This document shows positions 1-64,000 of a DNA stretch of 64,000 nt, piece by piece. Position 1 is the stretch's first letter, and every line of letters starts with the position of its first letter. Source of the DNA: Deltaproteobacteria bacterium. GTDB lineage: Bacteria > Desulfobacterota > Desulfarculia > JACQYL01. The notes under the pieces were generated by a model. The model saw nothing but the letters and a program-made list of their open reading frames with translations, was not told the DNA's origin and did no database searches. A program made the position numbers and the translations under genes. Location: positions 12,035 to 76,034 of the forward strand of contig JACQYL010000036.1 in the NCBI GenBank assembly GCA_016208165.1. Direction: 5' to 3'.

Positions 1-132
1 ACGCCCAGGGCCCCCGCCCATCTTCCCCGGCTCCTCAGGTGCTTTGCTTCGGCCCCAACCGTTCCTGAATCAGGATCGGATGCTCGGGATCCTCCCGCCC
101 CATGCCGTCGGAACCGATAGACTCCGATCCGG

Positions 133-987
133 TTATGGCCCGACGTCCCCTTCCGGTCCGGTCAGATTCGATTGCAGTTCCAAGGGCAATGTAAGCCGAA
201 AGGCAGCGCCTTTTTCCTTTCCGCTCACAATAACCACATCCCCTCCCAGCCGCCTGGCTAAAATGCGGGCGCCGGCCAATCCGAGACCGTGACCCTTTCT
301 GGATTGAATCGTATCCGAATGTATCTGCGCGTATCTGCGAAAAACCAATTCCCTGTGCTTGGGATCAATTCCGGGGCCGTCGTCCTGAACCAGCACAGCG
401 ATGATGTCCCCCTCCAGATCGAGATCAATGTGAACTCGCCGTTCCCGGTGATGAAGAGCATTCTTCAACAGATTTCCCACAATCTGGCAAAACTTGGGCT
501 CGTCCTGCACCATCTCCTTGCCCTCGATCCGGGCAGATACGTTCAAGGAAACGCCATGCTCATGCAGAAATCCCGCGAAGTCCCTCCACCCTTTCCATGC
601 GCCAAGCTCTTCGTAGGACAGCTTTCCCGTGGTTTCTAAAGCATCCATGATCGCGTTACACACGGACTGAACCGGATAAAAGGTGCAACAGCGGAACGTG
701 CCTGCTTCGGATCTCCCCACCTCCAACAGGCTGTTGAGCATTCCTTTGGTCTTGGTGGTATTTCTCAGAATGCGCAGCAACGCGCGTTCCTGACGTTGGG
801 AAAGCGGACCGAACTTATCCCGTTTCTCCAGCAACGACCGCACTCCCGCTTCTATAACCGAGAAAGGATCCTTCAGTTCATGAAGCAGGAACTCGATCTG
901 GAGCTCGCGAAAAAACGAAGCTGAAACAACGGTAGTCGATTCCTTGTCGCAGCGTGTTTCCCGATCGTCTTTCATGTTCCCGATCAC
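133..987 (-). CDS. sensor histidine kinase without a recognisable sensor domain
   Basis: A short histidine kinase of 284 residues. A dimerisation/phosphoacceptor helix near residues 28-45 carries the H-box HELKDP. A HATPase_c domain follows from about residue 165, with an N-box (NLLKNALHH), a G1 box (DDGPGID) and a G2 box (GHGLGLAGARI). No membrane segment, PAS or GAF domain is visible, so it is probably cytoplasmic and takes its input from a partner. It lies 40 bases downstream of the large PAS/GAF kinase on the same strand, so the two are probably co-transcribed. No response regulator gene is visible nearby. The start at 987 is the first ATG; a second ATG lies four codons in. Confidence 0.85.
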   Translation of the reverse strand: MIGNMKDDRETRCDKESTTVVSASFFRELQIEFLLHELKDPFSVIEAGVRSLLEKRDKFGPLSQRQERALLRILRNTTKTKGMLNSLLEVGRSEAGTFRCCTFYPVQSVCNAIMDALETTGKLSYEELGAWKGWRDFAGFLHEHGVSLNVSARIEGKEMVQDEPKFCQIVGNLLKNALHHRERRVHIDLDLEGDIIAVLVQDDGPGIDPKHRELVFRRYAQIHSDTIQSRKGHGLGLAGARILARRLGGDVVIVSGKEKGAAFRLTLPLELQSNLTGPEGDVGP

Positions 988-1027
988 TCGCTTTTCTTAC
1001 AAACCGTATACGAAACCACGGCCGGGT

Positions 1028-3289
1028 TCAACCCGGAAATTCTATAGTAACCGTGGTTCCACCTGAGCTGAAACAGTCACCGGCGTCGCCGCAATGCGCG
1101 CAGAGATCGATATTCCCCGGACAAAGATCCGCGTCCCTCGGGATAAAGCGGCAGCGGTTGGAGTCGAGGCGGATCTGAAAGTGGTATCTTTCCGAAAAGA
1201 TCTTGGTCCTCAGGAGGTCGAACCCCTTACCCCCGGCGCGAAAATCATACGGACGTTTGGAAGAATAGTGCGCGGTCTCGTGAGTCGTAAACACGCTTTC
1301 GAACAGACGACGCTGATTCTCGTCCGTGATGCCTACCCCATAGTCATGAACCTCGAGGATAGAACCTTCTGCATCTTTGCGGACGTTTACTTCGATGCGG
1401 CCTCCGTCCGGTGTGTTTTCGACGGCATTGCGGATGAGGCCGTCGATGACCTTCCGGAGTACATCTCGAGGCATCCGCACCCACGAGTCGTTTTCCAAAA
1501 AAGTCATCAGCGAAAGCCGGCGCTGGGACATCCTGGCCCGGGCCGCTTCCACTCGCTCCCGCACAAAACGGGTCAAGGAAATCTTCTCCACCGGGGATTC
1601 CGTGGGACCGAAGAGCTCTCGAATGCGATGCCGAATACGATCCACAACCTCGCCTTCTCCCAGTTCTTCAACCGCCAGGACTTCGAGTTCGTCCGCGCAG
1701 ACGTCCAACAAAGCAGACATCATACGATAGACCTGGTACTTTCTGTCGCGCAGAATGTCTTCGATCCCGTATTCGATGTCCAGGATACGCTCCAGGTTTC
1801 GTTGAGCCCTCTCGAGGGTCCGGTCCATGTCATGGACGTCCATGCCGGCAAGCTTCCTGCCCAGAATGCTCAGGCTGCCGGAAAGCACCGAAACCGGAGT
1901 CTTCAATTCATGGGAAAGGTGGTGAATGATCCGGTCCTTGGCCTGGTTGAGACTCTGTACCTCCTGGTAAGAGCACTTGAGTTCCTGGTTCACCCGCGCG
2001 TTTTCAATGGGGAGCGCAACGGTGCCTGCAACAGCGCTCAGCGTATCCACGTCCGTCCTGTCAAAATCGCCTCCTTTTTTGTTCACCGCGCACAAGACGC
2101 CGATGATCCGATCTTTCGTGACAATGGGAACATCCAGCATGTTCCTGGTCCGGTATTGGGATTGCTCATCTACCTGCTGGTAGAAGTAGGGGCTTTTGGA
2201 CGTGTCCGGCACGATGAGCCCTTCTCCTCTTCTCACCACCTCGGCGGCTACGCCCTTGTCCGCTGGAAAACGGATTTCTCTCATCTTCCTCCCGGCGTCC
2301 GTATCCTCGTACACCGCCACGGGGAAATAGAACTCCCGGTTCGCCTCATCCAAGAGAATCACCGATGCGCCTTCAACGTCAATGAGTTCCTGAATCTCCT
2401 TGATGATGACTTCGAGGAATTCGTTCAGAGGACGGGATTTGTGCGGGGCCATGCTCACGCGAAGCAGCGCCTGGTTGATTCTGGTCGCCCTCTTTTCTGC
2501 GGTGACGTCCCGAAGAATAACCACTTGTCCGGCGGGCCGGTCGGTCTCTTCATAAAACATGGCGGCTCCCAAGCGGATGTCCAACAAGCGGCCGCTCTTG
2601 GTGAGCCGTTTCGTCTCGAAGCCATGAATCACTTTCTCTTGTTTCAATCTCCCGAGTCCGGCCCGCGTCTGCTCTTTCAAATCAGGGGGAACAAACGGAA
2701 TGCGCCGGCCGACCAGTTCCTCCAAGCTCCAACCGAAGACATTTACAAAGGCCGGGTTCACGTAGGCCACCGTTCCATCCAGATGGAAGACCATAAGCGG
2801 ATCCGGGACAAAATCCAGAAGGGTCCGATATCTGACTTCGGCCCGACGGCTGGCTTCGTATTGACTGAGGTAACGCTGCTCGGATTCTTTCAGCGCTTTC
2901 TGCGCGTAATGCCGTTCGGTGATGTCGCGGGCGATCCCCCGGAACCCGGTCCTTTCGCCCTGGCCGTCCAGAATCAGACGAGCGGACAACTCGATGATCC
3001 GAATATCTCCACCCTGCCGTGTGATCTGCCAGACCAGATCCGTAATTTCCTTGCCGGCCCGATAGACCTCGTTGAATCGTTCAAACGCCTGCTGGGCGCG
3101 ATACTCATCCATGAATTCCCGGAAATTGCGGTGAAGCATTTCTTCGGGAGAACAACCGAACAACCGGCACAATGCACGATTAAAGAAGGTGAAGTCGCCT
3201 CGAAGGTTGGTTTCGTAAACCCCCTCGGCGATTCCCTCGACGAACACGCCGAAGCGCTCCATGTTTATTTTTTGATCGTCCGGATTCAT
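1028..3289 (-). CDS. PAS-PAS-GAF sensor histidine kinase with Cys-rich insert in the ATPase domain
   Basis: A soluble multidomain kinase of 753 residues. Two PAS domains occupy roughly residues 10-130 and 150-270, followed by a GAF domain (about 285-430), a HisKA helix with the H-box HHLSHELKTP near residue 460, and a HATPase_c domain with an N-box (LIRNAVENTP) and a G1 box (DYGVGI). It would autophosphorylate in response to a cytoplasmic or ligand cue. The C-terminal lobe of the ATPase domain, where the G2/G3 boxes normally lie, holds a run of five cysteines (including CPG and CAHC) just before the final SGGTTVTIEFP strand. This may bind a metal. A shorter kinase follows 40 bases downstream. 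A long open frame on the opposite strand (1094-3502) is a codon-bias shadow. Confidence 0.9.
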   Translation of the reverse strand: MNPDDQKINMERFGVFVEGIAEGVYETNLRGDFTFFNRALCRLFGCSPEEMLHRNFREFMDEYRAQQAFERFNEVYRAGKEITDLVWQITRQGGDIRIIELSARLILDGQGERTGFRGIARDITERHYAQKALKESEQRYLSQYEASRRAEVRYRTLLDFVPDPLMVFHLDGTVAYVNPAFVNVFGWSLEELVGRRIPFVPPDLKEQTRAGLGRLKQEKVIHGFETKRLTKSGRLLDIRLGAAMFYEETDRPAGQVVILRDVTAEKRATRINQALLRVSMAPHKSRPLNEFLEVIIKEIQELIDVEGASVILLDEANREFYFPVAVYEDTDAGRKMREIRFPADKGVAAEVVRRGEGLIVPDTSKSPYFYQQVDEQSQYRTRNMLDVPIVTKDRIIGVLCAVNKKGGDFDRTDVDTLSAVAGTVALPIENARVNQELKCSYQEVQSLNQAKDRIIHHLSHELKTPVSVLSGSLSILGRKLAGMDVHDMDRTLERAQRNLERILDIEYGIEDILRDRKYQVYRMMSALLDVCADELEVLAVEELGEGEVVDRIRHRIRELFGPTESPVEKISLTRFVRERVEAARARMSQRRLSLMTFLENDSWVRMPRDVLRKVIDGLIRNAVENTPDGGRIEVNVRKDAEGSILEVHDYGVGITDENQRRLFESVFTTHETAHYSSKRPYDFRAGGKGFDLLRTKIFSERYHFQIRLDSNRCRFIPRDADLCPGNIDLCAHCGDAGDCFSSGGTTVTIEFPG

Positions 3290-3853
3290 GCTGTTTGCGC
3301 CTTCCTTCGAAGGGCGCCCGGCGATTTCCGATGCAGCGCTTTTCGGGTTCGCATCGGGACTCTTTCAAACGGACTCGATCGCCGGATCGTGACAAACGGA
3401 TCGTTAGGCGTACACCGGATTGTAGAAGAGTGTCCGGCCTTGTGCAACACCATTGCTGAGTTCCCGCTCCGGCTTGTGTTCCGTAGCACAGAATTTCATT
3501 GACTCCCCTTGACAAGATCGTCATCCTGTATATGTTTCGATCGATTGTTCCGGCGTATAGCCGGATGGGAGAGCGGCGACGGGCGGAGCCTGCGTCTCTG
3601 AAGTTCAATGACGTCGGACTCATAAGCTTGCCCGCGGATCTCCTGAAATGTCTTTGGGCTTCTCCCGACGGGGATATCCGGAGGGCGACGACCACCTGCT
3701 CGCCCCGAGACAAACCCCCGCACCACGATCTTGATTTTCCGATCGGAGCCTTTCGGCCTCATGATTGGATGAATCTCATTACATATGCACTACGGTTCGG
3801 TCATTTAGTCTTTACGTTTGTTCACTTTTCATTAAGAGGATAGGAGGGCTACC
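3290..3853. other. intergenic region between divergent genes
   Basis: This 564-base gap separates the leftward kinase pair from the rightward lipoprotein gene. Several open frames cross it on both strands, but none has a convincing ribosome binding site or a recognisable protein. Its last 100 bases hold the upstream element shared with the downstream paralogue. Otherwise nothing is seen. Confidence 0.5.
3767..3789 (+). promoter_or_regulatory. upstream element shared by the two VWA-OmpA lipoprotein genes
   Basis: The stretch GGATGAAT-nn-CATTA-n-ATATGCA lies about 65-90 bases before the start codon and recurs at 5877-5899 at nearly the same distance from the second gene. Flanking bases (TTTCG-n-CC before it) also match. 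This suggests that the promoter region was part of the tandem duplication. Whether the element is a protein site or only duplicated sequence is not decided. Confidence 0.45.
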
Positions 3854-5347
3854 ATGGGCAGACATTATTTGGGACTTATGTGCTTAGTGGTTGTTGTATT
3901 AGTCTCCGGATGCGCCGGAACGAGCGAACGAGTCGCCTTTCAGCGCGTGGATCTGAATCAGATGCTGCAGGAGGGTCAATTCCTCCAGAAGGTAGACAAC
4001 TTCGCCGTTATATTGGATGCGTCTCAGTCCATGACGGAACCATACAAAAACAGAAGTAAGTTTCTGCATGCCAAGGAAATAGCATCAAAATTGAACCAGA
4101 CTATACCGGACCTTAAGATGGGAGGGGCATTGATTTCCTTTGGCGCCATCAATAGCCCGCTCGGTACGAGAGTATTAACCGTTTATGGGCTCACGGATTA
4201 TGTCAAGGAAGATTTCGGCACGGCCTTGCAGTCCGTCGAATGGTCGGGTGGACTGAGCCCTCTTGCCTCAGCCATGGACATGACCCGACAAACCCTCACC
4301 CCCGCCGATGGTAAACTGGCCGTCATTATTATCAGTGACGGCAAGGAAATCGACAACGCTCCCGTCGCCTCGGCAGCGCAAATGAAGGAGACCTTTGGTG
4401 ACCGTCTCTGCATCTACACTGTGGTCGTTGGAGACGACCCGGGGGGAGCAAAACTACTCGAAGAAGTGGCTTCCAAGGGGCAGTGCGGTGTTTCGGTTGC
4501 AGGCGATACCATTTTCGGGCCCCAGGCTATGGCTGATTTTGTGGAAAGGGTTTTCCTGGCCCGAGACACGGACCGTGACGGCGTGCCGGACGACATAGAC
4601 ACTTGTCCTGACACTCCCAAGGGCGTCAAGGTGGACGAAAAAGGTTGTCCGTTCGATACGGACCGGGATGGGGTATACGACTACCTGGATCAGTGCCCCG
4701 ATACTCCCAAGGGAGTCAAGGTCGACGAAAAGGGCTGCCCTCTTGATTCCGATGCGGACGGCGTCTATGACTATCTCGATCAGTGCCCCGACACGCCGAT
4801 GGGCGTCACGGTGGATGAAAAGGGATGCCCGCTGGATTCCGACAAGGACGGCGTCTACGACTATCTTGACCAGTGCCCCGACACCCCGATGGGCGTCACG
4901 GTGGACAAGGTGGGATGCCCTCTGGATTCCGACGAAGACGGAGTCAAGGACTATCTCGATCAATGCCCCGGCACTCCCAAGGACGCCAGAGTGGATGAGA
5001 GAGGATGCTGGAGCGTGGGGAATGTATTGTTCGACTTCGGAAAGACCGACATCAAGCCCGATTCTTATGGATACCTGGACGAGGTCGCCGAGATTCTCGA
5101 GAAGAACCCCTCCCTCAAAGTCGAAGTTCAAGGGCATACGGACAATGTGGGCTCGGAGGATTACAACGAAAGGCTGTCCATACTTCGAGCCAAGGCCGTG
5201 ATGGATTATCTGAAGGGCAAGGGTATCGGTGTGGACCAGATTCCAGCCACGGGTTATGGCTTCTCGCGACCTGTCGCATCCAATGACACGGACGAGGGCC
5301 GCGCCAAGAACCGAAGGACGGAATTTCACCCGATCTATTCGAAGTAA
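3854..5347 (+). CDS. lipoprotein with VWA, five thrombospondin type 3 repeats and OmpA-like domain
   Basis: A 497-residue outer-membrane-associated lipoprotein, with a likely peptidoglycan-binding role at its C-terminus. The N-terminus is a lipoprotein signal with the lipobox LVSGC around residue 21. A von Willebrand A domain follows (about 48-230) with the metal-site motif DASQS. Five near-identical 30-residue calcium-binding type 3 repeats (D-x-D-x-DGV-x-D..CPDTP) cover about 238-386. An OmpA/MotB domain follows (about 390-497) with the GHTDNVGS and NRRTE signatures. The ATG is preceded by AGGAGG. A close paralogue with only two repeats follows at 5965. The adhesive domain and wall anchor suggest a structural or protein-binding envelope role; the ligand is unknown. 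Confidence 0.88.
   Translation: MGRHYLGLMCLVVVVLVSGCAGTSERVAFQRVDLNQMLQEGQFLQKVDNFAVILDASQSMTEPYKNRSKFLHAKEIASKLNQTIPDLKMGGALISFGAINSPLGTRVLTVYGLTDYVKEDFGTALQSVEWSGGLSPLASAMDMTRQTLTPADGKLAVIIISDGKEIDNAPVASAAQMKETFGDRLCIYTVVVGDDPGGAKLLEEVASKGQCGVSVAGDTIFGPQAMADFVERVFLARDTDRDGVPDDIDTCPDTPKGVKVDEKGCPFDTDRDGVYDYLDQCPDTPKGVKVDEKGCPLDSDADGVYDYLDQCPDTPMGVTVDEKGCPLDSDKDGVYDYLDQCPDTPMGVTVDKVGCPLDSDEDGVKDYLDQCPGTPKDARVDERGCWSVGNVLFDFGKTDIKPDSYGYLDEVAEILEKNPSLKVEVQGHTDNVGSEDYNERLSILRAKAVMDYLKGKGIGVDQIPATGYGFSRPVASNDTDEGRAKNRRTEFHPIYSK
4565..5011 (+). repeat. five tandem 90-bp repeats encoding thrombospondin type 3 units
   Basis: Five in-frame units of 90 bases (the last is 87) encode D-x-D-x-DGV-x-D-x-x-D-x-CP-x-TP..V-D-x-x-GC. 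Units 2 to 4 are nearly identical at DNA level, pointing to recent expansion or homogenisation by recombination or slippage. The paralogue at 6676-6852 has two units. Confidence 0.85.
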
Positions 5348-5370
5348 CTCAAACTTGGAAGGACCGGTTT

Positions 5371-5426
5371 CCGGCCGTGACGGAGTTGGACTTCCTCAAC
5401 GTCCGCCGTCACGGCCGGGCTTTTGT
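5371..5426 (+). terminator. intrinsic terminator after the first VWA-OmpA gene
   Basis: A perfect 13-bp stem, CCGGCCGTGACGG (5371-5383) with CCGTCACGGCCGG (5406-5418), is followed by GCTTTTG. It lies 24 bases after the stop codon. Confidence 0.75.
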
Positions 5427-5435
5427 TCGACGCTC

Positions 5436-5595
5436 TCAGTTCACTCGAAGAGCGGATTCCAAAGTCGACTTCAGCCGGTCCATCCATTCCTTGCCGAGGG
5501 TGTCGACTCCACGGTCGTGTCCCGCGGACTCGAGGAATCGTTGCCGTTGACTTGATGCCGGCGAGAGATCCCGGTGCTGCCGACAGCCCCATGGA
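5436..5595 (-). pseudogene. decayed 3' remnant of the small gene now intact at 7281-7652
   Basis: Read on the minus strand, 5436-5540 encodes about 34 residues ending at a stop that match the C-terminus of the 123-residue protein at 7281-7652: RFLESAGHDRGVDTL here against RFLESIGHNRGVYAL there, then W-x-x-LKS-x-LE and a terminal VN or MN. Upstream, similarity continues weakly to about 5595 (AGI-like), but in another frame and with bases missing. The rest of the gene is gone. It sits just after the first lipoprotein gene in the same convergent arrangement as the intact copy, which shows that the pair was duplicated as a unit and one small gene then decayed. Confidence 0.75.
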
Positions 5596-5876
5596 ATTCA
5601 ATTGCAATCTCCCAAAAATACCGTTATGCTATATTATATGCATGTTTGACGGATTGGCTTGGGGCTATACCCGACGGGCGGTTGGGATAAACCAACCCCG
5701 TATTTAACGTACGCACCAATGATGCATTTACGATCTTCCATGTCGGATCTTCTTACTTAGAATGGAGCCTTTCCCAGCCGAGGCAGCCACAGGGCGATGA
5801 ACACGTCTCCGGTTCGGCCGCGTACCCTCGCTTTCAACTCTTGAATTGACTCTTAACTTTTTTCGACCCCATAAGC

Positions 5877-5900
5877 GGATGAATGGCATTAGATATGCAT
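5877..5900 (+). promoter_or_regulatory. second copy of shared upstream element, with sigma-54-like spacing
   Basis: This is the counterpart of 3767-3789. Within it TGGCAT (5884-5889) and ATGCAT (5895-5900) place GG and GC ten bases apart, the spacing of a -24/-12 sigma-54 promoter. The first copy has CT in place of the GG, so if this is a promoter only the second gene keeps it. The match is imperfect. Confidence 0.35.
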
Positions 5901-5964
5901 GTTCATATGAGATGTAAACCTACATGTTAGACCGGCTTTTCTTACACAGGAGGGGAGAACTATT

Positions 5965-7188
5965 ATGATCAAGCGTTTGTTAGGAATTATGTGTTTAATG
6001 ACAGTTGCACTATTCTCCGCTTGCGCAGGGATGAATCAACACGCCGAGTTTCAGGCGGTAGACCTGAACTCGAAACTCCGGAACGGCGATATCCTACAGA
6101 AGGTAGACAACTTCGCCGTCATATTGGATGCGTCTCAGTCCATGACCGAACCGTATCAAACCACAAGCAAGTTTCTTTATGCCAAGGAAATCGCATCACA
6201 ATTGAACCAGACCATCCCGGATCTTAAGATGGGAGGGGCATTGACTTCGTTTGGCGCCGTCAATAGCCCATTCGGTACCAGAGTATTAACCGTATATGGA
6301 CTTACAGATTATGTCAAAGACGACCTCGCCAACGCCTTGCATTCCATCGAATGGTCGGGAGGACTGAGTCCGTTATCCTCGGCCATGGATCTCACAAAAG
6401 AGACCCTGACACCCGCGGAAGGAAGACTGGCCATTATTATTATCAGCGATGGGAAAGACATGGACGGCTCTCCCGTTGGCTCGGCGACACAACTGAAGGA
6501 GGCCTTTGGTAACCGTCTCTGCATCTACACCGTTGCCGTTGGCGACGATCCGGCGGGAAGAAAGGTGCTCGAAGAAGTTGCAGCCAAAGGGGAATGCGGG
6601 ATTTCGGTTGCAGCCGATGACATTGTCGAACCTCAGGCCATGGCCGACTTTGTGGAAAGGGTTTTCTTGGGCCGAGACACGGACCGTGACGGCGTGCCGG
6701 ACGACGCGGACAAATGTCCCGACACTCCTGCGGGCGCCAAAGTTGACGAAAAAGGGTGTCCTTTGGATTCCGACGGAGACGGCGTCTATGATCATCTCGA
6801 TCAATGCCCGGACACCCCTAAAGGCGCCAGAGTCGATGAGAGAGGATGCTGGAGCCTAGGCAACGTGTTGTTCGACTTCGGCAAGGCCAAAATCAAGTCC
6901 AGCGCTCATGGCTACCTGGACGAGGTCGCCGAGACTCTAAAAAACAATCCCTCCCTCACGGTCGAGATTGCCGGCCATACGGACAATGTGGGTTCAGCGA
7001 AATACAACAAAAAGCTGTCCCTGAGACGAGCCAAAGCGGTAGCGAATTATCTTAACAAGAAAGGGATCAGCATGGACAGACTTCCGACCACAGGTCATGG
7101 CTTTTCGCAACCCGTGGCGTCCAATAAGACGAAAGACGGCCGAGCGAAGAACCGACGGACGGAGCTCCACCCGATCTCAGTGAAGTAA
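5965..7188 (+). CDS. lipoprotein with VWA, two thrombospondin type 3 repeats and OmpA-like domain
   Basis: A 407-residue paralogue of the protein at 3854-5347. It has a signal peptide with the lipobox LFSAC, a VWA domain with DASQS (about 48-230), two type 3 repeats (about 238-296) and a C-terminal OmpA domain with GHTDNVGS. The VWA and OmpA parts are very similar between the copies, while the first 45 residues and the repeat number differ. The ATG follows GGAGGGGAG. The pair probably arose by tandem duplication, including the convergent small gene on each 3' side. An envelope-attached adhesion or scaffold role is inferred from domains only. Confidence 0.88.
   Translation: MIKRLLGIMCLMTVALFSACAGMNQHAEFQAVDLNSKLRNGDILQKVDNFAVILDASQSMTEPYQTTSKFLYAKEIASQLNQTIPDLKMGGALTSFGAVNSPFGTRVLTVYGLTDYVKDDLANALHSIEWSGGLSPLSSAMDLTKETLTPAEGRLAIIIISDGKDMDGSPVGSATQLKEAFGNRLCIYTVAVGDDPAGRKVLEEVAAKGECGISVAADDIVEPQAMADFVERVFLGRDTDRDGVPDDADKCPDTPAGAKVDEKGCPLDSDGDGVYDHLDQCPDTPKGARVDERGCWSLGNVLFDFGKAKIKSSAHGYLDEVAETLKNNPSLTVEIAGHTDNVGSAKYNKKLSLRRAKAVANYLNKKGISMDRLPTTGHGFSQPVASNKTKDGRAKNRRTELHPISVK
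6676..6852 (+). repeat. two tandem thrombospondin type 3 units
   Basis: Two in-frame units (90 and 87 bases) correspond to the first and last of the five units in the neighbouring paralogue. Both genes share the opening DTDRDGVPDD and the closing VDERGCW, so the copies differ by three internal units. Confidence 0.8.
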
Positions 7189-7213
7189 ATCAGACTCCAA
7201 CATAACCAGCCTG

Positions 7214-7259
7214 CACCCGTGACGGGAATGAGCGTGCTCAACACCCTCGTCACACGGTG
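7214..7259. terminator. possible bidirectional hairpin between convergent genes
   Basis: CACCCGTGACG (7214-7224) can pair, with one bulge, with CGTCACACGGTG (7248-7259). It lies between the stop of the second lipoprotein gene and the stop of the small minus-strand gene. There is no clear T-run on the plus strand, so this is tentative. Confidence 0.35.
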
Positions 7260-7280
7260 CGGCTCTGTCGTTCGACGCTC

Positions 7281-7652
7281 TCAGTTCATGTGAGAAGCGG
7301 GTTCCAGGTTCGATTTCAGCCAGTCCGTCAATTCCTCGCTGAGGGCGTAGACTCCACGGTTATGTCCTATGGACTCGAGGAATCTGTGCCTAAGCGGTTC
7401 GGGCAATTCGATGCCCGCGATTTCCGTAGCTTCGTCCGAGTTTCGACGAATCAGATAAATCATCGGTGGGTCCGTCCACGTATTCACCACGAAGTAATAA
7501 GAAACATCCTCCTTTGATCGGATCAGGTGCTTACCATGGGACCAGTTGTTCCCCCACTCGAGGTAAAGCGTGACCGCCTCCTCCGGAGTCATATTCCAAT
7601 CGATCGAGCTTATGATGTCCAGCCGGTTGCTGATATCTTCCAGTCGTTCCAT
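7281..7652 (-). CDS. small conserved protein resembling the DVU0772 family
   Basis: A 123-residue soluble acidic protein. No membrane segment, signal peptide or catalytic motif is seen. The pattern SIDWNMTPEEAVTLYLEWGN near residues 16-35 and the C-terminal RFLES-x-GHNRGVY recall a small family I associate with Desulfovibrio (DVU0772-like), whose function is unknown to me; this assignment is from memory. It converges on the second VWA-OmpA lipoprotein gene. A degenerate copy of its 3' end lies in the same position after the first lipoprotein gene, so the two genes travel together, which hints at a functional link. Confidence 0.7.
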   Translation of the reverse strand: MERLEDISNRLDIISSIDWNMTPEEAVTLYLEWGNNWSHGKHLIRSKEDVSYYFVVNTWTDPPMIYLIRRNSDEATEIAGIELPEPLRHRFLESIGHNRGVYALSEELTDWLKSNLEPASHMN

Positions 7653-8059
7653 GAGATCCCTCCCGATTTAAACATTCAGCCTTTTCCCTTGTTACCTAAA
7701 CACTCATTCCGCACTGTCAATGGTGGGGTCCAACCTCAGCTTCGCCGAACATCGCGTCTTCCCTGAACACACCGTCGAGCCATGCATAGAAACGGTCATT
7801 TGGATGCGCTCTTCCGGGTTCCTTGATACCGGGGCGGATCTCCCCGAAATGCCCTCCTGTCTTCCGGCAGACTGTATGGGGAGGGAGTCATGATGTCCGA
7901 ATCTCCGACATCCGATGTCGTCGATCTGATGCCGTCGAGAGGTCTCGGCGCTGCCGCCCTTGACACGCGCCCAGGTGGATGCCTAGAATGTGACAATCGA
8001 GATGAATGTGTATTGGGTATTCTGATCAGGAAACGACTCAAGCAACAAGGGGGATAAAC
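7653..8059. other. intergenic region
   Basis: About 400 bases. A stretch near 7920-7955 weakly resembles the decayed region at 5550-5590 but cannot be extended. No coding or RNA feature is supported. Confidence 0.4.
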
Positions 8060-8317
8060 ATGCATCATCATAATGAAGCTGAATTGAAAAAGAAATTACT
8101 GGAAATGTACCCCGGTATCCAGAAGCACCAGCTAGATCTGGGCCTCGAATTTAAGAAAGACAAAGACTATTGGATCGTGAAGCTGGAGAAGGGCGACCAT
8201 AAATTGCACACTCATCTGGAACGGAAGGATGCCGATGAGTGCCTGGACGGAGTTGAATGCGTGTATCTGGGCATGCAGATCGGGCAGTTTATCAGCAACT
8301 TCGAACTCCTTAAATAA
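8060..8317 (+). CDS. small conserved protein of unknown function
   Basis: An 85-residue charged, soluble protein with a His-rich start (MHHHN). The start at 8060 is chosen because AAGGGGGA lies six bases before it; the frame stays open upstream to 8006 without another good site. The middle alternates lysine with aromatic residues (KDKDYWIVKLEKG) and the C-terminal half has DECLDGVECVYLG. It is not recognised. It reads towards the lactate oxidation genes but is separated from them by about 300 bases. Confidence 0.65.
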   Translation: MHHHNEAELKKKLLEMYPGIQKHQLDLGLEFKKDKDYWIVKLEKGDHKLHTHLERKDADECLDGVECVYLGMQIGQFISNFELLK

Positions 8318-8625
8318 GAAGGAAGGCGCGTTCCGTGTGCGGCCCGGAAGGCCCCGTGCGGAACCGTCTTTTGCCCTCGAAATCCCGCTTCGTACCACCT
8401 CCTGGCGCTAGAACTTGGAAGATGTCCGTATTTTGTGCTATTGTTCCCCAAGTAGCACACGATGGACGTTTTTTCACCCGGCCTGGGTCCGTGGATTTTC
8501 ACGTGTTGAGAAATCCGTACGAAGGAATCGCATGCAGGGTGATTCAAGGGATTGATTTAGCAAGAGGATTGGTTCCGTTGGCAGCTCAGACTCGACAGGA
8601 AGAAGCCCATTTACTCGCCCTACGG
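8318..8625. other. gap before lldG-like gene
   Basis: About 300 bases. The downstream frame remains open back to 8335, but the extra residues do not resemble the family, and no good ribosome binding site decides the start. No other feature is seen. Confidence 0.4.
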
Positions 8626-9159
8626 ATGAAAACCAGGGCAGAGGCGGCTCAGATCCGTGTGTCCGAGGCTGCGAACACCGGAGACGCATTCCGCTATACG
8701 ATCGACCTCGTAAAACATCGCGGCGGAAGTACGATCGCCGCCCCCTCCCTGCCGGCCCCGGCCGAAGCCCATTTCAGGAAACTGTGCGGGTCCGAAGGCC
8801 TGACCCTTCTTACCGGAAATCTCAGAAGCCACATGAACCGCATTCATACCGCATTTACGGTTGCCGACTGGGGAATCTCTGAAACAGGAACCATTGTTCT
8901 GGACTCGAGTTCCGAAGACGTCCGCATTGCCACCACATTGTGCGAGATACATGTGGCCGCGCTCCGCCGATCCCGTATTCGGCCGGATGCGTACAGCCTC
9001 GAGGAGGACCTCGACCGCCTCATGAAGCGCCCTCCCCGCTTTTTGGCGTTCATCAGCGGGGCCAGCCGGACTGCGGATATCGAACGAGTGCTTACCATCG
9101 GCGTCCACGGTCCATTGGAAGTTCATCTTCTGATCATGGATGACGAGGACGATGCATGA
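8626..9159 (+). CDS. lldG: LUD-domain lactate utilisation protein (LldG/LutC-like)
   Basis: A 177-residue LUD-domain protein of the LutC/LldG family, a non-iron-sulfur subunit of the L-lactate (or D-lactate) oxidising complex. Family landmarks are ADWGISETGTIVLDSSSEDVR (about residues 81-100), AFISGASRTADIE and LTIGVHGPLEVHLL near the C-terminus. The ATG at 8626 is the best family-like start, although its ribosome binding site is poor and longer forms are possible. The stop overlaps the start of the next gene by four bases (ATGA), indicating translational coupling with the large iron-sulfur subunit. Substrate and partner are inferred from the family. Confidence 0.82.
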   Translation: MKTRAEAAQIRVSEAANTGDAFRYTIDLVKHRGGSTIAAPSLPAPAEAHFRKLCGSEGLTLLTGNLRSHMNRIHTAFTVADWGISETGTIVLDSSSEDVRIATTLCEIHVAALRRSRIRPDAYSLEEDLDRLMKRPPRFLAFISGASRTADIERVLTIGVHGPLEVHLLIMDDEDDA

Positions 9160-11324
9160 TCCATACGGCTCAAGACCTGAAGACTTATCGAAACATCCTG
9201 AAGCAGGCCATTGAAAACGGCTTTCTGAGGGACACTCTGGACAACTTCTCGTCCGCGTACAAGCAATCTCGAGACGCCGCATTCGCGGGCATGGACCTCG
9301 AATCACTCGTTCGCGAAATTGCCCATTGCAAGGACGCCGCCGTATCGAGACTCGAGGAACTGTTTTTGACCTTCAAGGCCCACGCTGAAGATGCCGGAAT
9401 CCGGGTTCACAGTGCGAACAATGCGTCGGAGGCAAACGCCATTATATGCGACATTGCGCGCGCCCACGGCGTCAGGAACATCATCAAATCGAAATCCATG
9501 ACGGCGGAAGAGACTTTCCTCAATGATGCCCTCGAGAAACAAGGGTTGCACGTCACCGAAACCGATCTGGGGGAATGGATCATTCAGCAGCGTCGGGAAG
9601 GACCGTCCCACATGGTCATGCCCGCCATCCATCTTTCGCGAGGCCAAGTTGCCGAACTGTTTACACGGGTCACCGGAACGTATCAGAACCCGAACGATAT
9701 CAGCGAGATGGTTCGTACGGCCAGAAAACTGCTCCGTCGAGCGTACTTCGAAGCGGACATGGGAATCAGCGGAGCCAACTTTGCCATCGCCGACTCGGGA
9801 ACCATCGGCCTCGTAACCAACGAGGGAAACGCGCGGCTGGTGACCACGCTGCCACCCGTGCACGTGGCGCTGGTAGGATACGATAAACTCGTTCCTGACT
9901 TGAAAACCGCCTTGCGCATACTCGAGGTCTTGCCAAAGAACGCCACCGGCCAGATCATCTCGACATACGTCAGCTGGATTTCGGGCGCCAACCAATGTGC
10001 GCCGGGGCCGAAAGGTTTCAAGGAGATCCATATCGTTTTTCTGGACAACGGCCGACTGGCCCTGGCAAGGAATCCCATATTCCGGGAGGCGCTTCGCTGC
10101 ATCCGATGCGGAGCTTGCGCCAACCTCTGCCCCATATACCGGCTTGTAGGCGGGCACAACTATGGGCATGTGTATATCGGCGCCATCGGGCTGATTCTGA
10201 CCTATTTCTATCACGGAAAGAACAACGCCCGGGCCATTGTTCAGAATTGTCTGAACTGTCAGGCCTGTAAGAATATCTGCGCTGCCGGCATCGATCTTCC
10301 TTTTCTGATCAAGGAGGTCTACAGGACCCTTCTGAAAGAGGACCGAAAGAAGCCAACTAAGAACACGTTGCTACGCAAAGTGCTGAAGAACCGGAAACGC
10401 TTTCATTTTCTTCTGAGAAAAGCGGCTCTCGCCCAGAAACCGTTCCGGAAAGACGCCCGTTTCATTCGTCATCTTCCCCTGTTTTTCACCAAGGAACAGC
10501 GCTTTCGGAGCCTCCCCGCCTTGGCGCCCGTCCCTTTCAGGGATCAGTGGGAGCGTCTTTTCGTTCCACTCGAAGACCCTCGCTTCCGCGTGGCCGTTTT
10601 TGGGGGTTGCCTGGTGGACTTTGTGTATCCGGAACAGGGTCGCGCGCTACTGAAGCTCCTGAAGGCGTATAATGTCAGCGCCGAGTATCCCCTGGACCAG
10701 ACCTGCTGCGGATTACCGGCGCTTATGACCGGTGAAAAGGAGACGGCGCAGGACCTGGCGATCCAGAACACCCGGGCCATGCGAGCGAACGAATTCGATT
10801 TCGTGGTGACGTTGTGCGCCTCTTGCGGCTCGCACATCAAAGAGAACTATCCGAAGTTGTTTCGAGACCAACCCGACGTTTGCGAGGAAGTGTCCAGCCT
10901 GTCCAATAAGCTGATCGACTTCAGTTCTTTTATGGTGGATGTACTCGAAGTGCGTCGTGAAGATTTCACGGAGGCAACATCGAGAGCAGCCTACCATGCT
11001 CCATGCCATCTGTGCAGGGGGCTCGGCGTGACCGTTGCTCCCAAAAGCCTCATGTCCTCAGCGGGACTCGACGCCGTGCCCATGGCTAAGGAGGATGTAT
11101 GTTGCGGCCTCGGCGGCTCGTACAGTTTCGACTTCCCCGAAATATCGGCTCAACTCCTCCAAGAGAAGCTGGATAATGCCGAGGCTTCCGGCGCGGAAAT
11201 CCTATTGACGGATTGTCCGGGCTGCGTGCTGCAACTTCGAGGAGGCGCGGATGCTCAAGGGAGAAACCTTCGAGTACGACATCTCGTGGAAGAGATAGCT
11301 GAACGGAAGAAGAAAGACACGTGA
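9156..11324 (+). CDS. lldEF: fused iron-sulfur lactate dehydrogenase subunit (LldE+LldF-type)
   Basis: A 722-residue fusion of what are two proteins in Bacillus (LutB and LutA). Residues about 60-300 form a LUD domain (MGISGANFAIADSGTIGLV). Two 4Fe-4S ferredoxin motifs follow, CIRCGACANLCP near 313 and CLNCQACKNICA near 364. Two CCG (cysteine-rich) domains follow, with CCGLPA near 516, CASCG, HAPCHLCRG, CCGLGGSY near 648 and CPGC. It would pass electrons from lactate oxidation towards membrane carriers. The same fused arrangement beside LldG is known in Desulfovibrio-type sulfate reducers. No lactate permease or flavin-linked dehydrogenase gene is adjacent. The gene is translationally coupled to the preceding one. 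Confidence 0.9.
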   Translation: MIHTAQDLKTYRNILKQAIENGFLRDTLDNFSSAYKQSRDAAFAGMDLESLVREIAHCKDAAVSRLEELFLTFKAHAEDAGIRVHSANNASEANAIICDIARAHGVRNIIKSKSMTAEETFLNDALEKQGLHVTETDLGEWIIQQRREGPSHMVMPAIHLSRGQVAELFTRVTGTYQNPNDISEMVRTARKLLRRAYFEADMGISGANFAIADSGTIGLVTNEGNARLVTTLPPVHVALVGYDKLVPDLKTALRILEVLPKNATGQIISTYVSWISGANQCAPGPKGFKEIHIVFLDNGRLALARNPIFREALRCIRCGACANLCPIYRLVGGHNYGHVYIGAIGLILTYFYHGKNNARAIVQNCLNCQACKNICAAGIDLPFLIKEVYRTLLKEDRKKPTKNTLLRKVLKNRKRFHFLLRKAALAQKPFRKDARFIRHLPLFFTKEQRFRSLPALAPVPFRDQWERLFVPLEDPRFRVAVFGGCLVDFVYPEQGRALLKLLKAYNVSAEYPLDQTCCGLPALMTGEKETAQDLAIQNTRAMRANEFDFVVTLCASCGSHIKENYPKLFRDQPDVCEEVSSLSNKLIDFSSFMVDVLEVRREDFTEATSRAAYHAPCHLCRGLGVTVAPKSLMSSAGLDAVPMAKEDVCCGLGGSYSFDFPEISAQLLQEKLDNAEASGAEILLTDCPGCVLQLRGGADAQGRNLRVRHLVEEIAERKKKDT

Positions 11325-11507
11325 AAAACGATCGTTGACCGCGCATGGCTGTTTGACGTAGCGTTATATATTTTGCGGGGTCCATATGTTTACTCGATCG
11401 TTTTTTCAGTTGAATATACTGATACTCTTAATACTCTTAACCCCAATTAGTAGTGGCGAAAAGGTTCATGAACAATCCTGTTCAGGAACCATCCGGGAGG
11501 ATGTCCC

Positions 11508-12662
11508 ATGAGTCGCGTTCATGACAGTGAAGAGACCTTGAAGCGGCCCACTCGCCGGCGTGATTTCCTGAAATCAGCCGCAACCGTCACAATTGGCGCA
11601 GTGAGCGTTTTCGGCTTCCCGTCCGTGCGCAAAGCTTCCGCTTCCTCGTCGGTACATTGGAAGATACAGACCGTTTGGGATACGGACACGTCGGGCTTCA
11701 CGAAGTTCCAGGAACTATGCAGCATGACGACCGAGCTCTCCGGCGGCGCTCTTGTCCTCGAGGGCGTGCCATCGGGCGGCGTAGTCAAGGCTGAAGAGGC
11801 GTTTGACGCCTGCAAGGCGGGCGTGATCGACGCGATGCATGGTTTTGACGCTTCTTGGACGAAAAAGATGCCCGTTTGCACCTTTTTATCCGCTTATCCC
11901 CTCGGACCGGACCGTCCGGGTCAGTGGGAGACCTGGTACGAACGGATGGGCGGATCGGAAATCGCAAACGAGGCTTACAGCGCCCACAAAATGGCGCACG
12001 TGGGTCCTATCCAATGCTCCGGCCGGGTGATTTTTTCCAAAGTTCCCATACGTTCCTTCCAGGATTTCAATGGGAAGAAAATCCACTTCGAGAAAGAAAT
12101 GAGCAGAGATCTGCTCAAAGCCTCAGGAGCAACACCCGTGGATTTGGCTCCGTCCAAAGTGTATGAAGCGCTTCAGACGGGGACCATCGACGCAACAGGG
12201 TCGGTGAGCGCATCCGCGGGATACCAGATGGGTCTCGGGGAGTTCGCGAAATACGTGATCCTCGGGCCTCCTGGAACGCCGTCCATCCACGATGCCGCGG
12301 AGATTATGAGTTTGTGTCCAAACGCAAGAAAATGGGAAACGCTATCCGAACCGCTCAGAAAGGTGCTTGGCGTCGCCGTGAAGAAACATTCATGGGACCA
12401 ATATGCCACCTTTCAAAAGGCTGATATGGAAGCCTTCCGGCGGCTCCGGGAAGATCAGCACGTCGAGGTCATTCGCCTCTCCCCGCAGGATATGGACCTC
12501 TTTCGAAAGCAGACCCCCGAGATCTGGGTAAAACACGCCAAACGGTCTCCTCTGGCCCTGAAAGCGTTCAAGTCCCAGTTGGAATTCATGAAATCTCCCG
12601 TTGTGGGCCTAGTTTCCGAGTCGAATCTGACAAACGCCAAGGGAGAACCATTGACGTTTTAG
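11508..12662 (+). CDS. TRAP transporter substrate-binding protein (DctP family), Tat-exported
   Basis: A 384-residue periplasmic solute-binding protein. The N-terminus carries a twin-arginine signal (TRRRDFLKS around residue 15, then a hydrophobic stretch ending KASA). The mature part has DctP-family features: FNGKKIHFEK, GATPVDLAPSKVYEALQTGTIDATG and the C-terminal helices. It would deliver an organic acid or similar anion to a TRAP membrane pair. No DctQ or DctM gene follows, so this is an orphan binding protein. The start is supported by GGGAGG eleven bases upstream. The neighbouring lactate genes suggest, but do not prove, an organic acid ligand. Confidence 0.85.
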   Translation: MSRVHDSEETLKRPTRRRDFLKSAATVTIGAVSVFGFPSVRKASASSSVHWKIQTVWDTDTSGFTKFQELCSMTTELSGGALVLEGVPSGGVVKAEEAFDACKAGVIDAMHGFDASWTKKMPVCTFLSAYPLGPDRPGQWETWYERMGGSEIANEAYSAHKMAHVGPIQCSGRVIFSKVPIRSFQDFNGKKIHFEKEMSRDLLKASGATPVDLAPSKVYEALQTGTIDATGSVSASAGYQMGLGEFAKYVILGPPGTPSIHDAAEIMSLCPNARKWETLSEPLRKVLGVAVKKHSWDQYATFQKADMEAFRRLREDQHVEVIRLSPQDMDLFRKQTPEIWVKHAKRSPLALKAFKSQLEFMKSPVVGLVSESNLTNAKGEPLTF

Positions 12663-12788
12663 TCCGGATTATGCACGAAATCCGGCTTGTGCACCGCTCC
12701 TTTCCCGGAATTCAGTCGGCGCGACGGAGAACCTTTTCCAATTGAATCTCCACGAACAATCCGTTCTAATAGCATCGAAACCTCAATC

Positions 12789-13928
12789 ATGGCGATATGT
12801 TCTATGGCCGGAAACACAAATCGGACCGCCTTTCCTGTCTTCATACTCAAGTGGGCTTACCGTATCTTGCTTTTTGGGACCCTGGTGACGGTCTTATCGA
12901 TCATTCTATCGGCAGTGAACATCTCGTGCGAGCTCGGGAACATCCATAACGCGATTTTCACTACACAAACCTCCTACGAATCCATTCGGGAAGCGCTCGA
13001 CGCCGCTTATCGGTTCGGTCAGGGAGAGGAAACGTATGGTCTTCCGGCGGACAAGCTCCATCCGGCGCATTTTCCAAGGACATGGGCAAAACAATCGGAA
13101 CGGATCGCTGGGCAGGTTGTTCGAGAGCCCTGGTTTCCGAGCTACAAGGCGGGTGTCGAGGCATTCCGCCGGAACGGAATGGTCGGCTTCTTGACGCAGT
13201 TCGACGAGGAACTGAATTCGAATCCGATGCTGTCGGAAGACCCCGTATTCCGTGAGTTTGCCCGGAAAAATCGCTTACCCTTGCTCACGGCCCGGCAGCG
13301 ATCTCGGGCGGTAAGTCAATACATGGCCTCTTTGGGGTACGTTCCCGAGACGGCCTCCTCGTTCGAGCCATTCAATCGGCTGCTGATTGCCAATTTCATC
13401 GCTCCCGCTGAAGCTCGAGGATACCGGGAATCATTGGGCATGGATAAACTCACTCATTACTACCACGCCAAATTGAGAGCCGAGGATAAGGGCAGGATCT
13501 CCACAGTCCTCCTGGGAGTCGGAATCGAGCTCTCCGAGCTGTTCCTGGGCCATCACAAACAAGCGCTCATCGCGCCCGCACTTAGGAATCCGGGCTCCTT
13601 CCACCTCCGCTGGATCGACAGCCGGCCTCGACTCTATCCCGACGAGGCCTTTTACAGCGCTCACCGGGACCTGTTCGGTCCACCCAACCGCACCTACGAT
13701 CAGTGGCGCGCTCAGGCGAAGCTCCGGTTTTTCAGTTGGGCGGACCTGGCCGCCAATTGGGCCGGCGGCTCCGCCACCTCTCCTTCCGTCGCGGACCTGG
13801 CCGTGTCGGGGCTTTTGGCCGCAACGGTTGGAAGCCTCGCGGTACGCGTTATCAACAGGTTGCGAGTGCGCTTTGGCGTGATAAAAAATCCTGTCAAAAA
13901 AACTGATTCAACGCCACGTATACTGTAA
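12789..13928 (+). CDS. membrane-anchored protein of unknown function
   Basis: About 379 residues from the ATG at 12789; the frame is open from a TTG at 12687 and the true start is uncertain. A hydrophobic segment near residues 22-42 and a second near the C-terminus (LAVSGLLAATVGSLAVRVI) flank a large, mostly soluble region rich in Arg, Phe and Trp. No catalytic motif or domain is recognised. It follows the orphan TRAP binding protein on the same strand but does not resemble DctQ or DctM. Its 3' end overlaps the convergent DUF3187 gene by 35 bases. Confidence 0.6.
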   Translation: MAICSMAGNTNRTAFPVFILKWAYRILLFGTLVTVLSIILSAVNISCELGNIHNAIFTTQTSYESIREALDAAYRFGQGEETYGLPADKLHPAHFPRTWAKQSERIAGQVVREPWFPSYKAGVEAFRRNGMVGFLTQFDEELNSNPMLSEDPVFREFARKNRLPLLTARQRSRAVSQYMASLGYVPETASSFEPFNRLLIANFIAPAEARGYRESLGMDKLTHYYHAKLRAEDKGRISTVLLGVGIELSELFLGHHKQALIAPALRNPGSFHLRWIDSRPRLYPDEAFYSAHRDLFGPPNRTYDQWRAQAKLRFFSWADLAANWAGGSATSPSVADLAVSGLLAATVGSLAVRVINRLRVRFGVIKNPVKKTDSTPRIL

Positions 13929-14919
13929 AATCCGGACTCGAACTGGAAACGAGATCCTCGGCAAAGCCTATTTGGAAACGTGTCGCAGCCGAGAAGTTGT
14001 ATTGGAATCCGACGATGAGTTGCACGAGGTCCCGGTCCAGCGCCGCAATGCCGGTATCGTCGAAAAGTGGAGTAGCCGCATTCACCTGGAGCATGGGAGC
14101 AAAGTTTTGGGTGATTTGGTAACCCACCATGAGGGAGCCTGCAAACACATTGTTCACTTCCAGGTCTTCGAAGAAATCGGGCTCATCCAGTAAAAAATAA
14201 AAGACATTCAGGTTCAAGAAAAAATTTCCAAAATGCTTATCCGCCGCGATTCCGAATCCGAAGGCCGGCTCTCCGGCCCCCAGCATTTTGCGTTCGTTGC
14301 CCGTGGGAATGCGGGCGTGCGCCAGAACGCTCAAGGCGGGTATCCACCGATCTTCCAACAGCACGGCAACCTTTGCAAACAGCGAAACATCTCCCACCCC
14401 CTGGTGAGCCGAAATATGATTCGCGATCACCGTATCGTCGTATTTCCATATGAGGCGGCAGAGGTCGTCTTCCGACTCGTCCTTTCCCCCGTCCGGAAGA
14501 TTGAACGTATCGTGAAAATCCTTGATGAAGCCGTCCAGAAATCCTCCGTAATAAAAGCGGTAGGGCGCCTGCACTCCTACCTGAAGCCGGTCGGTGATTC
14601 CATAGTCCAACCTTAAAGCCCCTTCGAACAGCTCCAAATCGAAGTCCACTCGACCTTGGGTATCCCGCTTCTCCGTAAATATGCTGCTATAACTCGCGTC
14701 CAATCGAGTCTGAAATCCACCACTTGGAAGGGTCCTCGCAGTAGCGGCTTCAAAGGGCAGAAAAACGAGCGCCGGAATAGCTTGATTTCGGATGGCGAAC
14801 GGCTCGAACAAGCCTGTTTCCGCTTGCCGTCCTTCTGCCCATAGAGAGGAACCCGACATCAGGCACGTTGAAACACATACGACAATGAGGATGATCCGCT
14901 TCCGTTCGAAAGTAGACAT
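13894..14919 (-). CDS. DUF3187 outer-membrane beta-barrel protein
   Basis: A 341-residue protein with a cleavable signal peptide (hydrophobic run to SSLWAEG) and alternating amphipathic strands ending in the aromatic residues NQFF, typical of an outer-membrane barrel. The sequences PFAIRNQAIPALVFLPFE, LDYGITDRLQVGVQAPY and YYGGFLDGFIKDFHDTFNLPDGG match what I know of the DUF3187 family, whose function is unknown. The start at 14919 is chosen because GGAGGCGAC precedes it and the signal peptide begins there; the frame is open to 15180. It lies downstream of panE on the same strand. Confidence 0.78.
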   Translation of the reverse strand: MSTFERKRIILIVVCVSTCLMSGSSLWAEGRQAETGLFEPFAIRNQAIPALVFLPFEAATARTLPSGGFQTRLDASYSSIFTEKRDTQGRVDFDLELFEGALRLDYGITDRLQVGVQAPYRFYYGGFLDGFIKDFHDTFNLPDGGKDESEDDLCRLIWKYDDTVIANHISAHQGVGDVSLFAKVAVLLEDRWIPALSVLAHARIPTGNERKMLGAGEPAFGFGIAADKHFGNFFLNLNVFYFLLDEPDFFEDLEVNNVFAGSLMVGYQITQNFAPMLQVNAATPLFDDTGIAALDRDLVQLIVGFQYNFSAATRFQIGFAEDLVSSSSPDFTVYVALNQFF

Positions 14920-14981
14920 ATGTGCGTCGCCTCCAGTCTTTGCATGAACCGTTTCATCGGCAGTCGGAGCACGTATTGGCG

Positions 14982-15935
14982 TCACATGCTGAACAGTTGA
15001 CGGTCGTACGTTTCCTGTATGGTCAAGACCAGTTCCGTCAGGCAGGCGTTTGTCGGCGTCGCCACCTTGCAGCGCTCTCCTTCCCGGACGATCGCCCCAT
15101 TTATAAAAGCGATCTCCGTCTTCTTCCGCTTCAGTACATCCTGCAGCATGGAAGAAATGTTGCCCGCTGTAAGTTCGCACACCTTCCTAACCCGAGCCAG
15201 GGGATCCGGGAACACCGGCCGCACGCCCAACGCCCCGGCCACCTGGATGGCTTCATTGACCGCGCGTTCCATCAGCCTTTCGGCGCCGGACCATCGAACG
15301 AGTTCCCCGTTCTTAAGTCGGCTAATGGCGGTCAGGGCGTTGATGCCCACATTGACGATCAGCTTGCTCCAGATGATATCGTGGATGTTTTCCGCGGTCC
15401 GGGTGGGGAATCCCGCCTTTTCAAAGCAGCGCACCAGTTCTTCAAGGTTCGCGACGGAGCGTCCGGCCTCGCCCGCCGATTCCACCACCCCCAGTATGGT
15501 ATCGCCCTCCCCGGCATGACGTACGTGGCCTTCACCCTTCGATGTGGCGCCCTGTGTGGTGGTGCCCGCCACAATCGTTCCCGCACCCTTCAGGGCCTTC
15601 GAGAGTTCTTCCACGTTTCCCAGACCGTTCTGGAGCGTGACCACCAGCGTGCCTTCCCGAACGAGCTTACGCGCCGATAAAGCGGCGCCGGCGGTGTCAT
15701 AGGCTTTCACGCATACCAGAACGACGTCCGGCGTGCCGGCGTCTTCGGGTTGGAGTACTGCTTTCACGGGGACTTGAAAACCTCCCCGGATCCCTTCCAC
15801 AATAATACCGCGATCCCCGATCATCTTCGCGCGTTCAGGAAGATGATCCAGCAAAACCGTCTCGAAGCCGGCCTGCGCCAGATAGCCGCCAAACAGGCAG
15901 CCCACGGCGCCCGGCCCAATGACACAAAACTTCAC
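14982..15935 (-). CDS. panE: 2-dehydropantoate 2-reductase
   Basis: A 317-residue ketopantoate reductase (PanE/ApbA family), which uses NADPH to reduce 2-dehydropantoate to pantoate. The N-terminal Rossmann fold starts with the nucleotide motif GPGAVGCLFGGYLA (residues 8-21). The middle has VKAYDT and TLQNGLGN. The C-terminal helical domain contains the KLIVNVGINALTAIS region with the conserved Lys and Asn. It lies 23 bases after panB on the same strand, so the two form an operon for the first half of pantothenate synthesis. panC and panD lie about 26 kb away in this window. Confidence 0.93.
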   Translation of the reverse strand: MKFCVIGPGAVGCLFGGYLAQAGFETVLLDHLPERAKMIGDRGIIVEGIRGGFQVPVKAVLQPEDAGTPDVVLVCVKAYDTAGAALSARKLVREGTLVVTLQNGLGNVEELSKALKGAGTIVAGTTTQGATSKGEGHVRHAGEGDTILGVVESAGEAGRSVANLEELVRCFEKAGFPTRTAENIHDIIWSKLIVNVGINALTAISRLKNGELVRWSGAERLMERAVNEAIQVAGALGVRPVFPDPLARVRKVCELTAGNISSMLQDVLKRKKTEIAFINGAIVREGERCKVATPTNACLTELVLTIQETYDRQLFSM

Positions 15936-15958
15936 AGTACCATCCCCTTGGTCCGAGG

Positions 15959-16798
15959 TTATTTCAATCCCTCCAAGTCGTGTTCTTTCATGACGAAGGT
16001 ATGCTCGACAGCCGGAAAGGTTCCAGCGGCGACTTCCTCGATGTATGTCCTAAACGCCTCGTCAATGGACGGAAATAGGTCTGCATATTTCTTAACGAAT
16101 TTTGGAGTGAACTTCTTGAACAGGCCCAACAGATCGTTTGAGACCAGTACCTGGCCGTCGCAGTCCACCCCCGCGCCGATGCCGATGGTGGGCATGCGGA
16201 CGGACTCGGTGATCTTCTTGGCTAGTTTGTCCGGAACGCACTCGAGCACCAACATGCACGTTCCCGCCTGGTCCAGAGCCCTCGCCGAGTCGAGCTGTTT
16301 TTGAGCCGAGGTCAGATCCTTGCCTTGAACCTTGAATCCACCCAGTGAAGTGGCTGTTTGCGGAGTCAGGCCGATATGTCCCACCACGGGTATGCCGATC
16401 CGGACCATCGCTGCAACCGTTTCCGCCATTTCCTGGCCGCCTTCCAGCTTCACGGCGTCGCAACCCGCTTCCTTGAGAAAACGGCCCGCGTTTCGCACCG
16501 CCTCTTCCACGGACGTCTGGTAAGACATGAAAGGCATATCCCCGATCAAGAACGCGTATTCGGTTCCCCTCCGAACCGCCTTGCAGTGATGGATCATCTC
16601 CTCCATGGTGACGGGCACGGTTGAATTGTATCCCAGAACCACCATGCCCAGACTATCGCCCACAAGGATGGTGTCGATGCCCGCCTGATCCATGATGAAG
16701 GCCATGGAGTAGTCATAGGCGGTCAGCATTGTGATTTTCTTGCCGGTTCTCTTCTTGTCCATCAGATACGGTATGGTCGCCTTACTTCGTTGTTCCAT
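15959..16798 (-). CDS. panB: 3-methyl-2-oxobutanoate hydroxymethyltransferase
   Basis: A 279-residue PanB that transfers a hydroxymethyl group from 5,10-methylene-tetrahydrofolate to 2-oxoisovalerate, giving ketopantoate. Signatures are MLTAYDYSMA, DTILVGDSLGMVVLGY (metal and substrate loop), KLEGG, GHIGLTPQ and IGIGAGVDCDGQVLV. The length fits the family. Its start codon lies only 13 bases after the T-run of an intrinsic hairpin on the same strand, so its translation signal abuts a terminator. FolD, which can generate the folate cofactor, is encoded just upstream. Confidence 0.95.
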   Translation of the reverse strand: MEQRSKATIPYLMDKKRTGKKITMLTAYDYSMAFIMDQAGIDTILVGDSLGMVVLGYNSTVPVTMEEMIHHCKAVRRGTEYAFLIGDMPFMSYQTSVEEAVRNAGRFLKEAGCDAVKLEGGQEMAETVAAMVRIGIPVVGHIGLTPQTATSLGGFKVQGKDLTSAQKQLDSARALDQAGTCMLVLECVPDKLAKKITESVRMPTIGIGAGVDCDGQVLVSNDLLGLFKKFTPKFVKKYADLFPSIDEAFRTYIEEVAAGTFPAVEHTFVMKEHDLEGLK

Positions 16799-16810
16799 CC
16801 TGGTCCCCCC

Positions 16811-16844
16811 AAAAAAACAGCCCTCGAGCGACGGCAGGAGGGCT
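16811..16844 (-). terminator. intrinsic terminator between folD and panB
   Basis: On the minus strand AGCCCTC (16844-16838) pairs with GAGGGCT (16825-16819), followed by GTTTTTTT (16818-16811). It ends folD transcripts or attenuates readthrough into panB, whose G-rich ribosome binding site begins directly after the T-run. Confidence 0.7.
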
Positions 16845-16949
16845 TGTCCAAAAATTACTTCCCCATCGGCTCTCCGTCCCGGTCATGTATCAGATCCAGG
16901 CGGCGTCAGCGATCCGATCGCATCAGCGCCACGGGTAAAACACGGTTTG

Positions 16950-17828
16950 TTATCTTTTGATTTTCGCGGCTTTCACCGTATTCTTCATCAGCATGGTGAT
17001 GGTCATGGGGCCTACTCCGCCCGGAACAGGCGTGATCGCAGCCGCTTTTTCCGCGCAGGTGTCGAATTCCACGTCCCCTTTGAGGATTCGCTTACCATCC
17101 GCGGTTCGGCCGACTTCGTTGACGCCCACGTCAATCACATACGCACCCTCTTTGATCATGCTGCCCTTTACGTACTCCGCCACGCCGGCCGCTACGACCA
17201 AAATGTCCGCACGTTTGGTATGAAACTCTACGTCACGGGTTCGGGTATGAACAACGGTCACCGTTGCGTTCGCGCCGGGACCCTTCTGAAGAAGCATGTT
17301 GGCGATCGGCTTGCCCACGATGTTCGAACGTCCCACGACTACGACCTCGGCGCCTTCCAGCTTGGCGCCCGAGCGAACGAGCAGTTCCTGGATGCCGTGC
17401 GGAGTACAAGGCAGGAACTCTGCGGTGCCAATCATCAATTTGCCCACATTGACCGGATGAAAGCCATCGACGTCCTTATCGGGATCTATGGCGTACAACA
17501 CTTTGGTCTCGTTGATGTGTTTGGGAAGCGGTAACTGGACCAGAATACCATGAATCGAACTGTCTTTGTTGTACTTGTCGATGAGTTTCAGGAGGGACTC
17601 CTCGGATATATCCGCAGGCTGACTGTCCTGGACGGAATGAAACCCGAGTTCCTTTGCCGTTGTCGTTTTCGCCCGAACATAACTCTGGGAAGCCGGATTT
17701 TCTCCCACCAAAATGGTGACCAGACCAGGAACAATCCCATCCTTGGCCTTCATTTCTTCCACTTCTACTTTCAATTCCTCGCGGATCTGTTTGGCGATCT
17801 CCGCGCCTTTGATGATTTTCGCCGCCAT
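16950..17828 (-). CDS. folD: bifunctional methylene-THF dehydrogenase / methenyl-THF cyclohydrolase
   Basis: A 292-residue FolD, which interconverts 5,10-methylene- and 10-formyl-tetrahydrofolate with NADP. Family motifs are GENPASQSYVRAKTTTAKELG with the catalytic lysine, GILVQLPLPKHI, DVDGFHPVNVGKL, the dinucleotide region VVVGRSNIVGKPIANMLL and the C-terminal TPVPGGVGPMTITMLMKNT. The length is usual. It precedes panB-panE on the same strand; PanB consumes methylene-tetrahydrofolate, a sensible link. The start follows a GAAAGGAGAT site. Confidence 0.96.
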   Translation of the reverse strand: MAAKIIKGAEIAKQIREELKVEVEEMKAKDGIVPGLVTILVGENPASQSYVRAKTTTAKELGFHSVQDSQPADISEESLLKLIDKYNKDSSIHGILVQLPLPKHINETKVLYAIDPDKDVDGFHPVNVGKLMIGTAEFLPCTPHGIQELLVRSGAKLEGAEVVVVGRSNIVGKPIANMLLQKGPGANATVTVVHTRTRDVEFHTKRADILVVAAGVAEYVKGSMIKEGAYVIDVGVNEVGRTADGKRILKGDVEFDTCAEKAAAITPVPGGVGPMTITMLMKNTVKAAKIKR

Positions 17829-18085
17829 CCTATCTCCTTTCGTGAGCTAAGGTCTCCAAGCGCCTTTGGATACGCTGTTTTGGTGTCTGTAAAAACGCCG
17901 CCACTCTACCAGACGCGTTTCCGCCTCGTCAATCGCAAAATCGTGAAAACCCTCACAACGAGCCCCCGGGTTCGACGATTTCGAGGAAGGTTCGCTTGAC
18001 AATGGCTTTTTCGTTTTTCTAAGATGACGTTTCGCCGGACCATCCAAGGTCCGCCCAAGCTCTCTCACGAAAGGACGACTATCCT

Positions 18086-19063
18086 ATGCACCACAAAATC
18101 TTAGCCATTTGGGCGTGTTTGCTCGCGTTTCTCTGTGTCACCACCTCTCCTTATGCGATTGAAAAAAAAGAGCCCCCGGAAATCCTGGCCACTGTGAACG
18201 GCGAGCCGGTCCGATATTCCGAGATTAAAGAAGCTGTTGAAGGGACTGTGAGAGAATGGGAACGGCGAAGCGGCAAGAAAGCGGACGATGAGGTTGTAAG
18301 CGAGATTAGACGCGTCGTCCTATCCAACTCGATCCGGGATGTGATCATCCGTCAGGAATGTCAGAAGTACATGGTCGAGGTCACCAACGAAGAACTGGAC
18401 CGTGAGTTGCTCAAGCAAATGGTCGAGTTTGGCGGCAAGAAGAAATTCGAGGAAAACCTAGCCGCCAACAATCTGTCACTGGACGTGATCAAGACCAAAT
18501 TGTGGAGCGCCGTGGCGGCAAAAAAGCTGGTCAATGAGGTTATAGCCAGCCGCATAGAAGTCACCGACGACGAAGTCAAAAAATTCTATGAAGCGAGCAA
18601 AGCGCGGTTTTATACTCCCCCAACCGCGGAACTCAGCCACATTGTAATCGAAGTGCCGAAGGATGCCACAGCGGAACAGATCGACAAGGCGAAAAAGAAT
18701 GCGGAACTCGTATTGAAGAAGCTCCGTGATGGCGCTGACTTTGCAGAAATGGCCCAGGAATATTCCGACGATCCCAACAAGATGGAGGGCGGCAAGATCG
18801 GAATGCTCCAGCCCGGTCGGATGCCCCCGGAATTCGATAAGGCGGCCTTCGCACTGAAAGAAGGCGAGATCAGCGACGTGGTCAAAACCAAGTACGGATA
18901 CCATATCATCAAAGCGGGCAAAGTATCGCCCGAGAACACGGTGCCGCTGGAAGACGCCAAGGAGGGAATCACCATCCTCCTGAAGAAGACCAAGATCGAA
19001 ATGGCGGAGAAAGGTTACATGGAGCAGCTTCTACGGAGCGCAAAGATCCAATCCTTCATTTGA
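18086..19063 (+). CDS. exported parvulin-type peptidyl-prolyl isomerase (PpiC/SurA-like)
   Basis: A 325-residue periplasmic folding factor. It has a signal peptide (residues 1-26, hydrophobic, ending SPYA). A SurA-N-like chaperone region covers about 30-170. A single parvulin domain covers about 178-275, with ELSHIVIEVPKDAT, GADFAEMAQEYSDDP and the closing GYHIIKAGK. It probably assists folding of outer-membrane proteins such as the barrel proteins encoded nearby. A strong terminator follows. The gene is divergent from folD. Confidence 0.9.
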   Translation: MHHKILAIWACLLAFLCVTTSPYAIEKKEPPEILATVNGEPVRYSEIKEAVEGTVREWERRSGKKADDEVVSEIRRVVLSNSIRDVIIRQECQKYMVEVTNEELDRELLKQMVEFGGKKKFEENLAANNLSLDVIKTKLWSAVAAKKLVNEVIASRIEVTDDEVKKFYEASKARFYTPPTAELSHIVIEVPKDATAEQIDKAKKNAELVLKKLRDGADFAEMAQEYSDDPNKMEGGKIGMLQPGRMPPEFDKAAFALKEGEISDVVKTKYGYHIIKAGKVSPENTVPLEDAKEGITILLKKTKIEMAEKGYMEQLLRSAKIQSFI

Positions 19064-19431
19064 AAGCGCATCGAATGGCGGGCGACCGTGCGCCAACCCG
19101 TCGAAGTGCTCTTAAACCGGTTGGTTGATGTTCGCAACATACAGGGGAAATCTGTTAGAAGGGTTTCCCCTGTATCGTTTTGTACCGACTGCGAGTGGCG
19201 TCGATGTCCTGTTCCGAAGTCTTTTCGAAATTCGGCCGCCCTCCCCCAGGCCGTCTCCACTTTGGCGAACGAAAGGGCCCCTATGTGGGCCCACTCTGCC
19301 AAACGCCGTCGATTTGCCGATCTTCAATATGCCTGAGATATTGCCCCGGATCGGCGGCAAACGCACTCAGGGTTGTTTCCTGAAGCGCCCGCCGGCCGGG
19401 CCACTAGTTTCACTAAGGACGGGAACTCTGA
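19064..19431. other. intergenic region after the isomerase gene
   Basis: The region holds the terminator at 19139-19181. The remaining roughly 250 bases contain a C-rich stretch without a convincing gene or RNA. Confidence 0.4.
19139..19181 (+). terminator. strong intrinsic terminator
   Basis: ATACAGGGGAAA (19139-19150) pairs perfectly with TTTCCCCTGTAT (19164-19175), followed by CGTTTTG. It ends the parvulin gene transcript. Confidence 0.85.
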
Positions 19432-19893
19432 ATGACCAAGATCCTGGTCGACGCAGACGGCTGCCCGGTCAAGGAGGAAGTCTTCCAAGTGGCGAAACGC
19501 CATGGGCTCGAGGTCACGCTCGTGGCAAACTCATGGATGCGGTTTCCTGATGAAGCCAGGATCGAACTCGTCCTGGTAAAAGACTCCCTCGATGCGGCGG
19601 ACGATTGGATTGTGGATCACGTTACGGAGAACGATATCGTGATCACCGGGGACATTCCTCTTGCCTCGCGCTGTCTGGAAAGAGGCGCACAGGTGCTCGG
19701 TCCAAAAGGGCGCGTATTCACAGAGGATTCCATATCCGGTTTCCTGGCGAGCCGCGAGCTCAGCTCCCACCTCCGGGAATTTGGCATCATGACGGGCGGC
19801 CCGGCCCCCTTTCAAAAGCGGGATCGCTCCCGATTCCTCCACGCCTTGGACGAAATGATCCGAACGCTGATCGGGAGGCGCCCGCGTACGTGA
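19432..19893 (+). CDS. YaiI/YqxD family (UPF0178, DUF188) protein
   Basis: A 153-residue soluble protein of the DUF188 family, predicted to have a PIN-like nuclease fold. Diagnostic features are the start ILVDADGCPVKEEV, the middle DDWIVDHVTENDIVITGDIPLA and the C-terminal GGPAPFQKRDRSRFLHALDE. Acidic residues D7, D9 and those in the ITGDI region would form the metal site. The biological role is not established. It stands alone, with a terminator upstream and an unrelated secreted protein downstream. ATG 19432 gives the family-typical N-terminus. Confidence 0.9.
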   Translation: MTKILVDADGCPVKEEVFQVAKRHGLEVTLVANSWMRFPDEARIELVLVKDSLDAADDWIVDHVTENDIVITGDIPLASRCLERGAQVLGPKGRVFTEDSISGFLASRELSSHLREFGIMTGGPAPFQKRDRSRFLHALDEMIRTLIGRRPRT

Positions 19894-20004
19894 GCCGTGC
19901 GCCCTCTCCCTCTTCGCTGAAACGATGGATAGGGTTCTCTCGAAGTCCTATTCAACTGGTCGAAGAGAATCGCCTCGTATGAGTTACCGACGGAAATCCC
20001 GCGC

Positions 20005-20065
20005 CCGGCTCGGCCGGCGGATGCTTGATAGGCTGAAAGCAGCAGGTCTTCGACGGCCGAGCCGG
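20005..20065. repeat. inverted repeat downstream of the YaiI-type gene
   Basis: CCGGCTCGGCCG (20005-20016) and CGGCCGAGCCGG (20054-20065) form a perfect 12-bp palindrome with a loop of 37 bases. There is no T-run, so it is at best a weak terminator or a transcript-stabilising hairpin. Confidence 0.5.
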
Positions 20066-20088
20066 CCTCTCTTAACTTCCCATTAAAC

Positions 20089-20117
20089 TTGACTTTTCCT
20101 TCCGATTCACGGATAAT
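20089..20117 (+). promoter_or_regulatory. predicted sigma-70 promoter
   Basis: TTGACT (20089-20094), a 17-base spacer and GATAAT (20112-20117) lie 30 bases before the start of the exported protein at 20147. Confidence 0.55.
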
Positions 20118-20146
20118 TCCTTAACTACATTGGGAGGTTCCGAGTT

Positions 20147-20812
20147 ATGGCTAAATACCTTGTCGTCGCCGTGCTGTGCGTGTTCCTGTGCTTCCCCGCC
20201 CTAGCCCAAGAGCCCGACATCATGAGTATCCATCTCATCAGTCAGGAAGTGGACGGGAGTGAACGAAACGTCTTTTCTCGCCACAATTACACGGTGCTCC
20301 AGATCCTCCGGGATCTGCTGAATATTGCGGATCAGGTCAACCTCCAGGAAGTGATCCAAAGGTTCGGCGGCGACAGCGGATTCCCTCCCAGATTCGTTGA
20401 CGGGAATGTGGTTCAACTCAGAACCGATCTGGACTACCTCCTCGATGTCTTCCCCCAAAGTATGGACGTATTTTCGAACCCTCTGGCCGTGGGTGAAAAA
20501 AGCTATGTAGACGAATTCGGAAACTACTTTACCACTACCGAGCCGGAGCAATATGAACCCCTCCCTTTCGAAGACACCTACAATCTGACATTTTATGCCG
20601 GCAGCAACACCGCCGCGGCTCCCCTGTTGGCCATTCTTGAAAACGCGGAGATTGTTACCCGGGGAAACCGATACCGGATTTTTGCCCAGGACGTTACGGC
20701 CGCGCGGGAAGCACCTACTCATGTCCCCACCCTTACCCACTGGGGGATGCTCCTTCTGGTCATCGCCCTTGCAACGATCGCCGTCAAGACCCTTAGAAAT
20801 GCGCAGGTGTAG
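20147..20812 (+). CDS. exported protein with IPTL-type C-terminal sorting tail
   Basis: A 221-residue protein with a clear signal peptide (residues 1-20, ending ALAQ) and a C-terminal tripartite tail: VPTLTHWGM, a hydrophobic helix (LLLVIALATIAV) and a short basic end (KTLRNAQV). This layout matches the IPTL-CTERM class of putative sorting signals, related in concept to PEP-CTERM. The mature part (about residues 22-185) is acidic and rich in Asp, Asn and Tyr, and is not recognised. It is preceded by GGGAGG and a likely sigma-70 promoter. No exosortase is seen in the window. A surface or extracellular matrix role is inferred. Confidence 0.75.
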   Translation: MAKYLVVAVLCVFLCFPALAQEPDIMSIHLISQEVDGSERNVFSRHNYTVLQILRDLLNIADQVNLQEVIQRFGGDSGFPPRFVDGNVVQLRTDLDYLLDVFPQSMDVFSNPLAVGEKSYVDEFGNYFTTTEPEQYEPLPFEDTYNLTFYAGSNTAAAPLLAILENAEIVTRGNRYRIFAQDVTAAREAPTHVPTLTHWGMLLLVIALATIAVKTLRNAQV

Positions 20813-21100
20813 AGCAGGGATTATGAGGTCCGGAAGCTCGGTGCTTGCTGGGGAACAACAGGATCCGTATCGAGCGCATCCTGCGGTAACGACTGCCCGG
20901 ATGCGTTTATGCACCTGAGACGGTACGGTGCTCGCGACTTCCGGAAGGGGTTACCCTGCGGGATGACCCCGATTCGGAAGCCTTGGGAGGAGTCCGGAAA
21001 ACCCTCATCCGGAAGACTCCCTCAACCACCTTCTGAGTCGAAACGTCGAACATCAAGAATCAAACCCAATCATAACTCACAACAAGAAGGAGACTAGACG

Positions 21101-21850
21101 ATGAAACGATGGATTACGCTACTTATGGTGCTCGGCCTGTCGATCTTCTCGATAACCGGGGTCTGTTTCGCTCAATGTGGCATTTGGAAATCGGCGACCC
21201 CTTCGGACGCCGTCAGTTTTTATGTACAATCATACGACGTCACTGACGAATCGGTAGTGGTGATCTACTCTCCCGACGGAGTGGAGTTCGCCGCTTTTCT
21301 GGACACCGAATTCGAATCCGGGACGGTGGACGTGGAAGATCTGGGAGGTCAGGGTTATCACTTGACCATGAATTTCGTGGACGCGGATAACGCCACGGCT
21401 ATGCTGACCTTCCCCAGTTCGCCCGGCGCAAGTTACACCCTCATACGCACGTTCGAAGGTTTCGGCAAGGGCGAACCGGGGGATCAGGGGCCCGCAGGAC
21501 CGCAGGGGCCCGTGGGTCCGGCGGGTCCAACCGGCCCGACAGGTCCATCGGGTCCCGAGGGAGATGCGGGTGACCCCGGTGCGCAAGGCCCGCCCGGTAT
21601 CGCCAACATCTATCTCGTCACCACGGAGCAAAGCGTGCCGGTTGGAGGTGGACTCACCAACTGTGACGCTCTCTGCAATTCCGGGGACAAAGTCCTCGGC
21701 GGAGGTTATAATAATGCCTTTTCGTTCCCTACCATCTCTATCATTCTAAATGCCCCCATATCGGACCTCTCGGGATGGCGGGTGGGGGTCACACATTCGG
21801 GAGCCAGCAGCACACAAATCAATTGCTATGCCGTATGCGGGGATCTGTGA
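21101..21850 (+). CDS. secreted collagen-like protein
   Basis: A 249-residue exported protein. A signal peptide (residues 1-25, ending VCFA) leads an N-terminal domain of about 100 residues, then about 14 uninterrupted Gly-x-y triplets (about residues 126-167: [14 protein letters not shown] and so on, rich in Pro, Ala and Thr). A C-terminal region of about 80 residues has four cysteines (CDALC, CYAVC). Gly-x-y runs of this kind form collagen-like triple helices that build surface stalks or trimers. The C-terminal Cys-rich part may be the head. ATG 21101 follows AAGGAG. Confidence 0.82.
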
Positions 21851-22099
21851 GAATAAGCACCCCATCCGATTCCTAATTGGGACGGCGCATACGATCAGAC
21901 GCATCGCACGGAGAACATGTGAATGGACGGATCGGTGCTTTCGTAGAATCCAATACCCTCGGCGTTTCTTGATCAAACGCCATCCAGGGTCCGGAGAATT
22001 CCGTCTGAAAGACTGGGACTCCGGGCTTTGGTACATAACCCCTGTTTTTCCGGATGCCGCGGAAGCTACGTTTGCAAAGCAAAAGAAAGGGGACACAAG

Positions 22100-22546
22100 G
22101 TGGGTATCGCGTTGCGTCTGATCCTATTGCTTACGTTTTTTGCGATCGTCGGCTGCGCTGCAGGACCCGAGGGTCCGTACAACGGAGACAACCCGGCCGG
22201 TTTTTTCCCCGGACTCTGGCATGGGTTCATCGCGTGGATCACCTTAATCCTTTCTTTTTTCACCTCGATAAAAATGTATTCGATCAACAACACCGGCGCC
22301 ATGTATGATCTTGGTTTTCTCATCGGAATCGCCTGTTGGCTCGGCGGGGGCACAGGCTCTTGGTGCAGGAAGAGAAAGAGCCGGCGTGAGCAGGAATGGG
22401 ACCAAGTGGCCGAGAAAGTTGAAGCTAAGGTCAAACGGGAGATGCGGAAGTGGGCCGAGGCCCAGGAAAGCGACGACTGGCCGGAGGTGGAGAAAAAGCT
22501 GGAGGACAAAGTCAGAAACAAACTCAAGGAATGGGCGGATTCCTGA
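22100..22546 (+). CDS. small membrane lipoprotein with charged C-terminal helix
   Basis: About 148 residues from a GTG at 22100, chosen because AAAGGGG lies a few bases upstream and a lipoprotein signal with lipobox AIVGC begins there; the frame is open from 22028. Two further hydrophobic segments (GLWHGFIAWITLILSFF and LGFLIGIACWLGGG) precede a long, highly charged amphipathic region of about 60 residues (EKVEAKVKREMRKWAEAQ) likely to form a coiled coil. The family is not recognised. A terminator-like hairpin follows. Confidence 0.65.
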   Translation: MGIALRLILLLTFFAIVGCAAGPEGPYNGDNPAGFFPGLWHGFIAWITLILSFFTSIKMYSINNTGAMYDLGFLIGIACWLGGGTGSWCRKRKSRREQEWDQVAEKVEAKVKREMRKWAEAQESDDWPEVEKKLEDKVRNKLKEWADS

Positions 22547-22571
22547 GGTTGGGTGACTCGCGTCTCCCTTC

Positions 22572-22631
22572 GAAAACGGAGCCATGCATAGATCCGCTAT
22601 GAGAACCGCCTAGCCGTTCGGCTCCGTTTTC
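22572..22631 (+). terminator. terminator-like hairpin
   Basis: GAAAACGGAGCC (22572-22583) pairs perfectly with GGCTCCGTTTTC (22620-22631), with a 36-base loop. The stem's own TTTT supplies a short U-run. It lies between the lipoprotein gene and the methyltransferase gene. Confidence 0.55.
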
Positions 22632-22687
22632 CAATCCAAATAGGAACGCCTCCTCGCAGCGATACGGTTTTCGGAAGGAACTCCTCC

Positions 22688-23809
22688 ATGATCGACTATG
22701 CCAAGAAATCCAGCGTGGCACTGTGGAAAACCCGGGGCAATCCCTTTGCCCGGTATCACACCAAGGATTGGGGAATGGCCTGGATCCTCGAGCATGTTCC
22801 CATCGAGGAGGGCATGACCGTCCTCGATGTGGGGCACGGCAGGAATGAACACGTGGCCGATTTTTTCCTGTCCAAAGGGTGTACGTTTTATGCCATGGAC
22901 AAGATTACCGCCCCTCAAAGACCAGGTTCATCCTTGCCCGAGTTCGATGATCTCCGAAACTATGCGGACGAGTTGGAGCGGAGGGGAGGCTTCTACATCG
23001 ATCGGTTCTGTGGGACGGGCCGTTCGGATGAGGACTTGATCGAGCGTTTCGATCTGATTTTCTCGCTGGGAGTACTCGAACACGCCATCGAGTGGGGCTA
23101 CCCGATGAGCATCTTTCCCATCTTGTTTGAGATGGTCCTCATGCTGAAAACCGGCGGCCTCTTGGCCAATATTTATGAACCCTGCGCGTACAGGGACAAT
23201 CCTTTCCACATTGCTCATGATATCGCATTCTTGTATGGATACGTAGAGCTGCTCGATCCCGGTCACAAAGTACCCGTATTCGATCGGATGCCCGGCATGT
23301 ACGAGATAGCCACTAATCCGGACACCATTATTACCGACACCGTGGAAACCTACACGACCCTCAAAGGGGTCAACGGGTACACGGCGCTCGGGTATATGGG
23401 ACGCAAAATCCGGAACATGCCTCCATTCAAACTCGACCGGCACAAAGATATCAATCCGTCTTCGAGTTATGAGAAATACCGCTGGATAGAAGTTGAGGGC
23501 GCCGAGGGAGCGACTCCCCCGCATACATACCGGCGAGTTCTCTGCTTCGGCGCGGCCAGCAGGTTCAAACAGTGGTTTCCGAAATTGACGCGGATGTTTC
23601 CCGAGAAAGCCATCGTGGGGGTGCTGGATAACGATTCGGACAAGTGGGGACGCACCATCGAAGGGATTCCCATCCTGAGCCCGGACAGGATTCGCGACAT
23701 CGATCCCGATCTGGTTGTCGTGACCACCATGTTCCATACTAGCGTGGTGGCCGAATTGGAATACCTCAAATCCGAATACGGCCTTGAATTCGATATCCGG
23801 ATTGTCTGA
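22688..23809 (+). CDS. SAM-dependent methyltransferase-like protein with C-terminal Rossmann-like domain
   Basis: A 373-residue two-domain protein. The N-terminal half looks like a class I methyltransferase: motif I VLDVGHGRNEHVADFF (about residues 44-59), an acidic end of strand 2 (AMD), and LIFSLGVLEHAIEW for motif IV. The C-terminal part (from about residue 285) begins YRRVLCFGAASRFKQW and continues VGVLDNDSDKWGRTIEGIPILSPD, resembling the Rossmann-like domain found with sugar or C-methyltransferases. Natural substrate unknown; a glycan or small metabolite is plausible. It stands between a terminator and the AT-rich restriction-modification island. Confidence 0.65.
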   Translation: MIDYAKKSSVALWKTRGNPFARYHTKDWGMAWILEHVPIEEGMTVLDVGHGRNEHVADFFLSKGCTFYAMDKITAPQRPGSSLPEFDDLRNYADELERRGGFYIDRFCGTGRSDEDLIERFDLIFSLGVLEHAIEWGYPMSIFPILFEMVLMLKTGGLLANIYEPCAYRDNPFHIAHDIAFLYGYVELLDPGHKVPVFDRMPGMYEIATNPDTIITDTVETYTTLKGVNGYTALGYMGRKIRNMPPFKLDRHKDINPSSSYEKYRWIEVEGAEGATPPHTYRRVLCFGAASRFKQWFPKLTRMFPEKAIVGVLDNDSDKWGRTIEGIPILSPDRIRDIDPDLVVVTTMFHTSVVAELEYLKSEYGLEFDIRIV

Positions 23810-23999
23810 TCGGCTCACTCGACGCTGGTAGACGAAGCCACGCATTGGCGCCCGTGGTGCGTTCGAACATATGAATTTTACTCTGAAACTTCGCTTCTCT
23901 TGAACTTGGCGATCCGGCGCTGCGCATACCCATCTTGGCGCTTACCTTCATATTGGCCTACACGTCTCCGTCTCGACTCAGAAGCCATCAGCTTTAGAC

Positions 24000-24042
24000 T
24001 TGACTAGTTTTTTACAATGTTTTATAAAGATCATAAATCTTT
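24000..24042 (+). promoter_or_regulatory. promoter and palindromic operator of the restriction-modification operon
   Basis: TTGACT (24000-24005), a 17-base spacer and TATAAA (24023-24028) form a strong sigma-70 promoter. The palindrome AAAGAT-CATAA-ATCTTT (24026-24042) overlaps the end of the -10 and the expected transcription start. It is a natural operator for the small helix-turn-helix protein encoded next. Confidence 0.65.
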
Positions 24043-24058
24043 GGAAGTGGGCTATTTC

Positions 24059-24250
24059 ATGGAGAATTTTAAGGACTTCTTGACAATCAGACAGGCGGCG
24101 GAGTTTTTGGGCGTAACCGCCACTACCCTGAGAAATTGGGATCGCGCAGGAAAATTCAAGCCCATCAGACATCCGGTAAACTTCTATAGACTGTACAAGA
24201 AATCAGATTTGGAAATATTGCTCAACTTGCTCCGAAAGAAAGAGGATTAG
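24059..24250 (+). CDS. small MerR/excisionase-type helix-turn-helix regulator
   Basis: A 63-residue DNA-binding protein. FLTIRQAAEFLGVTATTLRNWDRAGKF matches the winged helix-turn-helix of the MerR/excisionase group. The start at 24059 is chosen because the predicted transcription start lies between it and the earlier ATG at 24017, and GGAAGTGG precedes it. It ends eight bases before the methyltransferase gene, so it probably controls that gene in the way controller proteins time restriction-modification expression. The AT-rich composition marks the whole island as acquired. Confidence 0.75.
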   Translation: MENFKDFLTIRQAAEFLGVTATTLRNWDRAGKFKPIRHPVNFYRLYKKSDLEILLNLLRKKED

Positions 24251-24258
24251 GCAATACT

Positions 24259-25620
24259 ATGTCAGAGCTATTTCGAGAGGAAAGACGTGACTTCGGTTCT
24301 CTTGGTGATATCCTATCACAGAGCCTGTATGATGAAGTCCTTCCTAAACACCTAAAGCCAGTTCCTCAACTCAACGAAGTCTACGAACTTGAACTTGCCT
24401 ATTATGAAAGCCGGATTCTCACGGACGAAGAAATACAGCGAAACGGGGCTTACTTCGCCAGCGTAAATGGATTACCAACGCGGCATTTTTTGATATGTCG
24501 AGGTGAGCCTCTCAAGCTCGCCGACCATTCATCGTCAAGACTCAAATCGTTCTTCAAAAACAATCAGTTTAAGACTGGATATGCCACAAACGGTCTTTTT
24601 CCGTACAGGGGAAAATTCCATCCGCAGATGATCAAAGGCTTGATCAACGTCATGGGGCTTAAACCCGGCAATGTGGTGTTGGATCCTATGATGGGATCCG
24701 GAACAGTTCTTATAGAGGCTTCACTAATGGGAATCCATTCCATCGGACTCGATTCCAGCCCTTTTTGCTCCTTTATGGCAAAAGCCAAACTCGATGGCTT
24801 AAAAGTTCCTATTGGATATTTGAAGGCATCTCTTAGAGATTTTGATACCACTTTTAGGTATTATAACCATAAAGTCGGACAAGAGACAAGTTCAGCGCCA
24901 AGGAGACAAGTTAGTTTACTCACAGAACCAAGGATTACAACTAAGCAATATGCAATTCCTCAATGGAGCAAACGTCAGGACGTTCAGGATTACCTGATGC
25001 TCGCATTCCTTGATGCAAAAGGATACTCGGAGCGCAGCAACCGCAAATCATTTGAAGAGCAGTTCAAAGCCATATTGGAAAGATACATTTTCGTGGCTGA
25101 AAAAATTCAAACCGTGTTGAATGGGTTTCAGGATGAGTTGGGAGAGGCTGAACCCAAAACAGGTGATGCGCGCAAGATGGAAATACCCGACGAATCCGTC
25201 GATGGGATTATCTTCTCGCCTCCTTATAGTTTCGCAATCGACTACCTCGCTAACGATGAATATCACCTACATGCCATCGGGGTCGACGTGGATAAACTGA
25301 GAGAGTCCATGGTGGGACTTCGCGGAAGGTATCTGAAGCAGAAATATGAAAATTATCTTTCCGACATGAACCAAGTCATTGCTGAATGCTCCAGAGTGCT
25401 TAAGTCTGGAAAAATCTGTAGCATAGTCGTGGGTACCAACAACAATCAAATAAGCAAGATTTTGAAAGTCAATCCTGAAGAGGTGACCGGGATTCAGGAT
25501 CAACTGACCGAAATGGCTCGAAACCATGGGATGGGCTTGTTAAGAAGAATAGAACGTCAAATTACCGGCATGGCCAACACTATGCGATCGGAATTTATTT
25601 TAATGCTTCAAAAGAACTGA
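24259..25620 (+). CDS. type II DNA methyltransferase (probably N4-cytosine, BamHI-type system)
   Basis: A 453-residue DNA methyltransferase. The SAM-binding motif I, DPMMGSGTVLIEA (from residue 142), precedes the catalytic motif IV SPPY (residues 320-323), separated by about 175 residues that probably hold the target recognition region. SPPY is typical of N4-cytosine enzymes. The convergent endonuclease is BamHI-like, so GGATCC is the likely target; the gene itself contains two GGATCC sites within the motif I codons. It would protect host DNA. It is AT-rich compared with the flanks and ends five bases from the endonuclease stop. Confidence 0.88.
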   Translation: MSELFREERRDFGSLGDILSQSLYDEVLPKHLKPVPQLNEVYELELAYYESRILTDEEIQRNGAYFASVNGLPTRHFLICRGEPLKLADHSSSRLKSFFKNNQFKTGYATNGLFPYRGKFHPQMIKGLINVMGLKPGNVVLDPMMGSGTVLIEASLMGIHSIGLDSSPFCSFMAKAKLDGLKVPIGYLKASLRDFDTTFRYYNHKVGQETSSAPRRQVSLLTEPRITTKQYAIPQWSKRQDVQDYLMLAFLDAKGYSERSNRKSFEEQFKAILERYIFVAEKIQTVLNGFQDELGEAEPKTGDARKMEIPDESVDGIIFSPPYSFAIDYLANDEYHLHAIGVDVDKLRESMVGLRGRYLKQKYENYLSDMNQVIAECSRVLKSGKICSIVVGTNNNQISKILKVNPEEVTGIQDQLTEMARNHGMGLLRRIERQITGMANTMRSEFILMLQKN

Positions 25621-25625
25621 CCCTC

Positions 25626-26234
25626 TTAAACAACAGCCCTCCCGTTCGTACCTTTCGGAATTCTTGGGGCGTCAGCGCTCGCGTAGTCATGTTCAACAGC
25701 GATGATCGCAAGGAATCCATCGTCGATGTTCAATGCCCTCCACATGGGGAAGTAAGGGGCCAACTCCCTGAAATTTCCTACTCGATCTGTGAGATACTGG
25801 TAGAATTCTCTCGTAGGCAGGATTAGAATTCCGCCGGTGAGTTGCTTCTTTAGCAGCCCGACCGCCATTTTATTCACGGCGCGGTGGCTTGATGAAATGT
25901 TTCCGGTTTCCCATTCTACTGCGAAGAGTCGATCCCCCACTTCTCTTACAGCATCTATTGGGCCGGGAGTGCTGACGGAGGCGATATCGACTCTCTTTTC
26001 CAGCTCCCACCCGAAGCCCTCAAGTTGCGCCATGAACTCTCGTTTTATCGGTGTTACTCCACTTCCTTGGCCACGCTTTTTGCCGGATTGCTTGCGTATC
26101 GTAAAGCTACCTGATCCTTTTGGCCATTCGATCGCCGACACAGCCTTCTTGATCTGATCATAGATCCTTTTCCAGTCACTCGTTGAGGAAAAATTACCCC
26201 TGTCAATAAGCACTTCCATTTTGACAAACTTCAC
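25626..26234 (-). CDS. BamHI-like type II restriction endonuclease
   Basis: A 202-residue endonuclease. From the GTG at 26234 the catalytic residues are D94 (in GPID) and E107 and E109 (in EWETGN), matching the D94/E111/E113 layout of BamHI. Further BamHI-like stretches are ETGNISSSHRAVNK, YLTDRVGNFRELAPYF and RIPKGTNG. It should cut GGATCC, though specificity is inferred from memory of the BamHI sequence. The GTG start is supported by GAGGAG six bases upstream; a TTG at 26270 would extend it but has no such site. It converges on the methyltransferase gene with a five-base gap. Confidence 0.85.
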   Translation of the reverse strand: MKFVKMEVLIDRGNFSSTSDWKRIYDQIKKAVSAIEWPKGSGSFTIRKQSGKKRGQGSGVTPIKREFMAQLEGFGWELEKRVDIASVSTPGPIDAVREVGDRLFAVEWETGNISSSHRAVNKMAVGLLKKQLTGGILILPTREFYQYLTDRVGNFRELAPYFPMWRALNIDDGFLAIIAVEHDYASADAPRIPKGTNGRAVV

Positions 26235-26285
26235 ACTGAACTCCTCTGGCTCGATATTGAAAGCGGACAAGCAGTTACAAATTCG

Positions 26286-26314
26286 AGTTTAGTGAAAAAC
26301 AAGACCTTTTTCAA
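26286..26314 (-). promoter_or_regulatory. predicted promoter of the endonuclease gene
   Basis: On the minus strand TTGAAA (26314-26309), a 17-base spacer and TAAACT (26291-26286) lie upstream of the endonuclease, giving a leader of about 45 bases to the GTG at 26234. No copy of the AAAGAT palindrome is seen here. Confidence 0.45.
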
Positions 26315-26388
26315 TTAGCCTTCTGAATCGGAAGACGCGCTATGGTCCCAATGGCCCGTAGGGCATGGCAGGATAATATCCCCGCAAT

Positions 26389-27408
26389 TCAGCTACCCTC
26401 ATCCGGAGACTTCACAACGGCCTTGCCGTCTTCGCCCCGGAACACCCGTCCGGAGTGGGTAAGGAGGCGATAGTTCTCCTTTCGGTCCTCGAGATTCGGC
26501 CAGCAGACGAGCATGCAGTTGGCGCACGTAACGAGCACGGTCTTCTCCCAGAACTGTTTGAAATCCTGCCATGTCTGGAAACCGCGGCTCTCGAGGTCGT
26601 ACACAATGGCTCGAAGCAGGCGTTTCTTGGGGTCTTCGGCGTATTCCTTGGCCTTGCGTATGAACGCCTCTTCATCTCCCGGTCCCGGCAGATCGATCAC
26701 CCCGTACGACCAGGTCGACCATTTGGAATCGGGACTGCGGACACCGTTGGCGCCTCCGCACGTGATGACGCACCTCAGGTTGCAGCCTTTCTTGTTGTGA
26801 GTCTGTATACGGCCTCCGATGGTGACTTCGGCCGTTTCTTTGACGGAAATGAATTGGCTGGGACACGACGCGGCGCACAGGCGGCAGTTCTTGCAGTAGT
26901 CTTCTTCCACCATGGGATCGGGCTCGAACTCCGCGGTCGTGACCACGGACGTAAGGGATATGGCTGCACCATATTCGGGAGCTATGACGTTTCCGCTCCA
27001 TCCAAGCCATCCGACGCCGGACGCCACGGCAACGTACCGGTGCGAGATGGGAGGCAGCATGGCCATGTAAGGTTCATTCTGCCGGTACTCGATGTTCGGA
27101 ATGGGAGATACGGCGTCGTAGCCCTTCCGTTTCAGCAGATCGACGATGGCCATCCCCGCCTCGCCAAGGGTGATGTAGGATCGTTTGTGATCCATGACGT
27201 GCGCCATCTGGTCTTTCTTGGACAGGTAGGCCCGTATAGGCGCCTTCTCGAGTGCAACGGCCAAAGAAACAGCGGACCGTGCCTCCGGGAGCACATATCC
27301 CAGATCCGCGGACGGCGGCGCGTCCGACAGGCGTTCCCTGGTGGTGAATCCGATCTTGTCGACGCGCATCCGTCTTGCCAAAGCGATGATTTCGTCTTTG
27401 ATACCCAT
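26389..27408 (-). CDS. 4Fe-4S protein of the QueG / reductive dehalogenase-like group
   Basis: A 339-residue cytoplasmic redox protein. The N-terminal two thirds resemble the cobalamin-binding part of epoxyqueuosine reductase-like proteins (LGYVLPEARSAVSLAVAL, GVGWLGWSGNVIAPEYGAAISL). A ferredoxin motif CKNCRLCAASCP near residue 175 and further cysteines (CANCMLVCWP near 305, plus CNLRCVITCGG) would bind iron-sulfur clusters. It lacks a Tat signal, and its four-cysteine spacing differs from true QueG, so it is a paralogue of unknown substrate rather than QueG itself. It stands alone, after the restriction-modification island. Confidence 0.75.
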   Translation of the reverse strand: MGIKDEIIALARRMRVDKIGFTTRERLSDAPPSADLGYVLPEARSAVSLAVALEKAPIRAYLSKKDQMAHVMDHKRSYITLGEAGMAIVDLLKRKGYDAVSPIPNIEYRQNEPYMAMLPPISHRYVAVASGVGWLGWSGNVIAPEYGAAISLTSVVTTAEFEPDPMVEEDYCKNCRLCAASCPSQFISVKETAEVTIGGRIQTHNKKGCNLRCVITCGGANGVRSPDSKWSTWSYGVIDLPGPGDEEAFIRKAKEYAEDPKKRLLRAIVYDLESRGFQTWQDFKQFWEKTVLVTCANCMLVCWPNLEDRKENYRLLTHSGRVFRGEDGKAVVKSPDEGS

Positions 27409-27875
27409 GAATTCTGAATCCTCCGGACTTCTCGTGTTGGAAGTCTAAAACTGGGCCGGTCATCCTGCAGTCTGAAAAAGGACCAAGATCCCATCATTTC
27501 CAATCCATCCACTGGTCCGCTTGCGACACGTCGCAACCTACTACATTGACGTCATTGTACAGACTTTATATTATGAAAGAAAGGATAGTTGGCTCTTCTT
27601 TTGCGCAATATTCCTCTTAACAAGAAAACCTCATTGCTGCTCGGCCGCGTGCCGGGCTTGTTCATCCCGAGAAAGGAGTCGCTTACTGCCGGCGCTTTGG
27701 AAACATTCCTAAATAATGGTTCAAGAGGGACCGCGCGTTCTGACGAGGCCCCAAACCGGAGTTGAAATGCGGGCGAGGAAGGGGCCTGAACGTTCGATTT
27801 TCACGGAACCGGGCGGTCTGGTGGGTTGGCCTGTTTTGGATCGAGTATCTTCACCCCCAGTTCCAAAGGAATGCC
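27409..27875. other. intergenic region upstream of the broken kinase gene
   Basis: About 470 bases with a good sigma-70 promoter (27546-27574). The 300 bases between that promoter and the kinase start contain no recognised riboswitch or gene; a long leader is possible. Confidence 0.4.
27546..27574 (+). promoter_or_regulatory. predicted sigma-70 promoter
   Basis: TTGACG (27546-27551), a 17-base spacer and TATTAT (27569-27574). It points towards the split histidine kinase gene. Confidence 0.55.
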
Positions 27876-29171
27876 ATGAAAGAAGACGACAAGAGCAAAG
27901 AACAGCCTGCCGCTGAGCCGAGAGAACACAGTTCATGTGTTGACAATCCCCAGTCAATAAGCACTCCCCATGTATTCGAACCAGCCCCGGAACAGAGTAT
28001 CGACCCCGTCCATGAACTGGTCCGCCAAGCGCCCTATGGAATGTTCCTTATAGATCCGTCGGGCAAGATTGTGGCCGCCAATCATGAAGGGGCGTCAAGG
28101 CTGGGAAAAACGGTGCATGAACTGATAGGAACCGCGCTTAGGGATTATTTCCCTCCAGAGCTCGCGGAAGCCAGGAAACAGAAGGGATACGAGTCTCTCA
28201 GAACCGGGAGAACCATCCAGTTTGAAGACGAGGTACATGGACGCCGATACCATAACACCATTGCTCCCATCGCAGTTGGGGAAATATCCTATCTGGCGAT
28301 ATATAGTACTGACATTACGGAAAGGTTTAAGACTGACCAGGCGCTTGTCGGAAGCGAAACCAGGTTCAGAGAACTGTTCGACAATATGAGTAACGGAGTG
28401 GCGATTTATGAGGCAGTGAACGATGGAGAAGATTTTATTTTTAAGGATTTGAACCGCGCAGGCCTCGCTCAGGGAAAGAAAAAGAAGGAAAATATAATAG
28501 GACGTAGTGTCAGGGAGGTGTTCCCCGGCGTTGAAGATCTGGGGTTGTTCGAGGTGTTCCAGCGGGTTTGGAAATCGGGACGTCCCGAGCACCATCCCAC
28601 CTCGCTCTACAGGGATGATGAGGTGATGCTCTGGGTCGAAAACTACGTCTGTAAATTGCCCTGCGGCGAGATTGTGGCGATATATGAAGACACGACAGCC
28701 CGATACCAGGCGGAAACAGCGCTGAAAGAAAGTGAGGTGCGGTGCCGATCCATAGTGGAATCCCTCAATGAAGGCGTCATTCTGCAGCTCAGCACCGGGG
28801 AGATACGGACTTGGAATAGAAGCGCCGAGCAAATTTTCGGCATACCCGCCGGCGAAGCCATCGGCCGGACCTCGGTTAACTATGATTGGCATCTGATTTA
28901 CGAAGACGGGAGGGACTGTCCAGGCGAAAAGCATCCATCCATGATCGCTCTTCGAACCGGCGAGGCTCTGCAAAACCAGATTCGGGGAATCCGGCACAGC
29001 GATACGACAGGCCCAAAAAATGGAAGCCGTGGGCACGCTGGCTGGAGGCATCGCCCACGATTTCAACAACATTCTGACGACCATCACCGGCTACACCGAA
29101 CTGGCGCTGGAGGAAAACCGGGCCGGCAGGGCAAGCCCGGAGGAACTGGAACAGGTGATGAAAGCGGCTGA
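27876..29171 (+). pseudogene. 5' part of a frameshifted hybrid histidine kinase (PAS domains)
   Basis: This reading frame encodes about three PAS domains (residues about 45-155, 165-280 and 285-370) and then runs out of frame after ALQNQI near 28980, ending in an Arg/Gly-rich tail typical of a wrong frame. The kinase core continues in another frame from 29020. The third PAS domain stops about 50 residues short of its normal end, so the break looks like an internal deletion with a frame change near 28975-29005, not a single-base slip. ATG 27876 follows AAAGGA. As it stands the product would be a sensor fragment without a kinase. Confidence 0.75.
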
Positions 29172-30144
29172 GAGGGCCAGAGACCTCGTACGGCGCATTC
29201 TGGCCTTCAGCCGCAAGGCGGAAGCCGATTTCAAGCCCCTCGATATCAATCGGACGGTCAACCAGGTCGCTGCAATGCTGAAACGAACCATTCCTCGAAT
29301 GATCCGGATCGATGTGCACCTCGAAAACCAACCTGCCCTGATACACGGTGATGCAGGCCAGATCGAGCAGGTGCTGTTGAACCTGGCTTCCAACGCCAAG
29401 GATGCCATGCCGGAAGGAGGTCGGCTGGTATTTGAAGTCGAACGGGTAACCATGGACGAGACCGATTGTCGGCTGCATCCGGGAGCTCCTTCGGGGGAGT
29501 ACGTTCAACTCATGGTCAGTGACACCGGCCATGGTATGGACAAGGAAACATTGGAACATATGTACGATCCCTTTTACACCACCAAAGAAGTAGGCAAGGG
29601 CACCGGCATGGGCCTGGCCATGGTGTACGGCATCGTAAAAAATCATGGAGGATACATAGGCTGCTATAGCGAGCCGAATCAGGGGACGTCTTTCAAGATC
29701 TATCTTCCCAAATTGAAAAAACAAAACTACCCGGCCCCCGACGAGGATCAGCCCGTGCAAGAGTCGGCCAAGGGTGAAGAAACGATCCTTATTGTGGACG
29801 ATGAACCTGCCCTGCGGGACATCGCAGCCAGGATATTGATCAGAAACGGCTACCAGGTATTTCAGGCCGAGAGCGGGGAAGCGGCCCTGGAACTCTATCA
29901 GGAATCGCCCCGCAGGTTCGATCTGGTGGTTCTGGATATCGGAATGCCCGGCATGGGAGGACTCCGGTGTCTGGAGCGACTCAGGCAAATCGATCCCAAT
30001 TCCAGGGTGATCATAGCCAGCGGATACTCGAAGAACGGGCCTGTAAGCAAGTCCGCAGGGTCGAGGGCCGCCGGATACGTGAGTAAACCCTTCACCAAAG
30101 CCGAACTTTTGAGGGCCGTCAGGCAGGTATTGGATGTCGAATAG
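29020..30144 (+). pseudogene. 3' part of the broken hybrid kinase: HisKA, HATPase and receiver
   Basis: This frame encodes an intact catalytic part. The phosphoacceptor helix has MEAVGTLAGGIAHDFNNIL (H-box). A HATPase_c domain follows with the N-box NLASNAKDAMP, the G1 box DTGHGMD and the G2 box GKGTGMGLAMVYGIV. A receiver domain covers about residues 250-370, with VDDEPALR, the phosphoacceptor aspartate in VVLDIGMPG and the lysine in SKPF. Upstream, in the same frame, IRQAQK precedes the methionine, so the original protein was continuous. Translation from the internal ATG at 29020 could yield a sensorless kinase-receiver, but no good ribosome binding site is visible. Confidence 0.75.
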
Positions 30145-30297
30145 TCAGTAGAGGGGCAGGGGTGCATTCAATCAGGTCGTTCCCGAAACCGGTGGTGTAG
30201 GGCAGGCTGGAATTTTTCTCCTAATCCAACTCGGATAGGGCCCTTTTTGTACGCTCGAGGCTTTAGCCACGGCAAGAAATGGCTGAGTCACAACCCA

Positions 30298-32292
30298 TCA
30301 ATCCGCCGTCCTGACCCGGTTTCCTCCCGCCTCTTTTGCCGCGTACAAAGCATTATCGGAGCGGTCGAGCAAGGCGTCAAGGTCGTCTCCTTCCAGTGAC
30401 ATCTGGGTCACTCCCAAGCTGATGGTGAAACGAACCTCGGACATTCCACTCCGAACCGAGGTTTCGGCTATGGCTTGCCTGATACGCTCAGCCACGAGAG
30501 CGGCCTCCTGTATCTCGCTCTGCACCAATGCGATGGCGAACTCGTCGCCTCCCAGGCGGCCCAATATGTCGCTTTCTCTCAGTTGACGCCGGCAGACCAG
30601 GCTCAATTCCTTAAGCACCCGGTCTCCGGCCGAGTGCCCATAATGATCGTTGACCTTTTTGAACCGGTCAATGTCCAGCATAACCAACGAAAGCGGATGC
30701 TGATAACGTTTGGAGCGGTTGATTTCCTTTTGTGTAAGCTCCAGGAAGTTGCGGCGGTTGTCAAGGTTGGTCAGGGAATCGGTCGTGGCAAGGCGCCTGA
30801 GTTCTTCTTCCATTCGCTTGTAGGGAGACACGTCCCGGATAATCCCCTCGTAACCGACGACGGTTCCATCACACGATCGTCTGGCTTTTACGGTCAACAG
30901 ACAGTCCATGACGGACCGATCTTTACCGTAAAGCTGTACTCCGAAATCCCGGACAAAACCGTGTTCACCCACAGCGGCGACAAACTTGCGGGCGGCGGAA
31001 GTATCCACGTAGAACTTCTTGAAGTCCCAGTCACCGATCTCTGTCTCGGCAAGTCCGAACATCTCCTTGGCCGCCGCATTGGCCATCAGAATCCTGCCAT
31101 CCGCGTCCGTGGAGACAATCGCGTCCTTCGATTCTTCAAACAGAGACCGGTAACTCTCTTGCGAAGCCTGGAGGGCCTTCTCACTTCGCCGGCGTTCCTC
31201 CACTTCCGCTTGGATCTTCGCCCTCGAGTGGACCAGGCGATTCTGAATGCCGCCAATGTATATGTAGAAGAACAGGAGCAAGCCGCCCCCGATGGCAACG
31301 GTCAGCACCCCTAGGGACACGATCAATATCACCAGGTCCTTCTGCTGAGAAGACACATCCACCAGGCTGAATATCTCGCCTACCCTGCGGCCTCCCGCGT
31401 CGAATAGAGGAAAGAACCGCCCTTTGAAGCTCCGGTTTCCCAACCGACTGGAGAAGATGGATTCGTCACCGCCTATAGACCGGCGCCGCAGCTCTTCCAA
31501 GGCCGGGGAGTTTTCCATGGTCCGGTCAATAATGACGAAATCATTGAACCGCTCCCAGTCCCCGCCTCGATCGAGGATCTTCAGCCCTTCCTCCCAATCC
31601 CCTCTGTCCAGGAATTTTTTATCTATCAGAACGGAGAGCTCCACATGAAGCGCCCGATTGATCAGTCGGGTAATGTGCTCGATCCCCATACCCAACTCGA
31701 GATAGCCGACCAGATTCCCGTTCATTTTCCAGGGACGCACTACCCGCAGTGTGAAGGTTCCATAGGGGCCAAGCTCGATGCCGGATGAAGGGTTCCCGCT
31801 TGCGGCGGTTTCCTCCATGGTAAATCGCTCTATCGGATCGCCGTAGCGGCTTGGGGAGTGCACCCGAAGGAAACAGACTTTATCGGGCTCGCTGAAATAG
31901 AAATGAGTAATCCGGTACTTTGAACGCATCTCTTCAAAAAGCGGCATTACGCCCTGAAGCAGCTTTTGGCGGTCCTTTGCCAGAAAGGCGTCCAAAAGGG
32001 CCTGGTCCATTTCAATGAAATCCAGCTGTCCGTTCATAACTTGCGCCTCTTCGGAAAGCAGTCCCCGAAATAGACGCTGCACTCCGGCAATTCGCTTATG
32101 AACAGATTCATCGATGGCTTTTTTTTGAAGACGGTAACCGCCGGCCACAGACAGGAATAGTAACAGAATACCCCCGGTTACGATCGGCACCAGGATGCGG
32201 AATCGGATATCCTCACTTCTGTCGTTCATTACGAACCGCCGCTCTTTGGGTGAGAACGTCTCTGATTCAGGTGAAGAAACCGTAGAACTCAT
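30298..32292 (-). CDS. membrane diguanylate cyclase with periplasmic sensor, PAS and GGDEF domains
   Basis: A 664-residue protein that would make cyclic di-GMP. It has a transmembrane segment near residues 32-55, a periplasmic ligand-sensing region of about 270 residues, and a second transmembrane segment near 325-350 (VSLGVLTVAIGGGLLLFFYIYI). A PAS domain covers about 375-490. The GGDEF domain (about 500-664) has the intact active site RLGGDEFAIAL and the inhibitory site RESD (RxxD) just before it, indicating an active, product-inhibited enzyme. The first ATG is used; an ATG at 32229 directly before the first helix is an alternative. Confidence 0.92.
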   Translation of the reverse strand: MSSTVSSPESETFSPKERRFVMNDRSEDIRFRILVPIVTGGILLLFLSVAGGYRLQKKAIDESVHKRIAGVQRLFRGLLSEEAQVMNGQLDFIEMDQALLDAFLAKDRQKLLQGVMPLFEEMRSKYRITHFYFSEPDKVCFLRVHSPSRYGDPIERFTMEETAASGNPSSGIELGPYGTFTLRVVRPWKMNGNLVGYLELGMGIEHITRLINRALHVELSVLIDKKFLDRGDWEEGLKILDRGGDWERFNDFVIIDRTMENSPALEELRRRSIGGDESIFSSRLGNRSFKGRFFPLFDAGGRRVGEIFSLVDVSSQQKDLVILIVSLGVLTVAIGGGLLLFFYIYIGGIQNRLVHSRAKIQAEVEERRRSEKALQASQESYRSLFEESKDAIVSTDADGRILMANAAAKEMFGLAETEIGDWDFKKFYVDTSAARKFVAAVGEHGFVRDFGVQLYGKDRSVMDCLLTVKARRSCDGTVVGYEGIIRDVSPYKRMEEELRRLATTDSLTNLDNRRNFLELTQKEINRSKRYQHPLSLVMLDIDRFKKVNDHYGHSAGDRVLKELSLVCRRQLRESDILGRLGGDEFAIALVQSEIQEAALVAERIRQAIAETSVRSGMSEVRFTISLGVTQMSLEGDDLDALLDRSDNALYAAKEAGGNRVRTAD

Positions 32293-32411
32293 AGATAAGG
32301 TGTTCCGAAGACGGTTACGAACAGGTATTCCAAGGTGACTCGCACATGGATATGGGAGTCCTCCGCGGCATAACTCTTCGTTGGAGTCCTCATATCATTT
32401 GCCGCCTCCTG

Positions 32412-33500
32412 CTACATGGAAATTGAGCGATGAGACGCCACGGATCCCGAGGAGCGCTTGGCCGACAGTTGCTCGTGCGCCCAGCGCAACAGGTTCTCCG
32501 TGGTCTCCCACGATACGCATTCATCGGTGATGGACACGCCGTATTTCAATGCGTCGGGACCGCAGCCATATTTCTGGCTGCCTTCATGCAGGTTGCTTTC
32601 CAGCATCAGTCCGATCACGGCATCGTTCCCCGCTGTAACTTGCTGAATCACGTTTCGCCAAACGATGGGCTGGCCCTGAAACTTCTTTTTCGAGTTGGCG
32701 TGGGAGCAGTCCACCAGAATGGCTTCGGGAAGGTTGTGACCGGCCAGTTGTAGCCGCGCCTCCTCGATGCTGAGGGGGTCATAGTTGGGACGTTTGCCGC
32801 CGCGCAGCACCACATGTCCGTAAGGGTTTCCCGTGGTCTGAACAATGCACGTGTGTCCGTCGTGATCGATGCCGATAAAACTCTGAGGGGCGCGTGAGGC
32901 CAGCATGGCGTTGACCGCGACGTCCAGGTTGCCGTCGGTGCCGTTCTTGAACCCCACCGGCATGGAGAGTCCACTGGCCATCTGGCGATGGGTCTGGGAT
33001 TCGGAAGTGCGCGCACCGACCGCCGCCCAGCTGATCAGATCGGCCAGGTACTGAGGCGTTATGGGGTCCAGAAATTCGGTGGCGGCCGCCAACCCCATTT
33101 CGGTAATTCCCGTTAGAATTCGGCGCGCCTTGCGCAGGCCGTCTAGAATGTTACAGGTGCCGTCCATATGCGGATCATTGATCAGGCCCTTCCAGCCCAC
33201 GGTGGTGCGTGGTTTTTCAAAATAGACGCGCATAACCACAAACATGGTCTCGGAGACTTCTATCCGTAACTCATTGAGCTTACGAGCATAATCTATAGCC
33301 GATGCATCATCGTGGATGGAACAGGGTCCCACGATCGCCAGCAGCCGAGGCTCCTCTCCGGCGATCATGTTTTGTATGACCTGTCGTCCTTCCATCACGG
33401 TTGTATAAGATTTGTCGCTTAACGGGAGCTCCGCTGTCAGCTTTCTGGGTTCCACCAATCGTACATAATCCTTGACATTCCTGTCGTGTGCTCTTTCCAT
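32412..33500 (-). CDS. aroG: 3-deoxy-7-phosphoheptulonate (DAHP) synthase, AroF/G/H type
   Basis: A 362-residue class I-alpha DAHP synthase, the first step of the shikimate pathway (phosphoenolpyruvate plus erythrose 4-phosphate). Recognised blocks are IVGPCSIHD, MRVYFEKPRTTVGWKGLINDP, LAAATEFLDPITPQYLADLISW, GARTSESQTHRQMASGL, PVGFKNGTDG, RGGKRPNYD and VDCSHANS. The metal ligands (Cys in GPCSI, His, Glu, Asp) fall in these blocks. Which feedback class it belongs to cannot be told by eye. No other aromatic biosynthesis gene is adjacent. The ATG at 33500 gives the usual length. Confidence 0.95.
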   Translation of the reverse strand: MERAHDRNVKDYVRLVEPRKLTAELPLSDKSYTTVMEGRQVIQNMIAGEEPRLLAIVGPCSIHDDASAIDYARKLNELRIEVSETMFVVMRVYFEKPRTTVGWKGLINDPHMDGTCNILDGLRKARRILTGITEMGLAAATEFLDPITPQYLADLISWAAVGARTSESQTHRQMASGLSMPVGFKNGTDGNLDVAVNAMLASRAPQSFIGIDHDGHTCIVQTTGNPYGHVVLRGGKRPNYDPLSIEEARLQLAGHNLPEAILVDCSHANSKKKFQGQPIVWRNVIQQVTAGNDAVIGLMLESNLHEGSQKYGCGPDALKYGVSITDECVSWETTENLLRWAHEQLSAKRSSGSVASHRSISM

Positions 33501-34009
33501 GCGCTACATCCTCGCAATGGCATGATTAGAAGGTTTTTAGAACGACATCACCTGCTCTCGAGTCTATCCGGTGTCCGTTTCGGAATAGAGGCAATACCTT
33601 ATCCATAGGGCTACATAGTTCCCTTCGGGGGCGCTTCGTTCCGCCCGGGTAACACAAAAACGAGCCCCGATTCCTGTTGGACGCTTCAGGTTCGCCTAGC
33701 AGGCTGCCGTCCATAGATTTGAGAGCCCGCAGGCCTGCACCTGCAGAGATCCTGACCTGTTCATCTCGACTCCGGCGTACCCTATTTGACGAACCCGAAA
33801 ATTCTTGGAGAAAGAATTCGGAAATCCCTTTTTTAAACAAATGCCGCCGATTGTCAAGGATTGGCGATTTTCTCCAAGATGCTATCGGCTCCACCATCCT
33901 GCGAATGCACACACGGAACGTTCACTTTATGTATGTATCCCATACGTCACGTAGTTTATCAATCTAGTGTAATTCCGGGTCATTTGGACGTGCTTTGGAA
34001 GCGGGTCAA
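33501..34009. other. intergenic region upstream of the DAHP synthase gene
   Basis: About 500 bases. On the minus strand TTGACA (33857-33852) could be a -35 box for the DAHP synthase gene, with only a weak -10. No ORF is convincing and no attenuator leader peptide was identified. Confidence 0.35.
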
Positions 34010-34282
34010 ATGCCGTCGGATAAAGCCGAAAGGATGGTGAAAGAGGGGCGGACGATGATCGACAAAGGGAAAATGATGAAATCTGAAGGACGGATGATGA
34101 TGGACAAAGGCGAAGCCATGGTGAAGGAAGGGCAAATCATGATGGGAAAAGACAACGTGATGGTGCAGCCGCTTCAACAAATAGCGCAAGAGCGAGACCC
34201 GGGACTACTTTTTTTGGAGATGGTCTCGCACCCTGCTTGTCATACAGGTCAACCTTCGCGGATGGTCGGGGCCTCATTTTGA
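34010..34282 (+). CDS. possible small heptad-repeat Met/Lys-rich protein
   Basis: A 90-residue frame. Residues about 9-52 consist of about six imperfect seven-residue repeats of the type M-V-K-E-G-x-x (for example RMVKEGR, TMIDKGK, MMKSEGR, MMMDKGE, AMVKEGQ), predicted to be an amphipathic helix with methionine on one face. ATG 34010 follows GGAAGCGGG. The C-terminal 35 residues look non-repetitive and may be decayed. No signal peptide is present. Real coding potential is likely, given the residue periodicity, but the gene may be a remnant of a longer one. Confidence 0.4.
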   Translation: MPSDKAERMVKEGRTMIDKGKMMKSEGRMMMDKGEAMVKEGQIMMGKDNVMVQPLQQIAQERDPGLLFLEMVSHPACHTGQPSRMVGASF

Positions 34283-34355
34283 CCTCGGGAATAAGCACGA
34301 AAGAGCAATCCCCTTTCCCACAAACCGTGCATCCCCCTTCGACCCGGCCGGCGGA

Positions 34356-35009
34356 CTACATGCGTATCTGTTCGCCCAAACGGCGGGCCATTTCCCGGCC
34401 TAATGCCTTGGCCTGGTCCCAGGTTTCCGTTTGGTCTTCCACCTTGCTGAATTTATCCGGCGTCACCTTGGTATCCTGTCCGAAAATCCAGGGCAGCGCA
34501 CTCATGGTGCATGTCTCGCCAAAGCCGCAAACCATGCACTCCGGGTTGCCGGTGACTTTCAATTGACCGAGCACATCCATGCCTTCCAGTTTCAAAGCGT
34601 GAGCGATCTGGCTGCTCGCTTCGTCGAGGCCGGGCGCTCCGCGTCCGATGCCCGTTGTGACCACCACGGCGACTTTGCCCCGATTGAGACCGTTCCGGTG
34701 TCGAAGTGAAAACAGCCTTTCGAGAAACGCTTTCGTAAACGCGTCAGCCGCGCCATAGGGAGTGTACCCTCCCACTACCAACGCTCCGGCCCTTAGGACC
34801 TTTTCCGCAAGTTCGGGATAATCATCCTTCACTTTGCAGACGTTATCCTCCTTACAGCCGAGGCAGGCGATGCAGGGACGCACATTGATTTTGCTGAGTT
34901 TGACAAATTCCGTGGATAATCCACTTGCTTCCAAGACGGCTTGAACCAGTCGGTCCGTGTTGCTGTTCTTGATCGGACTCCCTGAAATGCCAATGATCTG
35001 AGGTTGCAT
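34356..35009 (-). CDS. iron-sulfur flavoprotein / NAD(P)H-dependent FMN reductase
   Basis: A 217-residue flavodoxin-like protein. The start IIGISGSPIKNSNTDRLVQAVL is the FMN-phosphate loop of the NADPH-dependent FMN reductase family. The motif CIACLGCKEDNVC (residues about 47-59) is a compact cysteine cluster as in archaeal and anaerobe iron-sulfur flavoproteins, likely holding a 4Fe-4S cluster. VGGYTPYGAADAFTKAFLER covers the flavin-binding loop. It probably shuttles electrons to small acceptors. Another cysteine group (CMVCGFGETC) lies near residue 158. It is monocistronic and points away from the Crp/Fnr gene. Confidence 0.82.
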   Translation of the reverse strand: MQPQIIGISGSPIKNSNTDRLVQAVLEASGLSTEFVKLSKINVRPCIACLGCKEDNVCKVKDDYPELAEKVLRAGALVVGGYTPYGAADAFTKAFLERLFSLRHRNGLNRGKVAVVVTTGIGRGAPGLDEASSQIAHALKLEGMDVLGQLKVTGNPECMVCGFGETCTMSALPWIFGQDTKVTPDKFSKVEDQTETWDQAKALGREMARRLGEQIRM

Positions 35010-35277
35010 AGGCTTAGCTCCTTTTAGGGATAAAATTTGTTATAGAATAAACGCCGGCAGGAAAGCTGTCTGTAGCAACAGTTACATCACGGCATTTTTC
35101 AGGAACGACTGAAGAGACGGATGTCGTGGAAAAATCGGATTGAACCAGTGTAGAGCGATGGCGGTCGTCTTCAGGATTATCCGTACCTCGATCCCCTTCC
35201 GGAAAGGGCCGTGGTGCGGCTTGGATTTGTAGAAGACGGCGGGACGAACTCCGTTTGCCTCAGGTGCGCAATAGCCG

Positions 35278-36039
35278 TCAGGCCAGGTTCAATGCCGGCA
35301 GGATCAGATTCTTGCCTTCATGAATGATCTTTCCTGAACGTTTCAGCGCTTTCATGGCTCGGGTGATGCTGACCCGGTGGGCGCCGGTGAGAAAACCCAG
35401 ATCTTCGTGCGTCAAAGGGAATTGGATCGCCAATCCGCGGGAACTCGATGCGCCGTGTTCCCTGGCTACCGTGGCGAGCACGCGGTAAAGCCGGTCTTCG
35501 ATGTTGGTAACGGCCAGGCTTCCGACACGACTGGTGAGCCAGGCAATCCGCTCGCTGAGGTTTTTTATGATCTGAAGGCCCACGTTGGGATGCTTCAAAA
35601 CAAGTCGCTCGAATTGGCCCTTCGAAAAGCCGCAGGTCAACGTGTCTTCGAGGCAATAGGCGCTTACCGGATATTCAACTTCCTCGGAGAACATGTTCTC
35701 GCCGACAAAATCGCCGGCTTTGCGAATATCCAGCGTGATTTCGGCGCCGTCCTCAAGGACCTTATTGAGCTTGATCCGCCCCCCTTTGATGAGAAACATC
35801 TCGTCCGCAGGATCACCCTGCATGAACAACGCCTGCCCTTTCGACATTTTTTTTCGAAGCGCATCCCGGCTCAGCGCCTCGATCTCTTCCGCATCGAGAT
35901 TCTGGAAGATCCAGAGTTGACCGATACAGATCGGAGACAGAGCGATGTCCTTACCGGCGATTTCTTGACAAAGACAAGCCTTTGGATGGTTCCTTACCGG
36001 AATTCGAGAATGGGTTCCCATGATTCGACTATAGAACAA
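35278..36039 (-). CDS. Crp/Fnr family transcriptional regulator
   Basis: A 253-residue regulator. A cyclic-nucleotide-binding beta-barrel covers about residues 40-160 (QGDPADEMFLIKGGRIKL, GDFVGENMFSE). A C-terminal winged helix-turn-helix covers about 170-250 (LTHEDLGFLTGAHRVSITRAMKALKRSG). The N-terminus has two cysteines in CLCQ and a third in PIC, but not the four-cysteine arrangement of FNR, so an oxygen-sensing cluster is possible but unproven. The first ATG at 36039 has an alternative at 36021. It is divergent from the CoA-transferase gene, which it may control. Confidence 0.88.
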   Translation of the reverse strand: MFYSRIMGTHSRIPVRNHPKACLCQEIAGKDIALSPICIGQLWIFQNLDAEEIEALSRDALRKKMSKGQALFMQGDPADEMFLIKGGRIKLNKVLEDGAEITLDIRKAGDFVGENMFSEEVEYPVSAYCLEDTLTCGFSKGQFERLVLKHPNVGLQIIKNLSERIAWLTSRVGSLAVTNIEDRLYRVLATVAREHGASSSRGLAIQFPLTHEDLGFLTGAHRVSITRAMKALKRSGKIIHEGKNLILPALNLA

Positions 36040-36213
36040 CTCGCCTTGGAATTCAGTAGCAATCGCTACATCTTTATAAAATGGGGTTCAGATCCAAAGG
36101 CAGAAAATCGGTGTTCCCTGAACAGGCGTTCCGAAGGGTCCCCTCCGCTTCTTGCATCTTTGTTCGATCTGTGCTTACATGCCCGAATTCCGCTGTTGCA
36201 TGGAGGTGCGTGG

Positions 36214-37449
36214 ATGAACTCGAGCAGAGATGAAGCAGACAGGATGGCAGGCCCCTTGGAAGGTATCCGCATTGTCGAGTACGGCGTGTTCCACGCCGGA
36301 CCCGGCGCCACGGCCATACTGGGGGACCTGGGAGCGGACGTGATCAAGATCGAAACCGAAAAGGGAGATCCGGAGCGGTATTGGACCACTGTTGGAGGCA
36401 TGGATATGTCGATGCCCGACGGGCAGAGCGTCATGCATCAGGTGTCCAACCGCAACAAGAAAGGGATCTGTCTGGACATCACGCATCCGAAGGGACGCGG
36501 GATTCTCCATCGCCTCGTGGAGCAGGCCGATGTGTTCCTGACCAATCTGCGTAAGAGCACCAAAACCAAGCTGGGCGTGGATTACGCCACGCTGTCCAAA
36601 GTCAACCCGCGGATCATTCACGCCAACGTGAGCGGCTACGGACCGGAAGGCGCCATGAGCGATCTGGGGGCCTTCGATCCTCTGGGCATGGCCCGATCCG
36701 GAATGATGTTCATAACGGGATCGGAACAGCCGGCCCTTCTCCACCTGGGAGTCCTTGATCAGGCCACGGCCATAGCCGCGAGCCACGCCATCCTCACCGC
36801 ATTGTTCGTTCGGGAACGTCGCGGAATCGGCCAGGAAGTCCACGTATCTTTATTCGGCGCCGGTTTGTGGCTTACCTATCCGAACCTGATGCTGAACAAC
36901 CTGCTCTCCCTGGACCCGACGCTGCCGTCCGACCGATTGAAGCATTCGCCTCTGCGCAACTGCTTCTGCTGTAGCGACGGCAAATGGATCCTCGGAACGC
37001 ATCATCCGGAAGAACGTTACTGGCCCATTTTCTGCGAGGTTACGGGACAATCGGCCCTGCTCGAGGATCCCCGTTTTGTGGACGACGCATCGAGGGCGGC
37101 CAACAACGAGGAACTTGTCGCCCACTTCGACCGAGTATTCGCCACCAAGACCAGGGACGAATGGATGGAGATTTTTCTCGCAAGGCAGCTCATGTTCTGC
37201 TCGGTCCAGCGTGTGGAGGAACTAAAAGGCGATCCACAGGCCCTGGAAAACGGGTACATGGTTCCTTTCGATCACCCCGCCTTGGGTCCTGTGCAGATAC
37301 CGGGGTACCCGGTTCATTTCAGCGCCTGCCGGGCGGGCACCCGAACGGCCGCGCCCACCCTCGGCCAGCATACGGATTCGGTCCTCGGGGATCTGGGATA
37401 TACGCAAGAGGATATCCGCGCCTTGAGAGGAGAAAGCGTTGTAAGTTGA
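36214..37449 (+). CDS. class III CoA-transferase (CaiB/BaiF family)
   Basis: A 411-residue family III CoA-transferase, which moves CoA between organic acids. The N-terminal GIRIVEYGVFHAGPGATAILGDLGADVIKIE is diagnostic. The catalytic aspartate is the D in LGVLDQATAIAASHAILTAL, and GYGPEGAMSDLGAFDPL belongs to the family core. The C-terminal region PGYPVHFSA..APTLGQHTD closes it. The start at 36214 follows GGAGGTG; the frame is open far upstream, but only antisense to the regulator gene. The substrate cannot be told from sequence. It is divergent from a Crp/Fnr-type regulator. Confidence 0.92.
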   Translation: MNSSRDEADRMAGPLEGIRIVEYGVFHAGPGATAILGDLGADVIKIETEKGDPERYWTTVGGMDMSMPDGQSVMHQVSNRNKKGICLDITHPKGRGILHRLVEQADVFLTNLRKSTKTKLGVDYATLSKVNPRIIHANVSGYGPEGAMSDLGAFDPLGMARSGMMFITGSEQPALLHLGVLDQATAIAASHAILTALFVRERRGIGQEVHVSLFGAGLWLTYPNLMLNNLLSLDPTLPSDRLKHSPLRNCFCCSDGKWILGTHHPEERYWPIFCEVTGQSALLEDPRFVDDASRAANNEELVAHFDRVFATKTRDEWMEIFLARQLMFCSVQRVEELKGDPQALENGYMVPFDHPALGPVQIPGYPVHFSACRAGTRTAAPTLGQHTDSVLGDLGYTQEDIRALRGESVVS

Positions 37450-37653
37450 GGGAAAGCGTTTTTCGGCCCGGACGACGGATTCGTTTCATCGGATCCGGGC
37501 CGCCAACGGATTCCCAATGACATCGCCTTGTTAAAGGTGTGATCGGTCCCTGGCGGCGTATGATCGGACAACGGCAATGACAACGTCTCTTCGGGCGTCG
37601 GAGGGACGGGGACTATAACGGCGAACACGAAGATGACGGCGCCGAGGATCCGG

Positions 37654-38409
37654 ATGAAAGAGTCCTCAGCCGAAGAAATCGACCGGTTCAACGGGAAAGA
37701 CGGAAACCCCGCGTATGTCGCGCACCGGGGCAAAGTCTACGACGTGACCGGAAGCAAAGTGTGGAAAGGCGGCGTGCACATGAACCGCCACCATGCCGGA
37801 AAGGACTTGACCTCGGATATCCTGGCCGCTCCTCACGACCCAAGTTTTTTGGAACGATATCCCCGGGTGGGAACCCTGAAGGAGAGCGGAATTGCCGAAG
37901 GAGAGCCGGCCGACGATTTTTCGCGGCTTTCCGCCGGGGCGTACTTTTTGAAAACCCATTCTCACCCCATGACCGTCCACTTCCCGATTGCTTTTACCTA
38001 CGCCGCCGTCATGTTCGACGCGCTCTATCTTCTCCTGGGGATAAAAGCCTTCGAGATCACGGCCCTCGATTGCCTCGGGGCCGGCATTTTTTTCACGCCC
38101 ATAGCCATTGCCACCGGCTTCTATACCTGGTTGACGAAATACCGGGCCAAGCGAATGCGCCCGGTGATGATCAAGCTGCGGCTTTCTTTCGTCCTTCTGG
38201 CCACTGAGATCGCAGCCTTCGCATGGAGATTGGAGGATCCGGCCGTCCTCGATCGTTTCGGATGGGCCGGCGTCATGTATCTTTTCTTGCTTGTTCTCAT
38301 GCTCGTTTCGGTAACGATCATCGGGTGGTTCGGCGCGAGCCTGACGTTCCCCATGGGAAAGCCGGCGACGGGCAGCCGGCGATCCGGACTTCCGCCGAGC
38401 GATCGCTGA
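37654..38409 (+). CDS. cytochrome b5-like heme domain fused to DUF2231 membrane domain
   Basis: A protein of about 251 residues. Residues about 1-75 form a cytochrome b5-like domain (EEIDRFNGKDGNPAYVAHRGKVYDVTGSKVW), with histidines in NRHHAG and APHD as candidate heme ligands. The rest is a DUF2231-type membrane domain beginning HPMTVHFPIAF and containing four hydrophobic segments, with GIFFTPIAIATGFYTWLTKY. The combination suggests a membrane electron-transfer protein. ATG 37654 follows GAGGATCC; an upstream ATG at 37633 is possible. Partners are unknown. Confidence 0.82.
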   Translation: MKESSAEEIDRFNGKDGNPAYVAHRGKVYDVTGSKVWKGGVHMNRHHAGKDLTSDILAAPHDPSFLERYPRVGTLKESGIAEGEPADDFSRLSAGAYFLKTHSHPMTVHFPIAFTYAAVMFDALYLLLGIKAFEITALDCLGAGIFFTPIAIATGFYTWLTKYRAKRMRPVMIKLRLSFVLLATEIAAFAWRLEDPAVLDRFGWAGVMYLFLLVLMLVSVTIIGWFGASLTFPMGKPATGSRRSGLPPSDR

Positions 38410-38797
38410 TCCCTTCCCGAGAGATGCAAGGCTTCGCCGAGCGGCCATCCGTTGCCAAGGCATTCACCAGGAAGAAAAGACGGTGGGTGTCAGACTTGAC
38501 AGGGTGTGAGGGAACTGCTTCCGTACTACGGTCCTCATGAACAGCGGAACGCCGCAAGCGGGCTTCCGAGGTTCACCACCGCGAACCGAAGCCTGAATCT
38601 TTGAAGCTTTCGAGCGAATAATAGACCTGGCAAGTATTGTGAACTCGGCAGGCCATTTGGAGCTATACCAGATGTTGTGTCTGAGCCGAGTTCTTCTCGC
38701 CAACCCGGGAAAACGCGTGGTTGTAGGGTGGAAATCGCGATTTCGGGATGATAATATGTATTATTAATTTAAGGTCCTGTTTTCGACGGAGGGTAGT
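38410..38797. other. intergenic region before the toxin-antitoxin pair
   Basis: About 390 bases, AT-rich in the last 60. No gene is supported. It marks the left edge of the accessory island. Confidence 0.4.
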
Positions 38798-39034
38798 ATG
38801 GAATTATTAAAAAGGATTACCTTCGACCCTGAAATAATGGGTGGAAAACCTTGTATCCGCGGCATGCGGGTAACCGTTGGTATGATCGTTGGTCTTGTAG
38901 CTTCAGACCATACCAAGAAAGACATCCTGGAAATGTATCCTTATTTGGAAAACGAAGATATCGATGAAGCGCTTCGGTATGCCGCCTGGAGAGTTGAAGA
39001 GATTGAAGTTCCCGTCAAGACGGAAATTGCATGA
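38798..39034 (+). CDS. DUF433 antitoxin-like protein
   Basis: A 78-residue DUF433 protein. The pattern RITFDPEIMGGKPCIRGMRVTVGMIVGLVA is the family hallmark and forms a small helix-turn-helix. It overlaps the following PIN-like gene by four bases (ATGA), the usual layout for an antitoxin followed by its toxin. It is predicted to bind its own promoter and neutralise the partner. GGAGGGTAGT precedes the ATG. Confidence 0.88.
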   Translation: MELLKRITFDPEIMGGKPCIRGMRVTVGMIVGLVASDHTKKDILEMYPYLENEDIDEALRYAAWRVEEIEVPVKTEIA

Positions 39035-39405
39035 AGATCGTGATAGACATGAACTTGTCCCCCCAATGGGTTGAAGTTCTGAAACCGGAAGGTCACCAGT
39101 GTTTACATTGGTCGGAGATCGGTCCTTCAAATGCATCAGATCGTGAAATCCTCTTTTGGGCGCGATCCAACGGTTTCGTGGTATTTACCCATGATCTTGA
39201 TTTCGGTGCAATCCTCGCCGCCACCAAGGCTGATTCTCCAAGTGTGTTGCAGTTGCGAGCACAAGATATTTCACCGAAGCGCATCGGTGCAACAGTAATC
39301 TCAGCATTTCAGCAGCTTGGAGAAGTTTTAGACCGGGGGGCATTGGTAAGTATCGATACGAAGGGAGCCAGGGCTCGCATCCTGCCCCTTTCACGCGAAG
39401 AATAG
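39031..39405 (+). CDS. DUF5615 PIN-like toxin
   Basis: A 124-residue protein of the Mut7-C/DUF5615 PIN-like group, predicted to be a ribonuclease toxin. Acidic residues of the PIN core are visible: D6 (IVIDMNLS), D37 and E39 region (NASDREIL), and D50 and D52 region (THDLDFG). It is translationally coupled to the DUF433 gene. The pair sits next to the FRG-cyclase module in an accessory region. RNA target unknown. Confidence 0.85.
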   Translation: MKIVIDMNLSPQWVEVLKPEGHQCLHWSEIGPSNASDREILFWARSNGFVVFTHDLDFGAILAATKADSPSVLQLRAQDISPKRIGATVISAFQQLGEVLDRGALVSIDTKGARARILPLSREE

Positions 39406-39427
39406 AATAGCGCGTATTTAGTATGAG

Positions 39428-39731
39428 TGGCACAGGGACGTTGTTTCCTCGTCGATATGCAAGTGCAAAACGGTTATCCGATACGCATGCCAAGGCAAGG
39501 TCCCATTGACCCGCCCGGCGCGCTGCGCCACATCAGTATCCGAGGAATCGAAAGCCGGGCGATTTTCGAGGATGATATTGATCGGACGGACTTTCTTGAA
39601 CGACTTTCAGGTCATCTGCCGTGCGGTGAAGACGGCGGAGATGGATGAGGAGTTGATCGTAGCTGGCGGAGCCGTTCGGGAACTGATTCGGACCGAAACA
39701 AGTCAACAATGAAACAATGTCTCCATATGGC
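39428..39731 (+). mobile_element. RAYT-derived non-autonomous element, subfamily 2
   Basis: A 304-base element. From 39487 it encodes the N-terminus of a REP-associated tyrosine transposase (MPRQGPIDPPGALRHISIRGIE..IFEDDIDRTDFLERL), then jumps by deletion and frame change to a fragment of the C-terminus (CRAVKTAEMDEE). The catalytic HUH and tyrosine region is missing. The ends look like imperfect inverted repeats: GGCACAGGGACGTTGTTTC (from 39429) and GAAACAATGTCTCC (39711-39724). These ends differ from those of the other elements in the window. Confidence 0.65.
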
Positions 39732-39836
39732 ATAATGATAGAGGCCGTAGGCAGTCATTGAATGCTGTAGATGACATTTGCATTCAATGGAGTGCAAGAA
39801 GCGTGCGCCACTGATGTCAAGCGGTAAGGGTCAAAA

Positions 39837-40664
39837 ATGATCAAAACCGTTACAGAACTGATCGATTGTATCAAAAGAGATCTAAACACATGGGATAAGC
39901 GAACTAAGCCATGGTTTCGAGGTGAATCTGGCGATGACCAACCTTTGTGCCCCAAAATAGCATTCTATAAAGCACATGAAGAAAACTACTTGCTACAATC
40001 TTTCCGAAGACAAGCTGGTGGACTTACAAATGTACCTGGGCGTCAACAGCTGGATTTATGGCTTTTTTTGGCCCAACATTATGGAGTTCCAACAAGGTTA
40101 CTTGACTGGACAGAGGGCGCCCTACTCGCTCTTTACTTTGCAATAAATAGAGGAAATGAAAACCCAAGAATTTATATGTTAAATCCGCATCGCATTAATG
40201 AGATTTCTGGTTCACAAAACACTTTTCCTAATTATCCCCTAAGCTTTCATCGCGGCGGTAGTCTATACGTCGCCTTGGCTTGGCAGAACCGTGTGGTTGA
40301 CCAAGGCATGAAAAAGTTACGAGATGAAATCGGGTTAGATATTGACATTCCTCTTGCCTTCCCTGCAACCTATCAAGACCACCGCATGATTGCACAACGT
40401 AGCTGTTTCACTATTCACGGAACGAACCTATCACCAATCCAAGACATTCTGTCAAAAAAGTCCATCGCAGTGTCCGATTGCCTTTTCGAATACAAGATTG
40501 ATGCAAATGCCAAAAGGGATCTTTTAAGAGACCTTTCAATTTTGGGAGTATCGGCAGCAACCATTTTTCCTGACTTAGACAATTTAGCACGTGATTTGAA
40601 ATCGAATATCGAAACCTTTACCGAAGGTCATTCAGCCGACGCAAAAAGCCCCGCAGCTGATTAA
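39837..40664 (+). CDS. FRG-domain protein, candidate effector of a nucleotide-signalling module
   Basis: A 275-residue protein with an FRG domain. The signature arginine lies in KPWFRGES (R28), and the second block is LFLAQHYGVPTRLLDWTEGALLALYFAI (residues 77-104). FRG domains are widespread in phage-related and defence-like contexts, but their activity is not settled to my knowledge. There is no signal peptide or membrane segment. It is AT-rich compared with its neighbours. The ATG follows TAAGGG. It ends 34 bases before a class III nucleotide cyclase gene, and the two lie between two RAYT-derived elements and beside a toxin-antitoxin pair. An effector role regulated by the cyclase product is inferred from context only. 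Confidence 0.82.
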   Translation: MIKTVTELIDCIKRDLNTWDKRTKPWFRGESGDDQPLCPKIAFYKAHEENYLLQSFRRQAGGLTNVPGRQQLDLWLFLAQHYGVPTRLLDWTEGALLALYFAINRGNENPRIYMLNPHRINEISGSQNTFPNYPLSFHRGGSLYVALAWQNRVVDQGMKKLRDEIGLDIDIPLAFPATYQDHRMIAQRSCFTIHGTNLSPIQDILSKKSIAVSDCLFEYKIDANAKRDLLRDLSILGVSAATIFPDLDNLARDLKSNIETFTEGHSADAKSPAAD

Positions 40665-40698
40665 CGGCATTGGATGCTTTATCTTCAGGAGAAATCTC

Positions 40699-41649
40699 AT
40701 GACTGAGGACCAAGCCCGAAGGGCATATGCAGATCACCGTGCACTGAAAGGCCGCGAGGTTCGGAGTATCAGCCCAGAGCGCTTGAAGGGTGGTTCTTGG
40801 CTTTTTGTCGAGGTCGAGGAAGCGACAGAAAGCGGAAGTTATATAGGTGTCGTCGTTCGAGAAGATGGAGGGGTGTTCAAGTTCCTTGGTGCCCTTGGCA
40901 AGGTTTTCCGTCGGTGGAGGAATAAATTGGGTGCGCCAAAATCATCTGAGCGGTTCCTCGGCTCTACCGCATTCGGGTGTTACCAAGCATTCGATCATGG
41001 TTTCGCGGTTTGGGAAGGAGCGGAGGACCTTGGCTTTCCGCTTTTTGAATCTCTAAACCCACTTAAGCGTCAGATGTGCATTGTCGCATTCTTCGATCTG
41101 CGCGGCTTTACCTCTTGGTCGAAGGATGCCACCCCCGAAGATGTTCAGCTGGCAATCGAAGCCCTTGAAGCTTCTATACATGAGGGCTTCCCTCGTGAAT
41201 CGTCTGCGCCTTGGAAGAAGTTGTTCCTGAAAGGTACCGGCGATGGTGTAATGACAGTGTCGCAGGCTGATTGGTACGAGGGAACCGTTCCTGATCAGCC
41301 GATGATCGAACCCGCACGGGGACACGGAAGAAAATTCTTACACGCTTGTGAACTGGCAGTGTCGGCTGGCCGGGAGCGACTGGAACAGTCTGGTTTTCCG
41401 CTTGCAATCGGCTGTGGTATCGCCTCTGGAGAACTGGATCGAGTTTTCCTTTTTGGCCGGCTTGATTTTATCGGACCCGCTGCGAATGAAGCAGCAAAGC
41501 TCCAGCAGCACGCATGGAATGAAATCTGTGTGACGCCTGGATTCGGCAAACTCCTAAATCAAGATGGCATGAATCTCAATGCAGAGTGGGTTCTCGCGAC
41601 CAAGGGGTGGCGCTTGCGCCCCCCTGAAGTAAAACCATCCATTTATTAA
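40699..41649 (+). CDS. class III nucleotide cyclase paired with the FRG protein
   Basis: A 316-residue soluble protein. About 120 N-terminal residues are unrecognised. The class III cyclase domain follows, with metal-binding D133 (FFDLRGFT) and D182 (KGTGDG). The canonical base-specifying positions hold K178 and D256 (LDFIG), the pair that selects ATP in classical adenylate cyclases. The ribose/transition-state Asn is present (N263, AANEAAK), but the usual Arg four residues later is K267. It resembles the stand-alone cyclases of Pycsar-type defence in size and gene layout, but the specificity residues argue for ATP. AGGAG precedes the ATG. Confidence 0.82.
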   Translation: MTEDQARRAYADHRALKGREVRSISPERLKGGSWLFVEVEEATESGSYIGVVVREDGGVFKFLGALGKVFRRWRNKLGAPKSSERFLGSTAFGCYQAFDHGFAVWEGAEDLGFPLFESLNPLKRQMCIVAFFDLRGFTSWSKDATPEDVQLAIEALEASIHEGFPRESSAPWKKLFLKGTGDGVMTVSQADWYEGTVPDQPMIEPARGHGRKFLHACELAVSAGRERLEQSGFPLAIGCGIASGELDRVFLFGRLDFIGPAANEAAKLQQHAWNEICVTPGFGKLLNQDGMNLNAEWVLATKGWRLRPPEVKPSIY

Positions 41650-41701
41650 TTAATTAGAGACGAGCCCTGTATTAGAAAAATATGGGGTTGTACCGGCGGA
41701 T

Positions 41702-42074
41702 AAAAGGGGGACGGGGTTGATTTTGTGCGTTTCTATTCTACAGCGGACAATGCATTATCCGAGGCAATCTGTTCGCCCCGGCCGACAGCCCGACTAAACG
41801 CCGATCTGCCTAACTCAAGTTTCTTTACAGCCTCGGTTGGTGACCAAATCCCATGGAAAACGGGGGATTGCGATCTCGCCCGGCAGTTTCCCCAGGCGAT
41901 CGGCAAACCGGCTTCTGTCGGTATCGTCACGAAAGATGTTGCGCCGTTCGATCCCTCGGCGGATGATGTGATGCAACGCTCCCGGCGCGTCAATGCGTGC
42001 TTTTCGTGGTATGAGGTTCCCCTATCATGGGAAATGAAACAAAGAAACGCGCAAACTCAACACCGTGCCCCGTT
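41702..42074 (-). mobile_element. RAYT-derived element, copy A
   Basis: A 373-base element bounded by AAAAGGGGGACGGGGTTGA (from 41702) and a diverged inverted copy (GAAACGCGCAAACTCAACACC, 42044 on). Read on the minus strand it joins the N-terminus of a REP-associated tyrosine transposase (ARIDAPGALHHIIRRGIERR..IFRDDTDR) to its C-terminal helix (EAVKKLELGRSAFSRAVGRGEQIA) with the catalytic centre deleted. It shares layout with copies B and D. The 273 bases from its right end to panC hold nothing recognised. Confidence 0.78.
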
Positions 42075-42347
42075 CCACACAGGGCCTCCATCTAAATACT
42101 GATGGAATCGTCAAAGTAATTTCCTTTGGAGGATTTTTGTCAAATGACTTCTTGACATTCGGGCGCATTGCTTTTAAATTAAGCGCGAAAAAATCACACG
42201 GCTTGGATCCACATCGTTGGACCGAGACCCCTTTCATCGCTTCCGGAAGGGTTTTAGGCTGGACTGATCGACACCGGCACTGAAGCAGACTCCATCCGGA
42301 ATGAACAAAGGCGGCCTTCCGGTGCAACGAAATCGGGAGGTTTTTTT

Positions 42348-43193
42348 ATGGAAGTGATCAAAGACGTCCAGGAAATGCGTCAATGGTCTATTTCCTTTCG
42401 GCAAAATGGGGGAAGCATCGGCTTCGTTCCCACGATGGGTTTTCTGCACGAAGGCCACGTGAGCCTGCTGAAAGCGGCCAGGGAACGGTGCGACGCTCTG
42501 GTCGTCAGTATTTTTGTCAATCCGACCCAGTTTGGACCCAGCGAAGACCTCTCCCAATATCCACGCGACCTGGATAGAGACCTGACCCTTACTCGTGAAG
42601 TGGGCGCGGATATCGTGTTTTTCCCGGACGTATCGCAGATGTACCCGCCGGGATTTCAGACCTATGTTCAGGTGGAAGAGCTGAGTCGGGGACTCTGCGG
42701 GACGGACAGGCCCACCCACTTCAGGGGAGTGGCCACCGTAGTCGCCAAACTGTTTAATCAGGTCCTTCCCGATCAGGCCTTTTTCGGTGAGAAGGATTAT
42801 CAGCAGCTCGCCGTGATCAAGCGCATGGCGAAAGATCTCGACATGGGCGTGGAAGTCATCGGTTGCCCCATTGTCCGGGAGCCGGACGGCCTGGCCATGA
42901 GTTCGAGAAACGTCTACCTGAATACCAAAGGCCGGAAAGCGGCTCTCTGCCTGCGTCGCTCCATTCGGAAAGCGCAGGAGCTGGTGCGAAGCGGAAACAG
43001 AGAGTCGTCCTGGATTCTTCAGGAAGTAACCAACATCATAGCAACTGAACCATTGGTTCAGCTTATATACGCCGAGATCCGCCATCCGGAATCATTGGAC
43101 CCCCTCGATCATATTGACCCAAGGGGGGTGTTGTTGCTGGCAGCGCGGGTCGAAAATACACGATTGATTGACAACGGCTACTTGCCGGAATGA
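42348..43193 (+). CDS. panC: pantothenate synthetase
   Basis: A 281-residue PanC that condenses pantoate and beta-alanine using ATP. Signatures are [19 protein letters not shown] (HIGH-like motif), [56 protein letters not shown] and MSSRNVYL (KMSKS-like). The length is standard. GGGAGG precedes the ATG. panD follows after ten bases, so the two form an operon supplying the second half of pantothenate synthesis, apart from panB-panE at 15-17 kb. Confidence 0.96.
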
Positions 43194-43203
43194 GGACCAG
43201 CCC

Positions 43204-43578
43204 ATGCGACGGACCATGTTTAAGTCGAAACTCCACCGCGTCAAGGTCACCGAAGCGGATCTGCACTATGAAGGCAGCTGCGCCATAGATCTGGATTTGA
43301 TGGAAGCGGCGGACATCCTCCCCTACGAGATGATACAGATCTATAATATCAATAACGGTGAGCGCTTCGAAACGTACGCCATAGAAGGTGAACGAGGCTC
43401 GGGCGCCATCTCTTTGAACGGAGCCGCCGCCCGAAAAGGCCAACCCGGGGACTTGATCATTATTGTCACCTTCGTCCATCTGGACGAGGAGGAAGTGCGG
43501 ACCCATAAGCCGACAGTGGTGTTCGTGGACGAGCACAATCGAATCCCCTCCGCCAAACGCGAGATGAAATCCATTTAA
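43204..43578 (+). CDS. panD: aspartate 1-decarboxylase proenzyme
   Basis: A 124-residue pyruvoyl enzyme that makes beta-alanine from aspartate. The Gly24-Ser25 self-cleavage site is in EGSCAID, giving the pyruvoyl group on the alpha chain. [21 protein letters not shown] and the C-terminal [19 protein letters not shown] match the family. The start at 43204 is chosen because it places Ser25 correctly and follows GAGGA; the frame is open to 43168 within panC. It is co-transcribed with panC, whose product uses the beta-alanine. Confidence 0.96.
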
Positions 43579-43829
43579 CGTCCTTATAAACTCCGCGCTT
43601 TTCCGGAGTGCAGGCAGTTTTCGCTTGTTCGTTTTCAATCCTGTCCGAGGGGGTGCGGCGTTTCTTCGAGGTTGTTAGGGCTTCGAACAAACACCGGTTG
43701 CCGTCGTACGGTTCACTCGAACGGTCTTTTCCGGACACGGCAGGAAATTAGGATCGTTGTCCTGACCCAACGTTATTCACTAAAGACACGCGCTTTAAGA
43801 GCCCTGCCGCCCGTTCCCCGCCTTTTCCC

Positions 43830-43858
43830 TTGACGCGTGTCGGAATTTGTTGTCAAAT
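43830..43858 (+). promoter_or_regulatory. predicted promoter of the metK-ahcY operon
   Basis: TTGACG (43830-43835), a 17-base spacer and TCAAAT (43853-43858). The 328-base gap between panD and metK was checked for SAM riboswitch signatures and none was seen by eye. Confidence 0.5.
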
Positions 43859-43906
43859 ACTTTTTTCTATCATTAATCAATACATTCCATTCGATCGGAG
43901 GCCCAT

Positions 43907-46342
<2,436 letters not shown>

Positions 46343-46365
46343 GGATCCTTCTGTAATGCGGAAAA

Positions 46366-46404
46366 CGACGGGGCGACGGAGAACGATCGCCCCGTCGCTT
46401 TTTT
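46366..46404. terminator. terminator between ahcY and fabH
   Basis: CGACGGGGCGA (46366-46376) and TCGCCCCGTCG (46387-46397) form a perfect 11-bp stem followed by CTTTTTT on the plus strand. It sits between convergent genes, so it may act in both directions, although the minus side lacks a T-run. Confidence 0.9.
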
Positions 46405-46417
46405 CAGAGCGGAAGCA

Positions 46418-47434
46418 CTACCAGCGAATCAATGCGCTGCCCCAGGTAAGCCCGCCCCCAAAGGCCGTCAACAATGCCAGATGATCTTTCCGGATACGGC
46501 CATCCCGAACAGCCTCGTCCAAGGCGATTGCAACACTGGCCGAAGAGATGTTGCCGTACTTCTCTATGGTAAGCACCATTTTCTCCATCGGCAATTCGAT
46601 CCGCTTGGCCAGACTCTGGAGCATGCGAAGATTGGCCTGATGAGGAATTACCCAGTCGATGTCTTCGATGGATACGTGGTTGGCTTCCAGAGCCTCGTAA
46701 CAGGAATCCGCAAAATGCTTGACAGCCACACGCACCGTGGTGTTGGCCGCAATCAGGCGAAGAAAGTGACGCTTTTCATCCACGCTCCGGTGTCCGATCG
46801 GTGTCGTAAGAGAACCCCCGCCGGGCAGCAAAAGGTTCATCCCATTGGCTCCGTCCGTATGGACGTGGCTGGAGAGAAGTTGCGGGCCCCCCGGGTCCCG
46901 CCTCAACACAACCGCCGCGGCTCCATCGCCCCAAAGGATGCAACTGCTTCTGTCGGTCCAGTCCACGGTTCTGGTCATGACCTCGGACGCCACCACAAGC
47001 ACGGTTTTCGCCGCGCGCGACTTCAGGTATTGCTGAGCAACGTTCAACGCGAAGATAAACCCCGAACAGGCGGCGCTTACATCGAACGTCAGGGCCCTTG
47101 GAATATCCAGCTTGGCCTGCAGGAAGTTCGCCGCCGCAGGACAACACATATCCGGGGTAATCGTGGCGAATATTACGAGATCCAGCTCACTCTTGTCGAT
47201 TCCGGCCGCGTCCAAAGCGTGAAGGCTCGCATGATGAGCGAGGTCGGACGAAGCCTGGTCTTCCGCCGCCACCCGACGTTCCAAAATGCCGGTTCGCTGA
47301 TGGATCCATTCGTTTGTCGTGTCTAACGTCTTCTCCAAATCGAAATTGGACAACACGCGATCGGGAACATATGAGCCTGTTCCCAAGATCCGAATTTCCG
47401 AGTCCTTCTGACGCACTTCATCCGGTGTCGGCAC
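46418..47434 (-). CDS. fabH: beta-ketoacyl-ACP synthase III
   Basis: A 338-residue KAS III that starts fatty acid synthesis by condensing acetyl-CoA with malonyl-ACP. The catalytic triad is visible: Cys in VSAACSGFIFALN, His in IPHQANLRM and Asn in KYGNISSAS. The GTG at 47434 is chosen because AAGGAG lies eight bases upstream; the ATG at 47527 would add 31 poorly conserved residues. It lies downstream of trpS on the minus strand, about 110 bases away. No other fatty acid synthesis genes adjoin it. Confidence 0.93.
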   Translation of the reverse strand: MPTPDEVRQKDSEIRILGTGSYVPDRVLSNFDLEKTLDTTNEWIHQRTGILERRVAAEDQASSDLAHHASLHALDAAGIDKSELDLVIFATITPDMCCPAAANFLQAKLDIPRALTFDVSAACSGFIFALNVAQQYLKSRAAKTVLVVASEVMTRTVDWTDRSSCILWGDGAAAVVLRRDPGGPQLLSSHVHTDGANGMNLLLPGGGSLTTPIGHRSVDEKRHFLRLIAANTTVRVAVKHFADSCYEALEANHVSIEDIDWVIPHQANLRMLQSLAKRIELPMEKMVLTIEKYGNISSASVAIALDEAVRDGRIRKDHLALLTAFGGGLTWGSALIRW

Positions 47435-47545
47435 GACAGGCTCCTTAGACTTGCTTGATTCACCCCGAACGTTCTTTCCTGCACGGCTTTGGCAACGCGT
47501 TTGGAAACAAGGCGCCACTCCTTCCAAAAATATTAGCAGATCGTC

Positions 47546-48514
47546 TCAACGATATACCAGCCCGACGTTACGCCTCACCTTGTCCAAAGTTATCGATGCT
47601 ATGGCCCGGGCCTTGTCCGCTCCCTTGCTGAGCACCTCATGCACATAGTCCAGGTTCCGAGCCAGCTCCTCCCTTCGCTTGCGAAAGGGCTCGAAATACG
47701 CCCAGATTCTTTCCAGAAGTTCTTTCTTGACATCACTGTATTTCAGTCCCGGTGCACGGTATCGAGCTTCGAGCCGCTCCAGCTCTTCCGGGGTCGCGAA
47801 CGGACGATAGATGGCAAACAAGTTGCATGTGTCGGGATTTTTGGGTTGGTCCACCGGCGTCGAGTCTGTAACGATCCTCATGACGGTCTGCTTCAACTGG
47901 CTGCGGCCGGCGAAAAGTTCAATCGTATTCCCATAGGACTTGGACATTTTTTTGCCGTCAATGCCCGGAATCACGGCCAGATCCTCGCAGATTTCCGGCT
48001 CCGGCAGAACAAACGTTTCTCCGAACTGGAAATTGAACCGTATCGCAATGTCCCGGGTAACCTCTACATGCTGCTTCTGATCCCTGCCCACGGGTATGAC
48101 ATTGGCCTGATACAGCAGGATGTCGGCCGCCATCAAGACGGGATAGGCGAACAGCCCGTGGTTGGGAATCAGTCCCTTGGCAACCTTGTCCTTGTAGGAA
48201 TGGCAGCGTTCGAGAAGCCCCATGGGAGTGATGGTCGAAAGGATCCACGTGAGTTCGGTCACTTCGGGCACATCCGATTGCACCCAGAACACGCACCGAT
48301 CCGGGTCCAGGCCCAGCGCCAGGAAATCCAAAGCCGCCGCCAGGGTACCCTCCCGTAGGGTCTTCGCCTCTGAAACCGAGGTCATGGCATGGTAGTTAAC
48401 AATAAAAATAAACGTTTCGTGCTTCGTGTGATAATCGAGCATGGGTTTCATCATACCGAAATAATTACCGATATGCAGATTTCCCGAAGGTTGGATTCCG
48501 GACAGTACGCGCAT
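47546..48514 (-). CDS. trpS: tryptophanyl-tRNA synthetase
   Basis: A 322-residue class I aminoacyl-tRNA synthetase that charges tRNA-Trp. The ATP-binding motifs are PSGNLHIGNY (HIGH type) at residues 8-17 and KMSKSYGN near residue 192. GRDQKQHVEVTRDIA and the length are typical of the bacterial enzyme. The ATG at 48514 is the only plausible start. fabH follows on the same strand. Confidence 0.96.
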   Translation of the reverse strand: MRVLSGIQPSGNLHIGNYFGMMKPMLDYHTKHETFIFIVNYHAMTSVSEAKTLREGTLAAALDFLALGLDPDRCVFWVQSDVPEVTELTWILSTITPMGLLERCHSYKDKVAKGLIPNHGLFAYPVLMAADILLYQANVIPVGRDQKQHVEVTRDIAIRFNFQFGETFVLPEPEICEDLAVIPGIDGKKMSKSYGNTIELFAGRSQLKQTVMRIVTDSTPVDQPKNPDTCNLFAIYRPFATPEELERLEARYRAPGLKYSDVKKELLERIWAYFEPFRKRREELARNLDYVHEVLSKGADKARAIASITLDKVRRNVGLVYR

Positions 48515-48903
48515 GTATTCTTCCCTTGGTCCTGGTGTGTCTACGCTCGAGGCGCTGTTATTGGAATCAGTAATGAAAATAGACTATATTCGTGCCTGGC
48601 TGGAGTCAAATGCCTTATGCCAAAAAGTACCCTCTGGGGTGAGATTGGGATACACCAGGGGACCTTGAATTGGCAAGACAAAATCGTGTAATCTGGTTGG
48701 TGGATTCGGTTCCGAAGGGCGAAAAAGTCCTGTCTTCCGTGCTTTCGGATTCCGAGTTCCGGCCCCCGGGACCGAGAACGCCGCCTCGCTGCTCCGGCTC
48801 GTGTCTGGTCGAGCGTGGCGGGACCGCGGCTCCCCCGGTGCAATAAACGTTCAATCGGCCGACGGCGCGCTCGTCATTTCGGCCACGATCGGAAGCTTTT
48901 TTA
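48515..48903. other. intergenic region between divergent trpS and recN
   Basis: About 390 bases. No T-box or other RNA leader is recognised, and no small gene has a credible start. Confidence 0.4.
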
Positions 48904-50601
48904 TTGCTCTCACACCTTTCCATACAGAACTTCGCCATCATTGACGCCCTGGAACTTTCGTTCTTTCCCGGCCTCAATGTGATCACCGGCGAGACCGGGG
49001 CCGGAAAGTCCATCATTCTAAACGCCGGGCATCTTCTACTTGGGGAACGGCCGTCTTCGGACCTGATACGTACGGGAGAGAAGTCGTTACGAGTGGAGGC
49101 TCTGTTTTCCCTGCCGGCGACGATACAGCAATCGACGGGCCCGGATCTCAGGAACGAGGATGAAGAGACCGAACTCGCGGTCAGTCGAGTGATCTATCAG
49201 GAGGGACCCAACAAGGTCTTTCTCAACGGGAGGCTGGCCACTGTGGCTATGTTGCAGGACCGGGTCCCCCGATTGATGAGCATCGTCGGACAACACGACC
49301 ATCAGATCCTGCTTCATCGCGACGCCCACTTGGATATACTGGACGAGTACGGGGGATTGGCGAGTTCGAGGCAGCGCGTTGAAGGGCTCTTCCTCCGGCT
49401 GGGAAACCTGCACCAGCAAAAGCACCTTTTCTTGCGAAATCGCAGTCGGTTGGCCGAACAGAGAGAATTGCTGGAGTTCCAACTCAACGAGTTGGAATCC
49501 GCCCGCCCGACTCCTGAGGAAGACGTTCAGTTACTCGAGGAACGGGAGCGGCTCCGTCATGCGCGCACGCTTTACGAGCAAGCCCAGGGCAGCTATCACC
49601 TCTTGTACGACCGCGAAGACGCCCTGCTATCCTCCCTGGGCGCGATCGAATCGGGCTTGGCGCAAATGGCGAATGTGGACTCCTCTCTCCGAGCCACCAA
49701 AGAGCGGCTTCACAGCGCGATCATGGAACTGGAAGATGTGGCGCTGACGCTTAGGGATTACGCGGAAGGCATCGTATTCGATCCGGCTCGTATCGAGGTG
49801 GTGGAAGATCGTCTGTCCCGATTGGAGCGCTTGAAGAAGAAATACGGCCCGACACTCTCAGAGGTTTTCAGCCGAATGGAGGAAACCAGAAAGACGTTGA
49901 ACGCCCTCCGGGACGATAACAGCAGCGGGACTCAACTGGACGTTCAAATCCGAAACACGGAAGAAGAACTGGCGAAGGAGGCGTTGGCGTTGTCCGACGT
50001 TCGAAAGCACAAAGCCGAGACGTTGGCCCGCGATGTTCGGGGCGAATTGAGTTCTCTCAGTATGCCCGGCATGGTCTTTCGCGTAGAGTTCGGCCGTATT
50101 CCTTCTTCTCAGAAAGGGGTCCTATCCTGTGGCGACCTGGTCTTCGGGCCATACGGCGTGGATGACGTCGAATTCATCATGGCGGCCAACCCGGGCGAGG
50201 ATCTGCGACCGCTCAGCAGGATTGCATCGGGCGGCGAGCTCTCCCGGATACTTCTGTCCATTAAGCGCATTCTGGCGGGGACGGCTTCCGTCGAAACGCT
50301 GATCTTCGACGAAGTGGACGCGGGCATTGGTGGAACCATCGCCGAAACCCTGGGGAAGAAGCTCAAAGAGATCTCACGGTTTCATCAGGTGTTGTGCGTC
50401 ACCCACCTCCCACAAATTGCCTGCTTCGCAGATCATCATTATAAAGTATTCAAAGAAGTCCTGGAAGGTCGGACGGTTACGAGGGTGGTGAGACTCGGTC
50501 CGGAGGAAAGGATCGCCGAAATCGCGCGCATGTTGGGCGGCAAGGAAGGTGACGACGCGGCCGTTGCCTACGCCTGCAAGATGATCGAACGTCTGAGCTG
50601 A
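48904..50601 (+). CDS. recN: DNA repair protein RecN
   Basis: A 565-residue SMC-like ATPase for double-strand break repair. The N-terminus IQNFAIIDALELSF leads to the Walker A GETGAGKSII. A long coiled-coil region covers about residues 150-360. The signature RIASGGELSRILLSIK, the Walker B TLIFDEVDAGIGG and the switch His in VTHLPQIA close the C-terminal lobe. The start is a TTG, fixed by the conserved MLSHLSIQNFAI N-terminus; the ribosome binding site is weak. Confidence 0.95.
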   Translation: MLSHLSIQNFAIIDALELSFFPGLNVITGETGAGKSIILNAGHLLLGERPSSDLIRTGEKSLRVEALFSLPATIQQSTGPDLRNEDEETELAVSRVIYQEGPNKVFLNGRLATVAMLQDRVPRLMSIVGQHDHQILLHRDAHLDILDEYGGLASSRQRVEGLFLRLGNLHQQKHLFLRNRSRLAEQRELLEFQLNELESARPTPEEDVQLLEERERLRHARTLYEQAQGSYHLLYDREDALLSSLGAIESGLAQMANVDSSLRATKERLHSAIMELEDVALTLRDYAEGIVFDPARIEVVEDRLSRLERLKKKYGPTLSEVFSRMEETRKTLNALRDDNSSGTQLDVQIRNTEEELAKEALALSDVRKHKAETLARDVRGELSSLSMPGMVFRVEFGRIPSSQKGVLSCGDLVFGPYGVDDVEFIMAANPGEDLRPLSRIASGGELSRILLSIKRILAGTASVETLIFDEVDAGIGGTIAETLGKKLKEISRFHQVLCVTHLPQIACFADHHYKVFKEVLEGRTVTRVVRLGPEERIAEIARMLGGKEGDDAAVAYACKMIERLS

Positions 50602-50647
50602 TCCTCTGAACCGAGCCGGTGCTCTTTGCATCGGGTGAGACGCCGGC

Positions 50648-51550
50648 CTATTCCGGCAGGCCCACGGAATCCCCGGGCTGCACCTCGACCTGATCCAAGG
50701 CTTCCGCCTGGCAGAAGTGTTCATCGCACGCGGTCAGGCGGACTTTTCCAACAGGCTTGCCCGGCATGAGGAACGTTTGCCCCAGATAGTTGGTCAATGG
50801 GGCGCCCGCGCGTAAGACGTCCAGGACCGCTCCACCGGCCAGCCCTACGTCTTTGCCGGAACTGATTTCAATGGCGCCGTCCTGGACCCTGACCACAAAC
50901 GCCCTCCAATGCTGATCTTCGAGAGCATCCAAAACCTCCTCCGCCAAATCCTCAAGTGTATCGTCCAAAAGACCGGGCGGTGGCGTCAGGTTCTCTTTCA
51001 GGTAATCGCCCAAATTCTGGAATCGAGGATCAATCTTTACGGTCGAGGCGCCTTTGCCCTGAAAAAGCACGGTCCCCGTTTCGGTATCGATGAGCTGGAT
51101 TTGAAGGAGAAGTCTGATGGTGGGAATCTCGTCACGGAACCCATAAACACCGAACTTTTCCAGATTGTAGGTCAATTCGGAAATGCTGCTCTTCAAGAAG
51201 GCGCTCACGCCCCATTTCCTGCCAAAGGCCATTATGGATTCAATGCTTTCCGACACGTTTTCTCCGGCGGACAATACGGCCAGAGAGTCGGGGTCCATCA
51301 CCTTGAGCCACGGATCCTTCTGAATGATTTCCGTCATTTTGGCGCCCAGCGAGCCCACATACAGGTCCATTCCGTCGGAGCGGAAATAGGTTCTGTTGGC
51401 TACGCTCTCGACGGCGATCTTTTTCAGATAGATGCTTTCCGGGTCGCTCACCCAGTCTTTGGCCTTTTCCACCGTCGAACAACCCGTGAAACAGACGATC
51501 ACCCATGCACCCAGAAACAGACACAATCTCACGTTGCTGCGAAACGACAT
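50648..51550 (-). CDS. lipoprotein, CsgG/FlgT-like
   Basis: A 300-residue exported lipoprotein with the lipobox CFTGC near residue 24. The middle region (IYLKKIAVESVANRTYF..MTEIIQKDPWLKVMDPDSLAVLSAG) resembles the CsgG/TolB-like periplasmic fold, and the C-terminus (about 215-300: VVRVQDGAIEISSGKDVGLAGGAVLDVLRAG) resembles the FlgT C-terminal domain. It is likely an outer-membrane-attached accessory protein; no flagellar or curli genes are nearby, so the system it serves is unknown. It follows acyP after 15 bases and is probably co-transcribed. Confidence 0.72.
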   Translation of the reverse strand: MSFRSNVRLCLFLGAWVIVCFTGCSTVEKAKDWVSDPESIYLKKIAVESVANRTYFRSDGMDLYVGSLGAKMTEIIQKDPWLKVMDPDSLAVLSAGENVSESIESIMAFGRKWGVSAFLKSSISELTYNLEKFGVYGFRDEIPTIRLLLQIQLIDTETGTVLFQGKGASTVKIDPRFQNLGDYLKENLTPPPGLLDDTLEDLAEEVLDALEDQHWRAFVVRVQDGAIEISSGKDVGLAGGAVLDVLRAGAPLTNYLGQTFLMPGKPVGKVRLTACDEHFCQAEALDQVEVQPGDSVGLPE

Positions 51551-51565
51551 CGCTGCTCCACCGGC

Positions 51566-51847
51566 TCAATAAGTAACCTTAAAATGATCAAATTCCCCGG
51601 CATAGGGTTCCCATTTTACTTCCACCCCGGTCACCCGAGCGGTCGGGGGTCCGCCAACCCGGCACCACTCGATCAGCCGCTCCACGGATCCCCGATCACC
51701 CTCCACCAAAGCTTCCACGTCTCCGTCGCGTCTGTTTCGGACCCACCCGGACACACCCAAACGCTGTGCTTCGTCGCGAGTGGAAGCCCTGAAAAAGACG
51801 CCTTGAACAAAGCCCCGGATCAGCAATCTGGCGCGCACCTTTTCCAT
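51566..51847 (-). CDS. acyP: acylphosphatase
   Basis: A 93-residue acylphosphatase that hydrolyses acyl phosphates. [23 protein letters not shown] contains the phosphate-binding loop with the catalytic Arg, and [21 protein letters not shown] holds the catalytic Asn. The start at 51847 (MEKVRA) gives the usual length and follows AAGGA; the frame is open to 51889. A lipoprotein gene follows on the same strand. Confidence 0.92.
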
Positions 51848-52011
51848 GAAACGTCCCGATTCCTTACCGCTAAAATCGAGTTCCTGCAAACGGTACTCGG
51901 ACGAGTCCCTTGAACACGACGGACCACCTCAGGCTCCTTCATTCTCGATCATGGCCTGCCGGATGGACTTTCCCACGCGGGATCTTATCAACTTATGGAC
52001 GCCGGTTCAAT

Positions 52012-52743
52012 TCAGTCTTGCGCGGACGCACACGCCTGCAAGGCCACATCCAGCGCCAATGCCCTCGAACGATGAAACCGCTCGTCCGAGAAGCCGTGTT
52101 TCCATTCGCCCGTGAACAGTTCATCGGAAACCACCAGGAGCCCCACCACCATTACCTTTCGAAAGAATGCGACCTTATACAGGGCGGACAACTCCATTTC
52201 TACGGCTACAGCGCCTCTCTTTCTCATAGCAGCCACCTTTTCCCGGGTTTCCCGATAAGGGGCATCCGTGCTCCACACAACTTCTTCCCGCAGTTTCAAC
52301 GAATTCATATTTGCCGACCGGACCAGATCGGAGGCGAGTTGCCTCCCAGCCTCAATCTTGACCCCTTTCAACGGGTAGTGCCGTGAAGTCCCCTCGTCGC
52401 TGATCGCACTTCGAGCCAGGATCACGTCCCCGATCCGGACGTCTTCTCTGATCGATCCGCACCATCCTAAACAAAGGATTCGTCTGCACTTCATAGCCGC
52501 AATGTTTTCCAGCAGCATCGCTCCCTGCGGCGCCCCGAGGAAGGGTCCGGCCAGAGCGATGGGAACATCCCGGTATTCCGTCTTGTGGACTTCCATGAAG
52601 TTGAACAATGTTCTCACACGGGAGGAATTCAGCTTCTGCAGACACTCTCGAAAATCCAGAGGAACCGGCATCATGAGACCGTTGGGGGGCAAAACGACGT
52701 TGCGACGGCCCGACGTAGCTCGAACGATCGAAGTATCTTGCAT
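52012..52743 (-). CDS. nucleoside phosphorylase (PNP/UDP family)
   Basis: A 243-residue protein of the PNP_UDP_1 family, which cleaves nucleosides with phosphate. GPFLGAPQGAMLLENIAAMKCRRILCLGWCGSIREDVRIGDVIL holds the phosphate-site region, and AVEMELSALYKVAFFRKVMVVGLLVVSDELF holds the conserved Glu that binds ribose. The start at 52743 is chosen because AAAGGA precedes it and the fold begins there; upstream residues to 52866 look non-coding. Whether it prefers purines, uridine or methylthioadenosine is not clear. Confidence 0.82.
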   Translation of the reverse strand: MQDTSIVRATSGRRNVVLPPNGLMMPVPLDFRECLQKLNSSRVRTLFNFMEVHKTEYRDVPIALAGPFLGAPQGAMLLENIAAMKCRRILCLGWCGSIREDVRIGDVILARSAISDEGTSRHYPLKGVKIEAGRQLASDLVRSANMNSLKLREEVVWSTDAPYRETREKVAAMRKRGAVAVEMELSALYKVAFFRKVMVVGLLVVSDELFTGEWKHGFSDERFHRSRALALDVALQACASAQD

Positions 52744-53229
52744 GGCTGCACGGAATTCCTTTGAGGTATGGGACTGGAGCTGTTTCCTAACACAGCTCCT
52801 CTGCATTCTGCAAGCGTATGTTTTTGAACGGGGCTCTTCAAAACCGGGCACCGTTTGGACGACCATCTACCCTCACCCCGGGCGTTTATCGAAAAACGGT
52901 TTCACTGGTATGCTTCAGGGCTCATCTTCTTAGATTCGCCCGACAAACCAGGAATCGGATTGAGTCCGTCGTCCTCTGCTGAAGCGTGTCGAACGCCGTC
53001 GGCGAATGTCTTCATTCGGACTTCCGATAGTTCTTCGGATGTATAAGGGATTTCTGCAAGATCACGAAAAAACTGGTATACTATGGCTGCCTTACATGAA
53101 ACCCTCAGGTGCGAAGTAGAAAGCAAAATGATATGATTTCCCTATATTCCTGATTGACCGTACCGCATTTTTCGGATATAGTGTTATATTCCATTTAGTA
53201 TAAACAGATCAAGGACATAAGACGAATTC
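52744..53229. other. intergenic region between the phosphorylase gene and mlaE
   Basis: About 490 bases, becoming AT-rich towards mlaE. It contains the mla promoter at 53154-53182. Nothing else is recognised. Confidence 0.4.
53154..53182 (+). promoter_or_regulatory. predicted sigma-70 promoter of the mla operon
   Basis: TTGACC (53154-53159), a 17-base spacer and TATAGT (53177-53182), 47 bases before the mlaE start codon. Confidence 0.6.
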
Positions 53230-54018
53230 ATGTTTTCGCTTTTGGAGAAATTGGGTAGATGGTTGATCTTCGAGATCAATCACGTGGGCAGGTCGGGCAT
53301 TTTCCTGTCCTACGCGTTTCTGGGACTGTTCAAGCCGCCCTACAGGGTCTATCCTTTTCTCAAACAAATATACATTATCGGATCCCAGTCGATTTTTGTC
53401 ATCTTTTTCACCGCGCTGTTTACCGGGATGGTACTGGGGCTGCAGGGCTTCTATACGCTGAGTAAATTCGGGTCGGAGGGACTGCTGGGCTCCGCGGTGG
53501 CGTTGAGCCTGATCCGCGAGCTCGGACCCGTATTGACGGCGCTGATGGTCACGGCTCGAGCCGGGTCCGCCATGTGCGCCGAAATCGGCATTATGCGGAT
53601 TTCCGAACAGATTGACGCGCTCGAGTGCATGGCAATAGACCCCTTCCGTTACCTTATTGCACCCAAGCTCCTGGCCGGAATCCTCTCTGTGCCCCTTCTG
53701 AATTTCATCTTCAACGTGGTAGGCATTTTGGGAGGCTACCTGGTTGGAGTCAAGTTGCTCGGAGTGGAAGCCGGATCCTATTGGAACGGCATGGAGACCA
53801 GCGTCGTTTGGGAAGACATCAGCATGGGGCTTGTCAAATCCTTGGTCTTCGGTCTCGTCATCATCTGGGTTTGCACTTCTCGAGGTTTTTTCGTCCACTT
53901 GGACCGAACGGGCGGATTTGGCGCTGAAGGGGTCAGCCGGTCGACAACGGTTGCCGTGGTTCAATCGTCCGTCTCCGTGCTTCTCTGGGACTACTTATTG
54001 ACAGCCGTATTATTGTAG
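53230..54018 (+). CDS. mlaE: phospholipid ABC transporter permease
   Basis: A 262-residue MlaE/YrbE family permease with about five hydrophobic segments. The family core SLIRELGPVLTALMVTARAGSAMCAEIGIMRISEQIDALE (about residues 95-135) is intact. In the Mla system the permease works with the MlaF ATPase and the MlaD ring to move phospholipids between inner and outer membrane. mlaD follows after 90 bases, but no mlaF lies between them or nearby. AAGGA precedes the ATG. Confidence 0.93.
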   Translation: MFSLLEKLGRWLIFEINHVGRSGIFLSYAFLGLFKPPYRVYPFLKQIYIIGSQSIFVIFFTALFTGMVLGLQGFYTLSKFGSEGLLGSAVALSLIRELGPVLTALMVTARAGSAMCAEIGIMRISEQIDALECMAIDPFRYLIAPKLLAGILSVPLLNFIFNVVGILGGYLVGVKLLGVEAGSYWNGMETSVVWEDISMGLVKSLVFGLVIIWVCTSRGFFVHLDRTGGFGAEGVSRSTTVAVVQSSVSVLLWDYLLTAVLL

Positions 54019-54108
54019 GACCGCTACGAGAACATCTCGGACGTTCAGCGGATCGCTCACCAGCCGACAGTACCATACGTGCTGTGTACCTACTGCGAGG
54101 AATGACGG

Positions 54109-54555
54109 ATGAGGAAGTTCAATGTTGAAACGGCCGTTGGCACGTTTGTTGTAGCTGGATTTCTTTGCTTTGCCTATCTTGCCATCAAACTGGGAGATGT
54201 CCATGTTTTTGGCAGAGAAGGGTACCATGTGACGGCTCGATTTTCCAGCGTCTCGGGACTCAAACAGGGAGCCCGAGTGGAAATAGCCGGCGTGGTCATC
54301 GGCAAGGTAACCAGTATCCGACTGGCCGACTACCAAGCGAAAGTCGATCTGCAAATCGAACCGGACGTTACCCTCCGGGGGGATGCCATTGCCTCTATTC
54401 GCACTCAGGGCATCATCGGAGACAAATTTGTGAAGATTTCACCCGGCGGTGCGGATGAAGAGATCAAAGACGGAGGCGAGATCCTGGATACCGAGGGCGC
54501 CATTAGCCTGGAAGAGCTCATCAGCAAATATATTTTTGAAAGCAAAAACAAATAG
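54109..54555 (+). CDS. mlaD: MlaD-like MCE domain protein
   Basis: A 148-residue protein with a single N-terminal transmembrane helix (residues about 9-25) and one MCE domain (VTARFSSVSGLKQGARVEIAGVVIGKVTSIRL). GIIGDKFVKISPGG is typical of MlaD. It should form a periplasmic hexameric ring bound to the MlaE complex. The domain is the only one present, as in Escherichia coli MlaD. It lies between mlaE and a TolC-like gene. Confidence 0.92.
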   Translation: MRKFNVETAVGTFVVAGFLCFAYLAIKLGDVHVFGREGYHVTARFSSVSGLKQGARVEIAGVVIGKVTSIRLADYQAKVDLQIEPDVTLRGDAIASIRTQGIIGDKFVKISPGGADEEIKDGGEILDTEGAISLEELISKYIFESKNK

Positions 54556-54566
54556 AAGTATTCAAC

Positions 54567-55958
54567 ATGGAGGGGAACATGAAACCTCGCCGCTTCTTTC
54601 TCTTTTTGGCGATCGGCGCCGTCGCATTTCTGACATGCATTCTGTCCGATGCCCGGGCCACGGAAACAGAGAAAAAGTTCACGCTCGATGAATGCGTTGA
54701 AATGGCGCTGAAATTCAGTCCTGAAATCAAAGAGACCAACCAGGATGTCGAAATTGCCCGCACCCGTCTCGACGAGGCGAAGGCCTATTTCTGGCCCCAA
54801 CTAGAAGCTCTGGGACTGGCGGCGCCCGTATCCGACGCCAAGGGAAATCAGGTCGAATCCAGTTACAGCAGCGATCGAATTCAGGGCATCGGCCCCTTTG
54901 GAAGCATCGACGTGAGTTTGGTCCAACCTCTCTATACGTTTGGAAAATTGTCATCTGCAAAGGAGGCGGCCACGCACGGGATCAAAGTGGATGAGTCCCG
55001 GGTCCAACAAAAAGCCACGGACGTTGCGCTTCAAGTGAAGCAGTTTTACCATGGTATTGCTTTTGCCAATGACGGCGAGAAGCTGGTCAACGAGATAGAT
55101 ACGTACCTCGAAAGCGCTCTGAAAAGAACCCGAAAACTTCTGGAAGCCGAATCCGAGCACGCCACTCAGTTGGATCTGGACAAACTCGAAGCCTTCAAGG
55201 GCGTAGTCGAAAAGTATAGAAACAAAGCCGTAAAATCGAAGATCCTCGCTAAGGAAGCGCTTCGAGCGTATATGGGACTTCCCAGAGGAACAGAGATGGC
55301 CATTGTCGATGAAACGCTCGTGCCCATTGACGTGGACGTTCAAGAACTCGAACACTATATCCAGGAAAGCCAAACACTGCGCCCGGAGATCACCCAGCTG
55401 AAGGAAGGTCTCGCCGCCAAGGAAGCGCTGGTGGACGTGGCTGCCGCCGACTACTTCCCCACCCTTTTCGTCGGGGCCTTTTACTCCTACGCGTATGCGC
55501 CCGACCGCGACCGGGTCACCAATCCATGGATTTACGACTATGCCAACCACCAGGCGGGAGGCGTCGGAGTGGGGCTCAAATGGTCCCTCAATTTCGGTAT
55601 TACCACGGCCAAAGTCGATCGGAGCAAGGCGGAGGTCCTCAAGCTGAAAAAGACACAGGATTTCGCTGAAACCGGGATCCCCCTTCAGGTGGAGCAGAGT
55701 TATCGCGATTTGATCGAGGCGCGAAAAAACATCGATGCCTTGGAAACGGCTCAGAAGGCGGCTCGGAAATGGATGGTCGGCGCCTCGTCCAACTATGATC
55801 TGGGCATAGGCACATCCAAAGACCTGGCGGACGCGGTAGTGGCTTACGGCACCATTAAAATGGACTATCTGACGTCCGTATACAACTTCAACATGGGATA
55901 CGCCAACCTGGCTCAGGCATCCGGAACGAGCGTCTTGGAAGTGTCCAACAAGTACTAG
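54567..55958 (+). CDS. TolC family outer-membrane efflux protein
   Basis: A 463-residue protein with a signal peptide (residues 1-30, ending DARAT) and two OEP repeats (about 35-240 and 260-455) made of long amphipathic helices and short strands, as in TolC. KFTLDECVEMALKFSPEIKETN begins the first repeat. It lies 11 bases after mlaD, so it is co-transcribed with the lipid-transport genes. TolC-like proteins within Mla-type operons may supply an outer-membrane conduit. The specific partner is unknown. Confidence 0.9.
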   Translation: MEGNMKPRRFFLFLAIGAVAFLTCILSDARATETEKKFTLDECVEMALKFSPEIKETNQDVEIARTRLDEAKAYFWPQLEALGLAAPVSDAKGNQVESSYSSDRIQGIGPFGSIDVSLVQPLYTFGKLSSAKEAATHGIKVDESRVQQKATDVALQVKQFYHGIAFANDGEKLVNEIDTYLESALKRTRKLLEAESEHATQLDLDKLEAFKGVVEKYRNKAVKSKILAKEALRAYMGLPRGTEMAIVDETLVPIDVDVQELEHYIQESQTLRPEITQLKEGLAAKEALVDVAAADYFPTLFVGAFYSYAYAPDRDRVTNPWIYDYANHQAGGVGVGLKWSLNFGITTAKVDRSKAEVLKLKKTQDFAETGIPLQVEQSYRDLIEARKNIDALETAQKAARKWMVGASSNYDLGIGTSKDLADAVVAYGTIKMDYLTSVYNFNMGYANLAQASGTSVLEVSNKY

Positions 55959-56293
55959 CACCGGATGACGTATGTTTATTTAGCGTCGGTCCATGGGTGT
56001 TCGGGTGATCCTGTGTTGTCCCCAAGATTCGTCCGATCAACCCAAAACGATGCTCCGGCGCCCGTAGGATCCGGAGCGTTGTGAGGGAGACCTTCTAAGA
56101 TCTGCTTCACTACATCCGAGTGATGACTGTTGGTGCAGCCGGGCCTTTTTTCGGCCGCCGGCGAACAGAGTTTACGGCTTACAGCCGCAAGAGCGCGGGA
56201 CAGCTTGATTGCCGGCCCATGTGAGTCAGGCAAATCCCGCGGCGTCCCGAAAACGAAAGCCTCATGGCCATGGCCCAGTTTGAAGGAGGAAGC
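55959..56293. other. intergenic region between the TolC-like gene and mlaC
   Basis: About 335 bases. No coding or RNA feature is supported. A separate promoter for mlaC is possible but no strong match was found. Confidence 0.35.
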
Positions 56294-56932
56294 ATGAGTC
56301 GACAAGCAATGCGAGCGGTGGGTTTCTTTTTTCTATGCATATGGCTGGCGGGTGTGGTGTCCGCTGCCGATCCCGCGGCCGAAGCGATGAAGCAGCTAAA
56401 GACCTCCATCGACCGGGTTCTGGAGGTGTTGAACGACAAGGAATTGGCCAAACCGGAACATGAGGCCGATCGGCGAAAGAGCATCACCGAAATCATTAAA
56501 TCCCGGTTCGATTTCGAAGAGATGGCCAAACGCGCCATGTCCCGGCACTGGAAGGACCAGACTCCGGAACAGGCCAAATCATTTGTGGATCTGTTCACCG
56601 AGTTGCTTTCCGCGTCCTACATAGGAAAAATCGAAGCTTATACGGATGAAAATGTGCTCTATCACGACGCAATGAAGAAAGGACCCTATATCTGGATAAA
56701 AACCACGATTAAGGGCAAGGATGTAAACGTTCCTGTCGAATACCGTATGTTTTCGAGAGACGGCGAGTGGTTCGTATACGACGTGGTCATCGAGGAAGTG
56801 AGCCTGGTGAGCACCTACCGGGATCAATTCAATCAGACCATTTCGCGGGAATCCTACGACGCGTTGGTGAAAAAACTCCAAAACAAATTGAACGAGATCG
56901 AGGCCCTCGAAAAGGCCGGAAAGCCTGCATGA
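56294..56932 (+). CDS. mlaC: periplasmic phospholipid-binding protein MlaC
   Basis: A 212-residue exported protein with a signal peptide (residues 1-24, ending GVVSA). SRFDFEEMAKRAMSRHWKDQTPEQAKSFVDLFTELLSASYIGKIEAY is the Tol_Tol_Ttg2 (MlaC) hallmark, and the C-terminal VIEEVSLVSTYRDQFNQTI fits. It ferries phospholipids across the periplasm between the outer membrane and the MlaD ring. The start at 56294 follows AAGGAGGAAGC. It lies about 2.3 kb after mlaE, with the TolC-like gene between. Confidence 0.93.
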   Translation: MSRQAMRAVGFFFLCIWLAGVVSAADPAAEAMKQLKTSIDRVLEVLNDKELAKPEHEADRRKSITEIIKSRFDFEEMAKRAMSRHWKDQTPEQAKSFVDLFTELLSASYIGKIEAYTDENVLYHDAMKKGPYIWIKTTIKGKDVNVPVEYRMFSRDGEWFVYDVVIEEVSLVSTYRDQFNQTISRESYDALVKKLQNKLNEIEALEKAGKPA

Positions 56933-57113
56933 GGTCGCCTTTTTCCCGTTAAAGCCGCACGCGGCAGGAAACGATGATCGAGCCGGGGGAGGCGGGAGTC
57001 CACCTCGGGATTCAGCCCGACGAGTTTAAGGGCATCGGGCCTCGCCCATTTCCCCGCCTTCATCCCATCGTCGAACGATACCGATTCCTTTTTTACCCGA
57101 GCATCCAAACGCC

Positions 57114-57776
57114 ATGAGATCGCATTGCATCCGATGCGGCGCCTGCTGCAGTACGGCGTCCCCGACCCTCCATCCTGAAGACCTGGATATCCTCCAACAA
57201 GAAGTCATCGCTTTCCGTGATCTGTTCACCCTGCGCAAGGGAGAAATGGTACACGACAATGTTCGGGGCCTGCTCATCACCCTGCCCGAGGAGATGATCA
57301 AGGTCAAAACGGACGCTTCCGGAGCCTGTCGATTCTATAACTCGAGGGACAAGGCCTGCGGGATCTACGATCATCGTCCCATTCAGTGCCGCGAACAAGC
57401 ATGCTGGGACACCCAAGCCCTGGAACGAAGAAACCGGACGCCGCGCATCACTCGAAAAGAGCTTCTGACGGCGTATCCTTCGCTGATCCGTTTGATCGAG
57501 TCCCACGAAAACCGGTTCGGATTGTCCCAATTGGAAGAGTGTGTGAGAAGTCTGAGATCCGTCGAGGACGGCACTGCGCAACCGTTGATGGACCTGCTGA
57601 AATACGATTACGCTTTCCGAGCTTTTGTCAGGGATAAGATGGGCATACCTTTCGATGAGACGGACTTTTTGTTCGGCCGCCCCCTGATGGATCTTCTGCG
57701 GATGCACGGCCTGACAACGGAGACAAACGAGGAAGGCGCGTACGTGGTGAGACCGTTGCGTGCGAGGGCGCGCTAG
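57114..57776 (+). CDS. YkgJ family cysteine cluster protein
   Basis: A 220-residue protein with the N-terminal metal-binding cluster CIRCGACC (residues 5-12), an intermediate cysteine in SGACRFY, and C-terminal cysteines in ACGIYDHRPIQCREQAC. This is the YkgJ/UPF0153 arrangement, which binds zinc or an iron-sulfur cluster; function unknown. The ATG at 57114 fits the family N-terminus. A RAYT-derived element follows 40 bases after its stop. Confidence 0.85.
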   Translation: MRSHCIRCGACCSTASPTLHPEDLDILQQEVIAFRDLFTLRKGEMVHDNVRGLLITLPEEMIKVKTDASGACRFYNSRDKACGIYDHRPIQCREQACWDTQALERRNRTPRITRKELLTAYPSLIRLIESHENRFGLSQLEECVRSLRSVEDGTAQPLMDLLKYDYAFRAFVRDKMGIPFDETDFLFGRPLMDLLRMHGLTTETNEEGAYVVRPLRARAR

Positions 57777-57813
57777 GCGCCTGGTGTGTCTTGCCGATCA
57801 GGATAATCTGATA

Positions 57814-58120
57814 GGAAAGGGGGACGGGGTTGATTTTGTGCGTTTCCATTCTTCTTCAACGGACAGTCCATTATCCGAAGCAATCTGTCTGCCTCTGCCG
57901 ACAGCCCGGCTGACAGCCGACTTGTTTATCTCGAGTTTCTTAGCCACCTCAGTTGCGAATCAGACCCCTAGCAAAACAGGGTGTTACGCCGTTCGATCCC
58001 TCGGCAGATGATGTGATGCAACGCTCCCGGCGCATCAATGCGTGCTTTTCGCGGCATGAGGTTTCTATATCATAGACCACGAAACAAAGAAACGCGCAAA
58101 TTCAACCCCGTCCCCCTTTT
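57814..58120 (-). mobile_element. RAYT-derived element, copy B
   Basis: A 307-base element between YkgJ and typA. The left end GGAAAGGGGGACGGGGTTGA (57814 on) and the right end TTCAACCCCGTCCCCCTTTT (58101-58120) are near-perfect inverted repeats over about 33 bases, including the internal GCGTTTC. On the minus strand it encodes the RAYT N-terminus (APGALHHIICRGIERR) and then directly the C-terminal helix region (SAVSRAVGRG..IASDNG-like), with about 70 more bases missing than in copies A and D. Confidence 0.82.
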
Positions 58121-58215
58121 CACGGCCTTCTCCATGTTCTTGCTTTCCCCGGGCTTCTTCGTTACAAAGGGCTACGCCCAGCGGGGCGGCATTTGAAATA
58201 CGAGAGGTTTTCTTC

Positions 58216-60003
58216 ATGAAAGCTCGAAACGACGTGCGCAACATCGCCATTATCGCCCACGTAGACCACGGCAAGACCACTCTGGTCGACGCCATGCTCT
58301 GGCAGAGCGGAACCTTCCGCGCGCATGAACAGGTGGCCGAACGGGTCATGGACAGTATGGACCTGGAACGGGAAAAGGGCATTACCATCATGGCCAAGAA
58401 CACGGCCATCACCTACAAGGGGGTGAAGATCAACATAGTGGATACCCCCGGTCACGCGGATTTCGGCGGTGAAGTGGAGCGCGCCCTGAACATGGTGGAC
58501 GGCGTCATGCTACTGGTCGATGCCTCCGAAGGTCCCCTGCCCCAGACCCGATTCGTTCTCAGCAAGTCCCTGGCCGCGGGTCTTCCGATCATTGTTGTGA
58601 TCAACAAGATCGACCGGCCCGACCGGCGCATTGCCGAAGTGCTCGACGAAACCTACGATCTGCTCATCGACCTGGACGCCAAGGAGGAGCAGCTCGAATT
58701 CCCCGTACTGTATACCAACGCCAAGGCAGGCCTGGCCCTCACCGACCCGGACGGCGAAGGGCGTGACCTTCAACCGCTTTTCGAAGCCATCCTCAGCCAT
58801 ATCCCGGCGCCGGTGTGCGAGGAATCGGCGCCGCTGCAGTTCCTGGTCACCAACCTCGACTGGTCCGACTATGTGGGACGCATCGCGGTAGGAAAGGTGG
58901 TCAACGGGGTGCTGGCGCAGGGGTCAAGGGTCGCCCTCATGAAAAAGGGAGAATCGGCCGGCGTGTCGGCGCTGAGAGAACTCTACACCTTCTCGGGCCT
59001 CGAACGCGTCCCGGCCAAATCCGTTGCGGCCGGCGATATCGCAGCCGTGGCCGGGGTGGAAAACGCCTTTATCGGGGATACGTTCTGCGATCCCGAAGAC
59101 CCGCACCCGCTTCCCGCCATCAGCGTGGAAGAACCCACCATGTCCATGGAATTTTCGGTGAACACTTCTCCGCTGTCCGGCGCCGAGGGTTCCATCCTCA
59201 CCTCCCGCCGGATCAAAGCCCGGCTGGAAAAGGAGACGCTGTACAACGTATCGATAAGGGTGGCGCCGGGTGAGACGCCGGACGCCTTTGTGGTCAGCGC
59301 CAGAGGCGAACTGCAGTTGGCGGTGCTGGTGGAGACCATGCGTCGGGAGGGATTCGAACTCTCCCTGTCCACCCCCCGGATCATCACCAAGGAGATACAT
59401 GGGGTGAAATCCGAGCCGCTGGAAATGGCGGTCATCGACGTGCCGGAAGGCTATGTGGGCGTCATCACCGAAAAAATGAGCGCCCGCCGGGGAAAGATGA
59501 CCAAAATGGTGAACCACGGCAGCGGCCGCGTGCGGCTGGAATTCAAAATTCCCACTAGGGGACTTATCGGCTACCGGTCCCAGTTCCTCACCGACACCCG
59601 CGGCGAGGGGATCCTCACCACCCTGGTCATCGGACACACCCCCTACGCCGGAGATATCAGCGGCCGCACCAACGGCTCGCTTGTGTCCGACCGGTCGGGC
59701 AAGGCTGTCACCTACGCCATTTTCCACCTGCAGCCGCGGGGACAGATATTCGTAAAACCCAACGACCCCCTCTATCCCGGGCTGGTCGTGGGCGAAAACT
59801 CCCGCTCCCAGGACATAGCGGTCAACATGACCAAGGAAAAGAAGCTGACCAACATCCGCGCCGCCATGTCCGACGAGGCGCTGCGGCTCATCCCTCCCCG
59901 CACCTTCACCCTGGAACAGGCCATCGAATACATCAAGGACGACGAACTGGTGGAAGTGACCCCAAAATCTATACGATTACGGAAGAAGGGAAGAATCAAA
60001 TAA
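58216..60003 (+). CDS. typA: translational GTPase TypA/BipA
   Basis: A 595-residue ribosome-binding GTPase of the elongation factor family, involved in 50S assembly and stress adaptation. The G domain has [16 protein letters not shown] (G1), [16 protein letters not shown] (G3) and NKIDRPDRR (G4). The BipA-specific C-terminus has [44 protein letters not shown] and the terminal [24 protein letters not shown]. The length is normal. Its G+C-rich, high-bias codons contrast with the mobile debris on both sides. Confidence 0.97.
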
Positions 60004-60044
60004 CCTGCCAAATGCCGGGTATAGCGAACATCGATTGATCCAGC

Positions 60045-60225
60045 CGCAGCGTGCTGTCCAAGGCCCGCACCCGCTGGGGTGTCAAGGCCTTCCAGTCCTT
60101 TTTTGACCGGATCGTCACCCAATGTGTTCAAGCCGGTCTTGTTTCGGACAAGAAGCTGTTTATGGATTCGAGCGATATCCAGGCCGACGCCTCCAACAAT
60201 TCGGTGGTCAACACAGAAGATATCG
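60045..60225 (+). pseudogene. fragment of an IS1182-type transposase
   Basis: A frame from about 60045 encodes RSVLSKARTRWGVKAFQSFFDRI, then QAGLVSDKKLFMDSSDIQADASNNSVVN. This matches an internal part of IS1182-type transposases (VLSKARRRWG..FF-x-x-I..GLV..DS..I-x-ADASNNSVV). No start or C-terminus remains, and the frame then runs into unrelated sequence. No inverted repeats are seen. Confidence 0.7.
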
Positions 60226-60284
60226 GACACTGTTGTTTGTTTTTGTCGGGAAGGAATCGTGATCTTCTTTGGCGAAAGATCCCA

Positions 60285-60360
60285 CCCTGCGACAAGCTCG
60301 GGGCAGGCCCTGCGACAAGCTCGGGGCAGGCCCTGCGACAAGCTCAGGGCAGGCCCTGCG
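60285..60360. repeat. 23-bp direct tandem repeat, three copies
   Basis: The unit CCCTGCGACAAGCTCGGGGCAGG occurs at 60285-60307, 60308-60330 and 60331-60353 (one base differs in the third), followed by a partial unit. Units abut without spacers, so this is not a CRISPR array. It resembles the GACAAGCTC-type repeats scattered in many environmental proteobacterial genomes. Confidence 0.85.
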
Positions 60361-60611
60361 GGAATAATCCGGGTTAGCGGGACAGGCCTAAACCAACGTT
60401 CGAGTTGGATTCATTCAAGAGGCGGATTTGTCGGCGCCGGTGGATGACGTCGCCCTGCTTCCGCCGGCCTTTCTTTATCAGCTCGAGTATTCATCAGGTA
60501 TCGTTGACTTTTTCCCCGATAGAAAATCAGGCATGGGATGATTATTGTTGAGCGCCGGCCGAAAGGAAAGATATCAAAAAAGAAGACCCGACCCCGAAGT
60601 TCGCTTTTTAC

Positions 60612-60908
60612 TCATGCAGCCTTTATAGGCTGCAAACCACTTACATCGAGGGACCGCTCCGCTTTCCATAAATCATATTGTAACTGCAGTCGCATCCACG
60701 CTTCCGGCGTACGGCCGAAAACCTTGGACAGTCTCAGGGCCATCTCCGGGCTAATCCCTGATCTTCCATTAAGAAGGCCCGAGAGCGTCTTTCGTGTAAC
60801 TTTTAGGGCCTTGGCGGTATCGGTGACGGTCAAACCAAGGGGCTCAACACACATTTCTCTAATTATTTCGCCTGGATGTGGCGGATTATGCATACGCATG
60901 GCACTCAT
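60612..60908 (-). CDS. higA: HigA-type antitoxin
   Basis: A 98-residue helix-turn-helix antitoxin. [62 protein letters not shown] is the classic HigA/VapI pattern. It lies two bases after higB on the minus strand. It should neutralise HigB and repress the promoter at 61192-61226. The first ATG is used; an in-frame ATG three codons later is equally plausible. Confidence 0.92.
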
Positions 60909-60910
60909 CT

Positions 60911-61189
60911 CTAATGATAATCCTCATAGTTTACGTCCACAGCGTCACCCTTTCTCGATTTAAAGGTAACGCGCCAATTACGGCTTATTTTCACAGCCCA
61001 GGTTCCTGCAGGCTTTCCTTTCAGTTCATGCGGATCTAATGCCGGCAGGTCCATATCCTCAATCGTTTCAGCAGTTTCAAGAAGGGCCGGTACGTATCGA
61101 AGGCGCGTCAAATGTTGGGGATTGACGCCTGAAGCCTTCCCTGATTCAAATAATTGTTTCAAGCCCTTGTGTTTGAATTTCTGAATCAT
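60911..61189 (-). CDS. higB: HigB-type mRNA interferase toxin
   Basis: A 92-residue RelE/HigB-fold toxin that cleaves mRNA on the ribosome. The start [40 protein letters not shown] and the end [22 protein letters not shown] match the family, with conserved Arg and terminal His/Tyr residues for catalysis. Its ATG lies only eight bases after a strong -10 box and no ribosome binding site precedes it, so the mRNA is probably leaderless. higA follows after two bases (toxin first, as usual for hig). Confidence 0.92.
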
Positions 61190-61191
61190 TT

Positions 61192-61226
61192 TAACGTATT
61201 GTAACCCGATACGTTACAGGTGTCAA
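61192..61226 (-). promoter_or_regulatory. higBA promoter with palindromic operator
   Basis: On the minus strand TTGACA (61226-61221), a 17-base spacer and TACAAT (61203-61198) form a near-consensus promoter. The palindrome TAACGTAT-N9-ATACGTTA (61192-61216) overlaps the -10 box and the start site, an ideal autoregulatory operator for HigA or the HigBA complex. Confidence 0.8.
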
Positions 61227-61375
61227 GCCTTGAAATAATTTTACACGTAACAATGTTGAGTTTCGCGTCGCTCTTCCCAATTGAGCATTGCGGGGAAGCA
61301 AGATGTCAAGAAAAACCAGACCCCATAGTTCTCGCCGGATTTGGGGCGTATCCGGAGGCATGAACAACCACGGAA

Positions 61376-61517
61376 GATGTTACGCCGTTCGATCCCTCGG
61401 CAGATGATGTGATGCAACGCTCCCGGCGCATCAATGCGTGCTTTTCGTGGTGTGAGGTTTCTATATCACAGGCGATCAAACAAAGAAACGCGCAAATTCA
61501 ACTCTGTCCCCCTTTTG
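61376..61517 (-). mobile_element. RAYT-derived element, copy C (one end only)
   Basis: Only the right portion is present: the N-terminal coding part of the RAYT (APGALHHIICRGIERR on the minus strand) and the end GCGCAAATTCAACTCTGTCCCCCTTTT (to 61517). The left inverted repeat and C-terminal part are absent. The surrounding 61227-61655 interval holds no gene. Confidence 0.75.
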
Positions 61518-61655
61518 CCCGGCAAGAAGCATGGAATCGTGTTGATTTTAGAGAACGAAACCGACCGCAAGTATTTTATTCGGTTGAATTCGGTGATTAT
61601 GTATTACGGGTTGGATATGGACGTGTGGGAGGTGCGGTGGCGACATTAGGTTATG

Positions 61656-62231
61656 TCAATTTGAAAGTGCGACTATGGCAACTACCAGAGCAATTAAAGC
61701 TATAAGGCCGGTTATTACCTGAATATTATAACTTGCTCTGTCTATTCTACTTATCGGTGTTATTTCCTTTAAACCTTGTTCACATTCAGTAACACAATTT
61801 TCGAAATGCGTCATAGCCTCTGCTTTATTTGCAGTCCTTTTCTCTCTTCCTATATCGAATTGGCGTAAGGCGTTTTTTCGATATTCATCTGCATTACCTA
61901 TACTATGAAAGAAGCCAGCTCTATCAATTCTATCTGTGAGATCATTTAGCAGTTCGCCAGCAAGGTATTCGTATCCATTTACATCTAAATTTGATAGATG
62001 ATGTTCAGCTTGATCAAGCTGTTTGACAAAGTTATCAACATCAGGATCCGGATCCTCGCTTAGAAAAAACAATGCCTCGTTTAGATGGCTAAACGAATGT
62101 CGTAGATTTTCATAGTATTTAGCATTTGTGATGACAAACCCGGTCTTGCTCTCAATCCTGTTCTTATTTCTCTCCACCTGCCTAAAAATGGACACAAGAT
62201 ACTGGATTTTCTCCCTAATCTCTTTGTCCAC
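61656..62231 (-). CDS. tail-anchored protein of unknown function
   Basis: A 191-residue, AT-rich gene. The product is acidic and helical, with one C-terminal transmembrane helix (ITGLIALIALVVAIVALSN), so it is probably tail-anchored with the bulk in the cytoplasm. Heptad-like stretches (NEALFFLSEDPDPDVDNFVKQLDQAEHHLSNL) suggest helical bundles. No known domain is recognised. It lies 12 bases after a 71-residue gene on the same strand; the pair has its own promoter at 62661-62689 and atypical base composition, so it was probably acquired. Confidence 0.72.
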   Translation of the reverse strand: MDKEIREKIQYLVSIFRQVERNKNRIESKTGFVITNAKYYENLRHSFSHLNEALFFLSEDPDPDVDNFVKQLDQAEHHLSNLDVNGYEYLAGELLNDLTDRIDRAGFFHSIGNADEYRKNALRQFDIGREKRTANKAEAMTHFENCVTECEQGLKEITPISRIDRASYNIQVITGLIALIALVVAIVALSN

Positions 62232-62243
62232 AACGCGGTCCTT

Positions 62244-62459
62244 TTACCCAATTAGAGTATGGAGTAATCTCTTAAGGAAACTTACCTTTCTACGCACTTT
62301 TATAGTGCCCTCGTTTACACGAATCCGGCCATACGAATGAAAATTGCCCTTTCTCATTATCGTGTTTCTTCTGTGCGGTTTCAGATAGGCATTTGCTGAG
62401 TGCAGAAACTCATTTTCCGGGAACCCACCTTTTTGCCTTTGTTGTATAGCTCTTTCCAT
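62244..62459 (-). CDS. small basic protein of unknown function
   Basis: A 71-residue, strongly basic protein (RRNTIMRKGNFHSYGRIRVNEGTIKVRRK). The ATG at 62459 is supported by an excellent AAGGAGGACTGTT site; the frame is open to 62489. No helix-turn-helix or zinc motif is visible. It is the first gene of a two-gene unit with the tail-anchored protein, after a leader of about 200 bases. Nucleic acid binding is conceivable from charge alone. Confidence 0.6.
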   Translation of the reverse strand: MERAIQQRQKGGFPENEFLHSANAYLKPHRRNTIMRKGNFHSYGRIRVNEGTIKVRRKVSFLKRLLHTLIG

Positions 62460-62660
62460 AACAGTCCTCCTTCCGCACCCCAGCCTCACATTTCACGGCT
62501 AAATAAAAAAAGGGCTGACACATTCCTCAACCCTTCCCCCACCTTCCGACTTTTGGCCGTAACGAGTCACAACCCGTCTCTCGCTAACCCTTTATTGGTT
62601 GCCTTGCGCATAGACAACCCATTAGCCTCTATATCGACCAGGACTTATTTAAACGTCACA

Positions 62661-62689
62661 TTATACGGTCTTGACAGCGCAAGTCAAGC
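62661..62689 (-). promoter_or_regulatory. promoter with internal palindrome for the two-gene AT-rich unit
   Basis: On the minus strand TTGACT (62688-62683), a 16-base spacer and a perfect TATAAT (62666-62661). A palindrome CTTGAC-N7-GTCAAG (62671-62689) covers the -35 box and most of the spacer, so a repressor could block it. Confidence 0.65.
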
Positions 62690-63045
62690 AAAAAACTCAA
62701 CATTTCTCGAAGCCAAAATGTTAAAATCCAGCCTGATGGGCCGTAGATTTATGTTTCACCCCAACGCTTACAATCATAATATAGCTAAAGTACTTGTTTT
62801 TTGATCTGTCCAAATACCCCACCACGCGAGGAATGTCAACTGATCCTTTCCCTCAAAAAACAGAGTGCTCCTGCGGGTTATGAACTCTCATTTATCTTGT
62901 TTATAATGATAGTTCAAACGCAGGGAAGGTTTACCGTGAAAGAAGAGACCGGCAGGATCGAGGAACGCGTGGACGCCCCCGCGAGATTCCTCCGTAACGC
63001 GTTCCGCTGTGGCCTGGTCGGGATTTATAAGTTTTGGCAAGTATA
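62690..63045. other. intergenic region
   Basis: About 350 bases, AT-rich, upstream of the two-gene unit. Nothing recognised before element D begins. Confidence 0.4.
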
Positions 63046-63422
63046 GGAAAGGGGGACGGGGTTGATTTTGTGCATTTCTATTCTTCAACGGACAGTCCAT
63101 TATCCGAAGCAATCTGTCTGCCTCTGTAGACAGCCCGGCAGATCGCCGATCACCCCAGGCTCATGTTTCTCTCTCCCTCGATTGGGGGATCATAGCCCAC
63201 GCATAACAGGGCGTTGCGGTCTCGCCCAGCAGTTTCGCCAGGCGTTCGACAAACCGAATTCTGTCGGTATCGTCACGGAACATGTTACGCCGTTCGATCC
63301 CTCGGCAGATGATGTGATGCAACGCTCCCGGAGCATCCATGCGTGCTTTTCGCGGCATGAGGTTTCTGTATCTTAGACTACAAAACAAAGAAACGCGCAA
63401 ATTCAACCCCGTCCCCCTTTCC
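63046..63422 (-). mobile_element. RAYT-derived element, copy D
   Basis: The best-preserved copy, 377 bases. The left arm (63046-63078) and right arm (63390-63422) are inverted repeats of 33 bases with three mismatches, beginning GGAAAGGGGGACGGGGTTGA. On the minus strand it encodes MPRKARMDAPGALHHIICRG through RNMFRDDTDRIRFVERLAKLLG to CYAWAMIP and then breaks exactly where the catalytic His-x-His motif should follow. The C-terminal part at the left end is degenerate. Non-autonomous; no full-length transposase is in the window. Confidence 0.85.
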
Positions 63423-63461
63423 GCGCACGTCCCCCTTTCCCCGCACGTCCCCCTACCGTAG
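63423..63461. repeat. short reiterated copies of the element end
   Basis: Directly after element D the motif GCACGTCCCCCT recurs twice (63425-63436 and about 63443-63454), which repeats the element's terminal GTCCCCCTTTCC. It looks like terminal duplication. Confidence 0.5.
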
Positions 63462-63488
63462 GGGCAGGCCCCCGTGCCTGCCCTTTTT
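63462..63488 (+). terminator. terminator-like hairpin
   Basis: GGGCAGGC (63462-63469) pairs with GCCTGCCC (63476-63483), followed by TTTTT. No plus-strand gene ends just upstream, so it may be part of a dispersed intergenic repeat. Confidence 0.45.
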
Positions 63489-63600
63489 CCGGGCGGTCCC
63501 GCCCTGGCGGGAGGGCCACGCCCCTACCGCCAATACCCTTGCCACGGCATAGTCAGCGCATCTATCGGGATAAGTGAGAAAAACGCTTCTCGGCAGACCG

Positions 63601-63900
63601 CTATTTCGTTGTTGCCATTGCGCTTTGCGGCTGAGACTTACTCCTTGGACGATGCGCCGGAGAACCACAAAGCATCCCCTCCACGCTGATGTCTTCATCT
63701 ATGTCCGGCCAGCGGATGCATAGCCCGTCTCCGATAATCTCGAAGTTCCCACGCTGGTCGGGAGTTGCCTCTGAAAGCCGCCAAGACCATGCAAGAGGGA
63801 CACTGATCGTCCGCCCGTCCACAAGGTGGGCCATAATCTCATCTTCAGTGATTTGGATGGTCAATAGCCTTGGTTCGATCACATTAACCGCAATGCTCAT
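63601..63900 (-). CDS. DUF2442 domain protein
   Basis: A 99-residue protein of the DUF2442 family. ITEDEIMAHLVDGRTISVPLAWSWRLSEATPDQRGNFEIIGDGLCIRWPDIDEDISVEGML is the family core. DUF2442 proteins often sit beside DUF4160 partners in toxin-antitoxin-like pairs; no DUF4160 gene is seen here before the window edge. The start at 63900 follows GGAGGC. A single end of a RAYT-derived element lies 15 bases upstream, so that end may carry or displace its promoter. Confidence 0.85.
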   Translation of the reverse strand: MSIAVNVIEPRLLTIQITEDEIMAHLVDGRTISVPLAWSWRLSEATPDQRGNFEIIGDGLCIRWPDIDEDISVEGMLCGSPAHRPRSKSQPQSAMATTK

Positions 63901-63914
63901 TCCATGCCTCCAAA

Positions 63915-63943
63915 ATAGGAAAGGGGGACGGGGTTGATCTTGT
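63915..63943. mobile_element. isolated left end of a RAYT-derived element, copy E
   Basis: ATAGGAAAGGGGGACGGGG and the following TTGATCTTGTG match the left ends of copies B and D. The similarity stops at about 63943; the following sequence is unrelated. Confidence 0.7.
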
Positions 63944-64000
63944 GTAGCGTTGACAATAAGCACTCGGCGGAGCCAGTCGGCTGCATGGCAGGCTCATGCT

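Follow-up and report, generated by a model that had tools for sequence, protein, structure and literature searches.

The open reading frames ORF1 and ORF2 of the Desulfarculia genome GCA_016208165.1 (contig JACQYL010000036.1) form an operon that is real, orphan and mobile-looking, and whose RNA leader closes in a terminator-like hairpin (Table 1). The unit is single-copy in its own genome and lies in a stretch of 64,000 nucleotides, which was analysed as a whole and is referred to as the window. An earlier description made from the letters alone (the sequence-only reading) had presented it as an AT-rich two-gene unit with a palindrome-controlled promoter and had taken it for a small cargo system such as a membrane-acting toxin or defence pair; the leader with its terminator-like hairpin was absent from that description. 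The GC content was 0.37-0.47 across positions 61600-62949 (300-base windows) versus 0.54 for the whole window, in agreement with the AT-rich description.

Table 1. Features of the ORF1-ORF2 unit and of its borders; positions are those of the window.
Feature	Position	Strand	Description
ORF1-ORF2 unit		minus	order 5' to 3': promoter, ~194-nt leader, ORF1 (71 aa), ORF2 (191 aa)
Promoter	62660-62687	minus	sigma-70-type, TTGACT - 16 nt - TATAAT, 11/12 consensus matches
Inverted repeat CTTGAC-N7-GTCAAG	62670-62688	minus	possible operator; overlaps -35 box; within chance
Untranslated leader	62460-62655	minus	~194 nt; three predicted hairpins (62619-62597, 62586-62560, 62540-62505)
Terminator-like hairpin	62505-62540	minus	core stem AAGGGTTGA/TCAGCCCTT, loop 8, T-rich tail; 45 nt 5' of ORF1 start
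ORF1	62244-62459	minus	71 aa, very basic; gene status from ribosome binding site only
ORF2	61656-62231	minus	191 aa, predicted helical, acidic; C-terminal hydrophobic helix (~residues 170-190)
HigBA pair	60612-61189	minus	just downstream of the unit, same strand
Boundary segment	61537-61634	plus	repeated coding-like segment VLILENETDRKYFIRLNSVIMYYGLDMDVWEV; converges on ORF2, ~21 bp past the ORF2 stop

Coding potential and predicted properties of ORF1 and ORF2

Among 1000 simulated (Markov) sequences of equal length and dinucleotide make-up, a single one contained an ORF of at least 191 aa, and the amino-acid composition score of ORF2, for which the long ORFs of the window, chosen by length, served as reference, was matched by none of 1000 base shuffles. 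ORF2 looks coding. It starts with GTG, and the preceding AAAGGA touches the stop codon of ORF1, making coupled translation of the two frames likely. The highest 19-residue Kyte-Doolittle mean of ORF2 was 2.91 (residues 172-190), a hydrophobicity at which none of 5000 shuffles arrived (threshold 2.9). By sequence, one hydrophobic helix lies at the C-terminus of ORF2, with very few residues after it; the earlier term "tail-anchored" fits ORF2, which is apparently anchored in the membrane through this end. The single-sequence structure model was all-helical and of low confidence, with a mean pLDDT of 65.7 (best at about residues 110-150), and a fold search with this model retrieved nothing below E 0.14 in the PDB and nothing below E 0.56 in viral models. 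RxxxxH is the motif of HEPN nucleases; it occurs twice in ORF2 (RHSFSH at 44, RAGFFH at 104), two or more occurrences were counted in 5.2% of shuffles, and the R[NDH]xxxH form was present in 6.8% of ORF2 shuffles. No match of ORF2 to a defence model, a fold or a catalytic motif stood out from chance, and the two RxxxxH copies are a possible HEPN motif only.

ORF1 has a calculated pI of 11.7 (16 K+R vs 4 D+E). Its ATG (62459) is preceded by AAGGAGG at a distance of 6 nt, an arrangement (4-10 nt upstream) shared by 3 of the 2114 ATGs on both strands of the window, so that the description as a basic 71-residue frame with a strong ribosome binding site was accurate. ORF1 failed the length test, a second ORF of at least 71 aa being present in 230 of 1000 simulations, and also the composition test, in which 306 of 1000 shuffles scored as well; all three antisense frames over ORF1 outscored it by composition. 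Its best 19-residue hydropathy was 0.27, and its structure model had a pLDDT of 56.5. A weak promoter-like site (9/12) is located inside ORF1 at 62384-62356. The two-gene claim thus holds for ORF2, which passed the coding tests, whereas ORF1 is backed by its ribosome binding site only.

Promoter and palindrome

The promoter named in the sequence-only reading was recovered, and it is among the two best of seven promoter-like sites that a standard scan reported in 60500-64000, an ordinary number compared with the 4.5 (sd 2.7) obtained in shuffles. The same scan gave no promoter-like site between the hairpin and ORF1. The pattern CTTGAC-N3-12-GTCAAG has a single occurrence in the window, the one listed in Table 1. 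The repeat said to control the promoter is present, but the window has 202 perfect palindromes with 6-bp arms and a loop of 3-12 (~0.19 per 60 bp), and most of the -35 box falls within an arm of the repeat. The palindrome is not evidence of control.

An RNA leader with a terminator-like hairpin

The leader fold (176 nt) had a z score of -2.60, with 1 of 200 shuffles as good, and the 129-nt core, folded as a single sequence, had a z score of -3.56, with none of 200 shuffles as good; hairpins 1 and 2 alone gave -2.03 (6/200). For the terminator-like hairpin a z score of -2.62 (2/200) and pairing probabilities of 0.99-1.0 for the core pairs were determined. This hairpin was missing from the list of the standard terminator scan, which counted 5 terminators vs 3.9 by chance; G-U pairs probably prolong the stem into the T tract and hide it. 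Folding of five shortened transcripts ending before the 3' arm yielded no strong competing antiterminator. A ~150-nt RNA may be the usual product of transcription, the genes being reached by read-through.

With a strict terminator rule, devised after the hairpin had been seen, the whole window contained 13 promoters (at least 10/12) and 2 terminators (one per strand), forming 2 promoter-terminator pairs 60-250 nt apart vs none in 20 simulated windows. The second pair (42152-42348, plus strand) consists of a promoter-like site and a hairpin with a T tract directly 5' of an ORF at 42348, which by eye we take to resemble a pantoate-beta-alanine ligase. This pair overlaps the ribosome binding site of the ORF and may be accidental. 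Because of this overlap and of the post hoc rule, the pairing of promoter and terminator counts as support, not proof.

At gathering scores, Rfam had no match anywhere in the window; when E values up to 5 were admitted, no family fell inside the leader and five matches lay elsewhere in 60000-64000. Blastn of leader plus ORF1 against 60 genomes and a single-sequence covariance model of the leader run against 297 phylum genomes (Infernal, stricter filters) both returned the own genome only. In 62460-62720, a check for tandem repeats turned up nothing beyond 10-13-nt direct repeats in two copies, 73-212 nt apart; by eye, GGGTTG/GGGTTA occurs four times in the leader region with uneven spacing. 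The leader also contains a possible 12-codon ORF (MGCLCARQPIKG, 62622-62584, minus strand) with AGAGG upstream. It is the leader, rather than the palindrome, that is the part worth testing.

Search for relatives

Profile libraries, PDB sequences, phages, plasmids, viral contigs, a collection of 84,980 species and members of the phylum contained no convincing relative of either frame. The search of the 84,980-species and viral collections detects close relatives only; distant ones were addressed with the profile libraries and the phylum genomes. In Pfam, ORF2 gave three matches that did not reach the cut-off (E 0.021-0.056), and a search opened to E 10 added no others; it had two PHROGs matches (E 0.093 and 0.24), no match in NCBIfam and none up to E 1 among PDB sequences. 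The best PADLOC match of ORF2 (PDC-S06, E 0.0027, 14.3 bits) was judged a chance match of helical stretches. ORF2 was not found in phages or plasmids, and none of its 7 pattern matches in viral contigs or 48 in genome contigs (close relatives only) was confirmed. In 63 class genomes ORF2 matched its own genome only, in 297 phylum genomes additionally one other (G051), and in 395 phylum genomes 12 others with E 0.001-0.094. The G051 match falls on an ORF of 546 aa whose product looks, by eye, like a GAF/HD-GYP-type protein, and was rejected; the other 11 were weak by score (12.3-14.6 bits).

ORF1 matched nothing in Pfam, NCBIfam, PADLOC and PHROGs, no helix-turn-helix was recognised, and PDB, phages and plasmids were likewise without a match. 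None of its 13 pattern matches in viral contigs and 160 in genome contigs was confirmed. In the 297 phylum genomes, ORF1 matched 17 places in 16 genomes besides its own (E 0.004-0.098), 8 of them with internal stops; 14 of the 17 were judged by realignment alone. The three others (L008, L010, L022), compared with the ORFs around them, were rejected: their coordinates place them within larger ORFs and in a different frame. The relatives searched beside the own genome were class-level kin only, and the lineage may therefore simply be poorly sampled. Among those open-access papers on the layout and the flanks that were considered, none describes such a gene pair.

Genomic surroundings

The unit is embedded in repeats. 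Parts of the left flank (61190-61660, mostly 61369-61520) match at least 43 places in the own genome and parts of the right flank (62700-63160, from 63032 on) at least 48, the query included in both cases and with 40 of 56 and 40 of 55 first-look candidates scored, and two 147-nt direct repeats that are 90% alike (61369-61515 and 63274-63420) bracket the unit at a spacing of 1905 bp. By a sequence motif, we take the flank repeats to be truncated fragments of REP-type/Y1 transposases; the one fragment tested against Pfam had no match. A MITE-like element of ~377 bp (63046-63422) ends in 34-nt inverted repeats (91% complementary) and by eye contains a truncated transposase-like start. A short divergent frame (VKEETGRIEERVDAPARFLRNAFRCGLVGIYKFWQV, 62936-63046, plus strand) has GGGAAGG upstream, and the longer frame around it had no Pfam match at E 0.1. 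A DUF2442 protein is encoded at 63601-63963 on the minus strand (Pfam E 5e-17).

On the other side, the unit is adjoined by a HigBA pair, with HigB identified by Pfam (E 2.1e-15) and HigA by NCBIfam (E 4.5e-33); PADLOC matched neither. A promoter-like site for HigBA (11/12) is present at 61226-61198. With multicopy repeats and HigBA next to the unit, the mobile debris and toxin-antitoxin genes reported earlier were found again. Foreign base composition, multicopy flanks and HigBA support the cargo status of the earlier proposal; its "toxin or defence pair" is without direct support.

The boundary segment between ORF2 and the HigBA pair has four copies in the genome, the others being located in L071 (1526-1623), L073 (1541-1638) and L072 (about 1473-1536). 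It had no Pfam match, and at E 0.01 no copy was found in a further 62 genomes of the class. In six of six copy pairs the mismatches peak at one codon position (4, 13 and 3 by phase for the window vs L071), from which it follows that the segment is or was coding. The L071 copy starts 42 bp past the stop of a HicA-like ORF (Pfam E 2.6e-5; 24.7 bits, below the cut-off of 27), the L073 copy lies ~20 bp past an ORF without a convincing family or PDB match, and the L072 copy ~294 bp past an ORF without family assignment. A recognisable toxin-like gene precedes the segment in one of the three comparison copies, a weak hint that toxin-antitoxin operons use the slot in which the unit lies.

Comparison with known systems

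One of the closest likenesses in layout is to the AbiF/Abi_2 locus of Clostridioides difficile phi027. This locus has an ncRNA, RCd22 (98-132 nt for the major and the full-length form), followed by a Rho-independent terminator at which transcription mostly stops, read-through giving the protein (PMC12373285). One promoter, an ncRNA with terminator and a gene reached by read-through would thus be common to both, and the distance from transcription start to ATG is 168 nt there (PMC12373285) vs a predicted ~194 nt in the unit. The proteins differ: the AbiF protein is an AbiF/Abi_2 member with HEPN-like structure (PMC12373285), whereas the unit has a small basic ORF and a helical, hydrophobic-tailed protein. 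Pfam matched no Abi_2 domain in ORF2.

In type III toxin-antitoxin systems (ToxIN, CptIN, TenpIN), a terminator separates the antitoxin RNA from the toxin gene, and the order promoter, RNA, terminator and protein gene is that of the unit (PMC5086642). In the unit, the Rho-independent terminator between RNA and protein gene is a prediction, the leader is devoid of tandem RNA repeats, and ORF2 has no convincing match to a ToxN/CptN/TenpN-type endoribonuclease in Pfam, NCBIfam, PADLOC or PDB; the additional small frame ORF1 and the hydrophobic tail of ORF2 are further differences from type III loci. Assignment to the type III or AbiF systems fails, with no RNA repeats and no ToxN or Abi_2 match. 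The unit resembles these loci in the order of parts only, and the other testable defining features fail. The AvcI RNA restrains AvcD, a deoxycytidylate deaminase, and is thereby a precedent for an RNA antitoxin acting on a protein that is no ToxN nuclease; unlike in the unit, its authors predicted no terminator between avcI and avcD (PMC10511110).

The neighbouring HigBA pair is likewise a two-gene accessory unit on the same strand and differs in belonging to recognisable families. Neither ORF1 nor ORF2 belongs to a recognised toxin or antitoxin family of type II systems, ORF1 is basic and not the small hydrophobic toxin peptide of type I systems, and the leader matches no known structured RNA or riboswitch in Rfam.

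Discussion

We propose, tentatively and with considerable doubt as to the statement as a whole, that the unit was acquired horizontally as an AT-rich orphan accessory operon, in which an attenuated RNA leader precedes an RNA-restrained membrane effector. The anatomy in this proposal is probable; the effector reading is much less so. RNA polymerase would start near 62654 and mostly stop near 62503, giving a structured RNA of ~150 nt, and read-through would yield an mRNA for coupled ORF1-ORF2 synthesis. ORF2 would be inserted into the inner membrane via its C-terminal helix, with the helical domain in the cytosol. The basic ORF1 product, made just before ORF2, could bind either ORF2 or RNA, possibly that of the leader, and restrain or arm ORF2. 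Failure of host transcription, as in phage infection, would then lead to loss of the short-lived RNA and release of ORF2, and the unit would behave as an addiction or abortive-infection module whose membrane-bound effector is restrained by RNA. The leader, with the terminator-like hairpin inside it, fits such a restraint and is no proof of it. A membrane-acting protein is suggested by the predicted C-terminal hydrophobic helix of ORF2 and by nothing else, and the defence or toxin reading of the unit is unproven, a guess.

Alternatively, promoter, leader and hairpin could be a small RNA gene of its own next to an unrelated, weakly expressed orphan membrane-protein gene, ORF2, with ORF1 being no gene; the failed length and composition tests of ORF1, the 9/12 promoter-like site within it and a hairpin strong enough to mostly separate the RNA from ORF2 argue for such neighbours. 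The rarity of the ORF1 ribosome binding site and the contact of the ORF2 ribosome binding site with the ORF1 stop speak for one unit instead, and we regard this alternative as possible but doubtful. A conventional attenuator or riboswitch-type leader, in which a regulated terminator senses a metabolite, a protein or leader-peptide translation and controls an ordinary accessory membrane function, would account for a hairpin directly ahead of the genes and for the 12-codon leader ORF; as no Rfam family and no strong competing antiterminator were found, we consider it unlikely.

The version implied by the sequence-only reading, with ORF1 as a DNA-binding antitoxin of type II-like character that represses through the palindrome and ORF2 as the toxin, draws on the order of a small basic before a larger frame, the repeat over the -35 box and the HigBA neighbour. 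It is distinctly unlikely, given a palindrome within chance, an ORF1 without helix-turn-helix or other family and with a low-scoring model, and a terminator that would be oddly placed between promoter and antitoxin. Decaying orphan DNA, left over from a pair of phage or island genes and no longer functional, would explain the repeat fragments on both sides and the failure to find relatives; against it stand the promoter, the ribosome binding sites, the hairpins of the leader and a frame of 191 codons that is still intact, and this too is quite unlikely.

Within the proposed RNA-restrained operon, the most specific form would be a new defence or addiction module in which a self-terminated structured RNA guards an effector of two proteins, one basic and RNA-binding, the other helical and anchored in the membrane, with all three parts outside known families; we hold this to be very unlikely. 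If the RNA is no guard, the unit adds to the known orphan cargo operons and is of purely local interest. If it does guard a membrane protein, RNA-restrained effectors would be extended from nucleases and deaminases to membrane-anchored proteins.
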